This document shows, one piece after another, positions 1 through 64,000 of a stretch of DNA of 64,000 bases; the stretch's first letter is position 1, and each line of letters opens with the position of its first letter. A program made the translations under genes and the position numbers. The notes below the pieces were generated by a model. It was not told the DNA's origin. It ran no database searches and saw nothing but the letters and a program-made list of their open reading frames with translations. Source of the DNA: Acidobacteriota bacterium. GTDB taxonomy: Bacteria; Acidobacteriota; Vicinamibacteria; Vicinamibacterales; JAFNAJ01. The DNA lies in contig JAHDVP010000012.1 in assembly GCA_023384575.1 (NCBI GenBank), positions 62,001 to 126,000 on the forward strand. Reading direction: 5' to 3'.

Positions 1-1228
1 GCGTCAGTCCCGTGCCGACGCGGTGCGACGTGTAGGTGTAGAACGCGTCGTTCGACCTGCTGTTGGTCAAGCGGTACCCCGTCCACCAGTTGAGGGATAC
101 CGGTCCCAGTCGTTGGCTCGCGATCGGCAGCGACAGGTCGATCGACCCCCTCCAGGCGCGGTCGCTGCGCAGCGCGAGGTCGGCTCCCGGGAGCCCGTCG
201 GCATCGAGCGCGAGAGCGGCCGTGTAGTCCTTGGCGACGCGCCACACGCCGCCCTCGACCGTCGCGCCGCTGGCGAACACGCGCTTCAAGCCGGCGCGCA
301 GGCTCCAGCCGTCGCTGGCGTACGGATCGTCGTACACCGGGTCGTCGAACAGAACCTCGGGAGTCGAGACGAGCGTGGGCGGGGCGCCGTCGAACGCCCA
401 TCGCACCGTGGCCTCGCCCGAGAGGGAGAGCCGGTCGGCCAGCGACTGCGCGACACGTCCGAAGACCTGCACGAGCTTCGCCTGATCGCCGCGCACCGAC
501 GTCAGCACGTGCGTCGGCGCCGGGCTGAACCGGGCGGTGCCGGTGTTCTGTCCGACCCCTGGTCCCCGTCCGACCTGCGTGCCCGTCATGGTCTGCGTGG
601 GGCTGCCGCCTACGACAACGGTCTCGTCAACGCTGTCGTACGACTTCACGCCCGTCGTGACCTCGCCGATGAGCGTCGTCCGGCTCTGCAGGTTCACGAG
701 GGCGCTGCCGAAGATGGCGTGCTCCTGCTGGTCGAGCGTGCCGAGGTCGGGAAAGGTGCGTCCGGTGAAACGGTAGCCAGCACGCAGCGCCGACGTCGGC
801 GCCGGTCGGATCTCGAGGTTCGCAAACGCCGAAATCCCACGGTAGTTGGCGTCGGTCCAGGCGTCACCGTTCACGCGGAAGTCTGCCTGACCCCCGATGA
901 AGAGGCGGCGGTGGCTGGCACCCAGATCGAAACGCTGGCTGCCGCCGGCCGCGAACGCGAAGTACCGCCAGTCCCCCTCGGTGACGTAGGTACCAACGTC
1001 GACGTCGGAGAACACCCGGAGGCGCTGGTCGAACGCGAGGTGTTCGATGGTCGCCGTGACGGCGGGCGCGTGCTTCGGGTCCGGGGTTGGACCGTCGTGG
1101 TCGACGCGTTCGAGTGACTCCGTGACGGTGAGCCTGAGGCTGGTCTGTGCACGGGTCGCGTCGGGCCACAGCCACGTCGCGCCCAGCAGCGCCAGCCACC
1201 ACACGAGGCGACATGATGTCGGGTGCAT
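1..1228 (-). CDS. Outer-membrane beta-barrel-like protein, truncated at the window edge
   Basis: Reading the minus strand from an ATG at 1228 gives an uninterrupted frame of about 409 codons that runs off the left edge, so the C-terminus is missing. The N-terminus is a clear signal peptide: a short basic start, a Trp/Leu/Ala core (VWWLALLGATWLW) and an Ala-x-Ala-type cleavage area ending RAQT. The mature part alternates polar and aromatic residues, with many Tyr/Trp/Phe and Gly/Asn/Asp turns, as expected of an outer-membrane barrel; an example is the stretch around WRYFAFAAGGSQRFDLGASH. I recognise no named family. It lies 62 bp downstream of the small Gly-rich secreted protein gene on the same strand and probably shares its sigma-54-like promoter. 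A strong hairpin separates the two genes. Confidence 0.75.
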   Translation of the reverse strand, partial: MHPTSCRLVWWLALLGATWLWPDATRAQTSLRLTVTESLERVDHDGPTPDPKHAPAVTATIEHLAFDQRLRVFSDVDVGTYVTEGDWRYFAFAAGGSQRFDLGASHRRLFIGGQADFRVNGDAWTDANYRGISAFANLEIRPAPTSALRAGYRFTGRTFPDLGTLDQQEHAIFGSALVNLQSRTTLIGEVTTGVKSYDSVDETVVVGGSPTQTMTGTQVGRGPGVGQNTGTARFSPAPTHVLTSVRGDQAKLVQVFGRVAQSLADRLSLSGEATVRWAFDGAPPTLVSTPEVLFDDPVYDDPYASDGWSLRAGLKRVFASGATVEGGVWRVAKDYTAALALDADGLPGADLALRSDRAWRGSIDLSLPIASQRLGPVSLNWWTGYRLTNSRSNDAFYTYTSHRVGTGLT

Positions 1229-1252
1229 CGGGGTGTCCTTTGGTGCCGAGGA

Positions 1253-1278
1253 AGGGGACCGCCCGGTGGCGGTCCCCT
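1253..1278 (-). terminator. Intercistronic 11-bp perfect hairpin
   Basis: Arms AGGGGACCGCC (1253-1263) and GGCGGTCCCCT (1268-1278) pair perfectly around a CGGT tetraloop. The hairpin lies between the stop of the Gly-rich protein gene (1291) and the ATG of the barrel gene (1228). No U-tract follows, so a partial terminator/attenuator or an mRNA-stability element is more likely than full termination. Confidence 0.6.
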
Positions 1279-1290
1279 CGCCGAGCGATG

Positions 1291-1647
1291 CTATCGACGC
1301 GGCCCACCGCGCTTGGCGGCCTGCCCCTTGGGACCCGTGCCGTCGCAGGTGCCGTTGCCCGCGCCGCTGCCAGGGCCGAAGCCCGTGCCGTCTCTCGGCC
1401 CGACGCCCTGGTGACCCGTGCCGTCACCCGGGCCGTAGCCGCCGCGCTTGCCGCGGCCCTGCCCCTGACCCTGGCCAGCACGCGACTGGAACAGGTCGCA
1501 GATCCCGTCACCGTCGGCGTCGACGAAGTTCGGGCTCGAGACGTTCTTGCCGGGTCCGGGCCCCGCGGCCGGTCCGGCTTGCTGGGCCGAGGCCGTGAGC
1601 ACGCTCACGAACAGCAACCCGACGGCGAGAACCAGAATGCGCTGCAT
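1291..1647 (-). CDS. Small secreted Gly-rich protein with a DxDxDG calcium-type loop
   Basis: A 118-residue protein. Residues 1-21 form a signal peptide (basic MQR start, hydrophobic core, cleavage near ASAQQ). The mature part opens with FVDADGDGICD, an EF-hand/dockerin-like DxDxDG loop followed by Cys, and continues as a Gly/Arg/Pro-rich low-complexity tail with repeats such as GQGQGRG and GPRDGTGFGP. Two cysteines could form one disulfide. A near-perfect ribosome binding site (AAGGAGG) precedes the ATG, so the start is firm. Upstream lie a -24/-12-like promoter and two inverted repeats, and the next gene upstream encodes a sigma-54 activator. It is plausibly a stress-induced envelope or metal-binding protein analogous in context to ZraP, but there is no sequence homology to claim. 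Confidence 0.75.
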   Translation of the reverse strand: MQRILVLAVGLLFVSVLTASAQQAGPAAGPGPGKNVSSPNFVDADGDGICDLFQSRAGQGQGQGRGKRGGYGPGDGTGHQGVGPRDGTGFGPGSGAGNGTCDGTGPKGQAAKRGGPRR

Positions 1648-1720
1648 GACGAACCTCCTTTTTGGCTTCCCGGAACCCCTCCGGTGAGGGGAGGCGCTGT
1701 CTGCGTCTCACCCAGAGCCA

Positions 1721-1738
1721 ACGCAAGGGCGATGCCGA
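1721..1738 (-). promoter_or_regulatory. Candidate sigma-54 (-24/-12) promoter
   Basis: The minus strand reads CGGCATCGCCCTTGCG. The invariant GG and GC are separated by exactly 10 nt, and the -12 element TTGC is intact; the consensus is TGGCAC-N5-TTGC. The predicted start is about 64 nt upstream of the Gly-rich protein ATG. The adjacent upstream gene encodes a sigma-54 activator, which supports the assignment. Confidence 0.5.
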
Positions 1739-1833
1739 CACGGCCTGCATCGGGACGAGGTCCGTAAGTGATTGAACACTCGCCGCTTGGTTGCCTTGGG
1801 TTGAGCGCACGGCCACCAGCGGCCGACTGACAA

Positions 1834-1870
1834 TCGACCACTTGGTCGAAGCGTCACGACCGGATGGTCG
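1834..1870. promoter_or_regulatory. Tandem inverted repeats, candidate enhancer (UAS) for the adjacent NtrC-type regulator
   Basis: TCGACCA-CT-TGGTCGA (1834-1849) is a perfect dyad with 7-bp arms. CGACC-GGAT-GGTCG (1857-1870) is a second dyad with the same core. Their centres are 22 bp apart, two helical turns, so they face the same side of the DNA. They lie about 110-145 bp upstream of the -12 element, the usual distance for a bacterial enhancer-binding protein. Confidence 0.55.
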
Positions 1871-1900
1871 AGCACGCCGGCTCTCCCCGTCCCGCGCCGA

Positions 1901-3274
1901 TCAGTGGCTGGAACCGGGGCCGGATCCGAGGTCGTACTTCTTCAGCTTGTAGCGCAGGTGCCGCTCGCTCATCCCCAACAGGCGCGCGGCCTGAGTCTGG
2001 ACACCGCCCGCCCCCGACAAGGCCTCCGCGATCAACCGGCGCTCGAACCTGGCCACGCGGTCGACGAAGCTGCCGGCGTCGTGGTCCATCTCGGTGGGCA
2101 GGTCGACGAGTTGGAGGGGCAAGTCGCTCGTCGTGATGAGACGCCCTCTCGCCAGCACGGCGGCGCGGTGGACGATGTTCTCGAGCTCACGGACGTTACC
2201 CGGGAAGGCGTACTTCACGAGCCGGTCGAGCGCCTCGTGCGAGATACCGGTGACCCGCCCCTGGCTCTCTGCGGCGAAGCGCTTGACGAACGTCTCGACG
2301 AGCAACGGGATGTCCTCGCGGCGTTCTCGCAGCGGCGGCAGGTCGATGGCCACCACGTTGAGGCGGTAGTAGAGGTCCTCGCGGAAGTCGCCGCTCTGCA
2401 CGAGGTTCTCGAGGTTGCGATTCGTGGCGGCGATGACCCGCACGTCGACGTGCAGCGTGCGCGTGCCGCCGAGCCGCTCGAACGCCTGCTCCTGCAGCAC
2501 GCGCAGAAGCTTCACTTGAGGTCCCCTCGGCAGATCGCCGACCTCGTCGAGCATCAGGCTGCCACCGTCGGCGAGCTCGAAGCGGCCACGGCGCTCGCGG
2601 TCGGCGCCGGTGAAGGCTCCGCGTTCGTGGCCGAACAGCTCCGATTCGAGCAGCGTCTCCGGCAGGGCGGCGATGTTCACACTGATGAACGGGGCCTTGG
2701 CCCGAGGGCTGGCCAGGTGAATGGCGCGAGCGAGCAGTTCTTTGCCCGTGCCGCTCTCGCCCCGGACCAGGATGGTGGCCCGGCTCGCGGCGGCCCGGGC
2801 GGCAGTGTTGATCGCCTCGGCCATCCGCGCGTTCGCGGTCTCCAGCCCCTGGAGGCGGTACCGCGTTTCGAGCTGGTGTCGCAGTTCCCGGTTCTCGGAT
2901 TCGAGCGCCCGACGCTCGAGCGAGCGCGCCACGAGGACGTCGAGTTCATCGAGGTCGATGGGCTTGGTCAGGTAGTCGGCCGCGCCCTGCTTCATCGCCT
3001 GGACGGCCGTCTCGACGGTCCCGAAGGCCGTCATGACGACGACCGGCACGTCCGGGTTCAGGCGTCGCAGCTGGCCGAGCAGGTCGAGGCCGCTCTGGTC
3101 GGGCATGCGGAGGTCGGTCAGGACCAGGTCGATCGCGTGGGCCGCCGCCTGCCGCATGGCTTCGGCCGCAGACGCGGCGGCGATGACGTCGTAGCCGCGC
3201 TTCACCAGGAAGCCGGCGAGCACGCCGCGCTGCGCCGCTTCGTCGTCGACCACCAGAATCCGCCGATCACGCAT
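1901..3274 (-). CDS. Sigma-54-dependent response regulator (NtrC/ZraR type)
   Basis: A 457-residue transcription activator of the AAA+ enhancer-binding class. The receiver domain (about 1-120) starts MRDRRILVVDDE and carries the phospho-acceptor Asp in LVLTDLRMPDQSG. The central AAA+ domain (about 145-380) shows Walker A GESGTGKE and the sigma-54-contacting GAFTGA loop. The C-terminal Fis-type helix-turn-helix includes TQAARLLGMSERHLRYKLKKY. The ATG at 3274 overlaps the end of the kinase gene by 8 bp, so the pair is co-transcribed and translationally coupled. The longer in-frame extension upstream reads through the kinase in another frame and was rejected. Downstream targets are probably the Gly-rich protein and barrel genes. 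Confidence 0.95.
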   Translation of the reverse strand: MRDRRILVVDDEAAQRGVLAGFLVKRGYDVIAAASAAEAMRQAAAHAIDLVLTDLRMPDQSGLDLLGQLRRLNPDVPVVVMTAFGTVETAVQAMKQGAADYLTKPIDLDELDVLVARSLERRALESENRELRHQLETRYRLQGLETANARMAEAINTAARAAASRATILVRGESGTGKELLARAIHLASPRAKAPFISVNIAALPETLLESELFGHERGAFTGADRERRGRFELADGGSLMLDEVGDLPRGPQVKLLRVLQEQAFERLGGTRTLHVDVRVIAATNRNLENLVQSGDFREDLYYRLNVVAIDLPPLRERREDIPLLVETFVKRFAAESQGRVTGISHEALDRLVKYAFPGNVRELENIVHRAAVLARGRLITTSDLPLQLVDLPTEMDHDAGSFVDRVARFERRLIAEALSGAGGVQTQAARLLGMSERHLRYKLKKYDLGSGPGSSH

Positions 3275-5099
3275 CGTCCTCTCCCTGGCGCGCGGGCACC
3301 ACGATCCGCATGCTGGTCCCGGTGCCCGGTTCACTGTCGACTTCGATCGTTCCGCCGTGCGCACCGACGATCTGCTGGCTGATGGCGAGGCCGACGCCGG
3401 TGCCATCTGTCTTCGTGGTGAAGTACAGGTCGAAGATCCTGGGCAGGTCCGCGGGCGGAATGCCCGATCCCGTGTCCGACACGACGATCTCGTGGCGATC
3501 GGCGGATGACTGCGCCCGGACGTCGATGCGCCCACCGGACGGCGTGGCGTCGAGCGCGTTGCGCAGCAGGTTGTCGACGACCTGCGCGAGTTGTGCCGCA
3601 TCGACGTCGGCCGTGGCGGCTTCGCGGGTGTCGACATCGAACGTGACGCCGCGCGTCAGCGCGGCGGCCCGCAGCGCGTCGGTCGCGCGTGCCACGAGAT
3701 CACCGAGGGACGTCGGCGAGCGTGCGAGCCTGGGCGGGCGGGCGTAGGTCAGGAACTGTTCGATGGTGCCGTTGAGTCGCCGACTCTCGTGATGGATGAC
3801 GCCGAGCAGTTCCCGGGCCTCCGCGTCTTCGGACCCCGCGTCGTCCGGGGGCGACCGAAAATGCTCGCGCTGCAGGCGCTGGGCGCTCATGGCGATGGCG
3901 TTGAGGGGGTTACGAACCTCGTGCGCAACCGTCGATGCCAGCTCGCCCATCGCAGCCAGCCGATCGCGCCGGCGCAGCGCCTGCTCGGCGAGTGCGTGGC
4001 GCCGGCTCAGCACGCCGTAGGCCCGTCGCATCCACACCAAGCCGAGCGCGAGGCCGCCGAGCACCAGCGCACCCGTCAGCGAGATCGCCAGCCGCGACCA
4101 CGTGCGCCGCTCGGCGCTGGCGAGCCCGTCGAGCCACATGCCCACGTGGAGCACCGCGTCGGCGCCGGCATCGAGGGCGACAGGGGTGGCGACGTCGAGC
4201 ACTGGGCGGCCGCCGGCCGTCGTGCGCATCCTGCCGTCCTCCGATCCGTCGGCGGCGGCAAGCGGTTTGTCTGGAGGCGTCCCCTGGACCAGGACGTCTC
4301 CTGACCGCTGGAGCGCCACGTACGCGATCTCCGCCGCGCTTGCGGCGATGCCGCCGAGCAGCGCGTCGATGGAGGTGGCCGTCTGAAGCGTCGCGACCTC
4401 GGCGGCGTCGACGTTGACCAGGATCGCACCGCCGTTGGTGCGGCGCACGCCGGCAATGAGACGCGACTGGCCGGGCCACCGGCCAGCGTGCAGGTCGGAC
4501 ACCGCCTCGTCGACTTCTCCTGTCAGCAGCCGTTCGGTCAACGCGGCGAACCCGCCACCTTGGCCCCCCCCTTCCGAACCGCCCGCCCATGGCGGCCGAC
4601 GGGGCGCGCCTCCCGGCTCGCGGCTCTGATCGCCACCAGCCCAGGGGGGGCGGCCGGCGCCTCGCCCGCGTCCCGCGCCCGCCCAGGGGGCGCCGCCGCC
4701 GGCGCCGGGGCCCGGGGCGCCCGTGGAGAGCACCCGCGCTCCCTCTGGCGAGAAGACCGTGACGCGGAACACATCGTTCTGTTCGAAGAACCGCGCGAGC
4801 GAGTCGGCGGTCAGCGCCTCTCGACGATCGATCTCGCGAAGCAGCCGGGCGTTACCGAGGAGCCGCAGCGCGAGTTCGCGTTCGGCCTCGAGCCCCGCGG
4901 CGTGGCTCGTGCGCGCCGCGGCCGCCACCGATTGGCTCAGAGCGGTCGCCTGGGCGCCGAGCAGCCCCAGCAACTCCCGCTGCGTCGCCCGGTAGTCGAA
5001 CCAGGCCACGGCCACCAGGCCACCGCCAACGAGGACGCTCCCGGCGACGAGACCGGGCAGGCCGACCACGAAGCGACGGAATCCCTGCGCGTCGAGCAC
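3267..5099 (-). CDS. Membrane sensor histidine kinase (NtrB/ZraS-like) with a Gly/Pro/Trp-rich insert
   Basis: A 610-residue kinase partner of the downstream activator. The GTG start at 5099 is preceded by GGGAGGGTGGT; upstream frames carry no protein features. Transmembrane segment 1 lies at about residues 10-33, then an extracytoplasmic region, segment 2 at about 335-356, a HisKA domain (HEVRNPLNAIAMS, phospho-His) and HATPase_c with N, G1 and G2 boxes (NLLRNALDATPSG, DTGSGIP, GTGVGLAI). The sensor region contains an insert of about 50 residues (about 130-182) made of Gly, Pro, Arg and three PPWAGG/APWAG-type motifs. The ligand is unknown; the architecture matches envelope-stress or metal sensors. 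Confidence 0.92.
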   Translation of the reverse strand: MLDAQGFRRFVVGLPGLVAGSVLVGGGLVAVAWFDYRATQRELLGLLGAQATALSQSVAAAARTSHAAGLEAERELALRLLGNARLLREIDRREALTADSLARFFEQNDVFRVTVFSPEGARVLSTGAPGPGAGGGAPWAGAGRGRGAGRPPWAGGDQSREPGGAPRRPPWAGGSEGGGQGGGFAALTERLLTGEVDEAVSDLHAGRWPGQSRLIAGVRRTNGGAILVNVDAAEVATLQTATSIDALLGGIAASAAEIAYVALQRSGDVLVQGTPPDKPLAAADGSEDGRMRTTAGGRPVLDVATPVALDAGADAVLHVGMWLDGLASAERRTWSRLAISLTGALVLGGLALGLVWMRRAYGVLSRRHALAEQALRRRDRLAAMGELASTVAHEVRNPLNAIAMSAQRLQREHFRSPPDDAGSEDAEARELLGVIHHESRRLNGTIEQFLTYARPPRLARSPTSLGDLVARATDALRAAALTRGVTFDVDTREAATADVDAAQLAQVVDNLLRNALDATPSGGRIDVRAQSSADRHEIVVSDTGSGIPPADLPRIFDLYFTTKTDGTGVGLAISQQIVGAHGGTIEVDSEPGTGTSMRIVVPARQGEDDA

Positions 5100-5141
5100 A
5101 CCACCCTCCCATGTCGTCAAGATGCAGATTCCGCGCCGAGG

Positions 5142-5738
5142 TTGCAGGGGCCGATTCGGAGTAGGATCGAGTCTCTGACCGAATACGTCGCCGCCCTCTT
5201 CGGGATCGTCAGCGTCTATCTGGGCACCCGCCAGAGCGTGTGGGTCTGGCCGACGGGGCTCGTCAACGTCGGCCTCTACATTCTCGTCTTCTTCGAGGCG
5301 AAGCTCTACGCCGACATGGGCCTGCAGGCCGTCTACGTCGGCTTGTGCGTGTACGGCTGGTACCACTGGCTGCACGGAGGCGATCGGGGCACGGCGCTGC
5401 CCGTGACGCGCACGTCGGGCCGGACACTGGTCGTGCTGGCCGCCGTGGCCGTGGCCGCCAGCGCGGCGCTCGGCGCAACCCTCGCCTCGCAGACGGATGC
5501 GTCGCTTCCGTGGCTCGACTCGGCGACAACGGTGGTGAGCCTCGTCGCCCAGTGGATGATGACACGCAAGCTGCTCGAACACTGGCTCGTGTGGATTGGC
5601 GTCGACACGGCCTACGTCGGCATGTTCCTCTACAAGGCGCTCTACGTGACCGCCGGGCTGTACCTGGTGTTCCTCGGGCTCGCGGTGCTGGGGTATCGTC
5701 GCTGGCGCCGGGACTTCACCCGGGAGGTCGTCACGTGA
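5142..5738 (+). CDS. pnuC: Nicotinamide riboside transporter PnuC
   Basis: A polytopic inner-membrane protein of about 190 residues with the PnuC signature TRQSVWVWPTGLVNVGLY, the downstream GLCVYGWYHWLHG and the C-terminal WIGVDTAYVGMFLYKALY. It facilitates uptake of nicotinamide riboside for NAD synthesis. The start is uncertain. TTG at 5142 gives 198 aa but lacks a spaced ribosome site. The best Shine-Dalgarno (GGAGTAGGA, 5158-5166) stands 8 nt before a CTG at 5175, which would give 187 aa starting at the family-conserved region. The 3' end overlaps the next gene by 4 bp (GTGA), coupling it to the NadR-like kinase. The kinase gene is divergent, 40-75 bp away. Confidence 0.9.
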   Translation: MQGPIRSRIESLTEYVAALFGIVSVYLGTRQSVWVWPTGLVNVGLYILVFFEAKLYADMGLQAVYVGLCVYGWYHWLHGGDRGTALPVTRTSGRTLVVLAAVAVAASAALGATLASQTDASLPWLDSATTVVSLVAQWMMTRKLLEHWLVWIGVDTAYVGMFLYKALYVTAGLYLVFLGLAVLGYRRWRRDFTREVVT

Positions 5739-6265
5739 CCGTTGGCGCACGCCGGACGGCACGCATCGTGGTGACGGGTTCGGAGTGTACCGGCAAGACC
5801 ACCCTCGCCCTGGCGCTCGCGGGTACGCTCGGTGCACCCTGTGTGCCGGAATTCGCGCGGGCCTACGCCGAGGCGAAGGGCCGCGTGCTCGACGCCTCCG
5901 ACGTCGAGCCGATTGCGCGAGGGCAGATGACCGCCGAGGACCGCGTGGTCGAGACGGGCGTGCCGCTGGCCGTGCTCGATACCGACCTGGTGAGCACCGT
6001 CGTCTACGCGCGGCACTACTACGGCGCCTGCCCGGCGTGGATCGAGGCCGCGGCCCGCCAGCGTCTCGGGACGCTCTATCTGCTGTGCGACGTCGACCTG
6101 CCGTGGCAGGCGGACGACGTGCGCGATCGGCCGAGACACCGGGTCGAGCTCCACGCTGCGTTCGTCGCGACGCTGGAGGCCTGCGAGGCGCGGGTCGCGC
6201 TCGTGCGAGGCGTTGGCGACGAGCGCTTCGCGCTCGCCCGCCTCGCGGTCGAACGCCTTACTTGA
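5735..6265 (+). CDS. NadR-like nicotinamide riboside kinase (AAA_28 ATPase)
   Basis: A 176-residue P-loop protein starting with GTG at 5735 inside the pnuC stop codon. The P-loop GSECTGKTT is the form seen in the kinase domain of NadR. Further matches are the EFARAY and LDTDLVSTVVYARHYYG segments and the DLPWQADDVRDRP lid region. The protein corresponds to the C-terminal kinase domain of NadR alone, without the adenylyltransferase or repressor domains. With PnuC it makes a two-gene nicotinamide riboside uptake-and-trapping unit. Its last 8 bp overlap the end of the convergent cytochrome c gene. Confidence 0.88.
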   Translation: MTVGARRTARIVVTGSECTGKTTLALALAGTLGAPCVPEFARAYAEAKGRVLDASDVEPIARGQMTAEDRVVETGVPLAVLDTDLVSTVVYARHYYGACPAWIEAAARQRLGTLYLLCDVDLPWQADDVRDRPRHRVELHAAFVATLEACEARVALVRGVGDERFALARLAVERLT

Positions 6266-6626
6266 GGGCGGGATCGAAGGCGCGCACGAACTTCGCGAGC
6301 TCCTCGACCTCGGGATCCTTCAGCTTCGACTTGAAGGGCAGCATGGCCGTGCCCGGGATGCCGTCCTTGATGAGCGCCGACATCTCCTTCACGCTGGTGC
6401 CGTGCTTCCACTGGCCGTCGACGAAGCTCATGCCGGGCAGCTTCGAGTCGCCCTTGGCTCCGTGGCAGACCTGACAGTGCTTCTTGTACAGCGCGGCGGC
6501 GTCAACCTGTGCGGCTGGCGCCCCCGACGCCTGCGACGGGTTGGGGGAGTCGGCGCGGACGCCGATGACGACGACCGTCAGCGCCGTCAAGACGACGAGT
6601 AAACGACCAGCGACGTGTGCGGACAT
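6258..6626 (-). CDS. Secreted class I cytochrome c
   Basis: A 122-residue monohaem cytochrome. An N-terminal signal or anchor (RLLVVLTALTVVVIGV) is followed by a Ser/Pro/Ala linker, the haem motif CQVCH, and a distal Met in GTAMLPF, typical of cytochrome c6/c551-like single-domain proteins. The ATG at 6626 is preceded by GAGGT at good spacing; a longer start at 6647 or beyond would add a non-signal leader. It acts in the periplasm as an electron carrier. It is convergent with the NadR-like kinase gene and overlaps it by 8 bp. Confidence 0.88.
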   Translation of the reverse strand: MSAHVAGRLLVVLTALTVVVIGVRADSPNPSQASGAPAAQVDAAALYKKHCQVCHGAKGDSKLPGMSFVDGQWKHGTSVKEMSALIKDGIPGTAMLPFKSKLKDPEVEELAKFVRAFDPALK

Positions 6627-6766
6627 GAGTGCAGGACCTCGATCCATGGCGCCGACCCCAGTCGGTCGGAGCCTCTCCATTTCAGCAGCAACGGGGCCGC
6701 AGCGTCAAAGAGACCGGCCGCACCGGCCGGCAGCCGGCTGCCGCGAGCCGTGCGTCGGCTGTGAGA

Positions 6767-7789
6767 TCAGTAGCTCCGGTAGTTGAGGTCGATCTCGCGC
6801 CGCAGGTGGCGGGCGCGGGCGCTCGCCTGCGAGTGATTCCCGAAGAAGAAGTTCGCCACGGCGTTCGGCTGGCCGTACCTCTTCGCGAACTTCTCCCACA
6901 GGGCCGGTCCTTTCGACACGTCGAAGCCGCCTTCGTGCGCGTAGCGCATCCCGACGCGGTCGGCCTGGTCCTCGTGGTCGCGCCCGTAGCCGCTCTGCCA
7001 CGCGAGCAGCGAGAACGCCGACGCGAGGCCGACGATGGCCTTGGTGCGCTCGCTCTCGAGGGCGGCATCTGCGACGACCGCCACGCCGATGGCCAGCAAC
7101 TGGGTCCACATCGCCCGCCTGAAGCCGCGCCGTGAGTGCTCGTGGGTGTAGTGCGCGAGCTCATGACCCAAGACGATAGCCACCTCGTCGTCGTCCATGT
7201 CGTCGAGCAGGCCCGAGAACACCCAGAGCGCGCCGTTGCCCATCGCCATGGCGTTCCACTCCTTCGACTCGACGACACGCACTCTGACGCTCTCCGCGCC
7301 GAGATACGGCGGCGCCAGGCGCCTCAGGATGCGCTCGGCCCGATCGACCTGCGGGCCCGACTCGACGATGCGTCCGATGCGCTGCCCGCGGCCGCTTTCG
7401 TCTTCCTCGACGATCTCGCCCCGCTCGAGCCACATGGCCTCCATCTGATCGGTGGCCTGGCGGATGTCGCGCTCGAAGAGCGCGTCGCCGTTGGGTTTCA
7501 CGGCGATCGTGGAGACCACGAGCGCTCCGCTCGTGTCGCGCCGGCCGCGCGCCTCGACCTCGTGGCCGAGCGGCACCTCACGAAGCGACGTGAATGGGCC
7601 ACCCCTTGCGCGGATCGGGACGCTCGGCGGGAGCACGAGGCGCTGTCCGTCGACGACGAGCCACTCGCCGCGGTGGTACTCGGCGTATCCCTCGACCTTC
7701 TCGGTGCGCGACGAGGTCTGAGCGCCGCCGTGCACGGCCATCAGGAGGACGATCAGGATGGCCGTCGTCGCGATTCGAAGCAGCCGCAT
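6767..7789 (-). CDS. Exported M48-family zinc metalloprotease
   Basis: A 340-residue protein with a signal peptide (MRLLRIATTAILIVLLMAVHGGAQT), a region of about 100 residues resembling an OB/DUF5666-like barrel, and an M48 peptidase domain with the zinc motif HELAH (His209, His213) followed by the downstream glutamate in HEDQADRVG. The family degrades misfolded envelope proteins or assists outer-membrane assembly (compare BepA, LoiP). The start at 7789 is chosen because GGGAGA lies 6 nt upstream; a GTG at 7795 lies too close to that site. A structured repeat element lies in the upstream gap. Confidence 0.9.
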   Translation of the reverse strand: MRLLRIATTAILIVLLMAVHGGAQTSSRTEKVEGYAEYHRGEWLVVDGQRLVLPPSVPIRARGGPFTSLREVPLGHEVEARGRRDTSGALVVSTIAVKPNGDALFERDIRQATDQMEAMWLERGEIVEEDESGRGQRIGRIVESGPQVDRAERILRRLAPPYLGAESVRVRVVESKEWNAMAMGNGALWVFSGLLDDMDDDEVAIVLGHELAHYTHEHSRRGFRRAMWTQLLAIGVAVVADAALESERTKAIVGLASAFSLLAWQSGYGRDHEDQADRVGMRYAHEGGFDVSKGPALWEKFAKRYGQPNAVANFFFGNHSQASARARHLRREIDLNYRSY

Positions 7790-7842
7790 GCTCACTCTCC
7801 CAGAGCGGGTCTCACCGGTGCCGATGCTGCCAGTCCAGGGTC

Positions 7843-7947
7843 CGACGACCGGACCGCCCTTGGTCCCCGGAGCCTTCTCGGGCGGTCAGCGGTGTCGTGT
7901 CGGTCGTCTCCGCAGGGCTCGACATCCTGAACACGCGTGAGATCCGA
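7843..7947. repeat. Dispersed structured element, copy A
   Basis: Two nested stems are visible: GACGACCG (7844-7851) with CGGTCGTC (7901-7908), and GACCGCCC (7852-7859) with GGGCGGTC (7880-7887). They are separated on one side only by a 13-nt bulge ending GTGTCGTGT (7888-7900). The 20-nt apical loop is not conserved. The flank to 7947 (CAGGG then GATCCGA) is also shared with the second copy at 58122-58293. It lies between ykgJ-like and M48 genes, both on the minus strand, so transcription as part of a minus-strand RNA is likely. Confidence 0.75.
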
Positions 7948-7967
7948 TTTCAACGGCGGGCCCACCC

Positions 7968-9146
7968 TCATTGTAGACGGAGCGGGGGCTGGTCGCGCGC
8001 GGGACCCTGCGGCGTGAGCGGCAGCCGCTCGAGCGCGTCGAGCGCGCGGGCGAGACGGACGGGGTCGACCAGGTGATGAAGCAGGAGGTCGGCGCTGCGG
8101 ATGGCTGGCTCGACGACCGCGCGACCATCGGGGCGCCCGTCGAGCGCCGCACGACGGGCGACCTCCAGCCGGACGACTTCGAGGGCGACCCGCAGACGCC
8201 GCACCTCGGTGCGAATGCCGCGGCCCTGGTAGGCCGCCCAGTTCGCGAACGCGTGGGTGCCGAGGTAGCGGCAGATCGGGCGCGACGCGTCGAGCCAGGC
8301 CGCCTCGCAAGCGGCCGTCCAGCGAAGCGACCCGCCCGGTGTTGGTGGCTCGACGATGCCTGGCGGGACCGCGTCCACCGCGAGCGACCACCACGCGTTA
8401 CTCGAAGCCAGGTCGACCTTTGCGGCGGGTATGGTGGCCGACGCCTCGTGCCGGCCGAGCACGACGCGAGTGAAGACCTCGAGATCGCCCGCGGCGACCG
8501 TCCAGTTCCGGAGATCCTCGGCAGCGTGTTCCACGCGCGCCAGGGCGCCATCAGGGGATGCGGAGGTGTCGAACGCCTCGAGCACGAACTCGAGCCAGGC
8601 GTCGTAGCTATCGTGCGAATGGAGCGCGGTGGGACGGAGCAGAGGCGGCAGGGCGTCGCGCGCGTCGAGGCCGACGTACTCGCCGTCGGCCGGGAACCCG
8701 TCCGGCGCGTCGACCATCGCGAGCGTGCGGCCAGCGTCGAAGAGCTGCGCCGCGGCCGTCGGGCAATAGTGCGACAGCGTCACGAACGTGGCGCGATCGT
8801 CGCGCAGGGTGACCCTGGGAAACTGGCGGCACGCGAGCGGCAGGGCGGCGTGGCCCGCTTCACGCTCGATCGCGCACGAGCCGGCAGCGGCCGGGTCGTA
8901 GAACCTGCAGTGTCCGTTCTGCCGCCGCGCGAGCAAGGGCACGCTCTCGCCGTCTGGCGCGGCACCCGCGCGCAACCCCTGTGTCCGGAGATTGCCCAGC
9001 GCCGGCGTCGTGCGGACTGCCGCGACGGTCTGCGGTTCGGCCACGATGTCCCAGCCGGCCGTGCAACAGGCGCCGCTGTGGCGACAGCGATAGCCGGCGT
9101 GGACGTCGAGGACGCGGACGGAAGAGGGGCCGATCATGCCCGTCAT
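7968..9146 (-). CDS. YkgJ/FliB-like cysteine-cluster protein
   Basis: A protein of about 392 residues. The N-terminal 130 residues carry a cysteine cluster resembling YkgJ/flagellin lysine-N-methylase (FliB) proteins: YRCRHSGACCTAGW, then GHCRFYDP, SCAIE and LACRQFPR, probably binding a metal or Fe-S centre. The rest is helical with Trp-rich segments and no recognised domain. Start choice is between ATG 9146 and 9137; neither has a clear ribosome site, and the longer reading into 9320 would cross the tRNA gene. No flagellar gene lies nearby, so the FliB methylase role is unproven here. The 3' end faces the structured repeat. Confidence 0.75.
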   Translation of the reverse strand: MTGMIGPSSVRVLDVHAGYRCRHSGACCTAGWDIVAEPQTVAAVRTTPALGNLRTQGLRAGAAPDGESVPLLARRQNGHCRFYDPAAAGSCAIEREAGHAALPLACRQFPRVTLRDDRATFVTLSHYCPTAAAQLFDAGRTLAMVDAPDGFPADGEYVGLDARDALPPLLRPTALHSHDSYDAWLEFVLEAFDTSASPDGALARVEHAAEDLRNWTVAAGDLEVFTRVVLGRHEASATIPAAKVDLASSNAWWSLAVDAVPPGIVEPPTPGGSLRWTAACEAAWLDASRPICRYLGTHAFANWAAYQGRGIRTEVRRLRVALEVVRLEVARRAALDGRPDGRAVVEPAIRSADLLLHHLVDPVRLARALDALERLPLTPQGPARDQPPLRLQ

Positions 9147-9274
9147 GGTAGCCCGCGCGCAGGTCGACGGCCGTTGCGCGCGAGCGGCACATCGAGCGCG
9201 CCGAGCCCCACGCCGAACGGTGCGGAGCACGCGTCGGCTCGGGCCGTCGACCGGTGGGGGTGAGGAGGCGAGCG

Positions 9275-9363
9275 TGGTGCCGGAGGAGGGGATCGAACCC
9301 ACACGGCCAGTGAAGGCCACCGGATTTTGAGTCCGGCGCGTCTGCCAGTTCCGCCACTCCGGC
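9275..9363 (-). tRNA. tRNA-Leu (anticodon CAA)
   Basis: The minus strand folds as a class II tRNA. The acceptor arms are GCCGGAG and CTCCGGC, followed by A and an encoded CCA (9275-9277). The anticodon stem CCGGA/TCCGG encloses the loop CTCAAAA, giving anticodon CAA. A long variable arm (GGTGGCCTTCACTGGCC region) and a T-arm with GGTTCGATCCC are present. It reads UUG leucine codons. A TATACT -10 element stands at 9381-9386. Confidence 0.95.
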
Positions 9364-9380
9364 AGGAGGGCAATCGTCGA

Positions 9381-9386
9381 AGTATA
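9381..9386 (-). promoter_or_regulatory. -10 element of the tRNA-Leu promoter
   Basis: The minus strand reads GGGCTATACT, giving a -10 hexamer TATACT about 11-12 bp before a predicted start near 9374, 11 nt ahead of the tRNA 5' end. No good -35 hexamer is seen. The GC immediately before TATA recurs in several promoters of this window. Confidence 0.5.
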
Positions 9387-9457
9387 GCCCAGCGTCGAGG
9401 AGGCGTGCCACGCGAGGGGCGTTGCGAGGTCGACCGCAGCGCCAGCACTCGCAGAGA

Positions 9458-9490
9458 CGGCCCGCCCACGCGGTCGGCGCGGGCGGGCCG
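9458..9490 (-). terminator. Terminator-like hairpin after the thioredoxin-like gene
   Basis: Perfect 10-bp arms CGGCCCGCCC (9458-9467) and GGGCGGGCCG (9481-9490) enclose a 13-nt loop. The hairpin starts 8 nt past the stop of the thioredoxin-like gene and is followed on the minus strand by TCTCT, a weak U-rich tail. Confidence 0.55.
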
Positions 9491-9498
9491 GTTGCGGA

Positions 9499-9738
9499 TC
9501 AGCCCTTCACGTCGGCGAGGCTCGCGCCGAAGTTGATGTGGTACGGCCGGCCGCCGAGGACGAGCGCCGGGACGGAGACGACGCCGGCGCGTTCGGCTTC
9601 GGCGATGCGGTCCTTCGATGCGCCGAGGTGCACGACCTCGACCTCGAAGCGCGACGGGTCGAGCGCGACGGCGAGCTGCTGCTCGGCATCGATGCACACC
9701 GGGCACCCGGCGTGATAGAAGACGGCTTTCTGTGCCAT
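9499..9738 (-). CDS. Small thioredoxin/glutaredoxin-fold protein (CPVC)
   Basis: A 79-residue cytoplasmic protein starting MAQKAVFYHAGCPVCID with a redox-type CxxC (Cys12, Cys15). The cis-proline loop is probably SVPAL. Length and pattern fit a minimal thioredoxin/glutaredoxin fold. A GGAG ribosome site sits 9 nt before the ATG. It lies about 110 bp downstream of a MarR-type regulator gene bearing four extra cysteines, on the same strand, so the two probably form one thiol-responsive operon. A strong hairpin closes the unit. Confidence 0.85.
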   Translation of the reverse strand: MAQKAVFYHAGCPVCIDAEQQLAVALDPSRFEVEVVHLGASKDRIAEAERAGVVSVPALVLGGRPYHINFGASLADVKG

Positions 9739-9847
9739 GATGCGTTGCTCCTTTCTCCTCGCGGGAGATGGGGGTTCGGGCGGTGCCGCCAGTGGCCGCT
9801 GGTGGCCCGCCCCCTTGGCCCGGCCCCCACCACGGGGGCCGACCTCG

Positions 9848-10534
9848 TCAGCGCGCGGTCCCCGCCGATGTCGGCGGGGTGTCCGGCCGCGCGAAGCGCT
9901 GCCACACGACCTCGGCCGCCGCCGGGTCGAGCGGCTCGTGATCGCCGCAGTCGATGCGCAGGGCGCGATCGCCGAACGGCGAGTCCACGAAATCACAATG
10001 GTGCGGCGCCGCCGGCTCGCGATGCACGTTGGGCCGGAAGTACCTGCACGACACGCACATCCGCTGCACGGGGATGTCGCCGGCCTCCTGCAGCGCACGG
10101 ATCATCTTCACCAGGCTCCGAAGCAGCACCCCTTGTTCGGTCTCGTCGAGTGTGGCGACCGCCTTCCGCAGGAATTCCGGCCACTCAGCGAGCCGCTTCG
10201 AGAGCGCCAGCCCCTTCCGGGTGGCACGGAGACGGACGGCCCTGGCATCGTCGGGGTCGGCCAGGCGGGCGACCAGCCCCTTCTCGACGAGCGCGGCCAC
10301 CGTGTCGCTGGTTGTCGCCGCCGAGACGCCCAGGGCCTCTGCGACGGCCGTGAGTCGGAGGCCCGCACGGTGCGCGTCGAGCAGGTCGACGACGGCGGCC
10401 TGCGTGGGCGTGACCCCCGTCCGATTCGAGGCCTGCCACGAGCGGCTTCGCAGCGCGAGGCCGATCTTCGCGAGGCCCGTCGTCACGAGCGCGGCCGTGG
10501 ATGGCGCGAGGCCTGGCGAGGATGCGGGACTCAT
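9848..10534 (-). CDS. MarR-family regulator with a C-terminal four-cysteine extension
   Basis: A 228-residue protein. Residues about 15-150 are a MarR winged-helix dimer (LTAVAEALGVSAATTSDTVAALVEKGLVARLADPDDARAVRLRATRKG). Residues 155-205 add Cys160, Cys163, Cys180 and Cys196 in an R-M-C-x2-C-R-Y-F ... H-H-C-D-F ... I-D-C-G-D-H pattern, suggesting a zinc or Fe-S/redox sensing module. Such an extension is absent from classical MarR (about 145 aa). Its own promoter (TTGACA, 18 bp, TAATCA) is overlapped by an inverted repeat, implying autorepression. The downstream thioredoxin-like gene is the likely co-regulated target. Confidence 0.88.
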   Translation of the reverse strand: MSPASSPGLAPSTAALVTTGLAKIGLALRSRSWQASNRTGVTPTQAAVVDLLDAHRAGLRLTAVAEALGVSAATTSDTVAALVEKGLVARLADPDDARAVRLRATRKGLALSKRLAEWPEFLRKAVATLDETEQGVLLRSLVKMIRALQEAGDIPVQRMCVSCRYFRPNVHREPAAPHHCDFVDSPFGDRALRIDCGDHEPLDPAAAEVVWQRFARPDTPPTSAGTAR

Positions 10535-10548
10535 GGGCGGCAGCTCAA

Positions 10549-10596
10549 GTAATTAGGACGCCTAAATGATTACACCGCGTCCCCGTCTCGTGTCAA
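10549..10596 (-). promoter_or_regulatory. MarR gene promoter with overlapping operator
   Basis: On the minus strand TTGACA (10591-10596), an 18-bp spacer and TAATCA (10567-10572) make a near-consensus sigma-70 promoter. The imperfect dyad TAATTAGG-ACG-CCTAAATG (10549-10567, plus strand) covers the end of the -10 element and the predicted start. This is the classical position for a repressing MarR operator. Confidence 0.6.
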
Positions 10597-10639
10597 GGCC
10601 GACAGGCACCGGCCCGACGGCCGGCGTCGGACGCCTGGC

Positions 10640-11245
10640 CTACAGCCACCCCTTCACGCGCGCAATCCTCGCCGCCTCGACGCGGTTGCGCGCGCCGAGC
10701 TTGCTGATGGCTTCCGACAGGTAGTTGCGCACCGTGCCTTCCGACAGCGACAACGCCTCGGCGACCTCGCCGCTCGTCTGTCCGTCGGCGGCAAGGCGCA
10801 GCACCTGGCGCTCCCGGTCGGTCAGCGGATCGATCTCCGCGGTCCACGCTTCGGCCGCCAGTTCCGGGTCGATCGCCCTGCCGCCCTGATGCACGCGGCG
10901 GATCGCGTCGGCGAGCTGCGACGAAGGCGCATCCTTCAGCAGATACCCGCTCGCGCCGGCGTCGAGCGCGCGCCGCAGGTACCCAGGCCGCGCGAACGTC
11001 GTCAGGATGATCACCCGGCTCTTCACGCTGCGCTCGCGCACGCGCGCCGCCAGCTCGAGCCCGCTCAGCCCCGGCATCTCGATGTCGGTCAGCACTACGT
11101 CCGGCGGCTCGCGGCCGAGCAGGCGCAGCGCCTCCTCCGCGCTCGCGGCCTGACCAACCACGCGGATGTCGCGTTCGATCGACAGCAGCGCGGCGAGGGC
11201 GCCGAGCACCATCGCCTGATCCTCGACGATCAGCACGCGGATCAT
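10640..11245 (-). CDS. NarL/LuxR-family response regulator (DesR/YvfU-like)
   Basis: A 201-residue regulator with a receiver domain (MIRVLIVEDQ, phospho-Asp in DVVLTDIEMPG) and a LuxR-type helix-turn-helix (LTDRERQVLRLAADGQTSGEVAEALSLSEGTVRNYL, cited in part). The start ATG overlaps the kinase stop codon by 4 bp (ATGA). It is the cognate partner of the upstream DesK-like kinase and probably controls the ABC transporter genes of the same cluster. Confidence 0.95.
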   Translation of the reverse strand: MIRVLIVEDQAMVLGALAALLSIERDIRVVGQAASAEEALRLLGREPPDVVLTDIEMPGLSGLELAARVRERSVKSRVIILTTFARPGYLRRALDAGASGYLLKDAPSSQLADAIRRVHQGGRAIDPELAAEAWTAEIDPLTDRERQVLRLAADGQTSGEVAEALSLSEGTVRNYLSEAISKLGARNRVEAARIARVKGWL

Positions 11246-12402
11246 GTCCGTAGCACTCCTGCCGACGAAGACCCTCTCGAGAGCGGGAGCGTCGCCTCCA
11301 CCCGCAAACCGCTGCCAGACGATACGATCAGCGCACCGCCCATCTGCTCGAGGCGCTCCCGCATGCCGGCGAGCCCGCTGCCCTCCTTCACGGCGCCCCC
11401 CACGCCATCGTCTTCGATGACGAGCCGTGCGCCCGCATCGCTGACGTCGAGCGACGTTCGGCAGGTCGTCGCGTGTGCGTGCCGGACGACGTTCGTCAGG
11501 CTCTCGCGCAGCACGAGCGCGAAGGTCGTCTCGACCGCAGGCGGGAGCGGCTCAGCGGAGACGTCGGCCGCGAGGTGGACACCTGCGGCGGCGAGCGCCG
11601 CCTGCCCTGCAGCCAGCTCGCCAGAGAACCCGCGGGCGCGGTAGCCCCGCACCGCGCGCCGTACCTCGGTGAGCGCGTCACGCGAGATGCGCTCGACGTC
11701 TCGAATCTCACCGATGGCGCGGGCAGGATCGTGATCGGCCAGCTTCGACGCCAGCTCCGACTTCAGGACGATGACCGAGAGCGTGTGGCCGAGCAGGTCG
11801 TGCAGGTCGCGGCTGATGCGCTCGCGCTCGGCGACCTTGGCCATCTCCTCGACCCGTTCCTGCTCGAGTCGGAGCCGCGCGTTCGCTCGTCCGGCCTCGG
11901 CGAAGTGGATGTTCGTCCCGCCGATGATGATCGAGAAGACGACGCCGGGGATCCAGGCGTGAGGTGGCAGCGCGAGCAGCCACGCCTCGGCGCCGACGAA
12001 GGCGACGAGCACCGCCAGCCAGGGGATCACGACGCGCGGGCGTCCGGCCTCGCCGAGAAAGGCCGCCGCGTAAATGAAGAAGCAGCTCGCGCCGGGATTG
12101 AACGGGACCGCGATCGCGCCGAGCAGGGCGATGCCGACGATGATGGGCAGCAGCCGGCGCCCCTGGAGCCAGAAACCCCTGAAGTACAGCAGCAGGAACG
12201 CGAACACCACCGCCGCATGCAGCCCCCAGCCCGCCGCCGACGGCCGCGCCCAGAGGGGGTACACCAGGAAGAAGCTGAGGTAAACGAGCCACGCGTACGG
12301 CGTCCATCCGAGCCCCCTGTCGGCCGGCAGCAGGCGGAACCGCCATCGGCGACCTGGGCCGGACCGGGCGCTCACGAGCCGCGTGGTGTCGGGGCCCTGC
12401 AT
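11242..12402 (-). CDS. DesK/YvfT-like sensor histidine kinase
   Basis: A 386-residue membrane kinase. Five to six hydrophobic segments occupy about residues 35-175 (WLVYLSFFLVYPLW, HAAVVFAFLLLYF, LLPIIVGIALLGAIA, VVIPWLAVLVAFVGAEAW, GVVFSIIIGGT). They are followed by a HisKA_3 dimerisation helix with ERERISRDLHDLLGH (phospho-His in DLHD) and a HATPase_c domain (RESLTNVVRHA; DDGVGG; GSGLAGMRERL). ATG 12402 is preferred over GTG 12444 because GAGG precedes it at proper spacing. It senses membrane state or a cell-envelope-active compound in related systems. Confidence 0.93.
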   Translation of the reverse strand: MQGPDTTRLVSARSGPGRRWRFRLLPADRGLGWTPYAWLVYLSFFLVYPLWARPSAAGWGLHAAVVFAFLLLYFRGFWLQGRRLLPIIVGIALLGAIAVPFNPGASCFFIYAAAFLGEAGRPRVVIPWLAVLVAFVGAEAWLLALPPHAWIPGVVFSIIIGGTNIHFAEAGRANARLRLEQERVEEMAKVAERERISRDLHDLLGHTLSVIVLKSELASKLADHDPARAIGEIRDVERISRDALTEVRRAVRGYRARGFSGELAAGQAALAAAGVHLAADVSAEPLPPAVETTFALVLRESLTNVVRHAHATTCRTSLDVSDAGARLVIEDDGVGGAVKEGSGLAGMRERLEQMGGALIVSSGSGLRVEATLPLSRGSSSAGVLRT

Positions 12403-12447
12403 GGAGGCCTCATCGTAAACCCGAATCAGTGGCGTCACACCCACGTC

Positions 12448-14304
12448 CTACCGAAAGCGCACCTCGTCGATCAGGAACCGGAATTCCGGCTGTCCCTTGC
12501 CGGCCGAGAAGAGCAGGGCCTGCAGGTCGCGTCCGTCGATGCCGAACGTCGAGAACCGGACGTGATGCTCCACCCACTCGCCGGTCGCGACAAACGACGT
12601 CTCGGCCGGAATCATGCCGAGCTGGGGCGAGAACGCCAGCAGGCGGTAGGTGCCGCCGTCGCCCTTGGTCCAGAACACGATTTCCGTGAAGCGGGAGAGA
12701 TCCGCGGCGGCCATCGGCGTCGGCCCGGGTGAGAACATCGGACCGGCCCACGGGAACATGTGCGCGTCGTCGATGCGGCCGGTCACCTCGAGCGCCGCGC
12801 GCGACCCGGCCGCCCCGCCCTGGACCACCCGCATCGTGGCCGTGGAGCCGCCCCCACGCATGGTGTCGGTCGAGACGACCCATCCGTGGCCGAACGCGGC
12901 GGTTGGCTCGGCATCGTCGAACGTACTCACGACGCCCGTGCCGGCATCGACGGCTGCTGAGGGCGGTTGCTCGTCCTGCCGCGGGCGGGCCACCTCACGA
13001 CCGTGCTTCCACACGTGCACGATCCGCAGGCTGTCGCCGATGTCGGTCGTCGGATCGCCCTCGACGAGCACTAGGTCGGCCCGCAGGCCGTGCGCGATCC
13101 GGCCGCGGTCGCCGAGCGAGAACACACGCGCCGGTACCGACGTCGCGGCGGCGAGCGCATCGAGCGGGCTCAACCCGGCGTGGACGAGCAGCTGCAGCTC
13201 GCGGTGCAGGCTCACGCCGTGGCTGGTGCCGGGGTTCGGCGCATCGCTCCCGGCCAGGATCGCGACACCCCCGTCCTCGAGCGCCGCCACGGCGCCCCGT
13301 GCGATGTCGAGCGAGGTCTTCGAGGCCGGCGACACCGGGAACGCGCGACGAAGGCTGCCGGCTTCGTCGGGCCTGAGCCAGGGGCCGACATGGGCCAGCG
13401 CGGCGAGTCCGGCGCCGCTTGCGATTCCGGTCGCGCTCTCGACGACCGTCAGCGTCGGAATCACGAAGACCCCGGCGGACGCCACGCGACCGACGAAGTC
13501 CGCATCCGGCGGCTGGTCCGCGAACACGTGGACCAGGCCGTGCGCTCCGGCATCGACCGCATCGCGCGCGGCACCGAGCGTGCCGACGTGGACGACGGCC
13601 AGTCGGCCGCGGCTCCGGGCCGCGCGCACGACGGCTTCGAGCGTGTCCCGGCCGATCGAGGGGAGCCGCAAGCCGTGCGACACGGCGTCGTCGTAGACGA
13701 TCTTGATGTAGTCGGAGCCTTCGCCCACGCGGGCGTCGACGAAGGCCTCGGCGTCGTCCGGCGCGGAGAGCGTCGGAATCAGCACGCCGAACTGTGTCCC
13801 ATGGCCACCAGGCGCCGTCACGAGCGTGCCCGCCGACCTGAGGTCGGCGCGGTCGAAGACGGGACCGGCCTCCTGGGCTCGCCGCATGTCCATGGCGAAC
13901 CGGGCATCGGTGAACATGTCGAGTTCGGTCGTGACGCCGAAGACCAGCGCCCGCGCGAGCGCGTCGCCAAAGGCGTGCGTGTGCGCGTCGATGAGACCCG
14001 GCAGCAGCGTCTTCCCTCGGCCATCGATCGTCCGCGTACCGGCAGGTACCGCCACGTCGGTGCCCACGGCGAGGATGCCCGACTCGTCGAAGACCACTGT
14101 CGCCTCGGGCACGACCCGCTCGCCGTCGAAGACGCGGACGCCGGTGACGGCCGTCGTGACGTTCGCCGGCGGGGCGACCGGAGCCGCCTGGCGTGCGGTG
14201 AACGAGCCACCCGGCGTGACGGCCGACCGGACACCGACGACGTACAGCGCGAGGCTGACGAGGGCAACTCCCGCGAAGCCGATTCTCCGAATCGTGGAAC
14301 TCAT
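12448..14304 (-). CDS. Exported metal-dependent amidohydrolase with a C-terminal CIA30-like domain
   Basis: A 618-residue protein. A signal peptide lies at residues 1-28. The amidohydrolase domain (about 48-430) shows the metal motif DAHTHAFG, metal-ligand histidines in VVHVG and HVFAD, and the catalytic Asp in LAGSDAPN. A carboxy-terminal beta-sandwich (about 455-618) begins STFDD and ends FLIDEVRFR, matching CIA30/CBM11-like folds. A GGAGG site precedes the ATG. It belongs to the imidazolonepropionase-like exported hydrolases (prolidase type). It is unusual in being inserted between the ABC transporter genes and their apparent kinase/regulator pair. Confidence 0.9.
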   Translation of the reverse strand: MSSTIRRIGFAGVALVSLALYVVGVRSAVTPGGSFTARQAAPVAPPANVTTAVTGVRVFDGERVVPEATVVFDESGILAVGTDVAVPAGTRTIDGRGKTLLPGLIDAHTHAFGDALARALVFGVTTELDMFTDARFAMDMRRAQEAGPVFDRADLRSAGTLVTAPGGHGTQFGVLIPTLSAPDDAEAFVDARVGEGSDYIKIVYDDAVSHGLRLPSIGRDTLEAVVRAARSRGRLAVVHVGTLGAARDAVDAGAHGLVHVFADQPPDADFVGRVASAGVFVIPTLTVVESATGIASGAGLAALAHVGPWLRPDEAGSLRRAFPVSPASKTSLDIARGAVAALEDGGVAILAGSDAPNPGTSHGVSLHRELQLLVHAGLSPLDALAAATSVPARVFSLGDRGRIAHGLRADLVLVEGDPTTDIGDSLRIVHVWKHGREVARPRQDEQPPSAAVDAGTGVVSTFDDAEPTAAFGHGWVVSTDTMRGGGSTATMRVVQGGAAGSRAALEVTGRIDDAHMFPWAGPMFSPGPTPMAAADLSRFTEIVFWTKGDGGTYRLLAFSPQLGMIPAETSFVATGEWVEHHVRFSTFGIDGRDLQALLFSAGKGQPEFRFLIDEVRFR

Positions 14305-14467
14305 GGCTGCCTCCTGACCAGACCTGCCAACACTGGAGTCGCGACCCTCGCTCGGGCGTCGACCACGCGTCGGACGAAGGGGTCGGCTTGCTTCAACGCG
14401 TGGTGGCGACAACCGCTAGTCCGGAATGAAATGGCCTTCAGCCTGCAGCCTGACAGGCTCATCACCC

Positions 14468-15283
14468 TTATCCCCATGTGCGATCGCTGTCACGCCTGAA
14501 CCCGATGACGGCAGCGCACAGCGACAGTCCCGTGAAGCCCGCGAGCGCGGCGACGTGGGCCCACGCCGGCCCCGCGCGCTCGAGGCCGACGGCCGCGAGC
14601 GCCAGCTCGCCGAGGTGATACGGCGGCAGCCACGGCGCGGCCGCCCGCAGCGGGCCGGGCAGCATCTGGATGGGGAACCAGAGGCCGGAGGCGAACCCGA
14701 GCGGCAGGTAGAGGATGTTGACGAGTGGCGTCGCGGAATTGGGCCCCGCGAGACTTCCAACGGCCAGGCCGAACGCAGAGAAGGGCAGCGCGCCGAGGAC
14801 CAGGACGACCCCGAGGTGCAGCCACCCCGAGACCGGCAGCCGGACGCCGCCGAAGGTCACGGCGAGCGTCGACAGCAGCAGGACGATGAGCACGCCGAAG
14901 AGCGCGCTCATCGCCAGCTTCGCCGCGAGATACGCGCCCGGGGGCATCGGCGAGGCGCGCTTGAGGGCCATCCACCCCTGGCCGCGCTCGACGGCCACGC
15001 TCACCCCCAGGCCAAAGAGGCTCGCGCCAATCACGCCGAAGGCGCCGTAACTCGCGAGCAGGTACGTCGGGGCGTCGAACCGCCCCCCGCTGAAGCGCCC
15101 GAGACCGAGACCGAACAGCGAGTAGAACAAGGCGGGAAACAGCAGCGTCGGCAGCGCGTAGCCTGGCAGCCTCAGGAGCTTGAGGAACTCGAACCACGCC
15201 TCGAGGAAGTACGCGCGCAACCGCCAGTGCGTCCCGAGGGGCGCCGCGCGACGGATTTCCGACGGAAGTGTGGTCGTGGACAT
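14468..15283 (-). CDS. ABC-2 type transporter permease
   Basis: A 271-residue membrane protein with six predicted hydrophobic segments (for example LPTLLFPALFYSLFGLGLG and LHLGVVLVLGALPFSAFGLA) and the ABC-2 permease motif PLGFASGLWFPIQMLPGPLRAAAPWLPPYHLGEL (cited in part). It starts 1 bp after the ATPase stop codon, so it is translated from the same mRNA. Together with the upstream ATPase it forms an exporter of the YvfR/YvfS type, often used for bacteriocin, lipid or antibiotic efflux. The substrate cannot be read from the sequence. Confidence 0.93.
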   Translation of the reverse strand: MSTTTLPSEIRRAAPLGTHWRLRAYFLEAWFEFLKLLRLPGYALPTLLFPALFYSLFGLGLGRFSGGRFDAPTYLLASYGAFGVIGASLFGLGVSVAVERGQGWMALKRASPMPPGAYLAAKLAMSALFGVLIVLLLSTLAVTFGGVRLPVSGWLHLGVVLVLGALPFSAFGLAVGSLAGPNSATPLVNILYLPLGFASGLWFPIQMLPGPLRAAAPWLPPYHLGELALAAVGLERAGPAWAHVAALAGFTGLSLCAAVIGFRRDSDRTWG

Positions 15284-15284
15284 G

Positions 15285-16217
15285 TCAGTCGATCTCCGTC
15301 GCGGGACCGGTGAGCGCCAGGAAGGCGTCTTCGAGGCCGGCACCCGTGACCTCGAGGTGGTGGACGGTGTCATCGAGGGCGAAGAGGGCGCGGAGCGTCT
15401 GTTCGGCGCGATCCGTCAGCAGGGTCGCGCGGCCCGCCTCGCGGGTGACCGCGCGCACGCCCGGCAACGAGACGAGCGCGTCGTCGCCAAGGGCGGTGCC
15501 GCAGCGAATCTGGCGGTCGGCCACGAGGCGCTTGATGTCGTCGGGCCGGCCGTCGGCGACCATGCGCCCCTGACGGAGCACGACCACCCGGTCGGCGAGC
15601 GTGTCGGCTTCGTCGAGGTAGTGCGTGGTCAGCAGGATCGCGGTGCCGCGTTCCCGCAACCGGCGGATGACGTCCCACAGCCCACGGCGCGCGTCGACAT
15701 CGAGGCCGACGGTGGGTTCGTCGAGAAACAGCATGTCGGGACAACCGCACACGGCGAGGGCGAACAGCGTACGCCGTTGCTGCCCGCCCGAGAGCAGGCC
15801 GTACTTCCGGTCCACGAAACCGCCGAGGCCGACGAGGTCGACCACGTCGTCAAACGGCAGCGGCGCAGGGTAGTAGCTCGAAAAGAGCCGCACGTGCTCG
15901 CGAACGGTCAGCGTCTCGGGCACCTTGGCGACCTGCAGCATCACGCCGGTGCGCTGGCGTGCCGATGGCGTGGTTGGAGGCAGGCCGAAGAGCTCCGCCC
16001 GCCCCGCCGACGCCGGGGCGAGCCCCAGCATGACGCGAACCGCCGTGGTCTTTCCGGCGCCATTGGGCCCGAGCAGGGCCGTGATCGCTCCCTGGTCGAG
16101 CGCCAGCGAGACCTGGTCGAGCGCGCGGACGCGGCCGTACGCCTTGGTGACGCCGTGGAGCGCGGCGGCGGGCCCTCGACCTGGGAACGCCGGCGACACG
16201 GCACGTGAACTCGGCAT
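15285..16217 (-). CDS. ABC transporter ATP-binding protein
   Basis: A 310-residue ATPase with Walker A GPNGAGKTT, a Q-loop region (GVMLQVAKVPETLTV), signature motif LLSGGQQRR (a variant of LSGGQ), Walker B LFLDEPTVGLD and H-loop TTHYLDEA. Residues beyond 230 form the accessory C-terminal domain found in ABC-2 exporters. It is the first gene of a minus-strand cluster: ATPase, permease, amidohydrolase, DesK-like kinase, DesR-like regulator. The upstream gap holds a perfect 12-bp palindrome. Confidence 0.95.
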   Translation of the reverse strand: MPSSRAVSPAFPGRGPAAALHGVTKAYGRVRALDQVSLALDQGAITALLGPNGAGKTTAVRVMLGLAPASAGRAELFGLPPTTPSARQRTGVMLQVAKVPETLTVREHVRLFSSYYPAPLPFDDVVDLVGLGGFVDRKYGLLSGGQQRRTLFALAVCGCPDMLFLDEPTVGLDVDARRGLWDVIRRLRERGTAILLTTHYLDEADTLADRVVVLRQGRMVADGRPDDIKRLVADRQIRCGTALGDDALVSLPGVRAVTREAGRATLLTDRAEQTLRALFALDDTVHHLEVTGAGLEDAFLALTGPATEID

Positions 16218-16319
16218 GAGGGACCCTCGCCTCTGGGACAGCCCGGCGACTTGCCGGCATGAAGGGAGTGTGGCGGCCGGACGGTCGCGCCGTCAGTGCG
16301 ACTGGTCACCGGTCGTGGG

Positions 16320-16331
16320 TGACAGCTGTCA
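16320..16331. promoter_or_regulatory. Perfect 12-bp palindrome between divergent ABC and ferritin genes
   Basis: TGACAGCTGTCA is fully self-complementary and lies 103 bp upstream of the ABC ATPase start and 146 bp upstream of the ferritin start. It is a possible repressor or activator site. A weak -10-like TACCAT follows on the plus strand near 16350. Confidence 0.35.
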
Positions 16332-16476
16332 TGCCGGTGGTTCGGCTACCATAGAGGCCGCCCGTCCGGCACCCGGTGCTCCGGGTGAGGTCGTGGTCCG
16401 AGGCCTGGGGGTCTGCCGGCGCGGCGGGTCCCGGGCTGCCGCGTCGTGCCGCGCCGCCACCGAGGAGATTCCGTCG

Positions 16477-16995
16477 ATGATGAGTCAGGTCGTTCAGGAA
16501 GCCATCAACGAGCAGATCCACGCGGAGTTGAGTGCTTCGTACTCGTACCTCGCGATGTCCGCCTACTGCGACCACCACAACTTCACCGGGGCGGCGAAGT
16601 GGCTGCGCGTCCAGAGCCAGGAAGAGTACGCCCACGCCATGAAGTTGTACGATTTCCTGCTCGCTCGTCACGCGCGGGTGGCGCTGGCGGCCCCGAAGGC
16701 GCCCCGCAACGATTTCGGGTCGATTGTGGAGGTCTTCGAAGCGGCCTACGCCCAGGAACAGGACGTCACGTCCTCGATCAACCGCATCTACGACCTGGCC
16801 TTCAAGGAGAAGGCGTTCGATGCGGTCGTGATGCTCGAGTGGTTCGTCAACGAGCAGGTCGAGGAGGAGAAGACGGCTCGTGAGATCGTCGCCCGGCTGA
16901 ACATGGTGAAGGACGACCCGGCGTCGCTGCTCGACATCGACCGTGAACTCGGCACGCGGACGCCGGACGAGGCCGCGACGGAGGGCGGCGAGTAG
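16477..16995 (+). CDS. Ferritin (FtnA-like)
   Basis: A 172-residue non-haem ferritin, four-helix bundle. Ferroxidase-centre residues are visible: the first-helix glutamate in NEQIHAELSASYSYLAMSAY, the E-x2-H pair in SQEEYAHAMKLY, glutamates in VFEAAYAQEQDV and the last-helix WFVNEQVEEE. It stores iron as a ferric core in the cytoplasm and limits Fenton chemistry. GAGGAG lies about 9-10 nt before the ATG at 16477; ATG 16480 is an equal alternative. It is convergent with the exported methyltransferase, with a short GCCGG/CCGGC hairpin between the two stop codons. Confidence 0.93.
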   Translation: MMSQVVQEAINEQIHAELSASYSYLAMSAYCDHHNFTGAAKWLRVQSQEEYAHAMKLYDFLLARHARVALAAPKAPRNDFGSIVEVFEAAYAQEQDVTSSINRIYDLAFKEKAFDAVVMLEWFVNEQVEEEKTAREIVARLNMVKDDPASLLDIDRELGTRTPDEAATEGGE

Positions 16996-17016
16996 CCGGT
17001 CGGCGCCGGCCTGGCG

Positions 17017-17622
17017 CTAGTGCCTCACCGTGCCATCGGTGCGCCAGAGAAACAGCGTGCGGGTGCTGCCGTTGGCGTCGGTGAAGGTCTCGACCTTCTC
17101 AGGCTTCCAGTCGCCCATGCTGAAGGCGTGCGAGACGACTCGCGAACCCGGCCGGAGTTGCCTGGTCAGCATCGGCCGCAGCTTCAGGTTGGACGACGAG
17201 AGCAGGTACAGCGTGACCACGGTCGCTTCCGACACGTCGACGGTCATCGCGTCCTGGAGGCGGAAGGTGACGAGCGACTCGACACCAGCGGCCTTGGCGT
17301 TGGCCTGCGACTCGGAGATGCGCTCGGGCTCGATGTCGACGCCGACACCGCGCGCTCCGTACTTCCGGGCCGCGGTGATCACCAGGCGTCCGTCGCCGCA
17401 CCCGAGGTCGTACACGACGTCGCCCGGGCCGACCCCCGCCAGTTCGAGCATCCGCTCGACGACATCCTGGGGCGTCGGCACGTAAGGGGCCAACACGGGG
17501 GCGTCCTGCGCCTGGCCGGCGCGGGTCTGGGCGGCGGCCTGGGGCGTGGCGAGGGCGGTGGCCGCGAGCGTCAGCCCGACAATCAGCCATCCGGCCAGCC
17601 CGGGGAATCGCGAGTCGCTCAT
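17017..17622 (-). CDS. Exported class I SAM-dependent methyltransferase-fold protein
   Basis: A 201-residue protein. The ATG at 17622 follows AGGAAGG and opens a signal peptide (LAGWLIVGLTLAATALATPQAAAQT). The rest is a Rossmann methyltransferase fold: motif I VVYDLGCGDGRLVITAARKYGA (cited in part), the acidic end of strand 2 in GVDIEPERI, and TVVTLYLLSSSNLKLRPML resembling motif IV of the PrmA/DUF1698-like group. An exported methyltransferase is odd because SAM is cytoplasmic. It may use another ligand, or the leader may act as a membrane anchor. The upstream in-frame extension to 17748 was rejected because the signal peptide and ribosome site define the start. Confidence 0.82.
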   Translation of the reverse strand: MSDSRFPGLAGWLIVGLTLAATALATPQAAAQTRAGQAQDAPVLAPYVPTPQDVVERMLELAGVGPGDVVYDLGCGDGRLVITAARKYGARGVGVDIEPERISESQANAKAAGVESLVTFRLQDAMTVDVSEATVVTLYLLSSSNLKLRPMLTRQLRPGSRVVSHAFSMGDWKPEKVETFTDANGSTRTLFLWRTDGTVRH

Positions 17623-17829
17623 CTGGAAGTCCTTCCTGTTCCCACTATGCCACAGGCGCCAGCGCCAGCCCACCTCAGGCCGGGTGGCGGGGGCTCGGCG
17701 AGCGGCAGAGTGTTCGGGCGAGGCGCTAAGTCGCCGTCCGTCAGCCATTTAGGCGATGCCACTGGCGCCGAAGGCGTGGGGAACGCGATTTTTCGGCCAT
17801 TCCGGCGCGGCGCCGGCGCCAGAATGCGC

Positions 17830-17835
17830 TATAAT
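17830..17835 (+). promoter_or_regulatory. -10 element of the carD promoter
   Basis: A perfect TATAAT preceded by GCGC stands about 75 nt upstream of carD. No TTGACA-like -35 is present at 16-18 bp; that position is occupied by a GC-rich dyad (GGCGC/GCGCC). Confidence 0.6.
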
Positions 17836-17908
17836 CAAAGGGTTTTCGACACGCGAGACACCTAACCTCCTAACCTGCCCGTCAGTTTCCAACATGAGTG
17901 GGGGACAC

Positions 17909-18496
17909 GTGACATTCCAGCTCGGAGACAAGGTCATCTACCCGAACCATGGGCTTGGCGTCGTGGAAAGAATCGAGTCCAAAACCATCATGGGCACCAC
18001 CTGCGGCTTCTACCAGCTGCGCATGGTGTCGAACGACACCACGGTGCTGGTGCCGGTGGACAACGCGGCCGAGGTTGGCCTGCGACGGGCTGTGTGCGAC
18101 ACCGAAATCAGCCGCCTGTTCACGCTGCTCGGCGATGGCAAGATCGACAGCCACCAGAACTGGAAGGGTCGGTTCAAGGACAACTCCGACAAGATGCGGA
18201 CCGGGTCGATTTACGACGTGGTCGACGTGTTGAAGAGCCTCACCTTCCTCGCGCGCTCGAAGAGCCTGTCGTTCCGCGAGAAGCGGATGCTCGATCGGGC
18301 GAAGTTCCTCGTCGTCTCCGAGATTTCCGAGGTGACCCACGAGGCCACGGCGTCGATTGAAGACAAGGTCGACCGGGCGCTCGAGCGGTGTTTCGCCACC
18401 AAGGCCCGGGTCGCGGCCCGGGCGGCCGCGGTGCCGCCTCTCGCCGCGGCCAAACCCGTCGCGAAGGTGGCGGCGGCCCGACGGGCGCAGGCCTAG
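17909..18496 (+). CDS. carD: CarD-family RNA polymerase-binding regulator
   Basis: About 195 residues. The N-terminal Tudor-like RNAP-interaction domain (TFQLGDKVIYPNHGLGVVERI) and the helical C-terminal DNA-binding domain (RSKSLSFREKRMLDRAKFLVVSEIS, cited in part) define CarD/CdnL. A tail of about 30 residues rich in Ala, Pro and Lys/Arg follows (VAARAAAVPPLAAAKPVAKV). CarD stabilises open promoter complexes, particularly at rRNA and housekeeping promoters. The GTG at 17909 has GGGGGA 4 nt upstream and gives the family-typical N-terminus. An in-frame ATG at 17894 would add five residues but has no ribosome site. Confidence 0.93.
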   Translation: MTFQLGDKVIYPNHGLGVVERIESKTIMGTTCGFYQLRMVSNDTTVLVPVDNAAEVGLRRAVCDTEISRLFTLLGDGKIDSHQNWKGRFKDNSDKMRTGSIYDVVDVLKSLTFLARSKSLSFREKRMLDRAKFLVVSEISEVTHEATASIEDKVDRALERCFATKARVAARAAAVPPLAAAKPVAKVAAARRAQA

Positions 18497-18607
18497 GCCG
18501 GTCACCGTCCGGGCCAGCCAGGCCCGCCAGCAGACCAGTTCGCGGCCCGGGGTGGCTTGCCATCCCGGGCCGACGTGCGTACCGACTTGGATAGAATGCG
18601 CCGAGCG

Positions 18608-19381
18608 ATGCCCGGACCCGTCTCGCGTGCGCTCGCCCCCGTGCGGAGCGCACTCGCGTACCTCGTCATCTCGCTCTACATCCTGCTCGTCGGCCCGCCG
18701 GCGCTGGTCATCGCCTCGGTCTTCGCGTGGCCCAACCTGCTGTACCAATTGGGCGGCTACGGCGTGTGGATCGGCATGGCGATCCTCGGGCTCCGCTATC
18801 GCGTCGAGGGGCGCGAGCACATCCAGCGCGGCCGGGCCGCGATCTACTGCGTGAACCACGTCAGCAACGTCGATCCGCCGCTGGCCTTCATGGTGCTGCG
18901 GCAGCTCTTCCCCCACCTGCAAATCGTCTACAAGGCGGTGCTCAGGAAGACCCCGGTGCTCGGACGGGCCTTCCACATCGCGGGGTTCGTGCCGCTCGAC
19001 CGCGGCAACCAGGGCCAGACGACGGGTGCGGTCGCGCAGGCCGTGAGGCAGATGCACGCCGGCAAGTCGTTCCTCGTCTACCCGGAAGGGACGCGAAGCT
19101 GGACGGGTGAGCTGCTGCCGTTCAAGAAGGGCGCGTTCATCATGGCCATCGAGGCGCAGGTGCCCATCGTGCCGATGGCCATCGTCGGGTCACGGGCGGC
19201 AATGGCGAAGGGCAGTCCGGTGATCTATCCCGTCACGATCCGGATCCGGCTCGGTGAGCCGGTGCCGACGGTGGGCCTCACCTTCGACGACCGCGACCGG
19301 TTGATGGCGCTCGTGCGAGAGCGTATCGTGAAGCTGCTCGGCGGCGGCGCCGGGCAGGGAGCCGGGACATGGAACTCCTGA
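18608..19381 (+). CDS. plsC: 1-acyl-sn-glycerol-3-phosphate acyltransferase
   Basis: A protein of about 257 residues from the PlsC family. An N-terminal membrane segment (LAYLVISLYILLVGPPALVIASV, cited in part) is followed by the acyltransferase motifs NHVSNVDPP (catalytic H-x4-D), GFVPLDRGN, VYPEGTRS and VPIVPMAIVG. It makes phosphatidic acid at the inner membrane. A TAGAAT -10-like element at 18592-18597 places the transcript start close to ATG 18608; an ATG at 18596 would fall inside that element. It overlaps the following gene by 13 bp, so the two are co-translated. Confidence 0.92.
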   Translation: MPGPVSRALAPVRSALAYLVISLYILLVGPPALVIASVFAWPNLLYQLGGYGVWIGMAILGLRYRVEGREHIQRGRAAIYCVNHVSNVDPPLAFMVLRQLFPHLQIVYKAVLRKTPVLGRAFHIAGFVPLDRGNQGQTTGAVAQAVRQMHAGKSFLVYPEGTRSWTGELLPFKKGAFIMAIEAQVPIVPMAIVGSRAAMAKGSPVIYPVTIRIRLGEPVPTVGLTFDDRDRLMALVRERIVKLLGGGAGQGAGTWNS

Positions 19382-19965
19382 CGACGCTCGGGCGCACGCT
19401 CGGGTTTTCGTTCGCTGCGGGCATCAACCTGTACGCGACCGTCGCCGTGCTGGGCCTCGCGGCGCGGTACGAATGGGTGGCCCTGCCGCCGCAGTTCGCG
19501 GTCTTCGACCAGGACTGGGTCATCTGGACGGCGCTCGCGCTCTACGCCGTCGAGTTCGTCGCCGACAAGGTGCCCTGGTTCGACACGATCTGGGACGGCA
19601 TCCATACGGCGGTCCGGCCTCTGGGAGGCGCGCTGATCGCCGTGGCAACGCTCGGCGACGCGTCGCCGGGCACGCAGGCGGTCATCGCCCTGCTCGGCGG
19701 CCTGACCGCCGGCAGCACGCATCTGACGAAGGCGGGGACGAGAGCGGCGGTGAACACGAGCCCCGAGCCGGTGTCGAACTGGGTGCTCAGCCTCGGCGAG
19801 GATGCCTTCGTCGTCGGGCTCGGGCTGGTGGCGCTGAAGTACCCGCTGCTCGCCCTGGCCGTGACGGTGGGCCTGCTGGCCGCCATCGTGCTCTTCGCCG
19901 CGGCCTTGGTGCGCGCGCTCAAGCGCCGTTGGGCGCGTCGCACCGCCGGCTCGCAGTGGGCGTGA
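19369..19965 (+). CDS. DUF4126 integral membrane protein
   Basis: A 198-residue membrane protein with five or six hydrophobic stretches and the DUF4126 hallmarks: N-terminal LGFSFAAGINLYATVAVLGLAARY (cited in part), a central DKVPWFDTIWDGIHTAVRPLGGAL region, and LTAGSTHLTKAGTRAAVNTSPEPVSN before the last membrane segments. The function of the family is unknown. The 13-bp overlap with plsC suggests a role linked to the membrane lipids. It ends 25 bp before the convergent stop of the Ig-domain protein gene. Confidence 0.88.
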   Translation: MELLTTLGRTLGFSFAAGINLYATVAVLGLAARYEWVALPPQFAVFDQDWVIWTALALYAVEFVADKVPWFDTIWDGIHTAVRPLGGALIAVATLGDASPGTQAVIALLGGLTAGSTHLTKAGTRAAVNTSPEPVSNWVLSLGEDAFVVGLGLVALKYPLLALAVTVGLLAAIVLFAAALVRALKRRWARRTAGSQWA

Positions 19966-19989
19966 GCCGATCTCGCCGGTCGACGAAAT

Positions 19990-21159
19990 TCACCCTCCGA
20001 GCCTGAACCGCAGGGTCCACGGCACGAGCGCCTGCCCGTCGGTCGCCGTGATGCCGTCGCGGAGCTCGACCTCGAGCGTCCGAAATCGCTCGAGGGGATC
20101 GGAGAATCGGAGTTCGAGCACTCGGCGGCCCCCGTCGTACGACGGGGCGACCTGCACGGGAGGCGGCGCCGGTTCGCCCCGCTCCACCGATTCCGTCGCC
20201 AGGTAGCGGACTCGGATCTGCCCGGCGAACGTGGCCGGGTCCATGTCACGAGAGAACTGGATGCGAACCGTCGTGTCGACCGGCACGTCGGTCTCGTCCT
20301 CGGTGGGCGCGCTGAAGATCACCTCGGGCGGCGGCGCGGCGATCGGGACGTGGACGACGGCCTCGGGCTGCGCTTCGGCGATGGGCTGGATCTCGCGCAA
20401 TTGGCTGGCCTCGAGGACGACCAGGCCCCGTTCGAGGCGAACGATGCCGCTCGCCTCGAGCCAACGGGTCGTATCGAGCCGGGAGTTGAGGTCGAAGTTG
20501 AAGCCTCGTCCCCGGGGACGGGCGCCGACCACCCAGATTGACGCGTCGGCCGACTGCACCACGAAATCCCAGCGGCTCGTCCCGGGCGCGTTCGGTTGAT
20601 CGCCGTACAGGTTGCGGCCGCGAAAACGCCCGGACACCGTGACGCGCTGGTCGAGATAACGCCCGGGATCGAGCGCCAGCGCGCGGACCGAAGGCGCCGG
20701 GAACGGGTCGGCGTCGGCGAGCGCGTCGACGAGCAGCACCAGCAGTTCGCCGTTGCCTGGCGCCGGCTTGCCGAGTCGCTCCTGGGAAAGGCGCTCGACG
20801 TCGAGCTCTCGCAGGCGGAGATCGCCGTCCGGCAGGCGCGCCACGTCGATGAACGTGCCGCTGACCTCCACCCGCCGTCCCGCATCGGCGAACGTGTCGA
20901 CCGTGACCCTCCCCGCGAGCACGACCACGGCGTCGCCGGCGGTCAGCGTCGGCGTCTGGCCGCTCCCGATCTCGCCGCGCACGCGCACCGGCTGCGTGTG
21001 GAAGAACGCCGGGTAGGTGGTGAGCGCGCCGAGCGTCGTGGCGGCCCGGGTCACGCCGGGTCGCGGCGCCTGGCCGGCCGCGTCGGACGACAGCGCGACG
21101 GAGCACGCGACGCCCGTCGTGAGCAGGACGAGCGTCGCGCGAACCGAGGAGAGCGGCAT
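19990..21159 (-). CDS. Exported protein with a C-terminal bacterial Ig-like (Big_5) domain
   Basis: A 389-residue protein with a signal peptide (VRATLVLLTTGVACSVALSSDAAG, cited in part). Residues about 40-260 contain two OB-like segments with similar phrases (VRVRGEIGSGQT; RRVEVSGTFIDVARL; QRVTVSGRFRGRNLYGD), suggesting repeated single-stranded-nucleic-acid-type or carbohydrate-type barrels. The last 105 residues are a Big_5 Ig-like fold (SAPTEDETDVPVDTTVRIQFSRDMDPATF, cited in part). ATG 21159 lies 13 bp past the stop of the OPT transporter gene on the same strand, so they likely share a message. No enzymatic motif is seen. Confidence 0.8.
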   Translation of the reverse strand: MPLSSVRATLVLLTTGVACSVALSSDAAGQAPRPGVTRAATTLGALTTYPAFFHTQPVRVRGEIGSGQTPTLTAGDAVVVLAGRVTVDTFADAGRRVEVSGTFIDVARLPDGDLRLRELDVERLSQERLGKPAPGNGELLVLLVDALADADPFPAPSVRALALDPGRYLDQRVTVSGRFRGRNLYGDQPNAPGTSRWDFVVQSADASIWVVGARPRGRGFNFDLNSRLDTTRWLEASGIVRLERGLVVLEASQLREIQPIAEAQPEAVVHVPIAAPPPEVIFSAPTEDETDVPVDTTVRIQFSRDMDPATFAGQIRVRYLATESVERGEPAPPPVQVAPSYDGGRRVLELRFSDPLERFRTLEVELRDGITATDGQALVPWTLRFRLGG

Positions 21160-21172
21160 GGTCACCGACTGC

Positions 21173-23188
21173 TCACGCGTCGACCTTTCGCAGGGCGCGC
21201 CGGACGAGCTGGGCGCACAGCCAGGTGAACGCACCAAGGGCGATCAACGTGGTCGCCGGGTCGCCGAGGCGCTCCTGGAACGACTCGCCGACGGCGGCGA
21301 GGTTGACGGGCGAAAACTGCACGATCAGCACGATGAGGAGGCCCGCAATCGACCCTCCGGCGACGAGACCCGTCGCAAACAGCATACCCGACGACACCTC
21401 GCTCTCCTCGGCGCGACCGCGGATGCGGTCGGAGAGCCAGCGCATGGCGCCGCCGACGAAAATGGGGAAGGTCGTCGAAATGGGCAGGTAGGCCCCGACC
21501 GACCAGGCGAGGCCGCTGACGCCACAGAGCTGCACCATCGTGGCGAGCGAGGCGCCCACGAAGATGAAGCCCCAGGGCAGGTCGCGCGAGAGCACACCCT
21601 GGATGATCGTGGCCATCAGCGTGCCCTGTGGGGCCGGGAGCCGGTCCGACCCGATGGGGCCCCACGCCGAGTTGTGCATGCCCATCAGGGTGAACCCGAT
21701 GACGCTCACCGAGACGAGCACGCCGATCACCAGGCCGATCTGCTGGTAGAGGGGTGTCGCGCCGACGATGTACCCGGTCTTGAGATCCTGGGACGTGGCG
21801 CCGGCGTTGGCCGCCGCGATGCAGACAATCGCGCCCACCGACAGCGCGGCCGCCTGGGCGGCCGCCTGCCGCGCCGGGTCGTCGGCCCAGCCGGCCAGCA
21901 CGAAGATCAGGCACGTGCCGAGCAGGGTCGCAATCGTCATCCCCGAGATCGGGTTCGACGACGACCCGATGAGGCCCACGATCCGGGACGACACCGCCAC
22001 GAAGAAGAACCCGAAGACGACGATCAGCAGGCTGACGAGCAGCGCCCAGGGGAACCCGACGGGCATCTGCTGCACGATGGGGATGAGCACGGCCATCGCC
22101 ACCGAGCCCAGGGCCACGTAGGTGATGGGGATGTCGCGCTCGGTCCGGAGCGGCCCGCCGCCGCCGATGCCGCCGCTCAGTTCGCGCACCGAGTCGCGAA
22201 TCGAGGCGTAGATGGTCGGCATGGTCCGCGCCAGCGTCAGCACCCCGGCCATCGCCACCGCGCCTGCGCCGATATACCGCACGTAGGCCCGATAGATCCA
22301 GTTCGCCTGTGAGTTGCCGTCGATCCACGCCTGGGTGAATCCGAGCTTCATCAGGTCGGCCTTGATGGTCTCCTCGGGCACGAGCATCGACAGCAACGGC
22401 GTGAGGGCCAGCCAGGACAGCACGCTGCCCGACACCATGATGCCCGCGATGCGCGGGCCGATGATGTAGCCGACCCCGAGGTACTCGGGCGTGATCTCGC
22501 TCGTCAGCGTCGCGTTCTTCCAGGCGTGCGTCGGCCCCGTGCCGATGAGGCGCGGCACCTCCCGCCAGAGCGCGAAGAGTTTGTTGGCGAACGCGTAGGC
22601 CATCGCCGTCCAGAAGCCGGCGAAGACCGTCCTGGCCATCTGGCCGCCGCGTTCGCCGGCGATGAGGACCTCGGCACAGGCCGTGCCTTCCGGGTAGGGG
22701 AGCTGGCCGTGCTCCTTGACGATGAGCGCCCGGCGCATGGGCACCATCATCAGCACCCCGATGATGCCGCCGACCGAGGCGAGCGTCACGATCTGGAGGA
22801 TGTTGAAGTACTCCTGGGCACCGCCGCTCGCGATGAACAGGAACGCGGGGATCGTGAACACGACGCCGGCCGCGATCGACTCACCCGCCGACCCGATGGT
22901 CTGGACGATGTTGTTCTCGAGAATCGTGGACTTGCCGAAGCGCTTGAAGACCGCGATGGCGAGCACGGCGATGGGGATGGAGGCGGAGACGGTGAGGCCG
23001 GCCCTGAGGGCGAGGTAGACGGTGACGGCACCGAAGACGATCCCGAAGAAGGCGCCGAGCAGAATCGCCTTGAGGGTGAACTCGGCGACGCCGTGCTCGG
23101 CAGGCGGGATGAACGGCGCGAAGGCTTTGCCTTCTGGCACGTCGGGCGGTGGAGGCGGGTCGTTGGTCGAGGGTCGCGTCTTGGCCAT
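21173..23188 (-). CDS. OPT-family oligopeptide/metal-chelate transporter
   Basis: A 671-residue polytopic membrane protein with about 14-16 hydrophobic helices and the OPT signatures EFTLKAILLGAFFGIVFGAV (start), NNIVQTIGSAGESIAAGVVF and PYPEGTACAEVL. It belongs to the bacterial OPT group that moves oligopeptides or metal-siderophore complexes by proton symport. ATG 23188 is chosen over a GTG at 23206 because it follows the family start (MAKTRPSTND...). Its substrate is undetermined. It is divergent from rex, about 100 bp away, and upstream of the Ig-domain protein. Confidence 0.93.
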   Translation of the reverse strand: MAKTRPSTNDPPPPPDVPEGKAFAPFIPPAEHGVAEFTLKAILLGAFFGIVFGAVTVYLALRAGLTVSASIPIAVLAIAVFKRFGKSTILENNIVQTIGSAGESIAAGVVFTIPAFLFIASGGAQEYFNILQIVTLASVGGIIGVLMMVPMRRALIVKEHGQLPYPEGTACAEVLIAGERGGQMARTVFAGFWTAMAYAFANKLFALWREVPRLIGTGPTHAWKNATLTSEITPEYLGVGYIIGPRIAGIMVSGSVLSWLALTPLLSMLVPEETIKADLMKLGFTQAWIDGNSQANWIYRAYVRYIGAGAVAMAGVLTLARTMPTIYASIRDSVRELSGGIGGGGPLRTERDIPITYVALGSVAMAVLIPIVQQMPVGFPWALLVSLLIVVFGFFFVAVSSRIVGLIGSSSNPISGMTIATLLGTCLIFVLAGWADDPARQAAAQAAALSVGAIVCIAAANAGATSQDLKTGYIVGATPLYQQIGLVIGVLVSVSVIGFTLMGMHNSAWGPIGSDRLPAPQGTLMATIIQGVLSRDLPWGFIFVGASLATMVQLCGVSGLAWSVGAYLPISTTFPIFVGGAMRWLSDRIRGRAEESEVSSGMLFATGLVAGGSIAGLLIVLIVQFSPVNLAAVGESFQERLGDPATTLIALGAFTWLCAQLVRRALRKVDA

Positions 23189-23273
23189 GGCCCGGCAGTG
23201 TAGCACCGGGCCGCGCCCTCCGCACGGGCAGTTTCCGGACCCTCCAGCGCCGCATGGCGGGCCCGTTTCCGAT

Positions 23274-23279
23274 TACAAT
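23274..23279 (+). promoter_or_regulatory. -10 element of rex, predicted leaderless
   Basis: TACAAT ends 8 nt before the GTG start of rex (23288). A start site 6-8 nt downstream would fall on or next to the initiation codon. Confidence 0.45.
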
Positions 23280-23287
23280 CGCCGGCT

Positions 23288-23959
23288 GTGACCGCCCCCC
23301 GGAGGCCCCGGCCCGCGATCGAGCCCGTTTCGGAGCTGACGACCGCACGCCTGTCCGTGTACCTGCGCTGCCTCGACGCCCTCGATGCGGCGGGCGTCGG
23401 CACGATCTCGTCGAAGGCGCTCGCTGAGCAGTTCCACCTGAACGCCGCACAGATCCGGAAGGACCTCGCCTGCTTCGGCGAGTTCGGCGTGCGGGGGGTC
23501 GGGTACTACGTCGGCGATCTGCGGCGGCACCTGACGCAGATCCTCGGCCTCGATCGCGGCGTGCGGGTCATCATCATGGGAGCGGGCAACCTCGGCCTGG
23601 CCCTGGCCGACTACCCGGGGTTCAGGAACGAGGGGTTCGAGATCGTCGCCCTGTTCGACACGTCCGACGCGAAGGTGGGCCAGACCTCGCGCGGCGGCGT
23701 GCCGATCCACCACGTGCGAGACCTCAGGGGGACCGTCGAACGCGAGCGCGTCGGCATCGCCGTCGTGGCCGTCCCCGCCGTCGCCACGCAGGAGGTCGTC
23801 GACCAGCTGGCGGCGGCGGGCGTCAGAGCCGTGCTCAACTTCTCGCCGGGCACCGTCCGGGTGCCGGCGGGCATGAAGCTCAAGCCCGTCGATTTCACCG
23901 TTTCGCTCGAGAGCCTCTCGTTCTATCTCGCGCAGCACGCCCATGCCCAAGACGGTTGA
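23288..23959 (+). CDS. rex: Redox-sensing transcriptional repressor Rex
   Basis: A 223-residue repressor that reads the NADH/NAD+ ratio. The N-terminal winged helix has LSVYLRCLDALDAAGVGTISSKALAEQFHLNAAQIRKDLACFGEFG (cited in part), the classic Rex DNA-binding signature. The Rossmann domain carries GAGNLGLALADY and ALFDTSDAKVG. The C-terminal swapped helix is LESLSFYLAQ. GTG is the start codon. The gene overlaps moaC by 17 bp, an uncommon partnership since Rex normally neighbours respiratory or fermentative genes. It is divergent from the OPT transporter. Confidence 0.95.
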   Translation: MTAPRRPRPAIEPVSELTTARLSVYLRCLDALDAAGVGTISSKALAEQFHLNAAQIRKDLACFGEFGVRGVGYYVGDLRRHLTQILGLDRGVRVIIMGAGNLGLALADYPGFRNEGFEIVALFDTSDAKVGQTSRGGVPIHHVRDLRGTVERERVGIAVVAVPAVATQEVVDQLAAAGVRAVLNFSPGTVRVPAGMKLKPVDFTVSLESLSFYLAQHAHAQDG

Positions 23960-24440
23960 TTCGCCTGCCACGCTGACGCACGTCGACCGATCGGGCGCCC
24001 CCCGCATGGTTGACGTCGCCGCGAAGGAACCTACCGCACGGGAAGCCACCGCCCGTGCGTTCGTGACGGTCTCGGCCCTGGCCCGCCGGCTCGTGCGGGC
24101 CGGCGCCACGAAGAAGGGCGATCCTCTGCACGTCGCCCGCACGGCCGGCATCATGGCGGCCAAGCGCACCGCCGACCTGATCCCTCTCTGTCACCCGCTG
24201 CCCTTGACGGGCGTCGACCTCGACATCCATCCTCGCCGGCGCGGCTACGAGATTCGGGCCACGGTACGGACGACGGCGGCCACGGGCGTCGAGATGGAGG
24301 CGCTGACCGCGGTCACCGTCGCGGCGCTGACCGTCTACGACATGCTCAAGGCGGTCGACCGGGACATGGTCGTCGACGGGGTCTGCCTGCTCGAGAAGAA
24401 GGGGGGGCGGTCGGGACACTACCGGCGCGGAGGGCGGTAA
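23943..24440 (+). CDS. moaC: Cyclic pyranopterin monophosphate synthase MoaC
   Basis: A 165-residue enzyme converting the MoaA product into cyclic pyranopterin monophosphate in molybdenum cofactor synthesis. Hallmarks are MVDVAAKEPTAREATA near the N-terminus, AGIMAAKRTADLIPLCHPLPL with the conserved His, GVEMEALTAVTVAALTVYDM (cited in part) and the terminal LLEKKGGRSGHY. Its ATG lies inside the end of rex. No other moa gene is in the window, so the pathway is completed elsewhere. Confidence 0.97.
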   Translation: MPKTVDSPATLTHVDRSGAPRMVDVAAKEPTAREATARAFVTVSALARRLVRAGATKKGDPLHVARTAGIMAAKRTADLIPLCHPLPLTGVDLDIHPRRRGYEIRATVRTTAATGVEMEALTAVTVAALTVYDMLKAVDRDMVVDGVCLLEKKGGRSGHYRRGGR

Positions 24441-24473
24441 CAACCCAGAACCAAGAACCAGATCCGTGATCCG

Positions 24474-25154
24474 TCACTCGAACATGCGGGCGTTCGGCAG
24501 GGGCCACCAGCGGACCTGCACCTTCCCGATGATGTAGCGCTTCGGGACGAGGCCCCAGTGGCGGCTGTCTGAGCTGTTGTTGCGGTGATCGCCCATGACG
24601 AAGTAGTAGCCTTCGGGAATGACCTGGGGCCCCCAGTCGTCGTGGCTGCGGAACTCGCTCGGCACGTATTCGTCGGCGAGCGGGACCTCGTTGACGAAGA
24701 CACGGCCGTCGACGATCCGGACCGTGTCGCCCTCCTCGCCAATCACCCGCTTGACGAACGACTTGTCGGGATTGAGCGGGTAGTAGAGCATCACGATGTC
24801 GCTGCGTCGCGGCTCGCCGAGCCGGTAGGCGAGCTTGTTGACGATCAGCCGGTCCTGATCGGCCAGTGTGGGGGCCATGCTCTGGCCCTCGACGCGCGCG
24901 ACCTGAAAGCCGAACGTCACGATGAGGGTGGCGTACACGGCTGCCGACGCCAGCGTCTTGACCCAGGCGACAACCTCTTCGCCGACGCGCGCCAGGGTGA
25001 TGCGCGCTCGTGGCGCCCGTGACGGGCGCACCGCGGCCGGCAGCACGGCGCCGCCCCCGGCCGCCGGCAGCGGCGTCAGCCCCGCCGCCGGCTCGGCCGG
25101 CACGGCCACTGTCGCCGGGGGGGCGTCGTCGGCGGGCAGGCTCGACACGAGCAC
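24474..25154 (-). CDS. lepB: Signal peptidase I
   Basis: A 226-residue type I signal peptidase. The cytoplasmic N-terminus is a Pro/Ala-rich segment of about 50 residues, unusually long and of low complexity, followed by one membrane helix (VKTLASAAVYATLIVTFGF, about 65-83). The catalytic serine is Ser92 in EGQSMAPTL and the general base Lys135 in KSFVKRVIG. Box E MGDHRNNSSDSR is present. It cleaves secretory leader peptides on the outer face of the inner membrane. It is convergent with moaC, 33 bp apart. Confidence 0.96.
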   Translation of the reverse strand: MLVSSLPADDAPPATVAVPAEPAAGLTPLPAAGGGAVLPAAVRPSRAPRARITLARVGEEVVAWVKTLASAAVYATLIVTFGFQVARVEGQSMAPTLADQDRLIVNKLAYRLGEPRRSDIVMLYYPLNPDKSFVKRVIGEEGDTVRIVDGRVFVNEVPLADEYVPSEFRSHDDWGPQVIPEGYYFVMGDHRNNSSDSRHWGLVPKRYIIGKVQVRWWPLPNARMFE

Positions 25155-25177
25155 GGGCGTCGTCGCGGACTCTGGTC

Positions 25178-25960
25178 CTACAGCCGCAGATAGTCCCTCA
25201 GCCGTTTGGTTTGCGAACGGCTCACTGGAATCTCCGTCGACCGGGTGTCCTTCATCCTCAGGATGTAGTTTCTGCTGAACCAGGGGACTATCTCCTTCAC
25301 CTTGTTGATGTTGACCAGATGCGACCGGTGGACCCGCCAGAACGTGTTCGGGTCGAGCTGGGCCTGCAGCTCGTCGAGCGTCCGATAACTGGACGTGCCG
25401 CTGAGGTGCGTGGCCACGATGGTGACGTCGTCGTCGACGAGCGACGCATAGATGATCTCGTCTGCCGCGATGAGCACGAGCCGCTCACCGACCTTCACCG
25501 CCAGGCGGTCGCGGCGGGGCTGCCGGTCGGCAAGTCGTTGGACGATCCGCTCGACATCTTCGTTCGTCAGCGTGCCGGCGGCCCCGCGGCCCGCCTCGAT
25601 GCGTCGGCGGGCCCGGTCGAGCGCCTGTTCGAGCCGGACGGGGTCGACCGGCTTCAGCAGGTAGTCGACCGCGTTTACCGCAAAGGCGTCGATGGCGTAC
25701 TGGTCGAAGGCCGTGACAAAGATTATCTGCGGCCCGAGCTTCCGGTTCAAGACCTGCCTTGCCACCTCGAACCCGTTCAGGCCCGGCATCTGCACGTCCA
25801 GCAGGACCACGTCGGGGGCCAGATCCTCGGCCAGCCCGACCGCGGCAATGCCGTCGCCGGCCTGGCCGACGACCTCGACGTCTCCGGCCTCGCCCAGCAG
25901 GAAGCACAGCTCTTCCCTGGCGAGTTGCTCGTCGTCGACCACCAGCACGCGCATGCTCAT
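25178..25960 (-). CDS. LytTR-family response regulator
   Basis: A 260-residue regulator with a receiver domain (phospho-Asp in VVLLDVQMPGLNG) and a C-terminal LytTR DNA-binding domain (about 155-258; FWRVHRSHLVNINKVKEI, SRSQTKRLRDYL). A linker predicted as a short helix joins them. It is paired with the LytS-like kinase gene 5 bp upstream on the same strand. LytTR regulators bind direct repeats; no candidate site is evident next to the pair. Confidence 0.95.
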   Translation of the reverse strand: MSMRVLVVDDEQLAREELCFLLGEAGDVEVVGQAGDGIAAVGLAEDLAPDVVLLDVQMPGLNGFEVARQVLNRKLGPQIIFVTAFDQYAIDAFAVNAVDYLLKPVDPVRLEQALDRARRRIEAGRGAAGTLTNEDVERIVQRLADRQPRRDRLAVKVGERLVLIAADEIIYASLVDDDVTIVATHLSGTSSYRTLDELQAQLDPNTFWRVHRSHLVNINKVKEIVPWFSRNYILRMKDTRSTEIPVSRSQTKRLRDYLRL

Positions 25961-25965
25961 GACTG

Positions 25966-27285
25966 TCAGACGAGAGCGCGATCGGGCAGCGCGAGTTCGG
26001 GGATCTCCATACGCGCCCGCGTGCCTTCCCCGGGCGCCGACTGCAGCTGGAGCTGGTAGTTCGCGCCGTAGATGACCGAGAGCCGCTCGTTCACGTTGCG
26101 CAACCCGATGCCTCCCGGCGAGCCCGTCTCCCGGGCATCGGCGAGGCCCACGCCATTATCGATCACCTCGATGATCGCGTGGCCGTTCCGGCGGGCGCTC
26201 CGGATGACGATCCGGCCCTCGCCGACCTTGGCGGCGAGGCCGTGCTTCAGACAGTTCTCGACGAGCGGCTGCAGGATCATGCTCGGTACGACGACGTCCA
26301 GGCTGTCCGGGGCGATGTCCTTGACGACCCGCAGCCGCTCGCCGAACCGGACGCACTCGATGTCCAGGTACTCGTCGACCGCGGCGAGTTCCTCGCGCAG
26401 GGTGACGAAGTGATCCTGGCTGCGCAGCAGCCGGCGCAGCAGGGCCGACAGCTTCAGGATGACCGTCCGGGCCGTCTCGGGCTGCGACCGGATCAGCGAG
26501 GAGATCGAGGTGAGCGTGTTGAACAGGAAGTGGGGGTTGATCTGATTGGCCAGGGCCTCGATGCGCGCCGCCATCAGCAGCTGCTCCTGTTCCTGCAGCT
26601 TGTGCTCGATGCGCGCGCTGTTCCAGATCTTGATGGGAATGGCGACGGCGAGCACCGTGGCGACGACCACGACGATGGTCATGCCCGGCGTGCCCGTGCC
26701 CAGGTAGAACAGCCGGTCGGCGCCGAAGCGGTGGCCGAGCGCCTGGCGCAACAGCTCGAGCGCGATCGGCGCGGCAATGAGGATGATCTGCCAGTCGATC
26801 TGGAACCGCCGCAGGATCCGCCACGCGTAGCGATGCAGGCCCGTGAAGACGAAGGGGGAGAAGTGCCAGATCGCGTCCTTCGGGCAGACCTCGCGCAGGC
26901 CGCCACCGGCGAACCCGCAGCCGACGGCGAACGGGAGGGCGAGCACCTGTCCCGCCCCGGCGGCGGGCAGACCCACCATCCCCCCGACGATGGCGCCGGC
27001 GTAAGGCCCGGCGATGAGACCCGCCAGAAACGGGCCCGCGAGCGAGAAGTCGGCCGCCTTGTAGCCGAGCAGCAGGCGCGTCAGCACGCCGATGGTCATC
27101 GGGACGCCGAAGGCCAGCACGAAGACCAGCCGTTCGGGCCAGTCGCGCCGCTCCGTGAGGAGGATGCGCCGGAAGCGGCGGAACCTGACGAGCATCGTCG
27201 CCACCGTGGCGGCCACGGCGAGCTGCACGATGAGGGTGATGAGCAGCGCCTGCTCCGCCGAGAGGGGAGTGGGTTCCTGGACCAC
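25966..27285 (-). CDS. LytS-like sensor histidine kinase (5TM-5TMR_LYT)
   Basis: A 439-residue membrane kinase. Hydrophobic helices span about residues 10-215 and include the 5TM_LYT pattern GPFLAGLIAGPYAGAIVGGMVGLPAAG (cited in part). The kinase core has the His_kinase signature ALANQINPHFLFNTLTSISSL with the phospho-His, and HATPase_c with ILQPLVENCLKHG and NGVGL. A Cys pair (VGCGFAGGGLREVCPKD) within the membrane domain is noteworthy. It phosphorylates the adjacent LytTR regulator and is expected to sense envelope status. Confidence 0.94.
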   Translation of the reverse strand: MVQEPTPLSAEQALLITLIVQLAVAATVATMLVRFRRFRRILLTERRDWPERLVFVLAFGVPMTIGVLTRLLLGYKAADFSLAGPFLAGLIAGPYAGAIVGGMVGLPAAGAGQVLALPFAVGCGFAGGGLREVCPKDAIWHFSPFVFTGLHRYAWRILRRFQIDWQIILIAAPIALELLRQALGHRFGADRLFYLGTGTPGMTIVVVVATVLAVAIPIKIWNSARIEHKLQEQEQLLMAARIEALANQINPHFLFNTLTSISSLIRSQPETARTVILKLSALLRRLLRSQDHFVTLREELAAVDEYLDIECVRFGERLRVVKDIAPDSLDVVVPSMILQPLVENCLKHGLAAKVGEGRIVIRSARRNGHAIIEVIDNGVGLADARETGSPGGIGLRNVNERLSVIYGANYQLQLQSAPGEGTRARMEIPELALPDRALV

Positions 27286-27409
27286 GGTCTGACGCCAGCA
27301 TATCGCGCCCGACGGCGGGGTCCAACCGCCGTGTCATACCCCGCCCGGGCCGGCGAACCCGTCGGGCAATGGTGGTATTCTTGACGGACGTGTTGGAGGA
27401 CGCTCACGC

Positions 27410-27886
27410 ATGATTCGCCCGTTGCTCGTCGGGTTCGCCACGACGTTCAAGCATATGTTCCGGCGGCCGAGTACCGTGAACTACCCGGACCAGAAGGTCC
27501 CGATGTTCCCCAAGTGGCGGGGCAAGCAGGTGCTGATGCGCGACGAGGCCGGCCTCGAGAAGTGCGTCGCGTGCGGGCTCTGCGCCGTCGCCTGCCCCGC
27601 CGACGCGATTTACCTCGAACCGGCCGAGAACGACGGCTCCGTCATGGCCGGGCCGCGCTACGCCAAGGTCTACCAGATCCACAAGACGCGCTGCATCTTC
27701 TGTGGGTACTGCGAGGACGCCTGCCCCGTGTCGGCCATCTTCATGGGCAAGGACTACGAGCTGGCCGTCTACAGCAAGGACGACTTCATCTGGGACAAGG
27801 ACGACATGCTGATTCCGCTGACCGACGCCCAGGGGCGTCCTGTCGGCTCGTCGACGCCGGCACCGTCAGCGGTGGCCCGGGGGTAA
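27410..27886 (+). CDS. nuoI: NADH-quinone oxidoreductase subunit I-like 2[4Fe-4S] ferredoxin
   Basis: A 158-residue protein with two 4Fe-4S motifs, CVACGLCAVACP (Cys52, 55, 58, 62) and CIFCGYCEDACP (Cys95, 98, 101, 105). It also has the NuoI-specific context YPDQKVPMFPKWRGK and the linker YLEPAENDGSVMAGPRYAKVYQIHKTRC (cited in part). It carries electrons through complex I. A clear GGAGG site precedes the ATG. No other nuo gene is nearby, so this is a solitary or additional copy. Two strong hairpins follow the stop codon. Confidence 0.92.
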   Translation: MIRPLLVGFATTFKHMFRRPSTVNYPDQKVPMFPKWRGKQVLMRDEAGLEKCVACGLCAVACPADAIYLEPAENDGSVMAGPRYAKVYQIHKTRCIFCGYCEDACPVSAIFMGKDYELAVYSKDDFIWDKDDMLIPLTDAQGRPVGSSTPAPSAVARG

Positions 27887-27891
27887 TCCGG

Positions 27892-27955
27892 GGCGGGCGG
27901 GCCGCCGCGCCCCGCCCGCCAGGGAGACGACGGCGTCCCGCCGAGGCGGGGCGCC
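27892..27955. terminator. Pair of GC-rich hairpins after nuoI
   Basis: GGCGGGCGGG (27892-27901) pairs with CCCGCCCGCC (27911-27920). GGCG-T-CCCGCC (27932-27942) pairs with GGCGGG-G-CGCC (27945-27955). Together they fill the gap between nuoI and the methyltransferase-MTHFR gene. They may terminate nuoI transcription or shape the leader of the next gene. Confidence 0.45.
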
Positions 27956-27971
27956 GACCGGAGTCCGTTCG

Positions 27972-29822
27972 ATGAGACGTCCCTTCCTCGAAGCGCTCGA
28001 CGAGCGCGTGCTCGTCTGCGACGGCGCGATGGGGACGATGCTCTACGCCAAGGGCGTCTTCCTCAACCGGTCGTTCGACGAACTGAACCTGACCCAGCCC
28101 GACCTCGTGGCCGAGGTCCACCAGGCCTACGTCCGGGCGGGAGCCGACGTGCTCGAGACGAACACGTTCGGCGCCAACCGCGTGAAGCTCGCACCGTTCG
28201 GCCTCGCGGAGCGGCTGCACGCGATCAACGCCCAGGGCGCGCGCATCGCCCGGCACGCCGCCCGCGATCACGCGTACGTCGCCGGCGCCATCGGTCCGCT
28301 GGGCATCCGCGTCGAGCCCTGGGGCAAGACGGGCCTCGACGAAGCCGAGGCCTGGTTCCGCGAACAGGCGCAGGCGCTGCTCGACGGCGGCGTCGACCTG
28401 TTCCTGCTCGAGACGTTCCGCGACATCAACGAAGTCGGGGCGGCCATCCGCGCCGTGCGGAGCGTGTGCGACCTGCCGGTCGTGGCGCAGGTGACGACGG
28501 AGGAGGACGGCAACAGCCTCGATGGGGCGCCGCCAGAGGCCTTCGCGCCGCGGCTGGAGGCGTTCGGGGCCGATGTGCTCGGCCTCAACTGCAGCGTGGG
28601 ACCCGCCGCGATGCTCGAGACGCTCGAGCGCCTCGCGCAGGTGACATCGAGGAAGCTGTCGGCCCAGCCGAACGCGGGGCGGCCCCGTGACGTCGACGGC
28701 CGGAACCTCTACCTCTGTTCGCCCGAGTACATGGCGTCGTACGCCCGGCGGTTCATCCTGAACGGCGTGAAGCTCGTCGGCGGCTGCTGCGGCACGACGC
28801 CCGAGCACATCCGGCAGATCCGGCTCGCCGTGCGGGCCATGGCGCCCGGCGCGGGCCGGCCGTCGCGCCCGAGCGCGCAGGTGGTCGAGCCGCAGGTGGC
28901 GCCCGCCCCCGCCGTGGCGCGCGCGGAGAAGTCGCGCCTGGGCTACGCGCTCGCCCGGGGCGAGTTCGTCACGATCGTCTCGGTGCGGCCGCCGAAGGGG
29001 CACCGCTTCGACGAGCTGGTCGAGCTGGCCCGGCAACTGCGCCTCCGAGGCGTCGACGCCCTGCAGCTCGCCGAAGGGTCGCGCGCCTCGGCGCGCATGA
29101 GCCCGCTGTCGGCTGCCGTGCTCGTCGCGCAGCAGGCCGGCATCGAGAGCCTGCTGCACTACACCTGCCGCGACCGCCGGCTGCTCGGCATGCAGACCGA
29201 CCTGCTCGGCGCCCACGCGATGGGGATTCGCAACGTGCTCGTGACGACCGGCGATCCGGCGCGGATGGGCGACTACCAGGACGCCACGGCGGTCTTCGAC
29301 GTCGACTCGATCGGGTTGACGAACGTGCTCGCCCGCCTCAATCAGGGCCTCGACATCGCTGGCCAGTCGATTGGCTCGCCCACGGCGTTCCACGTCGGCG
29401 TGGCGGCCAACCCGTCGGCTCTGAACCTCGACGACGAGCTGCGCCGCTTCCGCTACAAGGTCGAAGCCGGCGCCGAGTTCGTGGTGACCGAGCCGGTCTT
29501 CGACGCGGCCGATTTCGAGCGTTTCATCAGCCGTGCGGGCGACGTGCCCCTCCCGGTCATCGTCACCGTCCGGCCGTTCGAGTCGTTGCGCGAGGCGGAG
29601 TTCCTCGCCAACGAGGTGCCCGGCATGCGCGTGCCGGAACAGTACCTCGAGCGAATCCGCGAGGCCGATGCAAGGGGGCAGGGCAGTGAAGAGGGCCTCG
29701 CGATCGCCCGAGAGGTGGTCGAGGCGCTCCGCCCGCTGACGCAGGGAATTCGCCTGTACGTGCCGCCAGGTCGCAGCCAGGCGAGCTTGCGCCTGCTCGA
29801 TGCCGTGCATGCCGTGCGATGA
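27972..29822 (+). CDS. Bifunctional homocysteine S-methyltransferase / 5,10-methylenetetrahydrofolate reductase (YitJ type)
   Basis: A 616-residue fusion. Residues 1-290 form the cobalamin-independent homocysteine methyltransferase barrel, with DGAMGTMLYAKG, ETNTFGANR and zinc cysteines Cys207 (LNCSVG) and Cys272-Cys273 (GGCCGTT). A Pro/Ala linker (about 290-320) leads to the MTHFR domain (about 325-615), with FAD/folate-binding LLHYTCRDRR, LVTTGDPARMGDY and TEPVFDAADFE. It would reduce methylene-THF and pass the methyl group toward methionine. It stands alone between nuoI and a PmtA-like gene. Confidence 0.94.
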   Translation: MRRPFLEALDERVLVCDGAMGTMLYAKGVFLNRSFDELNLTQPDLVAEVHQAYVRAGADVLETNTFGANRVKLAPFGLAERLHAINAQGARIARHAARDHAYVAGAIGPLGIRVEPWGKTGLDEAEAWFREQAQALLDGGVDLFLLETFRDINEVGAAIRAVRSVCDLPVVAQVTTEEDGNSLDGAPPEAFAPRLEAFGADVLGLNCSVGPAAMLETLERLAQVTSRKLSAQPNAGRPRDVDGRNLYLCSPEYMASYARRFILNGVKLVGGCCGTTPEHIRQIRLAVRAMAPGAGRPSRPSAQVVEPQVAPAPAVARAEKSRLGYALARGEFVTIVSVRPPKGHRFDELVELARQLRLRGVDALQLAEGSRASARMSPLSAAVLVAQQAGIESLLHYTCRDRRLLGMQTDLLGAHAMGIRNVLVTTGDPARMGDYQDATAVFDVDSIGLTNVLARLNQGLDIAGQSIGSPTAFHVGVAANPSALNLDDELRRFRYKVEAGAEFVVTEPVFDAADFERFISRAGDVPLPVIVTVRPFESLREAEFLANEVPGMRVPEQYLERIREADARGQGSEEGLAIAREVVEALRPLTQGIRLYVPPGRSQASLRLLDAVHAVR

Positions 29823-29851
29823 CCCCGCACGGCGAGGGAGGCCCGGTTTGC

Positions 29852-29880
29852 TTGCCCCCGCGCCCGGCACGCGTTATAGT
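29852..29880 (+). promoter_or_regulatory. Sigma-70-like promoter of the PmtA-like gene
   Basis: TTGCCC (29852-29857), a 17-bp spacer and TATAGT (29875-29880) predict a start near 29887, 21 nt upstream of the ATG at 29908. Confidence 0.5.
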
Positions 29881-29907
29881 CCGACGAGTTCCGCCGGAGA
29901 ACACTGA

Positions 29908-30612
29908 ATGGCCATTTTCGAGCGCCCGCGTTCACGTGAGGAAGAGATCATCGCGTCGGCCGACGCCGCCACCCGCGCCCTGTCGGTCACGGCCGTCGAG
30001 AACGACTTCGTCGAGCGGGTGTACGGCAAGCTCGCGTCGGTGTACGACCTGACGTTCGGCCCCACACTCCACCCCGGTCGCGTGCAGGCCATCGAGCGCA
30101 TGGCCGTGCGGCCCGGAGATCACGTGCTCGAGGTAGGCGTCGGCACCGGGATCAATGCCGATCTGTACCCCAGCACGTGTCACGTGACCGGCATCGACTT
30201 CTCGGCGTCGATGCTCGAGAAGGCCCGCGAGCGCGTCATCAAGAAGGGGTTCCGCAACGTGCGGCTCCTGCAGATGGACGCGGCCGACCTCAAGTTCGAC
30301 GACGACACGTTCGATATCGTCTACGCGCCGTACCTGATCAGCGTCGTGCCCGATCCCGTGCAGGTCGCTTCGGAGATGCGGCGCGTCTGCCGCCCCGGCG
30401 GGCGGATCGTCTTCCTCAATCACTTCCGCAGCACCAACCCGATCCTCTCGCGCGCCGAGCGGATGATCTCGCCGTTGACCATTCACATCGGTTTCAAGGC
30501 CGACCTCGACCTGCAGGCCTTCCTGGCCCAGGCCGGGCTGGTGCCGGTGTCGATCGAGAAGGTGAACGTGCCGAAGATCTGGTCGCTCGTGACCTGCGTG
30601 AAGGAGTCCTGA
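29908..30612 (+). CDS. PmtA-like phospholipid N-methyltransferase
   Basis: A 234-residue class I SAM methyltransferase. It has motif I VLEVGVGTGINADLYP, GIDFSASMLEKAR, and the post-motif DIVYAPYLISVVPDPVQVASEMRRVCRPGG (cited in part) seen in phosphatidylethanolamine N-methyltransferases of the Rhodobacter PmtA group. The N-terminal stretch VERVYGKLASVYDLTFGPTLHPGR is also characteristic. It likely methylates PE or a related lipid at the inner membrane. GGAGA precedes the ATG, and a TTGCCC/TATAGT promoter stands just upstream. Confidence 0.85.
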   Translation: MAIFERPRSREEEIIASADAATRALSVTAVENDFVERVYGKLASVYDLTFGPTLHPGRVQAIERMAVRPGDHVLEVGVGTGINADLYPSTCHVTGIDFSASMLEKARERVIKKGFRNVRLLQMDAADLKFDDDTFDIVYAPYLISVVPDPVQVASEMRRVCRPGGRIVFLNHFRSTNPILSRAERMISPLTIHIGFKADLDLQAFLAQAGLVPVSIEKVNVPKIWSLVTCVKES

Positions 30613-30639
30613 GCCCGGCCCCGAGCACCGATCGCCGGG

Positions 30640-31767
30640 TCAATCGCACCAGTCTAGGATCCGGTCCGCCAGGACGGCGGCTCCGTCGGTGGGCGGTCGC
30701 TCCGGCGGCGACGGCGCCGACAGCGCCTGGTCGAGGGCGCCGTGCCAGCGGCCCGCGCGCAGGTCGGTCTGGTCGACGTAGGCGCAGCGCAGCAACCGCG
30801 GCATCTGTGCCACCAGCACGTCGTACTCCGCAAACGGCCCGCGCGAGGTGTAGACGATCGCGGTCTCGTTGGCGATGCACTCGCTGACGATGCCGTAGCC
30901 GGGCTTGGTGACGACGACGTCACTCGCCGCAACGAGATCCTCGTAGCGGAAGCCAGCCGCGTAGAGCCCGGCCTCGTCGACGCGATGGAGGCGATCGCCA
31001 CATGACGCGGCCGGCCGCGCGTCGCCGCTGCCCGCCCCGACCGTCCCGCCGGCGGTCACGATCGTCCACCGGCCGGTCGCCACGACGTCGTCGAGCGCGA
31101 GCCCCTCGAGGCCGTACCCCCCGAACGACACGAGCACGATCGGCCGATCGGCCGGCAGCCCGAGCGCCTCGCGCGTCTCCGCCGCGGGTCGCGTGGCGCG
31201 GCGGGCGACCAACGGCACGTCGATCACACGGGCGAACCCCTCGAACCCCCCGTGCATCGGCAGCCGCCAGGCCTCCCGCGCGCGGGCGTGCGCGCGACGG
31301 ATGGCGTCCGGAAGCGCGCTCGCGACCCCGAGCCGACGGGCGTAGTCCTCGTAAATCCAGTCCCAGGTGAAGTTGCTCAGGCCGACCGACGGGACCCCTG
31401 CCCTGTCGGCGGCGACGAGGGCCAGGGGCGGCAGATCGGCCACCACCAGGGACGCCTTGACGGCCAGCAGGCGCCGGGCCTCCGCATCGGCCCAGCGATC
31501 GGCCCCGGCGTGGAACGCCGCCGCCCGGTCCAGCGTGGCCTCCAGGTCGGGCGTCAGGCTGTCGAGTTGCACGACGCCGACATCGGTGGTCGCGTGGTCG
31601 AGGGTGATGCGGCCGCGCACCGTGAGGTCGAAGAGCCAGCGCGCCGCGCTCGTGCGCACGTGCACCGTCACCCGTGGCGCCTTCACCTGGAGCGCGTTGA
31701 TGACCTCGATGACGCGTGAGGCGTGTCCGAAGCCGTGCCCGGACACGTAGAAGACGACGCAGGGCAC
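30640..31767 (-). CDS. GT-B glycosyltransferase-like protein (related to the arabinokinase N-terminal domain)
   Basis: A 375-residue protein starting at GTG 31767 with GAGGAG about 10 nt upstream. The N-terminus VVFYVSGHGFGHASRVIEVINAL closely resembles the nucleotide-sugar-type domain at the start of plant and bacterial L-arabinokinases. The C-terminal half has VLVSFGGYGLEGL and SDVVVTKPGYGIVSECIANETAIVYTSRG (cited in part), the acceptor/donor pattern of MurG-like GT-B folds. No kinase domain is present. The specific sugar and acceptor are unknown. It follows the winged-helix fusion gene by 14 bp and is probably co-transcribed. Confidence 0.75.
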   Translation of the reverse strand: MPCVVFYVSGHGFGHASRVIEVINALQVKAPRVTVHVRTSAARWLFDLTVRGRITLDHATTDVGVVQLDSLTPDLEATLDRAAAFHAGADRWADAEARRLLAVKASLVVADLPPLALVAADRAGVPSVGLSNFTWDWIYEDYARRLGVASALPDAIRRAHARAREAWRLPMHGGFEGFARVIDVPLVARRATRPAAETREALGLPADRPIVLVSFGGYGLEGLALDDVVATGRWTIVTAGGTVGAGSGDARPAASCGDRLHRVDEAGLYAAGFRYEDLVAASDVVVTKPGYGIVSECIANETAIVYTSRGPFAEYDVLVAQMPRLLRCAYVDQTDLRAGRWHGALDQALSAPSPPERPPTDGAAVLADRILDWCD

Positions 31768-31781
31768 GCGCGGCGGGCTCC

Positions 31782-33494
31782 TCAACAATCGACGGCGAAG
31801 AGCCGCCACGTCCCCGCAGGGTCGCCGAGGTCGCGCACGCCGCGGTCCGCAAACCGCAGGCCCGAGCCGGCGACGAGATCCTTGACGGTCCGCGAGGCGA
31901 GCACTTCGTGCTCCCCGGCGGCCGAAGCGATGGCGTCGCTCACGGTGACGGCGAGGCCCTCGACCTGCCCGTCGAGGCGATCGCACTCGCCCGTGTGGAG
32001 GCCGATCCGCACCGGCTGGCCCATCCGCTTCGACGCGGTGACGAGCGCGCACGCGCAGCGAATGGCGCGCGCCGGGCCGTCGAAGGCCGCGCGCGCGCCC
32101 GACGGGCGCAGGCTGGCGCCGCGTCCGCCGAACCACTCGATCTCGGTCAACGTCGAGGCGCGGAGGCGCTCCTGGACCTCGGTGGGCAGCGACGAGCCGT
32201 CGGCCGCATATCGCACGGTCAGGACGGTGGCGAGCACGCGCGCGTCGAGCGCCGCTTCACGCCGGAACCCGGTCAGGAACTCCTCGATCTCGTCGAGCAT
32301 CGCGTCCTGATCGCCGACAAATGGCAGATGGTCGGCGCCCGGCAGCTCGACGAACCGCGCGCCGGGAATGCGCGACGCCACGTACCGGCCCTCCTCGACC
32401 CGCAGGCACCGGTCGTCGACGCGGTGGAGTACGAGCGTCGGGACGCGGATCGACGGGAGCACGTGACGCACGTCGATCTCCGCGTTCATCCGGGTGAGCG
32501 TGAGCGCGGCCCCCGGGCTCGCGCCCATGCGAAGGTAGCTGGCCCACCAGGTCCGGAACGCCGGGTCGTGGGCGAGGGAGGGCGCTCGGACCTCGAGGCC
32601 GACCGGGCCGCCCCACTGCTCCCGGATCTCTTCGAAGAACCGCTCCCGCTCCTCGAGCGTCGGCGCCCACGGGTACTCAGGGTCCCACAGGCGCTTCGCG
32701 TAGGTGCCGATCATCACCAGCGCGAGCGTCTTCTCGGGGTAGGTCGCCGCGAAGAGCGCCGACATCGGCCCCCCTTCCGACACGCCGAGCAGCGCCGCTC
32801 GCGTCGACCCGACCGCCTGCATGACGGCGCGCACGTCGTGCATCCGCTGCTCGAGCGTCGGCAGCACGCTCACTCGGTCGGACAAACCCGTGCCGCGCTT
32901 GTCGAACAGGATCAGCCTCGAGAACGACGCCAGCCGGAGGAGGAAGCGCGCAAACTGCGGCTCGGTCCAGAACGACTCGAGGTGCGACACCCAGCCCATG
33001 ACGAAGACCAGGTCGATTGGGCCCTCGCCGACGACCTGGTACGCGATGTTGACGTCGCCGCTCGTCGCGTAGCGGACCTCCGGCACCGGCATCGCTGCGA
33101 GGCCGTGGGGCAAGGGTGCCCGGCCCGGCAGGGGCGCGGGGACGCTCGCGACGGGGACCGAGGCGACGGGCGCGACGAAGCGATACCCGCGACGATGGGC
33201 CGTCGCGATGTAGAGCGGCTCGCGCGGGTCGTCGTTGAGTGCGCGTCTGACCTCGCGCACGGCGACCTTGAGCGCCGCGTCACCGACGTGCACGTCGCGC
33301 CAGAGGGCCTGCAGCAGCTCGTCCTTCGTCACGAGCCGGCCGGCGTGGGCCACGAGCATCGAGAGCACCGCGAAGGCTCTTGGCGTCAGCGGCACCACCT
33401 CGTCGCCGCGCCACAAACGTTCGTCGGCGGGTTCGAGTCGGAACGGTCCGAACGTGACGGGAGCCTGGAGCCACATGTCGATATCGCAGGCCAT
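31782..33494 (-). CDS. Winged-helix / alpha-beta hydrolase / degenerate adenylate cyclase fusion
   Basis: A 570-residue three-domain protein. Residues 10-108 are an OmpR/CadC-type winged helix (LTPRAFAVLSMLVAHAGRLVTKDELLQALW, cited in part). Residues 135-410 are an alpha/beta hydrolase with nucleophile Ser239 (GVSEGG), Asp360 and His389. Residues 418-570 resemble a class III cyclase domain (IGLHTGECDRLDG; SRTVKDLVAGSGLRFADRG), but the FTDIVGS strand reads LTVRYAADGSS and the GDG loop reads PSGA. The metal-binding aspartates are therefore gone and the domain cannot be a normal cyclase. A TACAAT -10 at 33493-33498 suggests the true start may be ATG 33476 (MWLQAP). Confidence 0.88.
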   Translation of the reverse strand: MACDIDMWLQAPVTFGPFRLEPADERLWRGDEVVPLTPRAFAVLSMLVAHAGRLVTKDELLQALWRDVHVGDAALKVAVREVRRALNDDPREPLYIATAHRRGYRFVAPVASVPVASVPAPLPGRAPLPHGLAAMPVPEVRYATSGDVNIAYQVVGEGPIDLVFVMGWVSHLESFWTEPQFARFLLRLASFSRLILFDKRGTGLSDRVSVLPTLEQRMHDVRAVMQAVGSTRAALLGVSEGGPMSALFAATYPEKTLALVMIGTYAKRLWDPEYPWAPTLEERERFFEEIREQWGGPVGLEVRAPSLAHDPAFRTWWASYLRMGASPGAALTLTRMNAEIDVRHVLPSIRVPTLVLHRVDDRCLRVEEGRYVASRIPGARFVELPGADHLPFVGDQDAMLDEIEEFLTGFRREAALDARVLATVLTVRYAADGSSLPTEVQERLRASTLTEIEWFGGRGASLRPSGARAAFDGPARAIRCACALVTASKRMGQPVRIGLHTGECDRLDGQVEGLAVTVSDAIASAAGEHEVLASRTVKDLVAGSGLRFADRGVRDLGDPAGTWRLFAVDC

Positions 33495-33558
33495 TGTACG
33501 CGGGCGGGCCGGTGACGCCTTCTGGCGCAGCCAGACCGCCGCCCGGGCGGAACGTCGC

Positions 33559-35940
33559 TCAGGCGTCCGCCGGCAGCGCCACGCGCAGCACGTCGTCGAG
33601 CGTGGCGGCGGGAACGAACGTCATGTCACGCTTGAGGTCTTCGGGCAGTTCCGCGAGATCGGGCGTATTGCGCTCGGGCAGCACGAACGTGTGGATGCCG
33701 TGGCGGCGCGCCGCCAGCGCCTTCTCGCGAATGCCGCCGACGGGCAGCACGAGACCCGACAGGGTGATTTCCCCGGTCATGGCCACGTCCTCGCGGACGG
33801 CGACGCGGCGCAGCGCCGAGAGGATGGCCGTCGCCATCGTCACGCCCGCCGACGGGCCGTCCTTGGGAATCGCGCCGGCCGGCACGTGGACGTGCAGGTC
33901 GTGGATTTCGAGGAAGTCGGCCGACACCGCGAGCCGCTCGGCCTGCGCCCTGATGTGGCTCACGGCCGCGCGAGCCGACTCCTGCATCACGTTGCCGAGC
34001 TGTCCCGTCAGGATGATCTGCCCCTTGCCGGCGGGCAGCAGGCTCGCTTCGATGAACAGCACCTCGCCGCCGGTCTCCGTCCAGGCGACCCCCGTGGCGA
34101 CGCCGGGACGCGACGTGCGGATGGCGACGTCGGACTTGAACCGGGGCGGGCCCAGGTAGTCCGGCAGGTCGTCGACCGACACCGTGTGCCGCGGGCGCGG
34201 CGGCGCCTCACCCCCACCGACCGCGGCCGGGACCTCGCGGGGTTCGTTGGTCATGGCGACCCGCGCCGCCACTTTCCGCGCCACGGCGCCGATCTGCCGC
34301 TCGAGCGTGCGCACGCCGGCTTCACGGGTGTACTCGGCGACGATGCGCGAGATCGCGGCATCCTCGATGGCGATGTCGGCCGTCGTCAGACCGTGCTCGG
34401 AGAGCTGGCGGGGGATCAGGTAGCGTCTCGCGATGTGCAGCTTGTCCTCCTCGGTGTAGCCGACGAGCGAGATGACCTCCATGCGGTCGAGCAGCGCCGG
34501 GTGCACCGGGCCCAGCTGGTTCGCCGTGGCGATGAAGAGCACCCTCGACAGGTCGAGCGCCACCTCGAGGTAGTGATCCCGGAAGGAGTGGTTCTGCGCC
34601 GGGTCGAGCACCTCGAGCAGCGCGGCCGCCGGGTCGCCCGAGAAGCCGCCGGCCATGACCTTGTCGATCTCGTCGAGCATGAACACGGGGTTGATCGACC
34701 CCGCCTGCTTCATGGCCTGGACGATGCGGCCCGGGATGGCGCCGATGTAGGTGCGGCGGTGGCCGCGCACCTCGGCCTCGTCACGCACGCCGCCGAGCGA
34801 GATGCGGACGAACTTGCGGTTCATCGCCCGGGCGATCGACTGGCCGAGCGACGTCTTGCCGACCCCCGGCGGGCCGGCGAAACACAGGATGGGCCCCTTC
34901 AGATCGCCCTTCAGCTTTCGCACGGCGAGGTACTCGACGATGCGTTCCTTCACCTTGTCGAGGTCGTAGTGGTCCTCGTCGAGCGCGCGCCGGGCTTCGA
35001 CGGGGTCGAGCCGGTCCTCCGTCACGACGTTCCAGGGGATCTCGAGGATCCACTCGATGTAGGTGCGGATCATCTGGTGCTCGGGTGACGCCTGGGGCAT
35101 CCGCTCGAGCCGGTCGAGTTCCCGTGTGACCGCGGCGAGCACGTGTTCGGGCAACGATGCCGCTTCGACCCGCTGCTGCAGGTCCTGCGTGTCGCGCCCC
35201 TCGTTCTCGCCGAGCTCGTCCTGGATGGCCTTGAGCTGCTGGCGCAGGTAGTACTGGCGCTGCGCATCGCTCATCTCCTGCTGCGCCTGCGACTCGATCT
35301 TGCCCTTGAGCTCGAGCAGCGAGATCTCGCGCGCGAGCGCGGAGGACACCGCGTTGAGCTTGATCGTCAGCAGGTCCTGCTCGAGCAGCAGCTGCTTGTC
35401 ATCCGCCTTCATGTCGAGCAGCGAGGCCAGCAGGTAGCAGAGGCGCAGCGGGTCGTCGATCGACAGCAGCAAACCCCGCAGTTCCGGTGAGAGGCCCGTC
35501 GAGAGCGAGACCGCCCGATCGATCAGCTCGCGCACGCGCCGAACGTACGCGTCGACCTCGAGGCTGCGCTCGACGGCCTCGGGTGCCGCCTGGATCCGCG
35601 CCCGGAAGGCCGTCTGCTCGCGCGTGTACTCGAGGACGCGGACGCGCGCCAGGCCTTCGACCAGAATCTGCAATCCGACGGGACTCTTCGCCATCTGCCG
35701 GATCACCGCCACGGTGCCGATCCGGCGCAGGGCCTCGGCCGGCGGGTCGTCGTCCTCGCCCTGCTGCATGACGAGCAGGACCATCCGATCGGCCGCCAGC
35801 GCACGGTTGATGCTGTCGACCGACACGGGACGATTCACCGCCAGCGGCTGGACCGTCATCGGGAAGACGACCGCCCGGCGCAGCGGCACGACCGGGAGCT
35901 CCGTGGGAAGCGAGGGTTCGGTGACGATCGGCTCGGCCAT
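33559..35940 (-). CDS. lon: ATP-dependent protease Lon
   Basis: A 793-residue Lon protease of usual length. The N-terminal LON substrate-binding domain (about 15-205) is followed by a coiled helical region ([18 protein letters not shown]), the AAA+ module with Walker [10 protein letters not shown] and Walker [11 protein letters not shown], and the proteolytic domain with catalytic Ser in [14 protein letters not shown] and Lys in [14 protein letters not shown]. It degrades damaged and regulatory proteins in the cytoplasm. The ATG lies 2 bp after the M28 peptidase stop codon, so both are probably on one mRNA. Confidence 0.97.
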
Positions 35941-35942
35941 GG

Positions 35943-37673
35943 TCACTGGTCCGTCGAGGGCGTCGGCTCTCTGTACCGGGGCGGCGTGTCGACGTTGGCG
36001 ACGTGCCACGCCGTCCGGAAGACCAGCCGCACGATCCGCTCCATCTTGGCGAAGTCGATGCGGTCGACGTCGTCGTCGGGCGTGTGGTAGTCGGGATGCA
36101 AGCCCGTCGTGAAGTAGGCCGCCGGCACGCGCTTCTGCAGGAAGGGCCACTGGTCGCTTCGCTGCAGCAGGTTCTGCTCGTGGAAATCGTACTCCGTGCG
36201 GAGCGTCAGCCCGATGGCCGCGTTCTGGGCGTGCACGATGTCCGCGAGGTCGGGGCTGCGACTGTACCCGAGCAGGTGGAGCACGTTGGCGTTGTCGGCG
36301 GCCCGAGTCGGCGCGAGCCCGTGAAAGCGCGGGTCCTGGCGCTCCGGCACCTCTTCGCTCCGCCCGATCATGTCCATGTTCAGTTTGACGACGGGGACGC
36401 CGCCCGCCGGCGCGACGTGATCGACGTAGTGCTGCGACCCGAGCAGTCCCTTCTCTTCGGCATTCCAGAGCGCGAAGACCACCGTGCGCCTGGGGCGCCG
36501 CCCCTCGGCGGCCGCCCGGGCGAAGGCCTCCGCGATCTCGATGACCCCCACCGTGCCCGAGCCGTCGTCATCGGCACCGTTGAAGATGCGGCCCTCGTCG
36601 TCGAAGCCGTCGTGATCGAAGTGTGCGCCGACGATTACCAGCTCGTGGCGGAGCTTCGGGTCGGCGCCTTCGATCATCGCCAACACGTTGTACGCGACGA
36701 CCGGCTCGTGAATCACCGTCGTGGCGACCGTCACGCGACGGCCCTGTACCGTGAAGGAGGTGCGCGGACCGGCTCCTCGCCGCTCTTCGGCCGGGACCGC
36801 GATCGCGTCGGCCACTGCCGTTTCGAGCGCATCGAGCGAGGTGGCAGGCGTCGAGGGCGAGGCGATCAGCTTCCACGCCGCGTCGCCCGAGACGTTGACG
36901 ACCGGCATCGCGTGGATCGTGTTCTCGAGGGCGAAGCGCGCGGAACGAGGCGAATCGGCCACGGGCCACGCCAGGCGGCTGCCTTCGAGCACGCGGCGTG
37001 GCGAGGTCGGGACGAGCAGCAGGGCCGCGGCGCCCCTCTCGGCAGCCACCGCCACCTTCCGGGCGACCTGGGCGTGCTGCCCGTCGAAGGGGCGCGGCGC
37101 GCCCGCCAGCCGGGGCTGGCCCATGAACGCGACCACCACGCGTCCTCGAACGTCGACGTCCGCATAGTCGTCGTGCCCCGCTTCCGGGGCGGAGATCCCA
37201 TAGCCGACGAACGCCAGCTCGGCGGTGATCTGGCCGGAGCCCGAACCGACGACGGGCGAGAAGTCCCGGCCGGACTCGAGCCGCGTGACACGCTCCTCAC
37301 GGGCGTGCGCCTCGCGGAGCTCGAGGCGGTTCGGTTCGCCCAGTCTGGGCGTGACGAGGGGGACCTTCTGGCGGAACGTCCCGCCCGCCACCGGCTCGAG
37401 GCCGAGCCGTTCGAGCATGGTCGCGAGGTAGAGCGCGGCTCGTTCGTTGCCCGGATGCCCGGTGCCGCGTCCCTCGAGCAGGTCGCTCGCCAGGAACCTG
37501 AGTGAGGCGCGCAGTTCGGTGGCGGTGATCGACGCGGCCGCCCGTTCCATCTCCGCCGGCCAGGGTGTCGGGGGCGGTGCCCCCGCCGCCTGCAGCGTCG
37601 CGAGCGAGCCGGCAGCTGCGACGACGGCCCCGGAGGCGAGAGCCAGCAGCGGGTGACGGACGGGTCGGGGCAT
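35943..37673 (-). CDS. Exported M28-family zinc aminopeptidase
   Basis: A 576-residue secreted peptidase with a signal peptide (residues 1-30, LLALASGAVVAAAGSLATLQ). A PA (protease-associated) domain is inserted at about 140-280. The M28 core carries the two-zinc ligands His in GAHFDHDG, Asp in NGADDDGSG, Glu-Glu in WNAEEKGLLGS, Asp in NMDMIGR and His in HPDYHTPDDD. It trims peptides outside the cytoplasm. A serine-rich upstream extension was rejected in favour of ATG 37673, which starts the signal peptide. It is directly followed by lon. Confidence 0.92.
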   Translation of the reverse strand: MPRPVRHPLLALASGAVVAAAGSLATLQAAGAPPPTPWPAEMERAAASITATELRASLRFLASDLLEGRGTGHPGNERAALYLATMLERLGLEPVAGGTFRQKVPLVTPRLGEPNRLELREAHAREERVTRLESGRDFSPVVGSGSGQITAELAFVGYGISAPEAGHDDYADVDVRGRVVVAFMGQPRLAGAPRPFDGQHAQVARKVAVAAERGAAALLLVPTSPRRVLEGSRLAWPVADSPRSARFALENTIHAMPVVNVSGDAAWKLIASPSTPATSLDALETAVADAIAVPAEERRGAGPRTSFTVQGRRVTVATTVIHEPVVAYNVLAMIEGADPKLRHELVIVGAHFDHDGFDDEGRIFNGADDDGSGTVGVIEIAEAFARAAAEGRRPRRTVVFALWNAEEKGLLGSQHYVDHVAPAGGVPVVKLNMDMIGRSEEVPERQDPRFHGLAPTRAADNANVLHLLGYSRSPDLADIVHAQNAAIGLTLRTEYDFHEQNLLQRSDQWPFLQKRVPAAYFTTGLHPDYHTPDDDVDRIDFAKMERIVRLVFRTAWHVANVDTPPRYREPTPSTDQ

Positions 37674-37816
37674 CGGGCGCGGTGACCTCCGGGCGCGCGC
37701 CGTGCGCGCGTCGACTCGGGGGCCAGTGTACCCCAAACCTCTGGCCACCCGGCGAGGCGCGAGCCCGTGGCCGCCGCGCGGGAACCGGTGGTCGTCCACT
37801 CGTGCGTCCGGGCTGG

Positions 37817-37822
37817 TAAGAT
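37817..37822 (+). promoter_or_regulatory. -10 element of the zinc-ribbon gene, predicted leaderless
   Basis: TAAGAT ends 6 nt before the ATG at 37829, so transcription would start at or next to the first codon. No -35 consensus is evident. Confidence 0.35.
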
Positions 37823-37828
37823 CGTGCA

Positions 37829-38245
37829 ATGGCCCTTGACGAGCGCGCGTTCTTCTCCGAGAAGCCCGAGCGGCGAACGGCGACGTATACCTGCAGCCGG
37901 TGCCATCGCACCAGCGAATACGAGGTGCGCTGGATTCGCCGCACGCGGAAGCACCAGCTTCCGCCGGGCGCAAGGCCCGAAGACCGGGCCAAGCTGGCCA
38001 AGCTGCGCGACCACCTGATCCGGGTCGACGACGAGCTCCAGTGCAAGGTTTGCGGCCGCCGGTTCGAGATTCCCTCGATGCACTCACTGCTCTTCCTCGA
38101 CCAGTTCGAGGGGCTGCCCCGTGACGTCGAAGACGAGGCCGCCGAGGGGCCCGCGGCGTCGTCGGCGACCGAGCAGGAGCCAGCCGGACGCCGCGATCCG
38201 CAACGTCGCGGCCTGCGACGGGGGACGTCGCAGGGATGGCGGTGA
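37829..38245 (+). CDS. Orphan zinc-ribbon protein
   Basis: A 138-residue protein with two CxxC knuckles, YTCSRCHR (about 22-29) and LQCKVCGRR (about 71-79), separated by a basic helical segment (EVRWIRRTRKHQLPPG, then a KLAKLRDHL helix). The tail of about 50 residues is Glu/Ala then Arg-rich and probably disordered. The four cysteines would bind one zinc ion, as in nucleic-acid-binding or RNAP-associated ribbons. No family assignment could be made. It stands alone between divergent M28 peptidase and downstream ketosynthase genes. Confidence 0.72.
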   Translation: MALDERAFFSEKPERRTATYTCSRCHRTSEYEVRWIRRTRKHQLPPGARPEDRAKLAKLRDHLIRVDDELQCKVCGRRFEIPSMHSLLFLDQFEGLPRDVEDEAAEGPAASSATEQEPAGRRDPQRRGLRRGTSQGWR

Positions 38246-38334
38246 TGGCCAGGGCACGATTCGGCTGACGGATTCGCGGGTCGGGCGCCGGGCTGCAACG
38301 GGCGACGCGGCGATGGCGTCCATGAAGGCAGAAC

Positions 38335-39627
38335 ATGCCCCCCACCGTTCCACGCGTCGCGATCACCGGCATCGGCGTCGTCTCGCCGTTCGGCGTGGGC
38401 CGCGAACGGTTCTGGTCGGCCGTTGCCGCCGGGGAGAGCGGGACCCGCGCCATCGACGCGTTCGACGCGGCGGCGTATCCCTGTCAGGTCGCGGCCGCGC
38501 TGCCGTTGGTGACGGTCGACGACGTGCCGCCCGTGCCGGGCGACGACGAGACGTCCCTGGCGGCGGCGACCGGCAGCGGCGCACGGGCCGACCCGAAGCG
38601 ATACGCGCGCGTGTCGCTCGCGGCGGTCGTCGCGGCGCGTGAGGCCTGGAACGATGCCGGGCTCAGGATCGGCGAGCCCGGCGCCGGCGTGATCCTCGGC
38701 ACGGGCGCCGGGGGCATCGACGTCGGCGAGCGCCAGTACCGCGAATTCTTCGCGGGCGACCCGAAACGCGTCACCCCGTATGCCATTCCCGTGTCCATCT
38801 GCGGAATGGTCTCGAGCGAAGTGTCCATCTCGCTTCGGCTGCACGGCGTGAGCCACGTGCTCTCGACCGGCTGCACGAGCTCCACCGACGCGGTCGGCTA
38901 CGCCGCAGCCCTGCTGCGCAGCGGCGACGCGGAGGTCGTGCTCTCGGGGGGCGCCGACGCCTGCGTCACCCCGGGCATGATCTACGGCTTCTCGCGCATG
39001 CGGGTGATGGCGACGCGGTTCAACGACCGGCCTGCGGAGGCGTCGAGGCCCTTCGACCGCGACCGCGACGGCTTCGTGCTGGGAGAAGGCGCCTACCTGC
39101 TGGTGCTCGAGACCGAGCATCGGGCGCGCCGTCGTGGCGCGCGCGTGTACGCGTTCGTGGACGGCTACGGCTCGACGTGCGACGCCTACCACCGGGTGCA
39201 AATGGACCCGGACGGGACGGAGATCGTCCGGGCGATGCGCCTGGCGATCGATCGCGCCGGGAAGCGCGTCGACGACATCGGCTACGTCAACTACCACGGG
39301 ACCTCGACCCCGCTCAACGACGCCGTGGAGGCCCGAACGGTGCGCCGGTTGCTCGGGGCGCGCGCGGACGCCGTCCCGGGTTCGTCCATCAAGTCGATGA
39401 TCGGGCATCCGCAGGGCGCAAGCGGCGCAGCGGGCGTCGTCGCCACGGCCCTCGCCCTGCACCGCGGCTTCCTGCCGCCCACGATCAATCTGCGCCACCC
39501 CGATCCGGCCTGCGACCTCGACTTCATCGCCAACGTCGGCCGCCCCGCCGAGGTCGCCACCGCGCTGTGCAACTGCCTCGGATTCGGCTCGAAGAACAGC
39601 GCCCTGGTGCTGGGGGCGTCGAGATAG
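38335..39627 (+). CDS. Beta-ketoacyl-ACP synthase (FabF-like condensing enzyme)
   Basis: A 430-residue thiolase-fold condensing enzyme with the complete Cys-His-His triad: Cys180 in STGCTSSTD, His321 in VNYHGTSTPLND and His358 in IKSMIGHPQGASGA. The pattern NYHGTSTPLND plus GFGSKNSALVLG at the C-terminus is FabF/KAS II-like. Because it is followed at 12 bp by a flavoprotein gene, itself overlapping an ICMT-like methyltransferase gene, it is likely dedicated to a special fatty acyl or polyketide product rather than housekeeping synthesis. Confidence 0.92.
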   Translation: MPPTVPRVAITGIGVVSPFGVGRERFWSAVAAGESGTRAIDAFDAAAYPCQVAAALPLVTVDDVPPVPGDDETSLAAATGSGARADPKRYARVSLAAVVAAREAWNDAGLRIGEPGAGVILGTGAGGIDVGERQYREFFAGDPKRVTPYAIPVSICGMVSSEVSISLRLHGVSHVLSTGCTSSTDAVGYAAALLRSGDAEVVLSGGADACVTPGMIYGFSRMRVMATRFNDRPAEASRPFDRDRDGFVLGEGAYLLVLETEHRARRRGARVYAFVDGYGSTCDAYHRVQMDPDGTEIVRAMRLAIDRAGKRVDDIGYVNYHGTSTPLNDAVEARTVRRLLGARADAVPGSSIKSMIGHPQGASGAAGVVATALALHRGFLPPTINLRHPDPACDLDFIANVGRPAEVATALCNCLGFGSKNSALVLGASR

Positions 39628-39639
39628 GATCGGCCGCGC

Positions 39640-40821
39640 ATGGTCGAAGTGCTGATCGCGGGAGCGGGGCCGGCCGGCACGGCCGCGGCTATCGTCCTGG
39701 CGCGCCGCGGCATGCGCGTGTTGCTCGTCGACCGCGCGACCTTCCCTCGTGACAAGCTCTGCGGCGACACGGTCAACCCTGGCGCGATGGTCCTGCTCGG
39801 CCGGCTGGGCCTCGCCGGACCGGTGGCCGGTTCGGGGCTGCCCCTCGACGGCGTGCGCGTGACGAGCCCGCGCGGGGTGGAGGTGCGGGGGCAGTACCCG
39901 GTCACGGCGGCGGGCCGCGCGACTCGTCGCCGCGACCTCGACGCGCTCCTCGTCGCCGCGGCCGCCGCGGCCGGCGCGCACGTCGAAACCGGCGTCCGCG
40001 TGGTCGGGCCGTTACTCGACACGTCGGGCGCGTCGCCAGTGGTCCGCGGAGCGTTGCTCGAGCGCGCCGGCCGTCGCCTGCGCGTTCCCGCGGCCATGGT
40101 GGTGGCTGCCGACGGCAGGCGATCGGCCCTTGCGGGCGCCCTGGGCCTGACCGTGGTGCCGGCGCGCCCGCGGCGCTGGGCGGTCGGCGGGTACTTCTCG
40201 AACGTCGAGGGACTTGGTCGCGAGGGTGAGATGCACGTGCGAGCGTCACACTACGTCGGGATCGCGCCTCTCCCCGGTGGGCTCGCCAACGTCTGCCTCG
40301 TGACCGGCGATCGACGAGGCCTCGCCGCGCCAGGTGCGCGACTGCGCGAGGCGCTCGCCGTCGATCCCCTGCTGGCCGGACGGTTCGCGCACGCGCGCCT
40401 CGAGGGAGCCGCCACCTCGCTCGGGCCGCTGGCGGTGGAGAGCCGCGCCGCAGGGGTCACCGGCCTGCTGCTCGCCGGCGACGCGGCCGGGTTCGTCGAC
40501 CCGATGACGGGCGACGGCGTCCGCCTCGCCGTGCACGGAGGGTTGCTGGCGGCCGAGGCGACCTTGCGCCTGTTCGACCAGCCCGCGACCGATCCCCTCC
40601 GCTGGCTCGCCGACGCCCGCCGTCGCGCCTTCGGCGGCAAGCTCCGGTTCGATCGGGCCTTACGGGCACTCGTACCCTCGGCCGCAGGCGTCCGGGCGGG
40701 CGAACTGGTCGCCACGCTCGTGCCGTCGCTGCTTCGCCACGTCGTTTGGGTCGCCGGTGACGTCTCGCTCGCCGATCCGTTGGACGACGATCTCGCCCGA
40801 TGCCTGGCCCCGACGACCTGA
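39640..40821 (+). CDS. FAD-dependent oxidoreductase (geranylgeranyl-reductase-like)
   Basis: A 393-residue flavoprotein. The Rossmann FAD motif GAGPAGTAAAIVLARRG opens the protein. DKLCGDTVNPGAM resembles the CGDG/GG-reductase motif. The second FAD motif LLAGDAAGFVDPMTGDGVRLAV is of the GG-reductase/halogenase type. It could saturate or hydroxylate an acyl or isoprenoid chain made with the upstream ketosynthase. It overlaps the next gene by 22 bp and follows the ketosynthase by 12 bp. Confidence 0.9.
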   Translation: MVEVLIAGAGPAGTAAAIVLARRGMRVLLVDRATFPRDKLCGDTVNPGAMVLLGRLGLAGPVAGSGLPLDGVRVTSPRGVEVRGQYPVTAAGRATRRRDLDALLVAAAAAAGAHVETGVRVVGPLLDTSGASPVVRGALLERAGRRLRVPAAMVVAADGRRSALAGALGLTVVPARPRRWAVGGYFSNVEGLGREGEMHVRASHYVGIAPLPGGLANVCLVTGDRRGLAAPGARLREALAVDPLLAGRFAHARLEGAATSLGPLAVESRAAGVTGLLLAGDAAGFVDPMTGDGVRLAVHGGLLAAEATLRLFDQPATDPLRWLADARRRAFGGKLRFDRALRALVPSAAGVRAGELVATLVPSLLRHVVWVAGDVSLADPLDDDLARCLAPTT

Positions 40822-41339
40822 CCGGCGCGGCGTGGATCGTCCTCGTGGCGGCGGTGGTCACCGTGTGCCTCCTCGCCGAAACCGTCGTCTCGACCGTCAA
40901 CGAGCGGCGGCTCCGGCGCGACGGCGCCGTCGAGCCGGCGGGCGACGTGTATCGTGCGATGCGGATCGCGTACCCGGCGGCCTTTGGCGCGATGCTGGCC
41001 GAAGGCCTGCTGCGCGATGGCGTCGCGGGCCCCGTGGCCGGGGTCGGAGCGCTGGTGTGGCTGGCGGCCAAGGCCCTGAAGTACTGGGCCGTGGCGACGC
41101 TCGGTCGGCGGTGGTCGTTCCGCGTGCTCGTCGTGCCGGGCGCGCCGCTCGTCGCGAGCGGGCCGTACCGCGTCGTCAATCATCCGAACTACCTCGCCGT
41201 GGTGGGCGAGTTGATCGGCGTGGCCTGTCTGACGGGCGCCTGGGTGAGCGGTCTGCTGTCGCTCGGCGTGTTCGTGCCCCTGATCCTGCGTCGCGTGGCG
41301 CTCGAGGACGCGTGGCTCAGGCCGCGCTCGCGAGGGTGA
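40800..41339 (+). CDS. Isoprenylcysteine carboxyl methyltransferase (ICMT)-family membrane methyltransferase
   Basis: A 179-residue integral membrane protein with four or five hydrophobic segments. It has the family C-terminal signature GPYRVVNHPNYLAVVGE and a terminal EDAWL segment, where the methyl donor binds. Bacterial members commonly O-methylate alkylpyrones or alkylresorcinols made by nearby synthases (BpsB type). Here it closes a ketosynthase-flavoprotein-methyltransferase operon. The start lies within the end of the flavoprotein gene. Confidence 0.9.
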   Translation: MPGPDDLTGAAWIVLVAAVVTVCLLAETVVSTVNERRLRRDGAVEPAGDVYRAMRIAYPAAFGAMLAEGLLRDGVAGPVAGVGALVWLAAKALKYWAVATLGRRWSFRVLVVPGAPLVASGPYRVVNHPNYLAVVGELIGVACLTGAWVSGLLSLGVFVPLILRRVALEDAWLRPRSRG

Positions 41340-41449
41340 CGACGGCACGGCGGCCTGCGACCATCGCACGTTCCCGATCGTCTGAGGGAGAACGGGGAGT
41401 CCAGGTGCGGAACCGTGCGCGCCTCGCGGCCAGGGGGCCGGACGTCGGC

Positions 41450-41455
41450 TATAAT
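41450..41455 (+). promoter_or_regulatory. -10 element of the DUF4159/MoxR operon
   Basis: A perfect TATAAT preceded by CGGC lies 15 nt before the first ATG (41471), giving a leader under 10 nt. No TTGACA-like -35 is present. Confidence 0.55.
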
Positions 41456-41470
41456 GCAAGGATTCCGTCC

Positions 41471-44059
41471 ATGACGACCCAGGGGCGCAGACGGGGGACG
41501 ACTCCGGGCTGGCGGTCGCACTTCCGACTGGTGGCACCTGTTGTCGTGGCGACAGCCTGTATCGCGCTGTCGGCCCGGCCGACCTGCGCTCAGGACGCGG
41601 TCGACACGCAGGCGGCGGCGCCCGCCGACCTCGCCAGCGCGCTCGAGCACCTCGCCCGCGGCCGACTTGACGACGCGCTCGGCCTGGCGGCCGCGCTCGA
41701 CGCGCCGAGTCGCGGGTTCGTGGAGGGGCGCGTCGCGGTCGTGCGCGGTCGGTACCAGGACGCCGAACGCCTGCTCCGGGTCGCCGCCGAGGCCGACCCG
41801 GCTGGCGAGGCTGGCCTCGAACTGGGCCTGTTCCTTCACACCATGGGCCGCCGCGACGAGGCCGTGGAATGGCTCGCCGCCGTGGTCGAAGGCCTGCCCG
41901 ACCTCGAGAGCGCCAACGCCATGGTGCGTGCGGCACGCGCGGCCCGTGCCCTCGGCCAGTTCCGGATGGCCAACGGCCTGTTCCGCCAGGCGCTCGCGTT
42001 GGAGCCGGAGTCGGCTTCGGTCAACCTGCACTGGGGAGAGCTCCTGCTCGAGAAGTACAACCGGCCGGAGGCCCGCCGGTCGTTCGAGGCGGCCCTCGAG
42101 GTTGCGCCCGACCTGGCGCGTGCCCATCTCGGGCTGGCGCGCGTGCTGGCCGGCGAGAACCCCCCGGCCGCGTCGGCGGCCGCGCGGCGCGCGCTCGACA
42201 TCGACCCGACGCTGGCGGCGGCTCACGTCTTCCTCGCCGAACAGGCCCTCGACCGCCGCGAGGCCACCGCGGCGCACGAGGCCATCGCGAAGGCCCTCGA
42301 GATCAACCCGAACCACCTCGACGCCCGTTCGCTCGTCGCTGTCGTGGCCTGGCTCGAGGATCGCGTCGTGGACTTCGATCGCGAGGTCGAGCAGGTGCTC
42401 GCGCTCAACCCGCTCCACGGCGAGGTGTTCCGGGCCGCCGGCCGGCACGCCGCGAGCCGCTATCGCTTCGAGGAGGCCGCCGCCCTCGTCCGGCGCGCCC
42501 TCGACGTCGATCCGTCGAACACGAGGGCGCGCGCCGATCTCGGCCTGCACCTGCTGCGCACCGGCGACGAGGAGGAAGCGCGCCAGGCGCTCGACGAGGC
42601 GTTCCAGGCCGATCCCTACGACGTCGTCACGTTCAACCTGCTGGCGATGTTCGACACGCTGCAGACGTTCGAGGTCATCGAGGACGCCGACCTCGTGGTC
42701 AAGCTGCATCCCGATGAGGCCCCGGTGCTGCGCGAGCACGTCGTCCCGCTGGCGCGTGCGGCCCTCGACGATCTGTCGGCGCGGTACGGCATCACGCCCC
42801 GGGGGCCTGTGCTCGTCGAGGTCTTTCCGCGCCACGACGACTTCGCCGTGCGCACACTCGGCCTGCCCGGCATGATCGGGGCGCTCGGCGCGTGCTTCGG
42901 TCGCGTCGTCACGATGGACTCGCCGCGAGCCCGGCCGCCGGGCACGTTCAACTGGGCGGCCACGCTCTGGCACGAGCTCGCGCACGTCGTCACCCTTCAG
43001 CTGTCGAACCAGCGGGTACCGCGTTGGCTGACCGAGGGGCTCTCGGTGCTCGAGGAGCGCCGGGCGCGCGCCGAGTGGGGCCGTGAGTCGGAGTTCGACT
43101 TCGTCGAGGCGATGAGGCGTGGCGCCGTCCTGCCGCTCTCGCAGCTGAACGCGGGGTTCTCGGACCCGACGACGATCTCGCTCGCCTACTTCCAGGCATC
43201 GCTCGTGGCCGAGCACATCGTCGAGCACCACGGCGAGGCGGCGATTCGTCGGCTGCTGCAGGCGTATGGTCGCGGTCTCGACGACGCGGCGGTGTTCTCG
43301 GAGGTGCTCGGGGGTGAGTTCGAGACGCTCCAGGCGAGTTTCGATCGCTTCCTCGAGGCGCGCTACGGTGCGATGCGCCGCGCGCTCGACACGCCGGACG
43401 CGCTCGCCCGGCAGGTCGCCGGCGCCGACGTCGAGACGCTGTCGCGTCTCGATGCCGAGCACCCCGGCAGCTTCCGCGTGCTGGTCGCTCTCGGCGAAGC
43501 CCGGTCGGCAGCTGGCGACGCCGAAGGCGCCCTCGATGCCTGGCGTCGTGCCGCGGCGCTCGTCCCCGTCGCAACGGGAGAGGCGAGCCCCCGCGTCGCC
43601 GCGGCGGAGCTCGCGGCCCTGCTGGGTGATCCCGCGACCGCCGCCTCGGAGCTCGAGGCGGCCCTCCACCACCACCACACCGGCCTGCCGCTCGTGCGGC
43701 GCCTGGCGGAACTGGCCGCGCAGGCAGACGACGACGCGAGGCGACGCACGGCAGCCGAGCGCCTGATCGCGATCGACCCCTTCGATGCCACGGCCTACAC
43801 CACGCTCGGTCGGCTCTCGCTCCGGGCGGGCGAGGCCGATGCGGCCGTCCGCCAGTTCCGGCTGGCCCTGACGGCCGGCGTGACCGACACGGTCAGCGCC
43901 CGCACGGATCTCGCCGAAGGGCTCCTGCTGGCGGGGCGCGCCTCGGACGCGAAGCGTGAGGTGATCGGGGCGCTGGAGTCGGCGCCTCGGTACGAACGCG
44001 GCCTCGAGCTTCTGCTGCGCATCGTCGACGACGCGGCGATCGAGCAGGGACGCCGATGA
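41471..44059 (+). CDS. Exported TPR protein with a peptidase-MA-like gluzincin domain
   Basis: An 862-residue protein with a signal peptide (about 16-40, LVAPVVVATACIALSARPTCAQ, cited in part). Roughly ten TPR units fill residues 50-400 (for example FRQALALEPESASVNLHWGELLLE). A metallopeptidase-MA-like domain holds HELAHVVT (about residues 500-508) and a downstream glutamate region (EGLSVLEER). Further TPRs lie at about 660-860. It would act at the cell surface or periplasm as a scaffold or protease. It is the first gene of an eight-gene operon and overlaps the next gene by 4 bp. Confidence 0.9.
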   Translation: MTTQGRRRGTTPGWRSHFRLVAPVVVATACIALSARPTCAQDAVDTQAAAPADLASALEHLARGRLDDALGLAAALDAPSRGFVEGRVAVVRGRYQDAERLLRVAAEADPAGEAGLELGLFLHTMGRRDEAVEWLAAVVEGLPDLESANAMVRAARAARALGQFRMANGLFRQALALEPESASVNLHWGELLLEKYNRPEARRSFEAALEVAPDLARAHLGLARVLAGENPPAASAAARRALDIDPTLAAAHVFLAEQALDRREATAAHEAIAKALEINPNHLDARSLVAVVAWLEDRVVDFDREVEQVLALNPLHGEVFRAAGRHAASRYRFEEAAALVRRALDVDPSNTRARADLGLHLLRTGDEEEARQALDEAFQADPYDVVTFNLLAMFDTLQTFEVIEDADLVVKLHPDEAPVLREHVVPLARAALDDLSARYGITPRGPVLVEVFPRHDDFAVRTLGLPGMIGALGACFGRVVTMDSPRARPPGTFNWAATLWHELAHVVTLQLSNQRVPRWLTEGLSVLEERRARAEWGRESEFDFVEAMRRGAVLPLSQLNAGFSDPTTISLAYFQASLVAEHIVEHHGEAAIRRLLQAYGRGLDDAAVFSEVLGGEFETLQASFDRFLEARYGAMRRALDTPDALARQVAGADVETLSRLDAEHPGSFRVLVALGEARSAAGDAEGALDAWRRAAALVPVATGEASPRVAAAELAALLGDPATAASELEAALHHHHTGLPLVRRLAELAAQADDDARRRTAAERLIAIDPFDATAYTTLGRLSLRAGEADAAVRQFRLALTAGVTDTVSARTDLAEGLLLAGRASDAKREVIGALESAPRYERGLELLLRIVDDAAIEQGRR

Positions 44060-44877
44060 GCGAGAGGCCCCCGTCCGTCGTTCGGCGCGCGCGGTGGGCG
44101 TTGCTGTGGGCCGTTGGCGCCGCGGTCGTGGCCGGCTCCGGACTGCTGGTCGCGCCGCTCGCCGATGCGCAGATCGCGCGCGCGGCCGACAGCCGGTTCG
44201 CGGGCCTCGAGTGGACGTTCGTCCGCATTCGGTACAGCTCGTGGAATACCGAGGGCTTCCGCGCGCGCTACTGGAGCGACCCGTGGGCGATCGACGGACC
44301 CGCGGCCGAGCAGAACCTCTCGCGTCGCGTCGGGAGCGTGACGTCGATTCAGGTGAACGAACCCATCGTGCTCACGATCGAGGATCCCGAGCTCTGGAAG
44401 TACCCGTGGATCTACTTCGTGGAGCCGGGCAACCTGCAGCTGACCGAGGCCGAAGTGCCGATCCTGCGGGAGTTCCTGCTGCGCGGCGGCGTCGCGGTGT
44501 TCGACGACTTCCACGGCCAGTTCGAGTGGAGCGTGCTCGAGAAGGAACTGAAGCGCGTGTTCCCCGATCGGGCGATCGTCGAGATGACGGCGGACCATCC
44601 CGTCTTCCGGTGTTTCTATCAGCTCGACCGGTATCCGCAGATCCCGGGCCTCGGGTCGTTCTTCCGCGGGCGCACGTGGGAGAAGGGCGGGTTCGAGGCG
44701 GGCCTCTTCACCATCTACGACGATGGCGGCCGACCCATGGTGTACATCAACTTCAACACCGACATGGGTGACGGCTGGGAGTGGTCCAACGCCGAGGAGT
44801 ACCCTGGCTACATCCAGTACACCGCGGAGGCCTACCGGATGATCATCAACGAGATCGTCTACGCGCTCACGCACTGA
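44056..44877 (+). CDS. DUF4159 protein
   Basis: A 273-residue protein with a signal peptide or anchor (RWALLWAVGAAVVAGSGLLVAPLADA, cited in part). The DUF4159 core shows EWTFVRIRYSSW, NEPIVLTIEDPELWKYPWIYFVEPG, FLLRGGVAVFDDFHG and VYINFNTDMGDGWEW (each cited in part). The fold is related to GATase1-like ThuA proteins. Function is unknown, but DUF4159 genes recur beside MoxR/DUF58/VWA genes. ATGA overlap with the upstream TPR gene indicates tight translational coupling. Confidence 0.92.
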   Translation: MSERPPSVVRRARWALLWAVGAAVVAGSGLLVAPLADAQIARAADSRFAGLEWTFVRIRYSSWNTEGFRARYWSDPWAIDGPAAEQNLSRRVGSVTSIQVNEPIVLTIEDPELWKYPWIYFVEPGNLQLTEAEVPILREFLLRGGVAVFDDFHGQFEWSVLEKELKRVFPDRAIVEMTADHPVFRCFYQLDRYPQIPGLGSFFRGRTWEKGGFEAGLFTIYDDGGRPMVYINFNTDMGDGWEWSNAEEYPGYIQYTAEAYRMIINEIVYALTH

Positions 44878-44900
44878 GGCGTGAGCTGAGGAACGCACGC

Positions 44901-45911
44901 ATGGCATCGACCACGGAACGTCCGGCCGCCGAGCTCGTCGCGCGTGTGGCCGAGGGGCGCCAGAGCCTCCTCGCGGAGCTGCGCAAGGTGATCGTCGGCC
45001 AGGACGAGGTCATCGAGCAGGTGCTGGCGGCCCTGTTCACCGGTGGCCACTGCCTCATCACCGGCGTGCCGGGACTGGCGAAGACCCTGCTCGTCAAGAC
45101 GCTGGCCGACGTGCTCGACCTGACGTTCAAGCGCATCCAGTTCACGCCCGACCTGATGCCCTCCGACATCACGGGCACCGAGATCCTCGACGAGCAGGGA
45201 GGCGCCCGCAGTCTGCGCTTCGTCAGGGGGCCCGTCTTCGCGCAGATCGTCCTCGCCGACGAGATCAACCGGACCCCGCCGAAGACGCAGGCCGCGCTGC
45301 TCGAAGCCATGCAGGAACGCCACGTCACCGCGTCGGGACGGACCTACGCGCTCGACCCGCCGTTCTTCGTGCTCGCGACGCAGAACCCGATCGAGCTCGA
45401 AGGCACGTATCCGCTGCCGGAGGCCCAGCTCGATCGGTTCATGCTGAACGTCGTGATGACCTACCTCCCCGAGGACGAAGAGGTACGCGTCGTGACCCAG
45501 ACGACCGGCGCCGAGCAGGCCGCCCCGCGGCGCGTGCTCTCGGGCGACGACATCCTCGCGTTCCAGCGGGTCGTGAGGCAGGTCGTGGTGTCCGAGGACG
45601 TGGCGCGCTACGCCGTGCGCCTGGTCGGCGCCTCGCGGCCCGGCCGGCCCGGCGGCTTCGACTTCGTCGACAAGTGGGTGAAGTGGGGAGCGGGTCTGCG
45701 CGCCTCGCAGGCGCTGATCCTCGGGGGCAAGGCGCGGGCCCTGATGCGCGGCCGGTTCGCGGTGTCGGTGGGCGACGTTCGGGCGCTCGCGCACGCCACG
45801 CTCCGTCATCGGGTGATGACGAATTTCTACGCCGAGTCCGAACGCATCGATCCCGATGCCATCGTGACGCGGTTGCTCGACGCGGTCCCGGCACCGCAGA
45901 GCGGCATGTGA
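44901..45911 (+). CDS. MoxR-family AAA+ ATPase
   Basis: A 336-residue MoxR chaperone ATPase with Walker A GVPGLAKT, Walker B LADEINRTPPKTQAALLEAM, sensor 1 FVLATQNPIELEGTYPLPEAQLDRF (cited in part) and a C-terminal lid. MoxR proteins work with VWA-domain partners to mature or insert metal cofactors or assemble complexes. The ATG is preceded by TGAGGA. It is followed 2 bp later by a DUF58 gene, the standard partner. Confidence 0.96.
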   Translation: MASTTERPAAELVARVAEGRQSLLAELRKVIVGQDEVIEQVLAALFTGGHCLITGVPGLAKTLLVKTLADVLDLTFKRIQFTPDLMPSDITGTEILDEQGGARSLRFVRGPVFAQIVLADEINRTPPKTQAALLEAMQERHVTASGRTYALDPPFFVLATQNPIELEGTYPLPEAQLDRFMLNVVMTYLPEDEEVRVVTQTTGAEQAAPRRVLSGDDILAFQRVVRQVVVSEDVARYAVRLVGASRPGRPGGFDFVDKWVKWGAGLRASQALILGGKARALMRGRFAVSVGDVRALAHATLRHRVMTNFYAESERIDPDAIVTRLLDAVPAPQSGM

Positions 45912-45913
45912 CG

Positions 45914-46822
45914 ATGAACGCGAGCGCCCCGGCCAGCGCCAGCCGATTCCTCGATCCGGCCGTCATCGCGCGGATGGGCACGATGGAGCTGCGGGCGAGG
46001 ACCATCGTGGAGGGCTTCCTACAGGGGCTGCACCGCAGCCCGTTCCGGGGCTTCTCCGTCGAGTTCGCCGAGTACCGGCAGTACATGCCGGGCGACGATC
46101 TGTCGACGATCGACTGGAAGGTCTTCGCGCGCACCGACCGCCACGTCGTGAAGAAGTTCGAACAGGAGACGAACCTCCCCTGCCATCTGCTCGTCGACGC
46201 GAGCGCGTCGATGGCGTACGGGTCGCGCGGCCTCTCGAAGCTGCAGTACGCGTCCTACCTCGCGGCGGCGCTGGCGTGGCTGCTGGTGCGCCAGCGTGAC
46301 GCGGTCGGGCTCATGGCCTTCGGCGCCGATGTCGTCGCCGAGCTGCCGGCACGATCGCGTCCCGGCCACCTGCGCCGCCTGCTCGTCGAGCTCGAACGGC
46401 TGCGTCCGGCCGACCGATCGAACCTGGCGCGGCCGCTCCACCGGCTCGCGGAGCGCCTCACGCGACGCGGCCTCGTGGTGGTGATCTCCGACCTGCTCGA
46501 CGAACCGGACGGCGTCGTCGCCGGCCTCAGGCACGTCCGCTTCCGCGGCATGGAGGTGGTCGTCTTTCAGGTGCTCGACGCTGCGGAGCTGACGTTTCCG
46601 TTCGATCGCTCGACCCGGTTCCGCGATCTCGAATCGGGCGACGAGATCCTCACGAGCCCGGACACCGTGCGTGCCGAGTACCTGCGCGAGATGTCCGCGC
46701 TGACGGCACGCTACGCGCGCGACCTGCGAGGGTCGGGCATCGACTACCACCAGGTCGATACGTCGATGCCGCTCGACGTGGCGTTGCTCGAGTACCTCGA
46801 CGCTCGAGGGCGGGCCATCTAG
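45914..46822 (+). CDS. DUF58 (VWA-related) protein
   Basis: A 302-residue cytoplasmic protein with the DUF58 hallmark FRGFSVEFAEYRQYMPGDDLSTIDWKVFARTD (cited in part). A VWA-like core follows with a MIDAS DxSxS in LLVDASASMAYG. It typically pairs with a MoxR ATPase and binds its clients via the MIDAS metal. ATG 45914 lies just after the MoxR stop codon; a GTG at 45908 is also in frame. Confidence 0.95.
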   Translation: MNASAPASASRFLDPAVIARMGTMELRARTIVEGFLQGLHRSPFRGFSVEFAEYRQYMPGDDLSTIDWKVFARTDRHVVKKFEQETNLPCHLLVDASASMAYGSRGLSKLQYASYLAAALAWLLVRQRDAVGLMAFGADVVAELPARSRPGHLRRLLVELERLRPADRSNLARPLHRLAERLTRRGLVVVISDLLDEPDGVVAGLRHVRFRGMEVVVFQVLDAAELTFPFDRSTRFRDLESGDEILTSPDTVRAEYLREMSALTARYARDLRGSGIDYHQVDTSMPLDVALLEYLDARGRAI

Positions 46823-46831
46823 GAGCCGAAG

Positions 46832-48736
46832 GTGCCAGGGCTGTCGCTGCTCTCACCGTGGTTCCTCGCCGGCCTGCTCGCGGTGGCGGTGCCGTTCGTG
46901 CTGCACCTGTTCGCCCGCGAGGCGGCGCCCACGGTCCATTTCAGCGCGGTGCGGTTCATTCGCCGGGCGCCGGTCGAGCAGACCCGGCGGCGGCGCGTGA
47001 GCGACCCGCTGCTGCTCGTGTTGCGGATGGCCGCGCTCGCGCTGCTCGCCTTCGCGTTCGCCCGCCCGTTGCTCCCCGGGAGCGCCGCCCTGGTGCCCGC
47101 CACCATCGTCGCGGTCGACCGCTCGCTCAGCGTGTCGGGGCCCGCCGAGTGGCAGGCGGTGCTCGAGACCGCCCGCACGGCCATCGACCTCGCTCCGGCT
47201 GGAGGGGCGGTGGGCCTGCTCGCCTTCGACGACCGCGCCGACGTCGTGCTCGCCCCGGGGCACGACCGTTCTGCCGTCGCCGCGGCGCTCGACCGCCTCG
47301 AACCGACCGCAGGAGGAGCGGACGCCGGCGTCGCGCTGACTCGCGCGGTCGACCTGCTCGAGGGTCGCGGCGGCCGCGTCGTCGTCGTCTCCGACCTGCA
47401 GCGGTCGGCCCGCCGGGCCGACGTCGTGGCCGTGGTACCCGGGTCGGTGGCCGTCGAGGTGATGGCCGTCGCTCCCGCGTCGTCCAACCTTGCGATCCGA
47501 TCGGTGACGCGCGAGCCGCGCGGCACGAGCGTGATCGTCGTCAACCATGGGTCGACGCCGCGGTCGACTCAGGTATCGCTGGACGTCGACGGCCGCACGC
47601 TCGACGAGCTGCCGATCGAGCTCGACCCGGGCGCAGCGCGCGAGGTGCTCTTCACGGCCGACCTGCCCGGCGAGGGCGTGGCGATCGCGAGGGTCCGCGA
47701 CGGCGAGGGCCCCACCTTCGACGACGTGCGCTACCACGTGCTCGATCCACGGCCGCCCTTGCGTGCGGGCATCGTCACGGCGGCCGATGCCGCGCCGGAG
47801 GCGAGCCTGTACCTCGAACGCGCGCTTCGCGTGGCCAGCACCGATGTCGAAGTCGACGTCGCGGTCGTACCAGCCGCCGACCCGAGCCTCGACGAGGCCG
47901 GGGTGTTCGACGACCTGGCGGCGGTGATCCTGACGGGCACCCGGGGGCTCGACCGGCGCGCCCGCGACCGCATCGCGGCCTTCGTCCGCGAGGGCGGCGG
48001 CCTGCTGATCGTGGCCGGGCCCGATACCGAGCCGGGCGTCGTCGGCGACCTCTTCGGCTCCGACCTGCGCCTCGACCTCGAGGCCGCCCCGCCCGGCGCG
48101 TGGCCGGCCACGTTCGCCGCCTCCGAGATTCGCCACCCCATCTTCTCGGCCATGGGGCCGTACGTCGCCCACCTGGCCGACGTCCGCGTGGACGGCGGGC
48201 TCCGGATCGTGCCGGGGGACGGATGGCGCACCATCGCCCGGTTCACCAACGACCACGCGGCGGTCGCCGAGGCGACGTTTGGCGAGGGGCGCGTCATCGT
48301 GTTCGCGTCCGACCTGGGGCTGGCCTGGAACGCCTGGCCGGTGCATCCCACGTTCCTGCCCTGGCTGCACGAGACCGTGAGCTATCTGGCCGCCGGGGCC
48401 GCGTTGCCCGCGGCCGTGGTCGTGGCGGACGTGCCGGAAGGCGTGGCGCGCGTGCCGGGGACGTTCGAAACGGGCACGCCCCGCCAGCGCGTGGCCGTGA
48501 ACGTCGATCCGCGCGATTCGTCGATCGACGTGGACGACGAGGCCGGGTTCCTCGCGCGCGTGCGGTTCGAGGTGGTCGATGACCAGAGGGTGACCGCGCT
48601 GGCCTCCATGGCCCGCGAGGCCGACCAGAGCCTGTGGCGGCTCGTCGTCCTGGTGGTCATGGGCCTGCTCGTCGTGGAGGGGCTGCTGGCATCGCGCGCC
48701 CGCAGCAGCGCCGTGGCCCCCGAGTCCGGAGACTGA
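46832..48736 (+). CDS. BatA-type membrane protein with VWA domain
   Basis: A 634-residue protein. The N-terminal BatA domain has two membrane helices (PWFLAGLLAVAVPFVLHLF; LLLVLRMAALALLAFAFARPLLPG) and the typical VHFSAVRFIRR link. A VWA domain with MIDAS DRSLS (VAVDRSLSVSG) spans about 85-215, then beta-rich and GATase-like segments (VILTGTRGLDRRARDRIAAFVREGGGLLIVAGP, cited in part). A final membrane helix (LWRLVVLVVMGLLVVEGLLA) closes it. The GTG start is preceded by TAGGAG. It is a likely periplasm-facing partner of the MoxR-DUF58 complex. Confidence 0.93.
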   Translation: MPGLSLLSPWFLAGLLAVAVPFVLHLFAREAAPTVHFSAVRFIRRAPVEQTRRRRVSDPLLLVLRMAALALLAFAFARPLLPGSAALVPATIVAVDRSLSVSGPAEWQAVLETARTAIDLAPAGGAVGLLAFDDRADVVLAPGHDRSAVAAALDRLEPTAGGADAGVALTRAVDLLEGRGGRVVVVSDLQRSARRADVVAVVPGSVAVEVMAVAPASSNLAIRSVTREPRGTSVIVVNHGSTPRSTQVSLDVDGRTLDELPIELDPGAAREVLFTADLPGEGVAIARVRDGEGPTFDDVRYHVLDPRPPLRAGIVTAADAAPEASLYLERALRVASTDVEVDVAVVPAADPSLDEAGVFDDLAAVILTGTRGLDRRARDRIAAFVREGGGLLIVAGPDTEPGVVGDLFGSDLRLDLEAAPPGAWPATFAASEIRHPIFSAMGPYVAHLADVRVDGGLRIVPGDGWRTIARFTNDHAAVAEATFGEGRVIVFASDLGLAWNAWPVHPTFLPWLHETVSYLAAGAALPAAVVVADVPEGVARVPGTFETGTPRQRVAVNVDPRDSSIDVDDEAGFLARVRFEVVDDQRVTALASMAREADQSLWRLVVLVVMGLLVVEGLLASRARSSAVAPESGD

Positions 48737-48742
48737 CGTGGC

Positions 48743-51700
48743 ATGATCGAGACGACTGACGGCGGGTTCGATTCGGCACGCGACGAGCAGCGGCTGCTGG
48801 CGGTCATCCGGCGGGTCCGGCACCGCTGGTTCCTGCTCGAGTGGCTTCGTGTGCTCGCGTGGGCCGCGCTCGCCGCTTCGGCCGCCCTCGGGTCGGCCGC
48901 CGCCCTCGGCGGCCTGCTCGACCTCGGGGGCGAGGGACGGGCGCTCCTCGTGACGGCTGCCGCCGCGATCGTCCTGGCCGTGGTCGTAGGCGTCGCATGG
49001 CCGTTACGGCGCCGTCCAACCGACAGACAGGTGGCGCGGTTCCTCGAGGAACGCCTGCCCGAACTCGAAGACGGCCTGGCCAGCGCCGTAGGAGCCGACG
49101 CCAGCACCCGCCGGCTCGCGCTGTTCGCCCCGCTGCTGCACGAGGCCGCCCGGCGCGCCGAGGACGTCGATCTCAACCGGGTCGTCCCGTCCGAGATCCT
49201 GAGACGAGGCGCCCTGCGGGCCGCGGCGGCGGGCATCGCGCTCGCCATCACCCTCGCCATCGCCTGGGCCCCACTCTCGCTCGCCCTCCGCGTGGCCCGC
49301 GCCTACGTCATGCCGCCGAACATCGAGGTGGTCGTCGCCCCCGGGGAGGTCGCCGTGGTCGCGGGCGAACCCGTGGCGGTTGAGGCGCGCGTCGTCGGGT
49401 GGCCTTTGGGCGTCACCCTCGGCGAGGTCACATTGGAGGTGGACGATCCACGGGGGGGAGCGGTCGCGCGGCTGCCGATGACGGCCGGCGCCGACGACCG
49501 GTTCCGCGCCGAGATCCCGCGGGTCGTGCACGACCTCGTCTACCGGGTCCGCGTCTCTCGACACGCCTCTCGATCCTTCTCGGTCACCGCCCGCTTTCCG
49601 CCGGCCGTCGAACGTATCGACGTGCACTACGAGTACCCGGCCTTCTCCGGCCTCGCACCGCGTATCGACCAGGATGGCGGTGACATCTACGCGCCGGCCG
49701 GCACCCGGGTCAGGCTGCACGTTACGACCGACCGCCCCGTCGTCGCCGGGACGCTCGCGCTCGCGGGCGGCGTCAGGCTCGACGGAACGCCGCTCGGTCC
49801 TCGGGAGTTCGAGGTGCGCGTGCTCGTCGAACGCGACGACGCCTACCGCGTGGCCCTCGTTGACGCAACGGGACTGTCCAGCCGCGACGGACTCGAGTAC
49901 TTCATCCGCACGCTCGACGATCGTCCGCCCGACGTGAGGATCCTGCGCCCGGCGGGCGACCAGAAGGTCACGCGGCTCGAGGAGGTGGTCATCGAGGCCC
50001 GCGCCGACGACGACTATGGCATCAGCCGGTTCGAACTGGTGTACGGGGCGAGTGGCGGGACCGAACGCGTCGTGCCCCTCGGGGGACGCTCCGGCACCTC
50101 GACCACCGGCCGTCACGTCCTGCACATCGAAGATCTCGACGTGCGGCCCGGTGACTTCGTGACCTACTACGCGCGCGCCTGGGACGTCGGCCGCGGCAAG
50201 CGTCCGACCGAATCACGAAGTGACATCTTCTTTCTCGAGATTCGGCCGTTCAACGAGGAGTTCGAAGCCGTCACGAGCCAGGCGATGATGGGCGGCGCGA
50301 GCGGCGCGTTCGAGGATCTCGCCGCGCGCCAGAAGGACATCATCATCGCGACCTGGAAGCTCGACCGCCGCGCCGGCGCGGGGAAGTCGGCCGACGACAT
50401 CCGCGCCCTGGCCAGGGCCCAGGGCGAGCTGCGCGCGAGGGCCTCGCAGATGGCCGGGCGGATGCTGCTCGGGGGCCTCCAGGCCGACGGGCAGGGGCGC
50501 CGCGGACGAACGCGGACGCCCGACGAGCAGGCCGAGGGGGAGCCACGTCCGCCCGCCAACCCGATGATGCAGGCCGTCGAGGCCATGGCGCGCGCCGAGG
50601 CCGCGCTCGACGCGCTCTCGACCAGCGAGGCCGTGCCTCACGAGATGGAGGCCTTGAACCAGTTGCTGCGGGCCGAGGCCGACGTCCGGCGCCGGCAGGT
50701 CGGGCGGCAGCAGCAGTCGGCGCAAGGGGGCGGGCGCTCGGGAAATCAGGATCTGTCGGCCTTGTTCGACCGCGAGTTGCAGCGTCAGCAGGAGACCAAC
50801 TACGAACAGCCGCGTTCGTCGACCGAATCCCGGCCGGAGGCGGAGCAGAGCGACGCGCTCAGCCGCCTCCGCGAGCTGGCGCGCCGCCAGGACGACATCA
50901 GCCGGAGGCAGCAGGAACTCGCGCGGCGGCGCCATCAGCTGTCGGAAGACGAGATGAAGCGGCAACTCGAGCGTCTGACGCGCGAACAGCAAACCCTGCG
51001 GCGTGAGGCCGAGCAACTGGCCCAGGCGCTTGGCGAAAGCGGGGGGGCGGAGGGCTCGGGGGCGTCGGGCCAGGCACGTCCGTCCGAACGCGGACGGGGC
51101 GGCGACGACGTTCAGCGGGCCGCCGAGGCGATGGGGGCGTCGGCCGGCGACCTGCAGCGCGCGCGCGCGGACGAGGCCAGCGCCCGTGCGGGCGAGGCCG
51201 CCGATCGCCTGCGGTCGGCGGAGCGCCGACTGCAGGGCTCCCGTCCGGATGAGCGCCGCCGCGCGGCGGGCGACCTGCAACTCGAGGCGCAACAGCTCGC
51301 CGAGGCACAGCGTCGCGTCGGACGCGAGGCCGCGGCCGGCGAGGGCGCCGGGTCGACCGGCGACACGTCGCGGCGGCTGGCGGGCGAACAGGCCCGGCTC
51401 GCCGAGCGGGCCCGGCAGCTTGGCCGGGCGACGCGCGAGCTCGCCGAGGGCGCCGACGGGGCCGACGCCGACGCATTGCGGCGGGCCACCAGGGAGCTGC
51501 AGCGCGGCCAGGTGGACGAGCGCATGCAGGCAGCCGCGGAGACGCTGCGTCGCGATGCCGAGGCAGGCGGCGACGCGTCCAGTGAGGGGCGACGGCCGCT
51601 TGGCGCGACGGCGCGTGAGGTGGCGGACGCCCTCGACCGGGCGGCCCGGCAGCTCGGCGCCGCCGCCGGCCGGGACGCCGAGACCGGGCGGGTGGCCGAA

Positions 51701-52273
51701 GAGCTCGCCCGCGCCCGCGACCTGCGCGATCGGCTCGATGCGCTCGGGCGGGATATCGAACGCCTCGGGCGCGACGCCGAGTCGAGGGGGCCGGGCACCG
51801 GATCGGCGGCAGGCCAGGTGCGCGACGGCACCCCGTCGTCCGGTCAGGGGACGACCGGCACGGGTGGTGCCGGCGCGGGCGGCGAGGGGGATGTCGGGCG
51901 CCTGCAGGCCGAGTTCGTGCGGCAGCTGCAGCAGACCGAGGACCTGCTCGAGCGGATGCGCCGCGAGGACCCCGCGCTTTCCGAGCGGCTGGCCGGACTC
52001 GAGGGGTGGACGCCCAGCCGGTCCGCGCCAGGAACCGAGGCCTTCAAGCAGGACTTCGCGCGGTGGGATTCACTCCGGCAGAGTGTCGCGCTGGCGCTCG
52101 AACGATTCGAGGCCGAACTGGCCACCCGTCTCGACGCCAACGAGGCGCGCGATCGGCTCGCCGCCGGCGGTGACATCCGTACGCCGGCGCGGTATCGCCG
52201 GCAGGTGTCCGAGTACTACCGGTCGCTCGCAGGAGAGCGCCGCTTGCCCAGCCGTCCTCCAGGACAGCCGTGA
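48743..52273 (+). CDS. DUF4175-type membrane protein with a very long Arg/Glu/Ala coiled coil
   Basis: A 1176-residue protein. Two N-terminal hydrophobic helices (about 35-85) and a third (about 155-178) precede a beta-sandwich extracytoplasmic region (about 195-500, e.g. VHYEYPAFSGLAPRIDQDGGD). From about residue 540 to 1110 the sequence becomes a charged helical coiled coil rich in Arg, Gln, Glu and Ala (for example RRQDDISRRQQELARRRHQL), with Gly/Ser interruptions. The size and pattern match DUF4175 proteins of MoxR/BatA operons. It may form an elongated periplasmic rod. It overlaps the next gene by 4 bp. Confidence 0.88.
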   Translation: MIETTDGGFDSARDEQRLLAVIRRVRHRWFLLEWLRVLAWAALAASAALGSAAALGGLLDLGGEGRALLVTAAAAIVLAVVVGVAWPLRRRPTDRQVARFLEERLPELEDGLASAVGADASTRRLALFAPLLHEAARRAEDVDLNRVVPSEILRRGALRAAAAGIALAITLAIAWAPLSLALRVARAYVMPPNIEVVVAPGEVAVVAGEPVAVEARVVGWPLGVTLGEVTLEVDDPRGGAVARLPMTAGADDRFRAEIPRVVHDLVYRVRVSRHASRSFSVTARFPPAVERIDVHYEYPAFSGLAPRIDQDGGDIYAPAGTRVRLHVTTDRPVVAGTLALAGGVRLDGTPLGPREFEVRVLVERDDAYRVALVDATGLSSRDGLEYFIRTLDDRPPDVRILRPAGDQKVTRLEEVVIEARADDDYGISRFELVYGASGGTERVVPLGGRSGTSTTGRHVLHIEDLDVRPGDFVTYYARAWDVGRGKRPTESRSDIFFLEIRPFNEEFEAVTSQAMMGGASGAFEDLAARQKDIIIATWKLDRRAGAGKSADDIRALARAQGELRARASQMAGRMLLGGLQADGQGRRGRTRTPDEQAEGEPRPPANPMMQAVEAMARAEAALDALSTSEAVPHEMEALNQLLRAEADVRRRQVGRQQQSAQGGGRSGNQDLSALFDRELQRQQETNYEQPRSSTESRPEAEQSDALSRLRELARRQDDISRRQQELARRRHQLSEDEMKRQLERLTREQQTLRREAEQLAQALGESGGAEGSGASGQARPSERGRGGDDVQRAAEAMGASAGDLQRARADEASARAGEAADRLRSAERRLQGSRPDERRRAAGDLQLEAQQLAEAQRRVGREAAAGEGAGSTGDTSRRLAGEQARLAERARQLGRATRELAEGADGADADALRRATRELQRGQVDERMQAAAETLRRDAEAGGDASSEGRRPLGATAREVADALDRAARQLGAAAGRDAETGRVAEELARARDLRDRLDALGRDIERLGRDAESRGPGTGSAAGQVRDGTPSSGQGTTGTGGAGAGGEGDVGRLQAEFVRQLQQTEDLLERMRREDPALSERLAGLEGWTPSRSAPGTEAFKQDFARWDSLRQSVALALERFEAELATRLDANEARDRLAAGGDIRTPARYRRQVSEYYRSLAGERRLPSRPPGQP

Positions 52274-54483
52274 CCTTCGCCCATCTGCTGCCTTGGTGGG
52301 CCCTCGCGGCGGCCCTGCTGGCCATCCTCGTCGTGGTCGTCCCCAGCTACCGCCATCGCCCCGAGGGCCGTTCCCGCGGGCGTGCCCTCTGGCTCGGCGT
52401 GATGCGCGCCCTCGTGCTGATCCTCCTGCTGGCCCTTTGGATGCGTCCGGTGCGGTTCGAGCCGGCCGGCGACGCGTCGGGTCGGCTCGTGGCGTTGCTC
52501 GTGGACGTATCGAAGAGCATGTCGCTGCCGGTGGCGAGCGGCGCGACCCGCCTCGACGCGGCGTTGGCGCTTGCCCGGGAGCACGCCGTCCCCGCCCTGG
52601 CCGGCGAGTTCGACGTCGAGGCGTTCGCCTTCGGCGCGAGCGCGCGCCGCCTCGACCTCGACGCCGCTCCCATCGACGCGGCCGACGGGTCGAGCGATCT
52701 CGACGCCGCGCTCACCGAGCTTCGCTCACGGCTCGCGGGCCGCCAACTCGCCGGCGTGCTCGTGCTGTCGGACGGCGGGCTCACCGACCGCGTCGACGAC
52801 GGGCGCCTGGCCGACGGCCCGCCGGTCTTCGCGATTGGCATTGGCGATCCCGGGACCGTCCGCGATCGGGAGGTCGCCGGCTTGGCCCTTGGCGAGGCAG
52901 CGGTCGCCGGATCGAACGCCGATCTCACCGCCACGCTCGTCGGCCGCGGCTTTGGCGGCGGCGAGGTCGACGTCCGTGTGCTGCAGGACGGCCGGCCCAT
53001 CGAGGTGCGTCGCGTCAGGCTGCCGGGCGACGACACGCCCGTCCGGCAGACGTTTCGTGTTTCGCCCGGGCGTGAACTGCCGACCGTCTTCACGGTCGAG
53101 GTCGTGGCCGACGCGACGGAGATCACCGCCGACAACAACCGCCGGTCCGTTCTCGCGCCGCCCGCTGGTCGGCCTCGGACGCTGCTCATGCTCGAAGGCG
53201 CGCCGGGCCACGAGCACAGTTTCCTGAAGCGGGCCTGGGCCGACGATCCCGGGCTCCAGGTCGACGCCGTCGTGCGAAAGGGCCGCAACGAGGACGGTGA
53301 GGACACCTATTACGTGCAGGGCGACCGCATGCGCACCGCGGCGCTCGGCACCGGGTTTCCCTCGTCGCGCGAGGCGTTGTTCGCCTACGACGCGGTCGTC
53401 CTGGCGAACCTGGAGGCCGACGCGCTCACGCGCGCGCAGCTCGACGCGATTGAAGCCTTCGTCGCCGAACGCGGCGGCGGCGTGCTGGTGCTCGGTGCAC
53501 GGTCGTTCGACGGCCGGTCGCTCGCGGGCACCCCGCTCGAACGTGTGTTGCCGCTCGACGTATCGGACCGCGGCCGTGAGGTGGCTCGCGTCACGTCGAC
53601 GACGCGGACGCCGAACGCCGTGGCCCTCACCGCGGAGGGGGAGGACCATCCGATCATGCGCCTCGGCCCGACGCCGGAGTCGACGCGCGCCGCCTGGGCG
53701 CAGGTGCCGCTGCTGGCGGCCGTCTCACCGCTCGGCGGCCCCCGGCCGGGTGCGCTCGTCCTCGCCGCGACGGCCGGTCCGGGGGGCAACACGCGTCCGC
53801 TGGTGGCGGTGCAGCAATACGGCGAGGGCCGGAGCATGGCCTTCGTCGGCGAGGCCGCGTGGCGGTGGAAGATGCTCCTGCCGTCGACCGACCGCACCTA
53901 CGACACCTTCTGGCGGCAGGCTGCGCGGTGGCTCGCGGGACGGGCGCCGGAGCCGATCGATCTCCAGATCACCCCCGTGTCCGCCGCCGAGGCGCACGTG
54001 CGGGTCGACGTCCGGAGCCGGACGTTCGAGCCCCTACGCGACGCGGTCGTGAGCCTGCGCGTCGCCGGACCGGGCTCCGAGCCGCGCGACCTCGCCCTCA
54101 GCGCCGACCCGTCGGCCCCTGGGGTCTGGACCGGTCGCGTGTCGGCTGCCGAGTCGGGGACGTTTCAGATGGACGTCGTGGCCGTGCGCGCAGGCCAGCC
54201 GGCCGGCGCCGCCCGGGGCTGGTGGCTCGCGGGCGGCTTCGATGCCGAGATGGCCGACCCGCGTCGCGACGATCGCGCGCTCGCCCGCGTTGCCGCCGCG
54301 GGCGGTGGCCGACTGATCGAGGCGGACGAGATCGCCCTGTTGCCAGCGTGGCTTCGCGCCGCGCGACCGGCGGACGCTCCCCTGGCGCAGCGCGACCTGT
54401 GGCACACACCGTGGGTGCTGCTGTTCATCGTGGGAGTGCTCTGTGCCGAGTGGGCGCTCCGGCGCCGGTGGGGCTGGCGATGA
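52270..54483 (+). CDS. Membrane-anchored VWA / glutamine-amidotransferase-like protein
   Basis: A 737-residue protein with two N-terminal membrane helices (WWALAAALLAILVVVVPSY; ALVLILLLALWM), a VWA-type domain with MIDAS DVSKS (LLVDVSKSMSL) and a class I glutamine-amidotransferase-like fold (about 300-440, TLLMLEGAPGHEHSFLKRAW...VLANLEADALTRAQ, cited in part) without an evident catalytic cysteine. An Ig-like C-terminal region and a terminal membrane helix (PWVLLFIVGVLCAEWALRRR) complete it. The architecture mirrors BatA and suggests the two form a heteromeric envelope complex. Confidence 0.92.
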   Translation: MTFAHLLPWWALAAALLAILVVVVPSYRHRPEGRSRGRALWLGVMRALVLILLLALWMRPVRFEPAGDASGRLVALLVDVSKSMSLPVASGATRLDAALALAREHAVPALAGEFDVEAFAFGASARRLDLDAAPIDAADGSSDLDAALTELRSRLAGRQLAGVLVLSDGGLTDRVDDGRLADGPPVFAIGIGDPGTVRDREVAGLALGEAAVAGSNADLTATLVGRGFGGGEVDVRVLQDGRPIEVRRVRLPGDDTPVRQTFRVSPGRELPTVFTVEVVADATEITADNNRRSVLAPPAGRPRTLLMLEGAPGHEHSFLKRAWADDPGLQVDAVVRKGRNEDGEDTYYVQGDRMRTAALGTGFPSSREALFAYDAVVLANLEADALTRAQLDAIEAFVAERGGGVLVLGARSFDGRSLAGTPLERVLPLDVSDRGREVARVTSTTRTPNAVALTAEGEDHPIMRLGPTPESTRAAWAQVPLLAAVSPLGGPRPGALVLAATAGPGGNTRPLVAVQQYGEGRSMAFVGEAAWRWKMLLPSTDRTYDTFWRQAARWLAGRAPEPIDLQITPVSAAEAHVRVDVRSRTFEPLRDAVVSLRVAGPGSEPRDLALSADPSAPGVWTGRVSAAESGTFQMDVVAVRAGQPAGAARGWWLAGGFDAEMADPRRDDRALARVAAAGGGRLIEADEIALLPAWLRAARPADAPLAQRDLWHTPWVLLFIVGVLCAEWALRRRWGWR

Positions 54484-55460
54484 AGGGCCCCCGGGGGCTC
54501 GTCCTGTGCGTCACCGTCCTGCTCGCCACGGCGTGGACGGTGTCCGTCGACGCCGACCCGCCCCGACGCTACGTGCTGGTCGTGTCTGGCGTCAGCGGCA
54601 GCCCGGAACACGCCGAGCGGCACGCGCGATGGCGGACGACGCTGATTGAGACGCTGCGTGGTCCCCTCGGCCTGCCCGACGGCCACCTCCGAGTCCTGCA
54701 CGACGACGGCGCGGGGGATGAGGATCGCGCGACAGCGGCCAACGTGCGCCGGGTGGTGGAGGCGTGGAGGCCGACGCTCGGTGACACCGACCTGCTGGTC
54801 GTCGTGCTGATCGGGCACGGCACCTACGACGGCGTCGACGCGAAGTTCAACCTCGTCGGACCCGACCTGGAGGCGGCCGAGTGGGCCGCGCTGCTCGACG
54901 GCCTGCGCGGCTCTCAGGTGGTCGTGAACACGGCGTCCGCGTCGTTCCCGTTCCTGCGCCGCCTGGCGGGTCCGAGGCGCGTCGTCATCACGGCCACCGA
55001 CTCGCCCCTGCAGAAATACGACACGGTGTTCGCCGAGTTCTTCGTGCAGGCGTTCACCGCCGACGAGGCCGACCTCGACAAGGACGGACGCGTGTCGATT
55101 GGCGAGGCCTTCACGTTCGCCGGGATGCGCGCGCGCCGCTGGTACGAGCAGCGAGGGCAGTTGGCGACCGAGCGGGCGTTGATCGACGACGACGGCGATG
55201 GCATCGGTCAGGAAGCGGGGGCGCTCGGCAGCGATGGCGCCCTCGCGAGCCGCCTGTTCCTCGACGAAGGCCCCGAGATCGCGCGATCGCGCGACCCGGC
55301 GCTCTCCGAGTTGCTCGGCCGCCGCGAATCGCTCGAGGCGTCGATCGACGAACTGCGGCGGAAGCGGACGTTCATGCCGCCCGACGACTACGACCGCGAA
55401 CTCGAGCGGTTGCTCATCGAACTGGCGCGGCTCTCGCGGCGGATTCGCGGCGTGAGCTGA
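54480..55460 (+). CDS. Exported caspase-fold protein lacking the catalytic cysteine
   Basis: A 326-residue protein with a signal peptide (RGLVLCVTVLLATAWTVSVDA, cited in part). Its fold matches C13/C14-like peptidases (LLVVVLIGHGTYDG contains the catalytic-type His). The position of the catalytic Cys reads VVVNTASASFPF, so the nucleophile is missing. Residues about 195-250 include two EF-hand-like loops (DLDKDGRVSIGEA; DDDGDGIGQE). The C-terminus is a charged helix. It is the last gene of the operon, starting in an ATGA overlap, and its final 47 bp overlap the convergent rhomboid-like gene. Confidence 0.85.
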   Translation: MKGPRGLVLCVTVLLATAWTVSVDADPPRRYVLVVSGVSGSPEHAERHARWRTTLIETLRGPLGLPDGHLRVLHDDGAGDEDRATAANVRRVVEAWRPTLGDTDLLVVVLIGHGTYDGVDAKFNLVGPDLEAAEWAALLDGLRGSQVVVNTASASFPFLRRLAGPRRVVITATDSPLQKYDTVFAEFFVQAFTADEADLDKDGRVSIGEAFTFAGMRARRWYEQRGQLATERALIDDDGDGIGQEAGALGSDGALASRLFLDEGPEIARSRDPALSELLGRRESLEASIDELRRKRTFMPPDDYDRELERLLIELARLSRRIRGVS

Positions 55461-56097
55461 CCTCGGCCGACGCCGGCCCGTCCCACCAGGCGACCGCGAA
55501 GCGCTCCGGTCGCCGCAGGACCCGCATCGAGAGCACGCCGCACGCGCTCCCCGCGGCGGCCACGGCGAGCGCCACGCCAGGGGCGCCGAACGGTTCGAGG
55601 CGCAGGATCCCGAGCGCGTCGGCGACGGGTCCGAGCGTCCAGCAGGCGGCCACCACGGCCGAGGGCCACTCGACGACGGTCCAGCCCGAGCGCCCAGGGG
55701 CGATGGCGAGCACCCGCGAGTCGGGAAAGGTGACCAGGTGCGCGGCGGCGGCGCCTGCCGCGATCGCGAGGGCGGCCGCACCCGCGGGACCGGACCCCAT
55801 CGCCGTTGGCACGATGCCGCCCGCGATGCCGGTGGCGACGCAGAACAGGACGAACCGCGCGGGTCCGGTGCGGTCCTCGATGGCCGGGCCGAGCAGCCAG
55901 AAGAGGAGCCCGTTGGCCGCGAGCAGGGGCCAGGCACCGTGGCTCACGGTGGCCGCCGCGCCGACGAGGGGCGCCGGCAGCCGCGACGAGACGGCCGCGG
56001 ACTCCGCGATGAGGGTCGTGACGAGGCTGGCGCTGATGAGGACGACGGTGACGACGGGGCGCGTCGGCGACGGCACGACGTCGCGGACCGGGATCAT
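55414..56097 (-). CDS. Rhomboid-family pseudoprotease
   Basis: A 227-residue membrane protein with six hydrophobic segments in rhomboid order. GAWPLLAANGLLFWLLGPAIEDRTGPARF (cited in part) aligns with the canonical G-x-W-HLL-x-N ... F-G-x2-VED-R-x-G-x2-RF. The catalytic loop GxSG reads GPAG (about residues 103-106), and the His of the sixth helix is replaced (FGAPGVAL), so proteolysis is not expected. A TATACT -10 (56105-56110) lies next to ATG 56097, implying a leaderless mRNA. Its end overlaps the convergent operon end. Confidence 0.75.
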   Translation of the reverse strand: MIPVRDVVPSPTRPVVTVVLISASLVTTLIAESAAVSSRLPAPLVGAAATVSHGAWPLLAANGLLFWLLGPAIEDRTGPARFVLFCVATGIAGGIVPTAMGSGPAGAAALAIAAGAAAAHLVTFPDSRVLAIAPGRSGWTVVEWPSAVVAACWTLGPVADALGILRLEPFGAPGVALAVAAAGSACGVLSMRVLRRPERFAVAWWDGPASAEVSSRRESAARAAPVR

Positions 56098-56104
56098 TGG
56101 CAGG

Positions 56105-56110
56105 AGTATA
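56105..56110 (-). promoter_or_regulatory. -10 element of the rhomboid-like gene, predicted leaderless
   Basis: The minus strand reads GGGCTATACT with the hexamer ending 7 nt before the ATG, so transcription would begin at the start codon. The same GGGCTATACT string precedes tRNA-Leu. Confidence 0.5.
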
Positions 56111-56163
56111 GCCCGGTTGGTAAACTCAAGCGCTCGCCGGGCGCTTCGCCTGGCCGGGATGCG

Positions 56164-56442
56164 ATGATCTGTACACACTGCGGGACCGAGATCGCCGAGA
56201 AAGCCATCGTGTGCTACCGCTGCGGCACCGCCACGGCCGTGCCCCAGCGGCGTCCGGCACCCCGGCCGTCCGCGGGAGCGCGGGTCGTGCCCGCCCTCGC
56301 GCTCGTCGCCTTGCTCCTCGCGGCGTTGTTCATGGGGCAGGCGGCCTGGGGTGTCGATGTGCCCCCCGCGGTGCCGTACACCGTGGCGGCGATCGGCGTG
56401 GTCGTGCTCGTGTGGCGCAGCGTCCTCCGCCGCCGGCGCTGA
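56164..56442 (+). CDS. Small zinc-ribbon membrane protein
   Basis: A 92-residue protein. The N-terminal zinc ribbon is MICTHCGTEIAEKAIVCYRCG (two CxxC pairs). A Pro/Arg-rich linker leads to two hydrophobic helices (ARVVPALALVALLLAALFM; YTVAAIGVVVLVWRSVL), so a cytoplasmic ribbon is tethered to the inner membrane. The pattern resembles zinc_ribbon_2 proteins of unknown role. It begins 66 bp from the divergent rhomboid-like gene and 24 bp ahead of the FHA-PP2C gene, and may be co-transcribed with the latter. Confidence 0.8.
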   Translation: MICTHCGTEIAEKAIVCYRCGTATAVPQRRPAPRPSAGARVVPALALVALLLAALFMGQAAWGVDVPPAVPYTVAAIGVVVLVWRSVLRRRR

Positions 56443-56466
56443 GGCCCATCAGGGTTCCACCGTTCG

Positions 56467-58089
56467 ATGAAGCAGGTCACCATGCCCGACGCCAGACTCG
56501 ACGTCACCGATGCCCTCGGCCAGCGCGCCGTGCCGATCGACAAGGCGACCTTCACGATTGGACGGCGCGACTCGAACGACTTGCGCCTCGCCGGCAGCGA
56601 GGTGTCGCGCGACCACGCGGAGATCGTGCTCGAAGACGGGCGCTTCGTGCTCCGGGATCGGGGCTCGCGCTACGGCACGTTCGTCAACGGCGAGCAGGTC
56701 ACCGAGCACGTGCTGACCAGCGGCGACCGGGTCCGTCTCGGTCGCGGCGGCGGCGCGGAGATGACCTTCTCGAGCGGCGACGGCGCGACGGCGCGCGAGC
56801 CGGCGACGGCCACCGCGATCGGCGACCTGCGACACGTGGCGGCGCTGCTCGAAGGGTTGCGCGCCCTCGGGTCTGGCCGCGTGCTCGACGACGTGCTCGC
56901 GCTCGTGCTCGACTCGGCGCTCGAGGTGAGCGGCGCCGAGCGTGGTTTCATCATGCTGGCGGGACCCGCGAACGAACTCGAGTTCAAGCTGGCGAGAGCG
57001 CGGGGGCACCTGACGCTGCCGGGTCGCGGCTTTCACATCAGCCGCAAGGTCCCCGACGAGGTGTTCGCCACGGGCGAGGCTCGCCTGCTGCGAGATCTGC
57101 TCGACGACGACCTGGCCGCGAACCACCCCGGCACGGTGGCCCTCGGCATCCGCAACGTCCTGTGCGTGCCGCTGCGACTCGTTCGCTACCTCGACCAGGC
57201 CGACGCGGCGCACGAGGAAGAGCGCATCGGCGTCCTCTACCTCGACAGCCGCGAGAAAGGGGCGTTGCTGTCCGGGTCGACCCGGACAGCGCTCGAGACG
57301 CTGGCCACCGAAGCGGCGGTGGCCATCGAGAACGCGCGTCTCTACCGGGAGACCGTCGAGAAGGCGAAGCTCGAGCAGGAGATGCGGATTGCCGCAGAGA
57401 TCCAGCGGGCCCTCCTGCCGAAGGCGATCCTGCTCGGTGCCCGATTCGGGGCGGCGGCGATGACGATTCCGTGCCGGTCCATCGGCGGCGACTTCTACGA
57501 CTACGTGGAACTGCCGGACTCACACTACGGGTTCGCGCTCGGCGACGTCGCCGGCAAGGGGCCGCCGGCGGCGTTGCTCTCGGCGCTCGTGCAGGGGATC
57601 TTCGTCGCACAGGCCACCTCGTCTGGCGGCCCGGCGACGACGATCTCGCGGGTGAACGACGCGCTGATCCGGCGGGCCATCGACAACCGGTTCGTGACCG
57701 TCGTCTACGGACAGGTTGACGCGGCGGGCCGGCTCACCTACTGCAACGCCGGCCACAACCCGCCGCTGATCGTCGGGCGCAGCGGCGTGCGCAAGCTCGA
57801 GTGCGGTGGGCCCATCCTCGGGCTCTTCCCCGACATGCCGTTCGAGGAGGAGGTGATCGCCCTCGAGGCCGGCGACTGGGTGGTCGTCTACAGCGACGGC
57901 GTGTCGGAGGCGTTGAGCGCCGAAGGCGAGGAGTTCGGCGAGGCCCGCCTGGCCGACGTCGTCAGGGCGCATCACGATCACGACCCGCGGGCCATGCTCG
58001 AGGCGATTCTGGGCCGGGTCCGGGAGTTCACGGCCGGCGCTCCTCAGAGCGACGACGTGACGGCGCTCGTCGTGAAGTACCTCGGGTAG
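56467..58089 (+). CDS. FHA-GAF-PP2C (SpoIIE/RsbU-type) serine phosphatase
   Basis: A 540-residue signalling protein. An FHA phosphothreonine-binding domain (about 5-100: TIGRRDSNDLRLAGSEVSRDHAEI, DRGSRYGTFVNG) is followed by a GAF domain (about 125-295) and a SpoIIE-type PP2C domain (about 315-540). The metal-binding residues are intact in IGGDFYDY, GDVAGKGPPAALLSA and SDDVTALVV. It probably dephosphorylates an anti-anti-sigma factor or a kinase substrate, with the GAF sensing a small ligand. No anti-sigma gene is adjacent. The stop codon is followed by the structured repeat, copy B. Confidence 0.94.
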   Translation: MKQVTMPDARLDVTDALGQRAVPIDKATFTIGRRDSNDLRLAGSEVSRDHAEIVLEDGRFVLRDRGSRYGTFVNGEQVTEHVLTSGDRVRLGRGGGAEMTFSSGDGATAREPATATAIGDLRHVAALLEGLRALGSGRVLDDVLALVLDSALEVSGAERGFIMLAGPANELEFKLARARGHLTLPGRGFHISRKVPDEVFATGEARLLRDLLDDDLAANHPGTVALGIRNVLCVPLRLVRYLDQADAAHEEERIGVLYLDSREKGALLSGSTRTALETLATEAAVAIENARLYRETVEKAKLEQEMRIAAEIQRALLPKAILLGARFGAAAMTIPCRSIGGDFYDYVELPDSHYGFALGDVAGKGPPAALLSALVQGIFVAQATSSGGPATTISRVNDALIRRAIDNRFVTVVYGQVDAAGRLTYCNAGHNPPLIVGRSGVRKLECGGPILGLFPDMPFEEEVIALEAGDWVVVYSDGVSEALSAEGEEFGEARLADVVRAHHDHDPRAMLEAILGRVREFTAGAPQSDDVTALVVKYLG

Positions 58090-58121
58090 GCGTTCGGTTC
58101 TTGATGCGGCAGGCCCGGTTC

Positions 58122-58293
58122 CGACGACCGGACCGCCCTGCGAGGGCGCCGCGGGCCGCTGGCCGCGCAGGTCGCGCCCGGGGCCCGGTCCTCGGCCCTC
58201 GACTGCGCCGGGCCCCTGCGCCTCTCGGGCGGTCAGGCGTGTCGTGTCGGTCGTCTCCACAGGGCCGGGCACTCTCAACGTAGTGCGATCCGG
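58122..58293. repeat. Dispersed structured element, copy B
   Basis: It has the same nested stems as copy A: GACGACCG (58123-58130) with CGGTCGTC (58248-58255), and GACCGCCC (58131-58138) with GGGCGGTC (58227-58234). The one-sided bulge of 13 nt (58235-58247) again ends GTGTCGTGT. The apical part is 88 nt instead of 20 and holds extra GC hairpins. The flank CAGGG...GCGATCCG is shared. It occupies most of the 382-bp gap between the convergent FHA-PP2C and citrate synthase genes. The rest of the gap (58294-58471) shows only a GCTGGCCGGTAG direct repeat at about 58422-58446. Confidence 0.75.
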
Positions 58294-58471
58294 TGCCGTT
58301 GCCCCGAATGTGACAATCCGGCTGGCGGTCTGGTTGGCGAAATCAGCGATTGGGACGACTGGCCTTCGCTTCACTCCCGGTGGAATCACCGATCAGGGCG
58401 AAGGCCGCGATCATCATCGTGCTGGCCGGTAGCCGCTGGCCGGTAGTCGCAAGCCGAATGTCGTATCAGGC

Positions 58472-59758
58472 TTACGTCCGGTCGTCGCGGGCGACGAAGT
58501 CGCGACGGGGATGGCCGACGTAGAGCTGACGCGGCCTGGCGATCTTCTGCTCGGGGTCGAGCAGCATCTCCTCCCACTGTGCCACCCAGCCCGCCGTGCG
58601 CGGGATCGCGAAGAGCACCGGGAACATTTCGAGCGGGAAGCCCATCGCCTGGTAGATGAGCCCGGAGTAGAAATCGACGTTGGGATAGAGCTTGCGCGAG
58701 ACGAAGTACTCGTCCTCGAGCGCGATGCGTTCGAGCTCGAGCGCGATGTCGAGCAGGGGGTTGCGGCCGGTGACCTCGAACACCTCGTCGGCCGCCTTCT
58801 TGATGATCTTGGCCCGCGGGTCGTACGACTTGTAGACGCGGTGGCCGAAGCCCATGAGCCGGCCCTCGCCCGCCTTGACCCGCTTGATGAAGTCGGGCAC
58901 GTGGTCGACCGACCCGATCTCGTGCAGCATGTGGACGACGGCCTCGTTGGCCCCGCCGTGCAGCGGGCCGAAGAGCGCGCCGATCGCTCCCGCCACTGCG
59001 GAGAACGGGTCGACCTGAGAGCTGCCGATGTTGCGCATCGCGCTCGTGCTGCAGTTCTGCTCGTGATCGGCGTGCAGGATGAACAGGACGTCGAGCGCGC
59101 GCTCGAGCACCGGGTGCGGCTGGTACGGCTGCTCGGGGCCGGCAAACAGCATCCGGGCGAAGTTGCCGGCGTAGCTCAGCTCGTTCAGGGGATAGACGTA
59201 GGGCCGACCCATCACCCGGCGGAAGCTCCACGCCGCGATGCTCGGCATCTTCGCGATCAGCCTGATCGTCGTGAGGCGGCGCTGCTCGACGTCGAAGATG
59301 TGCTTCGCATCGGGATAGAAGGTCGACAGGGCTCCGATGGTACTGAGCACCATGCCCATCGGGTGCGCGTCGTACCGGAACCCGTCCATGAACTTCTTGA
59401 TGTTCTCGTGGGGCGTGGTGTGCAGGGTGATGACCTGCCGCCACTTCTCGTACTGCGCCGTCGTCGGCAGCTCCCCGTTGATCAGCAGGTAGGCGACCTC
59501 GAGGAAATCGCTGCGCTCGGCGAGCTGCTCGATCGGGTACCCGCGGTACTCGAGGATGCCCCGATCGCCGTCGATGAACGTGATGCGGCTGCGACACGAC
59601 GACGTGTTGAGGAACGCCGGGTCGTGACTGACGAGGCCGAAGTCGTCGGGCCCCGTCTTGATCTGGCGCAGATCCATGGCCCGGATGGCCCCGTCGGCGA
59701 TCGGCACTTCGTAGCGCGCGCCGGTGCGATTGTCGATGATCGTGAGCGTGTCTGCCAT
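58472..59758 (-). CDS. gltA: Citrate synthase (type II)
   Basis: A 428-residue enzyme condensing acetyl-CoA and oxaloacetate. Catalytic histidines appear in LFILHADHEQNCSTSAMR and GPLHGGANEAV, with MGFGHRVYKSYDPRA and the catalytic Asp in NVDFYSGL. The N-terminal extension (ADTLTIIDNRTG...) is that of the hexameric, NADH-sensitive Gram-negative type. It is the first step of the TCA cycle. The ATG at 59758 precedes the beta-domain TIIDNRTG. It lies about 45 bp downstream of yacG and is convergent with the FHA-PP2C gene. Confidence 0.97.
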   Translation of the reverse strand: MADTLTIIDNRTGARYEVPIADGAIRAMDLRQIKTGPDDFGLVSHDPAFLNTSSCRSRITFIDGDRGILEYRGYPIEQLAERSDFLEVAYLLINGELPTTAQYEKWRQVITLHTTPHENIKKFMDGFRYDAHPMGMVLSTIGALSTFYPDAKHIFDVEQRRLTTIRLIAKMPSIAAWSFRRVMGRPYVYPLNELSYAGNFARMLFAGPEQPYQPHPVLERALDVLFILHADHEQNCSTSAMRNIGSSQVDPFSAVAGAIGALFGPLHGGANEAVVHMLHEIGSVDHVPDFIKRVKAGEGRLMGFGHRVYKSYDPRAKIIKKAADEVFEVTGRNPLLDIALELERIALEDEYFVSRKLYPNVDFYSGLIYQAMGFPLEMFPVLFAIPRTAGWVAQWEEMLLDPEQKIARPRQLYVGHPRRDFVARDDRT

Positions 59759-59802
59759 ACGTCGTGCCGTGTTCGCTGAGAAAGCCGTGGATGAATGGCG
59801 CC

Positions 59803-59991
59803 TCAACGCTCCTCGTCGGGCGCCGGAATCAGGTGTTCCGGATCCACCGGCGGTCCGGGAATCCGGTAGCTGCCGTCGGCCCACTCGGCCAGGTCGAGCA
59901 GCCGGCAGCGCTCGCTGCAGAAGGGCCGCCACGCGGCCGCGGCTGGCCGGCGACGACAGTAGACGCACAGCCGGGCCTCGTTCACGCGCAC
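59803..59991 (-). CDS. yacG: DNA gyrase inhibitor YacG
   Basis: A 62-residue zinc protein. [40 protein letters not shown] (cited in part) is the DUF329/YacG signature with C-x2-C and C-x3-C zinc ligands and the [10 protein letters not shown] tail. Escherichia coli YacG binds GyrB and blocks DNA binding. Usually it neighbours coaE; here it precedes gltA. Confidence 0.93.
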
Positions 59992-60067
59992 ATTGTAGGC
60001 TGAGTCACCCCGGTCGGTCGAGAGCGTCGGCCGACTGCGGCCGAGGGTGCGTACGCCGTGCCTCTGT

Positions 60068-61726
60068 TCAGCGCGGCGCGGACGCGCGGCGGCGGCCGGC
60101 CGGGCTCTTCCTTCGGCTGGCCGGCGTTCGTGGGGGCCGACGCGGCGCCAGGGCGGCCACGGGAGGTGAGGCGGACAGGTCGGCCGGCAGCGGGCTCACC
60201 ACCTCGAGGCGCACCGGCTTGCCGAGCACGCGTTCGACCGGCGCCAGATGACGACTCGCCGCCCACATCTCCAGTTCCGCGTCCGCGGTCGTGCGGATTC
60301 TCAGGAGCACGTCGTCTCCACGGTCGATGACGTCGAGGCCGGCCACGACCTGGGCGCGGCTGCGGTCGAGGCCCTCGGCCAGCGTGGTGAAGGCGGCGAA
60401 CACGCGCACGGTCTTGCGCGTGGCGGGCCGCAGGCGGCGGAAGCCGTCATGCGACTTCTTCGGCCGACCGCGGCGGTGGTAGCGGGCGACGAGCGCGATC
60501 GTCTCGATCTCGTCGGGCTCGAAACCCCGCAGGTCGCCGTGCTTGATCAGGTAGTACGAGTGGTCGTGGTGTCCCTCGTAGCTGATGTGGACCCCGACGT
60601 CGTGCAGCAGGGCGCCGAACTCGAGCCACTCGCGCTCCCGATCGCCGAGCCCGTGAAGATGGCGGGTCTGGTCGAAGAGGGCCAGGGCGAGCCGGGCCAC
60701 CTGCTGGGGGTGCGCCGACCAGTAGTTGCAGCGCTCGCCGAGTTCGACGACGCTGCGGCGTCGGATGTCGGGGTACCGATCGATCTTGACGATGTGCGAC
60801 TGGTGCCGGCGGATGTAGTCGAGCACCAGGCCCTCGCGCAGCGCCAGATCGCAGAGCGTGAGCTCCTCGGCGCCGAGCAGCCGCAGGATCGTGTCGAGCA
60901 GGATGGCGCCGCCCACGACGATGTCGGCGCGCCGCGGATCGAGCCCCGGCATCTCGAGCCGCTCGCGCTGGTCCATGGCGACGAGCCGCTTCCTGACGCG
61001 CCGAAGCGCCTTGGTCGAGACGCGGAGATTGCGGACGTCGGTGGGCACACTGCCGGTGGCCTCGAGGGCCGCGAGCGCCCCGAGGCTGAGGACGGTGCCC
61101 GACGTGCCGATCACCCGCGCGAAGCCCCGTTTGACGATCTGCGCGACGTGCCCTCCGACCTGCCGTTCGACGTACTTCACGAGGCGGCGCTCGTCACGCG
61201 TCGACAACGGATCGCTGCGCACGAAGCGCTCCGTGAGCCGGATGACGCCAGCCTTGAAGCTGCGGGCGAGCTCGGGCTCTCGGGCCGGGCCGCAGGTGAT
61301 CTCGACGCTGCCGCCGCCGATGTCGATCACCACGCCGGTGCCGTCGTTCAGGTCGACACCGTATCCCGCCGCGACGTGGATCAGGCGGGCCTCGTCCGCA
61401 CCGGAGATGACCCGCGCCCGGATGCCGGTCTGGCTGGCGATGGCCGCGAGGAAGTCGCCCCCGTTCTCTGCCTCGCGGGTCGCGCTCGTCGCGCCCGCGA
61501 CGATCTCGTCGACCTCATGCGAATCAGCCAGCCGTCTGAACTTCGACAGCGCCTGCAGGGCCGCGGTCATGGCCGTGTCGGTGAGGCGTCGTCCGTCGAG
61601 CCCGCCGGCGCCGAGACGGACCATCTCCTTCTCGCGATCGATGACCTCGAACGAGAGATCGGGCCGGACCCGGACGATGATCATGTGCACCGAGTTGGTG
61701 CCGATGTCGACGGCGGCGAGGCGCAT
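60068..61726 (-). CDS. Exopolyphosphatase / pppGpp phosphohydrolase (Ppx/GppA) with HD domain
   Basis: A 552-residue enzyme. The ASKHA-type Ppx/GppA domain (1-310) begins [20 protein letters not shown], with the second motif [12 protein letters not shown]. An HD-type C-terminal domain (about 320-490, [20 protein letters not shown]) and a basic Pro/Arg tail follow. It hydrolyses polyphosphate or pppGpp. The ATG at 61726 is preceded by GGGAGA; an upstream ATG at 61792 would place the palindrome inside the gene. It is divergent from the CHAD and SixA genes, all linked to polyphosphate or phospho-histidine handling. Confidence 0.93.
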
Positions 61727-61771
61727 GCGGGTCTCCCGGGCGCGGTCGCTGGAAACCGCTAAGTGCCCGTT

Positions 61772-61793
61772 CGTGTTACGATTACGTAACACG
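61772..61793. promoter_or_regulatory. Perfect 22-bp palindrome between divergent ppx and CHAD genes
   Basis: CGTGTTACG and CGTAACACG are exact reverse complements flanking ATTA. The dyad is 46 bp upstream of the ppx ATG and 29 bp upstream of the CHAD ATG, an operator position able to control both directions. Confidence 0.6.
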
Positions 61794-61821
61794 TGGCTCT
61801 GGAAGCCGCGCCGATCCTATC

Positions 61822-62742
61822 ATGAGCGTGTCACCGCTGGCTGGCGTTCTCGGAGTGCGTCTCGAGGCGCTCGCCGAGCACCTTCCCGCGGCGCTCGAGG
61901 GCGACGTCACGGGGGTGCACCAGGCGCGCGTCGCCTCGCGTCGCCTGCGCGAGGCCGTGCCGGTTGCCGGTGCGGCCCTGCGTCCGGGACGGGTGCGAAG
62001 GGCCGCGCGACGGCTCCGGCGCGTGACCACGTGGCTCGGGCCGGTCCGCGAGCTCGATGTGACCCTGGGCCTCATCGCGCGGCTCGCCGCGCAGCGCCCC
62101 GACCTCGGCGATGCGCTCGAGGTCGTACGGGCGCGCGTGGCCGGCGCCCGCGAGCTGCACCGGGCGCGTCTCGTTTCGCGCCTCGACGCGGACGCGGCGA
62201 AGCAGCTCATCGCCCGGATGGAGCGATTCGCCGCGCGCGCGGTGGCCGCCGCCGACCAGGACGCATGGCGGATCTCGCTCGCCGGGCGCGTCGAAACGCG
62301 CGCCGGCGTGCTGCGGCGGTGTGTCGAAGAGGCTGGGCTGCTCTACGATTCGCACCGCCTGCACGAGGTGCGCATCGCCGCCAAGAAGCTGCGCTACGCG
62401 CTCGAGCTCGCGGGCGAATCGCACCTCACGGCCACGGCGCGACTGCTGTCGCGACTCAAGCGCGTGCAGGACACGCTCGGCGATCTCCACGACCTGGAGA
62501 TCCTCGACGCGTTCGCGCAGGCCGCGTCGGCCGTGCCCGACGCCGAGGCCGCGCGCGACACGCTGGCCACGCTGCGCGATCACCTGCAGGCGGAGTGCCG
62601 GCGCCTCCACGCCAAGTTCCTCGGCGCCCGATCGAAGCTCGTGGCGGTGGCCGACCAGGCGCGCGATCGCGTGGCCCTGCGCGTCGTCGTGCCGATCGAT
62701 GCGGCGACCGCCGCCCGGCCCGCCGACGGGGAACGGCCATGA
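61822..62742 (+). CDS. CHAD domain protein
   Basis: A 306-residue protein made almost wholly of the conserved histidine alpha-helical domain. It has two four-helix repeats, with HQARVASRRLREA in the first and HEVRIAAKKLRYALEL plus LKRVQDTLGDLHDLEIL in the second. CHAD proteins bind polyphosphate through basic and histidine-lined grooves. Its position opposite a Ppx/GppA hydrolase gene and 4-bp overlap with sixA fits polyphosphate metabolism. Confidence 0.94.
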   Translation: MSVSPLAGVLGVRLEALAEHLPAALEGDVTGVHQARVASRRLREAVPVAGAALRPGRVRRAARRLRRVTTWLGPVRELDVTLGLIARLAAQRPDLGDALEVVRARVAGARELHRARLVSRLDADAAKQLIARMERFAARAVAAADQDAWRISLAGRVETRAGVLRRCVEEAGLLYDSHRLHEVRIAAKKLRYALELAGESHLTATARLLSRLKRVQDTLGDLHDLEILDAFAQAASAVPDAEAARDTLATLRDHLQAECRRLHAKFLGARSKLVAVADQARDRVALRVVVPIDAATAARPADGERP

Positions 62743-63293
62743 GCGCCGCGGCGGGGTCGGCCCGGCGGGCGACGCCCGCCTCGCCGGTGCGCGTGGTGCT
62801 CGTCCGGCACGGCATCGCCGCGGAGCGCGGCGCCGCGTACCCGGACGATTCGACGCGGCCCCTGACGGCCAGGGGCGCGGAGCGGGTACGCGAGGTGGCC
62901 CGCGGCCTCGTCGCGATCGGCGTCGACGCCGACGAGATCCTGACCAGTCCCTTCGTGCGGACCAGGCAGACCGCCGACCTGATCGCCGAGGCGTTCACCC
63001 CGCGGCCGAAGGTGACCAACGTGCACGCCCTGGCCGTGGGCGGGCGGGCCACCGCCGTGGTCGACTACCTGTCGAAGCTGGCGCGCCGCCGGAGCGTGAT
63101 CCTCGTCGGGCATGCGCCGCTCATCGGCGAGGTCGCCGCGAAGCTCGTCGGGGCGCGACGCGCGATTGAATTCCGGAAAGGGGCCGCGTGTTGTGTCGAA
63201 CTCGACGCGCTGCCACCAACTCGCGGCGGCGCGCTCCGGTGGTTCCTGCCGCCCCGGGTGCTGCGCCTCGTCGGCGCGTCCGCACCGAAGTGA
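62739..63293 (+). CDS. Phosphohistidine phosphatase SixA-like
   Basis: A 184-residue histidine-phosphatase-superfamily enzyme. The catalytic motif is RHG (VVLVRHGIAAERG), with TSPFVRTRQTADLI and the second catalytic His in ILVGHAPLIGEVA. It could remove phosphate from phosphohistidine proteins or polyphosphate-derived substrates. The start overlaps the CHAD gene stop codon (ATGA). Confidence 0.93.
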   Translation: MSAAAGSARRATPASPVRVVLVRHGIAAERGAAYPDDSTRPLTARGAERVREVARGLVAIGVDADEILTSPFVRTRQTADLIAEAFTPRPKVTNVHALAVGGRATAVVDYLSKLARRRSVILVGHAPLIGEVAAKLVGARRAIEFRKGAACCVELDALPPTRGGALRWFLPPRVLRLVGASAPK

Positions 63294-63339
63294 CCCCGTC
63301 GCGTGCCGCCACGCCGGGCGCCGCCGGCGGGCGTGGCGC

Positions 63340-64000
63340 TCAGATCGTCGTGCCGTCCGGGACGCTGGCCCCCTTCGGGACGATGATGAGGCCGTGGCGG
63401 ATGACGTAGCCGTCGCCGTCGGCCTCGTCTAGCGCACGCTCGTTCACCAGTCGCACGCCACGTCCGATCCGCGCGTTCTTGTCGACGATGACGCGGTCGA
63501 GGACCGTCTCCTCGCCGATGCCGAGTGCCGGCGCGCCGTCGGGCCGCGGCCGCTGGCCCTCGTAGTAGTCGGCGCCGAGCAGCACCGACCGCGTGACGCG
63601 CGCGCCCGCCCGAATCGACGTCCTGATGCCGACGATGGACTGGTCGATGGCCGAGTCTTCGAGGTCGCACCCCTCCGCGACGATGGAGTCGCGCACCCTC
63701 GCCCCACGCACCCTCGACGCGGGCAGGAAACGGGGGTGCGTGTAGATCGGGCGGGCGCGGTCGTAGAAGCTGAACGGCGGGTGCGCCTCGGTCAGGGCGA
63801 TGTTCGCCGTGTAGAAGGAATCGATCGTGCCGACGTCGGCCCAGTACCCGTCGAAGAGGTAGGGACGCACGCGGTGCGTCGAGAGCGCCGCCGGAATGAC
63901 CTCGCGACCGAAGTCGACGTGCGGGTGGCGCGCGAGCACCTCGAAGAGCACCTCGCGCGAGAACACGTAGATGCCCATCGAGGCGACGAAGGGCTTGTCG
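63340..64000 (-). CDS. glgC: Glucose-1-phosphate adenylyltransferase, C-terminal part
   Basis: The open frame enters at the right edge and its N-terminus is missing; about 219 codons are visible. MGIYVFSREVL, WADVGTIDSFYTANIAL and PIYTHPRFLPASRV belong to the ADP-glucose pyrophosphorylase core. The following hexapeptide-repeat left-handed beta-helix (DSIVAEGCDLEDSAIDQSIVG, GARVTRSVLLGADYYE) is the GlgC C-terminal domain. It makes ADP-glucose for glycogen synthesis. The gene is convergent with sixA. Confidence 0.93.
   Translation of the reverse strand, partial: DKPFVASMGIYVFSREVLFEVLARHPHVDFGREVIPAALSTHRVRPYLFDGYWADVGTIDSFYTANIALTEAHPPFSFYDRARPIYTHPRFLPASRVRGARVRDSIVAEGCDLEDSAIDQSIVGIRTSIRAGARVTRSVLLGADYYEGQRPRPDGAPALGIGEETVLDRVIVDKNARIGRGVRLVNERALDEADGDGYVIRHGLIIVPKGASVPDGTTI

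What the first reader, a model, noticed from the sequence alone, without database searches (positions are those of the whole stretch)
60068..63293. Polyphosphate/phosphohistidine island on both sides of a perfect 22-bp palindrome
A Ppx/GppA-HD protein is divergent from a CHAD protein overlapping a SixA phosphatase. The only strong signal in the 95-bp gap is CGTGTTACG-ATTA-CGTAACACG, which could gate both directions. This suggests a dedicated, switchable polyphosphate or stringent-signal turnover unit.
Basis: partly seen in the sequence, partly recalled or inferred. Interest (0 to 1): 0.55.

Follow-up and report, generated by a model that had tools for sequence, protein, structure and literature searches.

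The report
Phosphate-control site between polyphosphate genes
The palindrome between a polyphosphate-degrading gene and a polyphosphate-binding gene in an Acidobacterium looks like the DNA site at which bacteria switch genes when phosphate runs short, so this pair is probably one more part of the ordinary phosphate-starvation response, with a site that may serve both directions.

Summary
In detail: ppx (60068-61726, minus) faces CHAD-sixA (61822-63293, plus; ATGA overlap) across a 95-bp gap with a perfect 9-4-9 inverted repeat at 61772-61793. As an inverted repeat it is not rare (17 places in this window carry one), is unique in its genome, and is absent from the 26 orthologous gaps compared. 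Read as an 11-bp direct repeat it matches a Pho box: a matrix trained only on pst/phoU promoters of other Vicinamibacterales genomes scores it 20.0 (toward ppx) and 16.4 (toward CHAD); the next best place in 64 kb scores 6.2, and 150 simulated windows gave none at 20. Non-palindromic boxes sit in the same gap in a sister clade; phoU lies within 12 kb of CHAD in 24 of 50 genomes; in two relatives ppx runs into pstSCAB. Best reading: a PhoB-type site gating polyphosphate turnover, possibly in both directions. Against: three same-family gaps lack it, the own pst promoter (contig edge) has no strong box, no -10 fits canonically, and perfect symmetry is rarer than Pho boxes alone would give. Gene cluster and regulon are known kinds; I found no Pho box in print for this phylum. 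No binding or expression was tested.

The parts
60068..61726 (-). ppx: Ppx/GppA-family exopolyphosphatase, 552 aa, with domain III/HD part
   Evidence: PF02541 3.9e-61, PF21447 4.9e-26, HD 7.8e-07; best solved relative exopolyphosphatase 8jgo 1.7e-56, 1u6z 3.5e-41
61727..61821 (.). 95-bp divergent gap
61772..61793 (.). perfect 9-4-9 inverted repeat CGTGTTACG-ATTA-CGTAACACG
61773..61790 (-). Pho-box match toward ppx: GTTACGT-AATC-GTAACAC, score 20.0
   Evidence: matrix from pst/phoU promoters of other genomes
61775..61792 (+). Pho-box match toward CHAD-sixA: GTTACGA-TTAC-GTAACAC, score 16.4
61814..61822 (-). extended -10-like TGATAGGAT, proposed ppx promoter overlapping the CHAD start codon
   Evidence: pattern ATnnTAnCA at the CHAD start in 28 of 56 gaps, 0 in 2670 other gap positions
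61774..61782 (+). extended -10-like TGTTACGAT inside the palindrome, weak candidate for the CHAD-ward promoter
   Evidence: sequence reading only; CHAD-ward -10-like hexamers in 36 of 56 gaps against 11 on the opposite strand; the consensus scan found no sigma-70 site here
61822..62742 (+). CHAD (polyphosphate-binding, phosin-type) protein, 306 aa
   Evidence: PF05235 6e-34; solved CHAD 6qv7 1.8e-08
62739..63293 (+). sixA-type phosphohistidine phosphatase, 184 aa, ATGA overlap with CHAD
   Evidence: TIGR00249 94.4 bits, cut-off 74.5; E. coli SixA 1ujb 4.9e-13

Best explanation
The palindrome is a PhoB-type box (two 7-bp units of the kind GTWACRC with an 11-bp period) placed between ppx and CHAD-sixA. 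Most likely working: when phosphate is short, a PhoR/PhoB-type two-component system binds the site and raises ppx and CHAD-sixA; CHAD docks on polyphosphate granules and Ppx frees phosphate from them; SixA acts on an unknown phosphohistidine target. Shown here: the genes, the motif match, conservation of the divergent pair, linkage to pst/phoU, Pho boxes in the same gap of a sister clade. Inferred: protein binding, its sign (activation rather than repression), two-way use, and the biochemical roles.
For: Matrix trained on 28 distinct pst/phoU sites of other genomes: palindrome 20.0 and 16.4, next best in 64 kb 6.2, training median 20.5; none of 150 simulated windows reaches 20. Consensus at 12 of 14 or better on the plus strand at spacing 11: 18 of 28 pstS loci, 11 of 30 phoU loci, 6 of 56 gaps; at the other spacings from 7 to 18 at most 1, except 7 of 28 pstS loci at spacing 16; reversed consensus 0 at spacing 11. 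Other gaps with boxes: L069 21.8, L083 21.3, L086 17.8, L093 17.1, L054 14.7, clustered beside the window on the Ppx tree (7 labelled of 56 rows, L087 at 12.5 included; 4 changes, shuffled mean 6.8, 0 of 500 as low). Same family: box before a phoB-like gene (G002), before DUF47-Pit (G003), before phoU-pst (G001). Own genome: this is one of the top three places by matrix among the 23 pattern hits; two PhoB-like regulators, one 3.3 kb beyond the window end with a 13.7-score box. Precedents: ppk and ppx in the PhoB-dependent set of B. fragilis (PMC3547664, passages); ppk-CHAD operon under PhoP in Streptomyces (PMC8003754, abstract and passages).
Against: The three same-family gaps lack a box (L053 1.7, L040 -0.2, L065 -14.5), and 50 of 55 other gaps score below 14.6. 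In the own genome the loose pattern gives 23 hits against 13 for the backward control, the own phoU-pst promoter, 146 bp from a contig edge, scores only 8.1, and no strong box lies close to the better phoB copy on C50. Perfect symmetry (8 of 8 pairs) arises in 24 of 20000 random re-pairings of Pho-box halves. The window box lacks the third and fourth 11-bp repeats and the TACGCT -10 of the pst promoters. If ppx uses the conserved -10 at 61814-61822, the box lies downstream of its start, where binding could repress. The consensus was first noticed partly in sister-clade gaps.
Confidence: 0.7

Rival explanations
1. The palindrome is the operator of an unrelated dimeric regulator (TetR-like or similar) encoded elsewhere, and its likeness to a Pho box is coincidence.
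For: Perfect 9-bp arms are the usual form of a dimer operator; ordinary Pho boxes pair at only 3.8 of 8 positions on the same axis.
Against: Only 2e-4 to 4e-4 of random 9-4-9 repeats reach 16.4 and 3e-5 to 7e-5 reach 20 on the Pho matrix; no regulator gene adjoins the gap; the site is unique in the genome; the same gap holds non-palindromic Pho boxes in the sister clade.
Confidence: 0.15
2. No regulator: the palindrome is a chance repeat lying over ordinary divergent promoters, which are the only widely conserved elements of the gap.
For: 17 places with such repeats in the window; no conservation of the palindrome in 26 other gaps; conserved promoter-like elements in the gaps.
Against: The Pho-matrix score is 14 bits above anything else in 64 kb and unmatched in 150 simulated windows.
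Confidence: 0.12
3. The unit is mainly a (p)ppGpp turnover module, the Ppx/GppA protein acting on pppGpp.
For: Guanosine pentaphosphate phosphohydrolases are among the solved relatives, 6pbz 2.7e-38.
Against: Exopolyphosphatases match better (8jgo 1.7e-56); the partner CHAD and the pst/phoU linkage point to polyphosphate and phosphate. No assay can be made here.
Confidence: 0.08

Closest known systems
Pho box of PhoB/PhoP regulons (E. coli CTGTCAT repeats from recall; PolR of Microlunatus GTTCACnnnnnGTTCaC, PMC6754071, passages seen)
   Same: Direct repeat with 11-bp period upstream of pstS, phoU, phoB-like and Pit genes
   Different: Unit here is (G/T)T(A/T)ACAC; the window copy is also a perfect inverted repeat and matches on both strands
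PPX, CHAD and SixA gene neighbourhood of biomining archaea (PMC10892726, section 3.4 and Figure 2 legend seen)
   Same: Same three families in one neighbourhood
   Different: Here ppx is divergent from CHAD-sixA, in Acidobacteriota, between citrate synthase and glgC
ppk-pptA(CHAD) operon of Streptomyces lividans under PhoP (PMC8003754, abstract and passages seen)
   Same: CHAD gene under phosphate two-component control
   Different: Partners there are ppk and a nudix gene, one direction only, tested by experiment

Membership tests
Pho box (PhoB binding site) | Direct repeat of a 7-bp unit with 4-bp spacer | tested here: met
   5 of 7 and 7 of 7 unit matches on each strand at 11-bp spacing; score 20.0
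Pho box (PhoB binding site) | Motif shared with phosphate genes of the organism's kin | tested here: met
   18 of 28 pstS and 11 of 30 phoU loci of kin
Pho box (PhoB binding site) | Motif shared with phosphate genes of the same genome | tested here: inconclusive
   own pst promoter at a contig edge only 8.1; 13.7-score box before a PhoB-like gene
Pho box (PhoB binding site) | Conserved position upstream of orthologues | tested here: inconclusive
   5 of 55 other gaps score 14.6 or more, clustered in a sister clade; three same-family gaps do not
Pho box (PhoB binding site) | Bound by phosphorylated PhoB | not testable with these tools
   needs footprint or ChIP
Exopolyphosphatase (Ppx/GppA family) | Ppx-GppA domain in full | tested here: met
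   PF02541 positions 2-285 of 285; the NCBIfam cut-offs for PPX or GppA were not reached, so substrate is open
CHAD proteins (phosins) | Full CHAD domain | tested here: met
   PF05235 5-227 of 228; aligned to solved CHAD 6qv7; granule binding not tested
SixA | SixA model above cut-off, RHG motif and second histidine | tested here: met
   TIGR00249 94.4 over 74.5 bits; LVRHG and VGHAP aligned to 1ujb and 3f2i; catalytic role of these residues from recall

The most novel reading that the evidence does not exclude
A two-way Pho box: one perfectly symmetric PhoB site offering the same proximal unit GTAACAC to both strands, so that a single bound PhoB array drives (or on one side blocks) both the polyphosphate-degrading enzyme and the polyphosphate-docking protein, in a phylum for which no Pho box turned up in my paper searches.
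Probability: 0.35. Interest if true: 0.55.

Novelty: new member of a known kind. Interest (0 to 1): 0.42.

Why it matters
It gives a testable Pho-box definition for an order of mostly uncultured Acidobacteriota and ties polyphosphate breakdown and a CHAD protein to phosphate starvation there. No paper of the held library has 'Pho box', 'Acidobacteria' and 'PhoB' together; a wider search (Pho regulon, Acidobacteri, PhoB) gave 23 papers, of which I saw the 10 listed titles and abstract beginnings.

Tried and rejected
Conservation of the palindrome as such: rejected. With a free spacer and up to 2 mismatches it occurs in 4 of 120 genomes, the own one included, while the backward control occurs in 6 of 120. 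De novo motif search in 1.5-kb pstS upstream regions returned only conserved coding sequence; the matrix was therefore built from consensus hits, one per locus. A strict pattern TTWACAC-N4-TTWACAC at 1 mismatch found the element in 3 of 10 genomes only. Sigma-70 and terminator scans found nothing in the gap. A -10 at canonical spacing from the window box could not be named. Simple self-complementarity as the full cause of the symmetry: not enough. A matrix scan of the whole own genome was not made; only the 23 pattern hits and the fetched stretches were scored.

Full report
What is there. The window end holds, on the minus strand, citrate synthase, a YacG-like protein and ppx, then a 95-bp gap, then CHAD and sixA on the plus strand, then glgC on the minus strand. 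The palindrome is at 61772-61793. The listed ppx start at 61792 is a mechanical one; orthologues start at the residue of the ATG at 61726.

The arrangement is old and ordinary in its order. CHAD is found in 77 of 120 relatives. Of the 30 loci fetched from that search (the own one included), 27 have ppx divergent beside CHAD and 23 have sixA within the flank. Of 80 named loci found with Ppx, 55 gave a usable gap with a divergent CHAD within 400 bp; the 25 others include loci cut by contig ends, some Acidobacteriota without CHAD there, and Nitrospira and other distant loci. Names such as Luteitalea, Vicinamibacteraceae and Vicinamibacterales place the group.

The palindrome is not conserved as a palindrome. 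It is unique in the genome at up to 3 mismatches, found in no other of 396 genomes of the phylum, and absent from 26 other gaps. Such repeats are common in the window: 17 places. What recurs in gaps are two promoter-like elements: ATnnTAnCA over the CHAD start (28 of 56 gaps, 0 elsewhere in 2670 positions), which on the other strand is an extended -10 toward ppx, and CHAD-ward -10-like hexamers (36 of 56; 11 on the opposite strand).

An 11-bp direct repeat. In four gaps [TC]TAC recurs at 11 bp; of the other spacings from 5 to 23 only one gap shows it, at 6; 0 of 200 shuffle sets reach 4. The same repeat lies before pstS in relatives. In the 28 pstS and 30 phoU loci that I scanned, drawn from searches of 80 relatives, the consensus appears on the plus strand in 18 and 11 at spacing 11; at other spacings the counts are 0 or 1, apart from 7 of 28 pstS loci at spacing 16, which I did not follow up. 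The pst promoters carry four such repeats followed by TACGCT. This is the layout of a Pho box, doubled.

The window site. A matrix from 28 of these sites, the window not among them, gives the palindrome 20.0 toward ppx and 16.4 toward CHAD; the next place in the 64 kb has 6.2. 150 simulated windows gave 2 sites at 16.4 and none at 20. In the own genome the consensus at up to 2 mismatches gives 23 hits against 13 for the control, but by matrix only three places exceed 17: this one, one on C17 and one on C23. I scored only those pattern hits, not the whole genome. The other two adjoin an aspartyl protease/AIM24 pair and a DUF2490/M14 peptidase pair, not classical phosphate genes.

Neighbourhood. 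In G475 and G477 ppx overlaps the start of pstSCAB. In 19 of 51 named loci with enough sequence a Pho box stands at the ppx end; some of these sites also served in training through the same genomes. In the own genome pst lies on another contig behind a PhoU-LMWPc fusion at a contig edge, and its promoter scores only 8.1. A PhoB-like regulator lies 3.3 kb beyond the window's right end with a 13.7-score box before it; boxes also precede its counterparts in G001 and G475. Its best model is PhoB, below the equivalog cut-off.

Symmetry. GTWAC can pair with its own reverse complement, so Pho boxes pair at 3.8 of 8 positions against 2.2 for background; full pairing comes up in 24 of 20000 random re-pairings. 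The symmetry is therefore partly but not fully explained, and a two-way box or another regulator remains open. Random 9-4-9 repeats reach the window's scores in 3e-5 to 4e-4 of cases.

Mechanism. I hold it most likely that a PhoB-type regulator binds here in phosphate shortage and raises both sides, by analogy with PhoB-dependent ppk and ppx in B. fragilis (PMC3547664, passages) and PhoP-dependent CHAD in Streptomyces (PMC8003754, abstract and passages). CHAD domains bind polyphosphate (PMC6537752, abstract start and passages). The sign of control is inference: if ppx uses the conserved -10 at 61814-61822, the box lies downstream of its start and could repress.

Noticed in passing
L180-L239 upstream regions (unnamed relatives): pst and phoU promoters of Vicinamibacterales carry four 11-bp repeats (TTAACRC, GTAACAC, GAAAC, GAAACAC) followed by TACGCT, a longer array than the classical two-unit Pho box.
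   Followed up: partly
L175:5450-10578 and L176:5940-11932: ppx overlaps pstS and heads a ppx-pstSCAB(-phoU) run in two relatives.
   Followed up: yes
L170:147-1250 (own genome, contig C42): PhoU fused to a low-molecular-weight phosphatase domain heads the own pst operon.
   Followed up: no
L270:2853-2872 and L271:2881-2900 (own genome, C17 and C23): The two other best Pho-box places of the own genome lie by an aspartyl protease or AIM24 gene and by DUF2490 or an M14 peptidase; a box also lies near an M14 peptidase in G001.
   Followed up: partly
window 61814-61822 and 27 other gaps: A conserved ATnnTAnCA covers the CHAD start codon and reads as an extended -10 on the opposite strand.
   Followed up: partly
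pstS upstream regions, spacing 16: 7 of 28 pstS loci also show the units at 16-bp spacing, unexplained.
   Followed up: no
L047, L078, L079, L083, L087: Genomes labelled Gemmatimonadetes, Acidimicrobiia or Cyanobacteria carry this type of ppx block and group among the Acidobacteriota rows, probably mislabelled bins.
   Followed up: no
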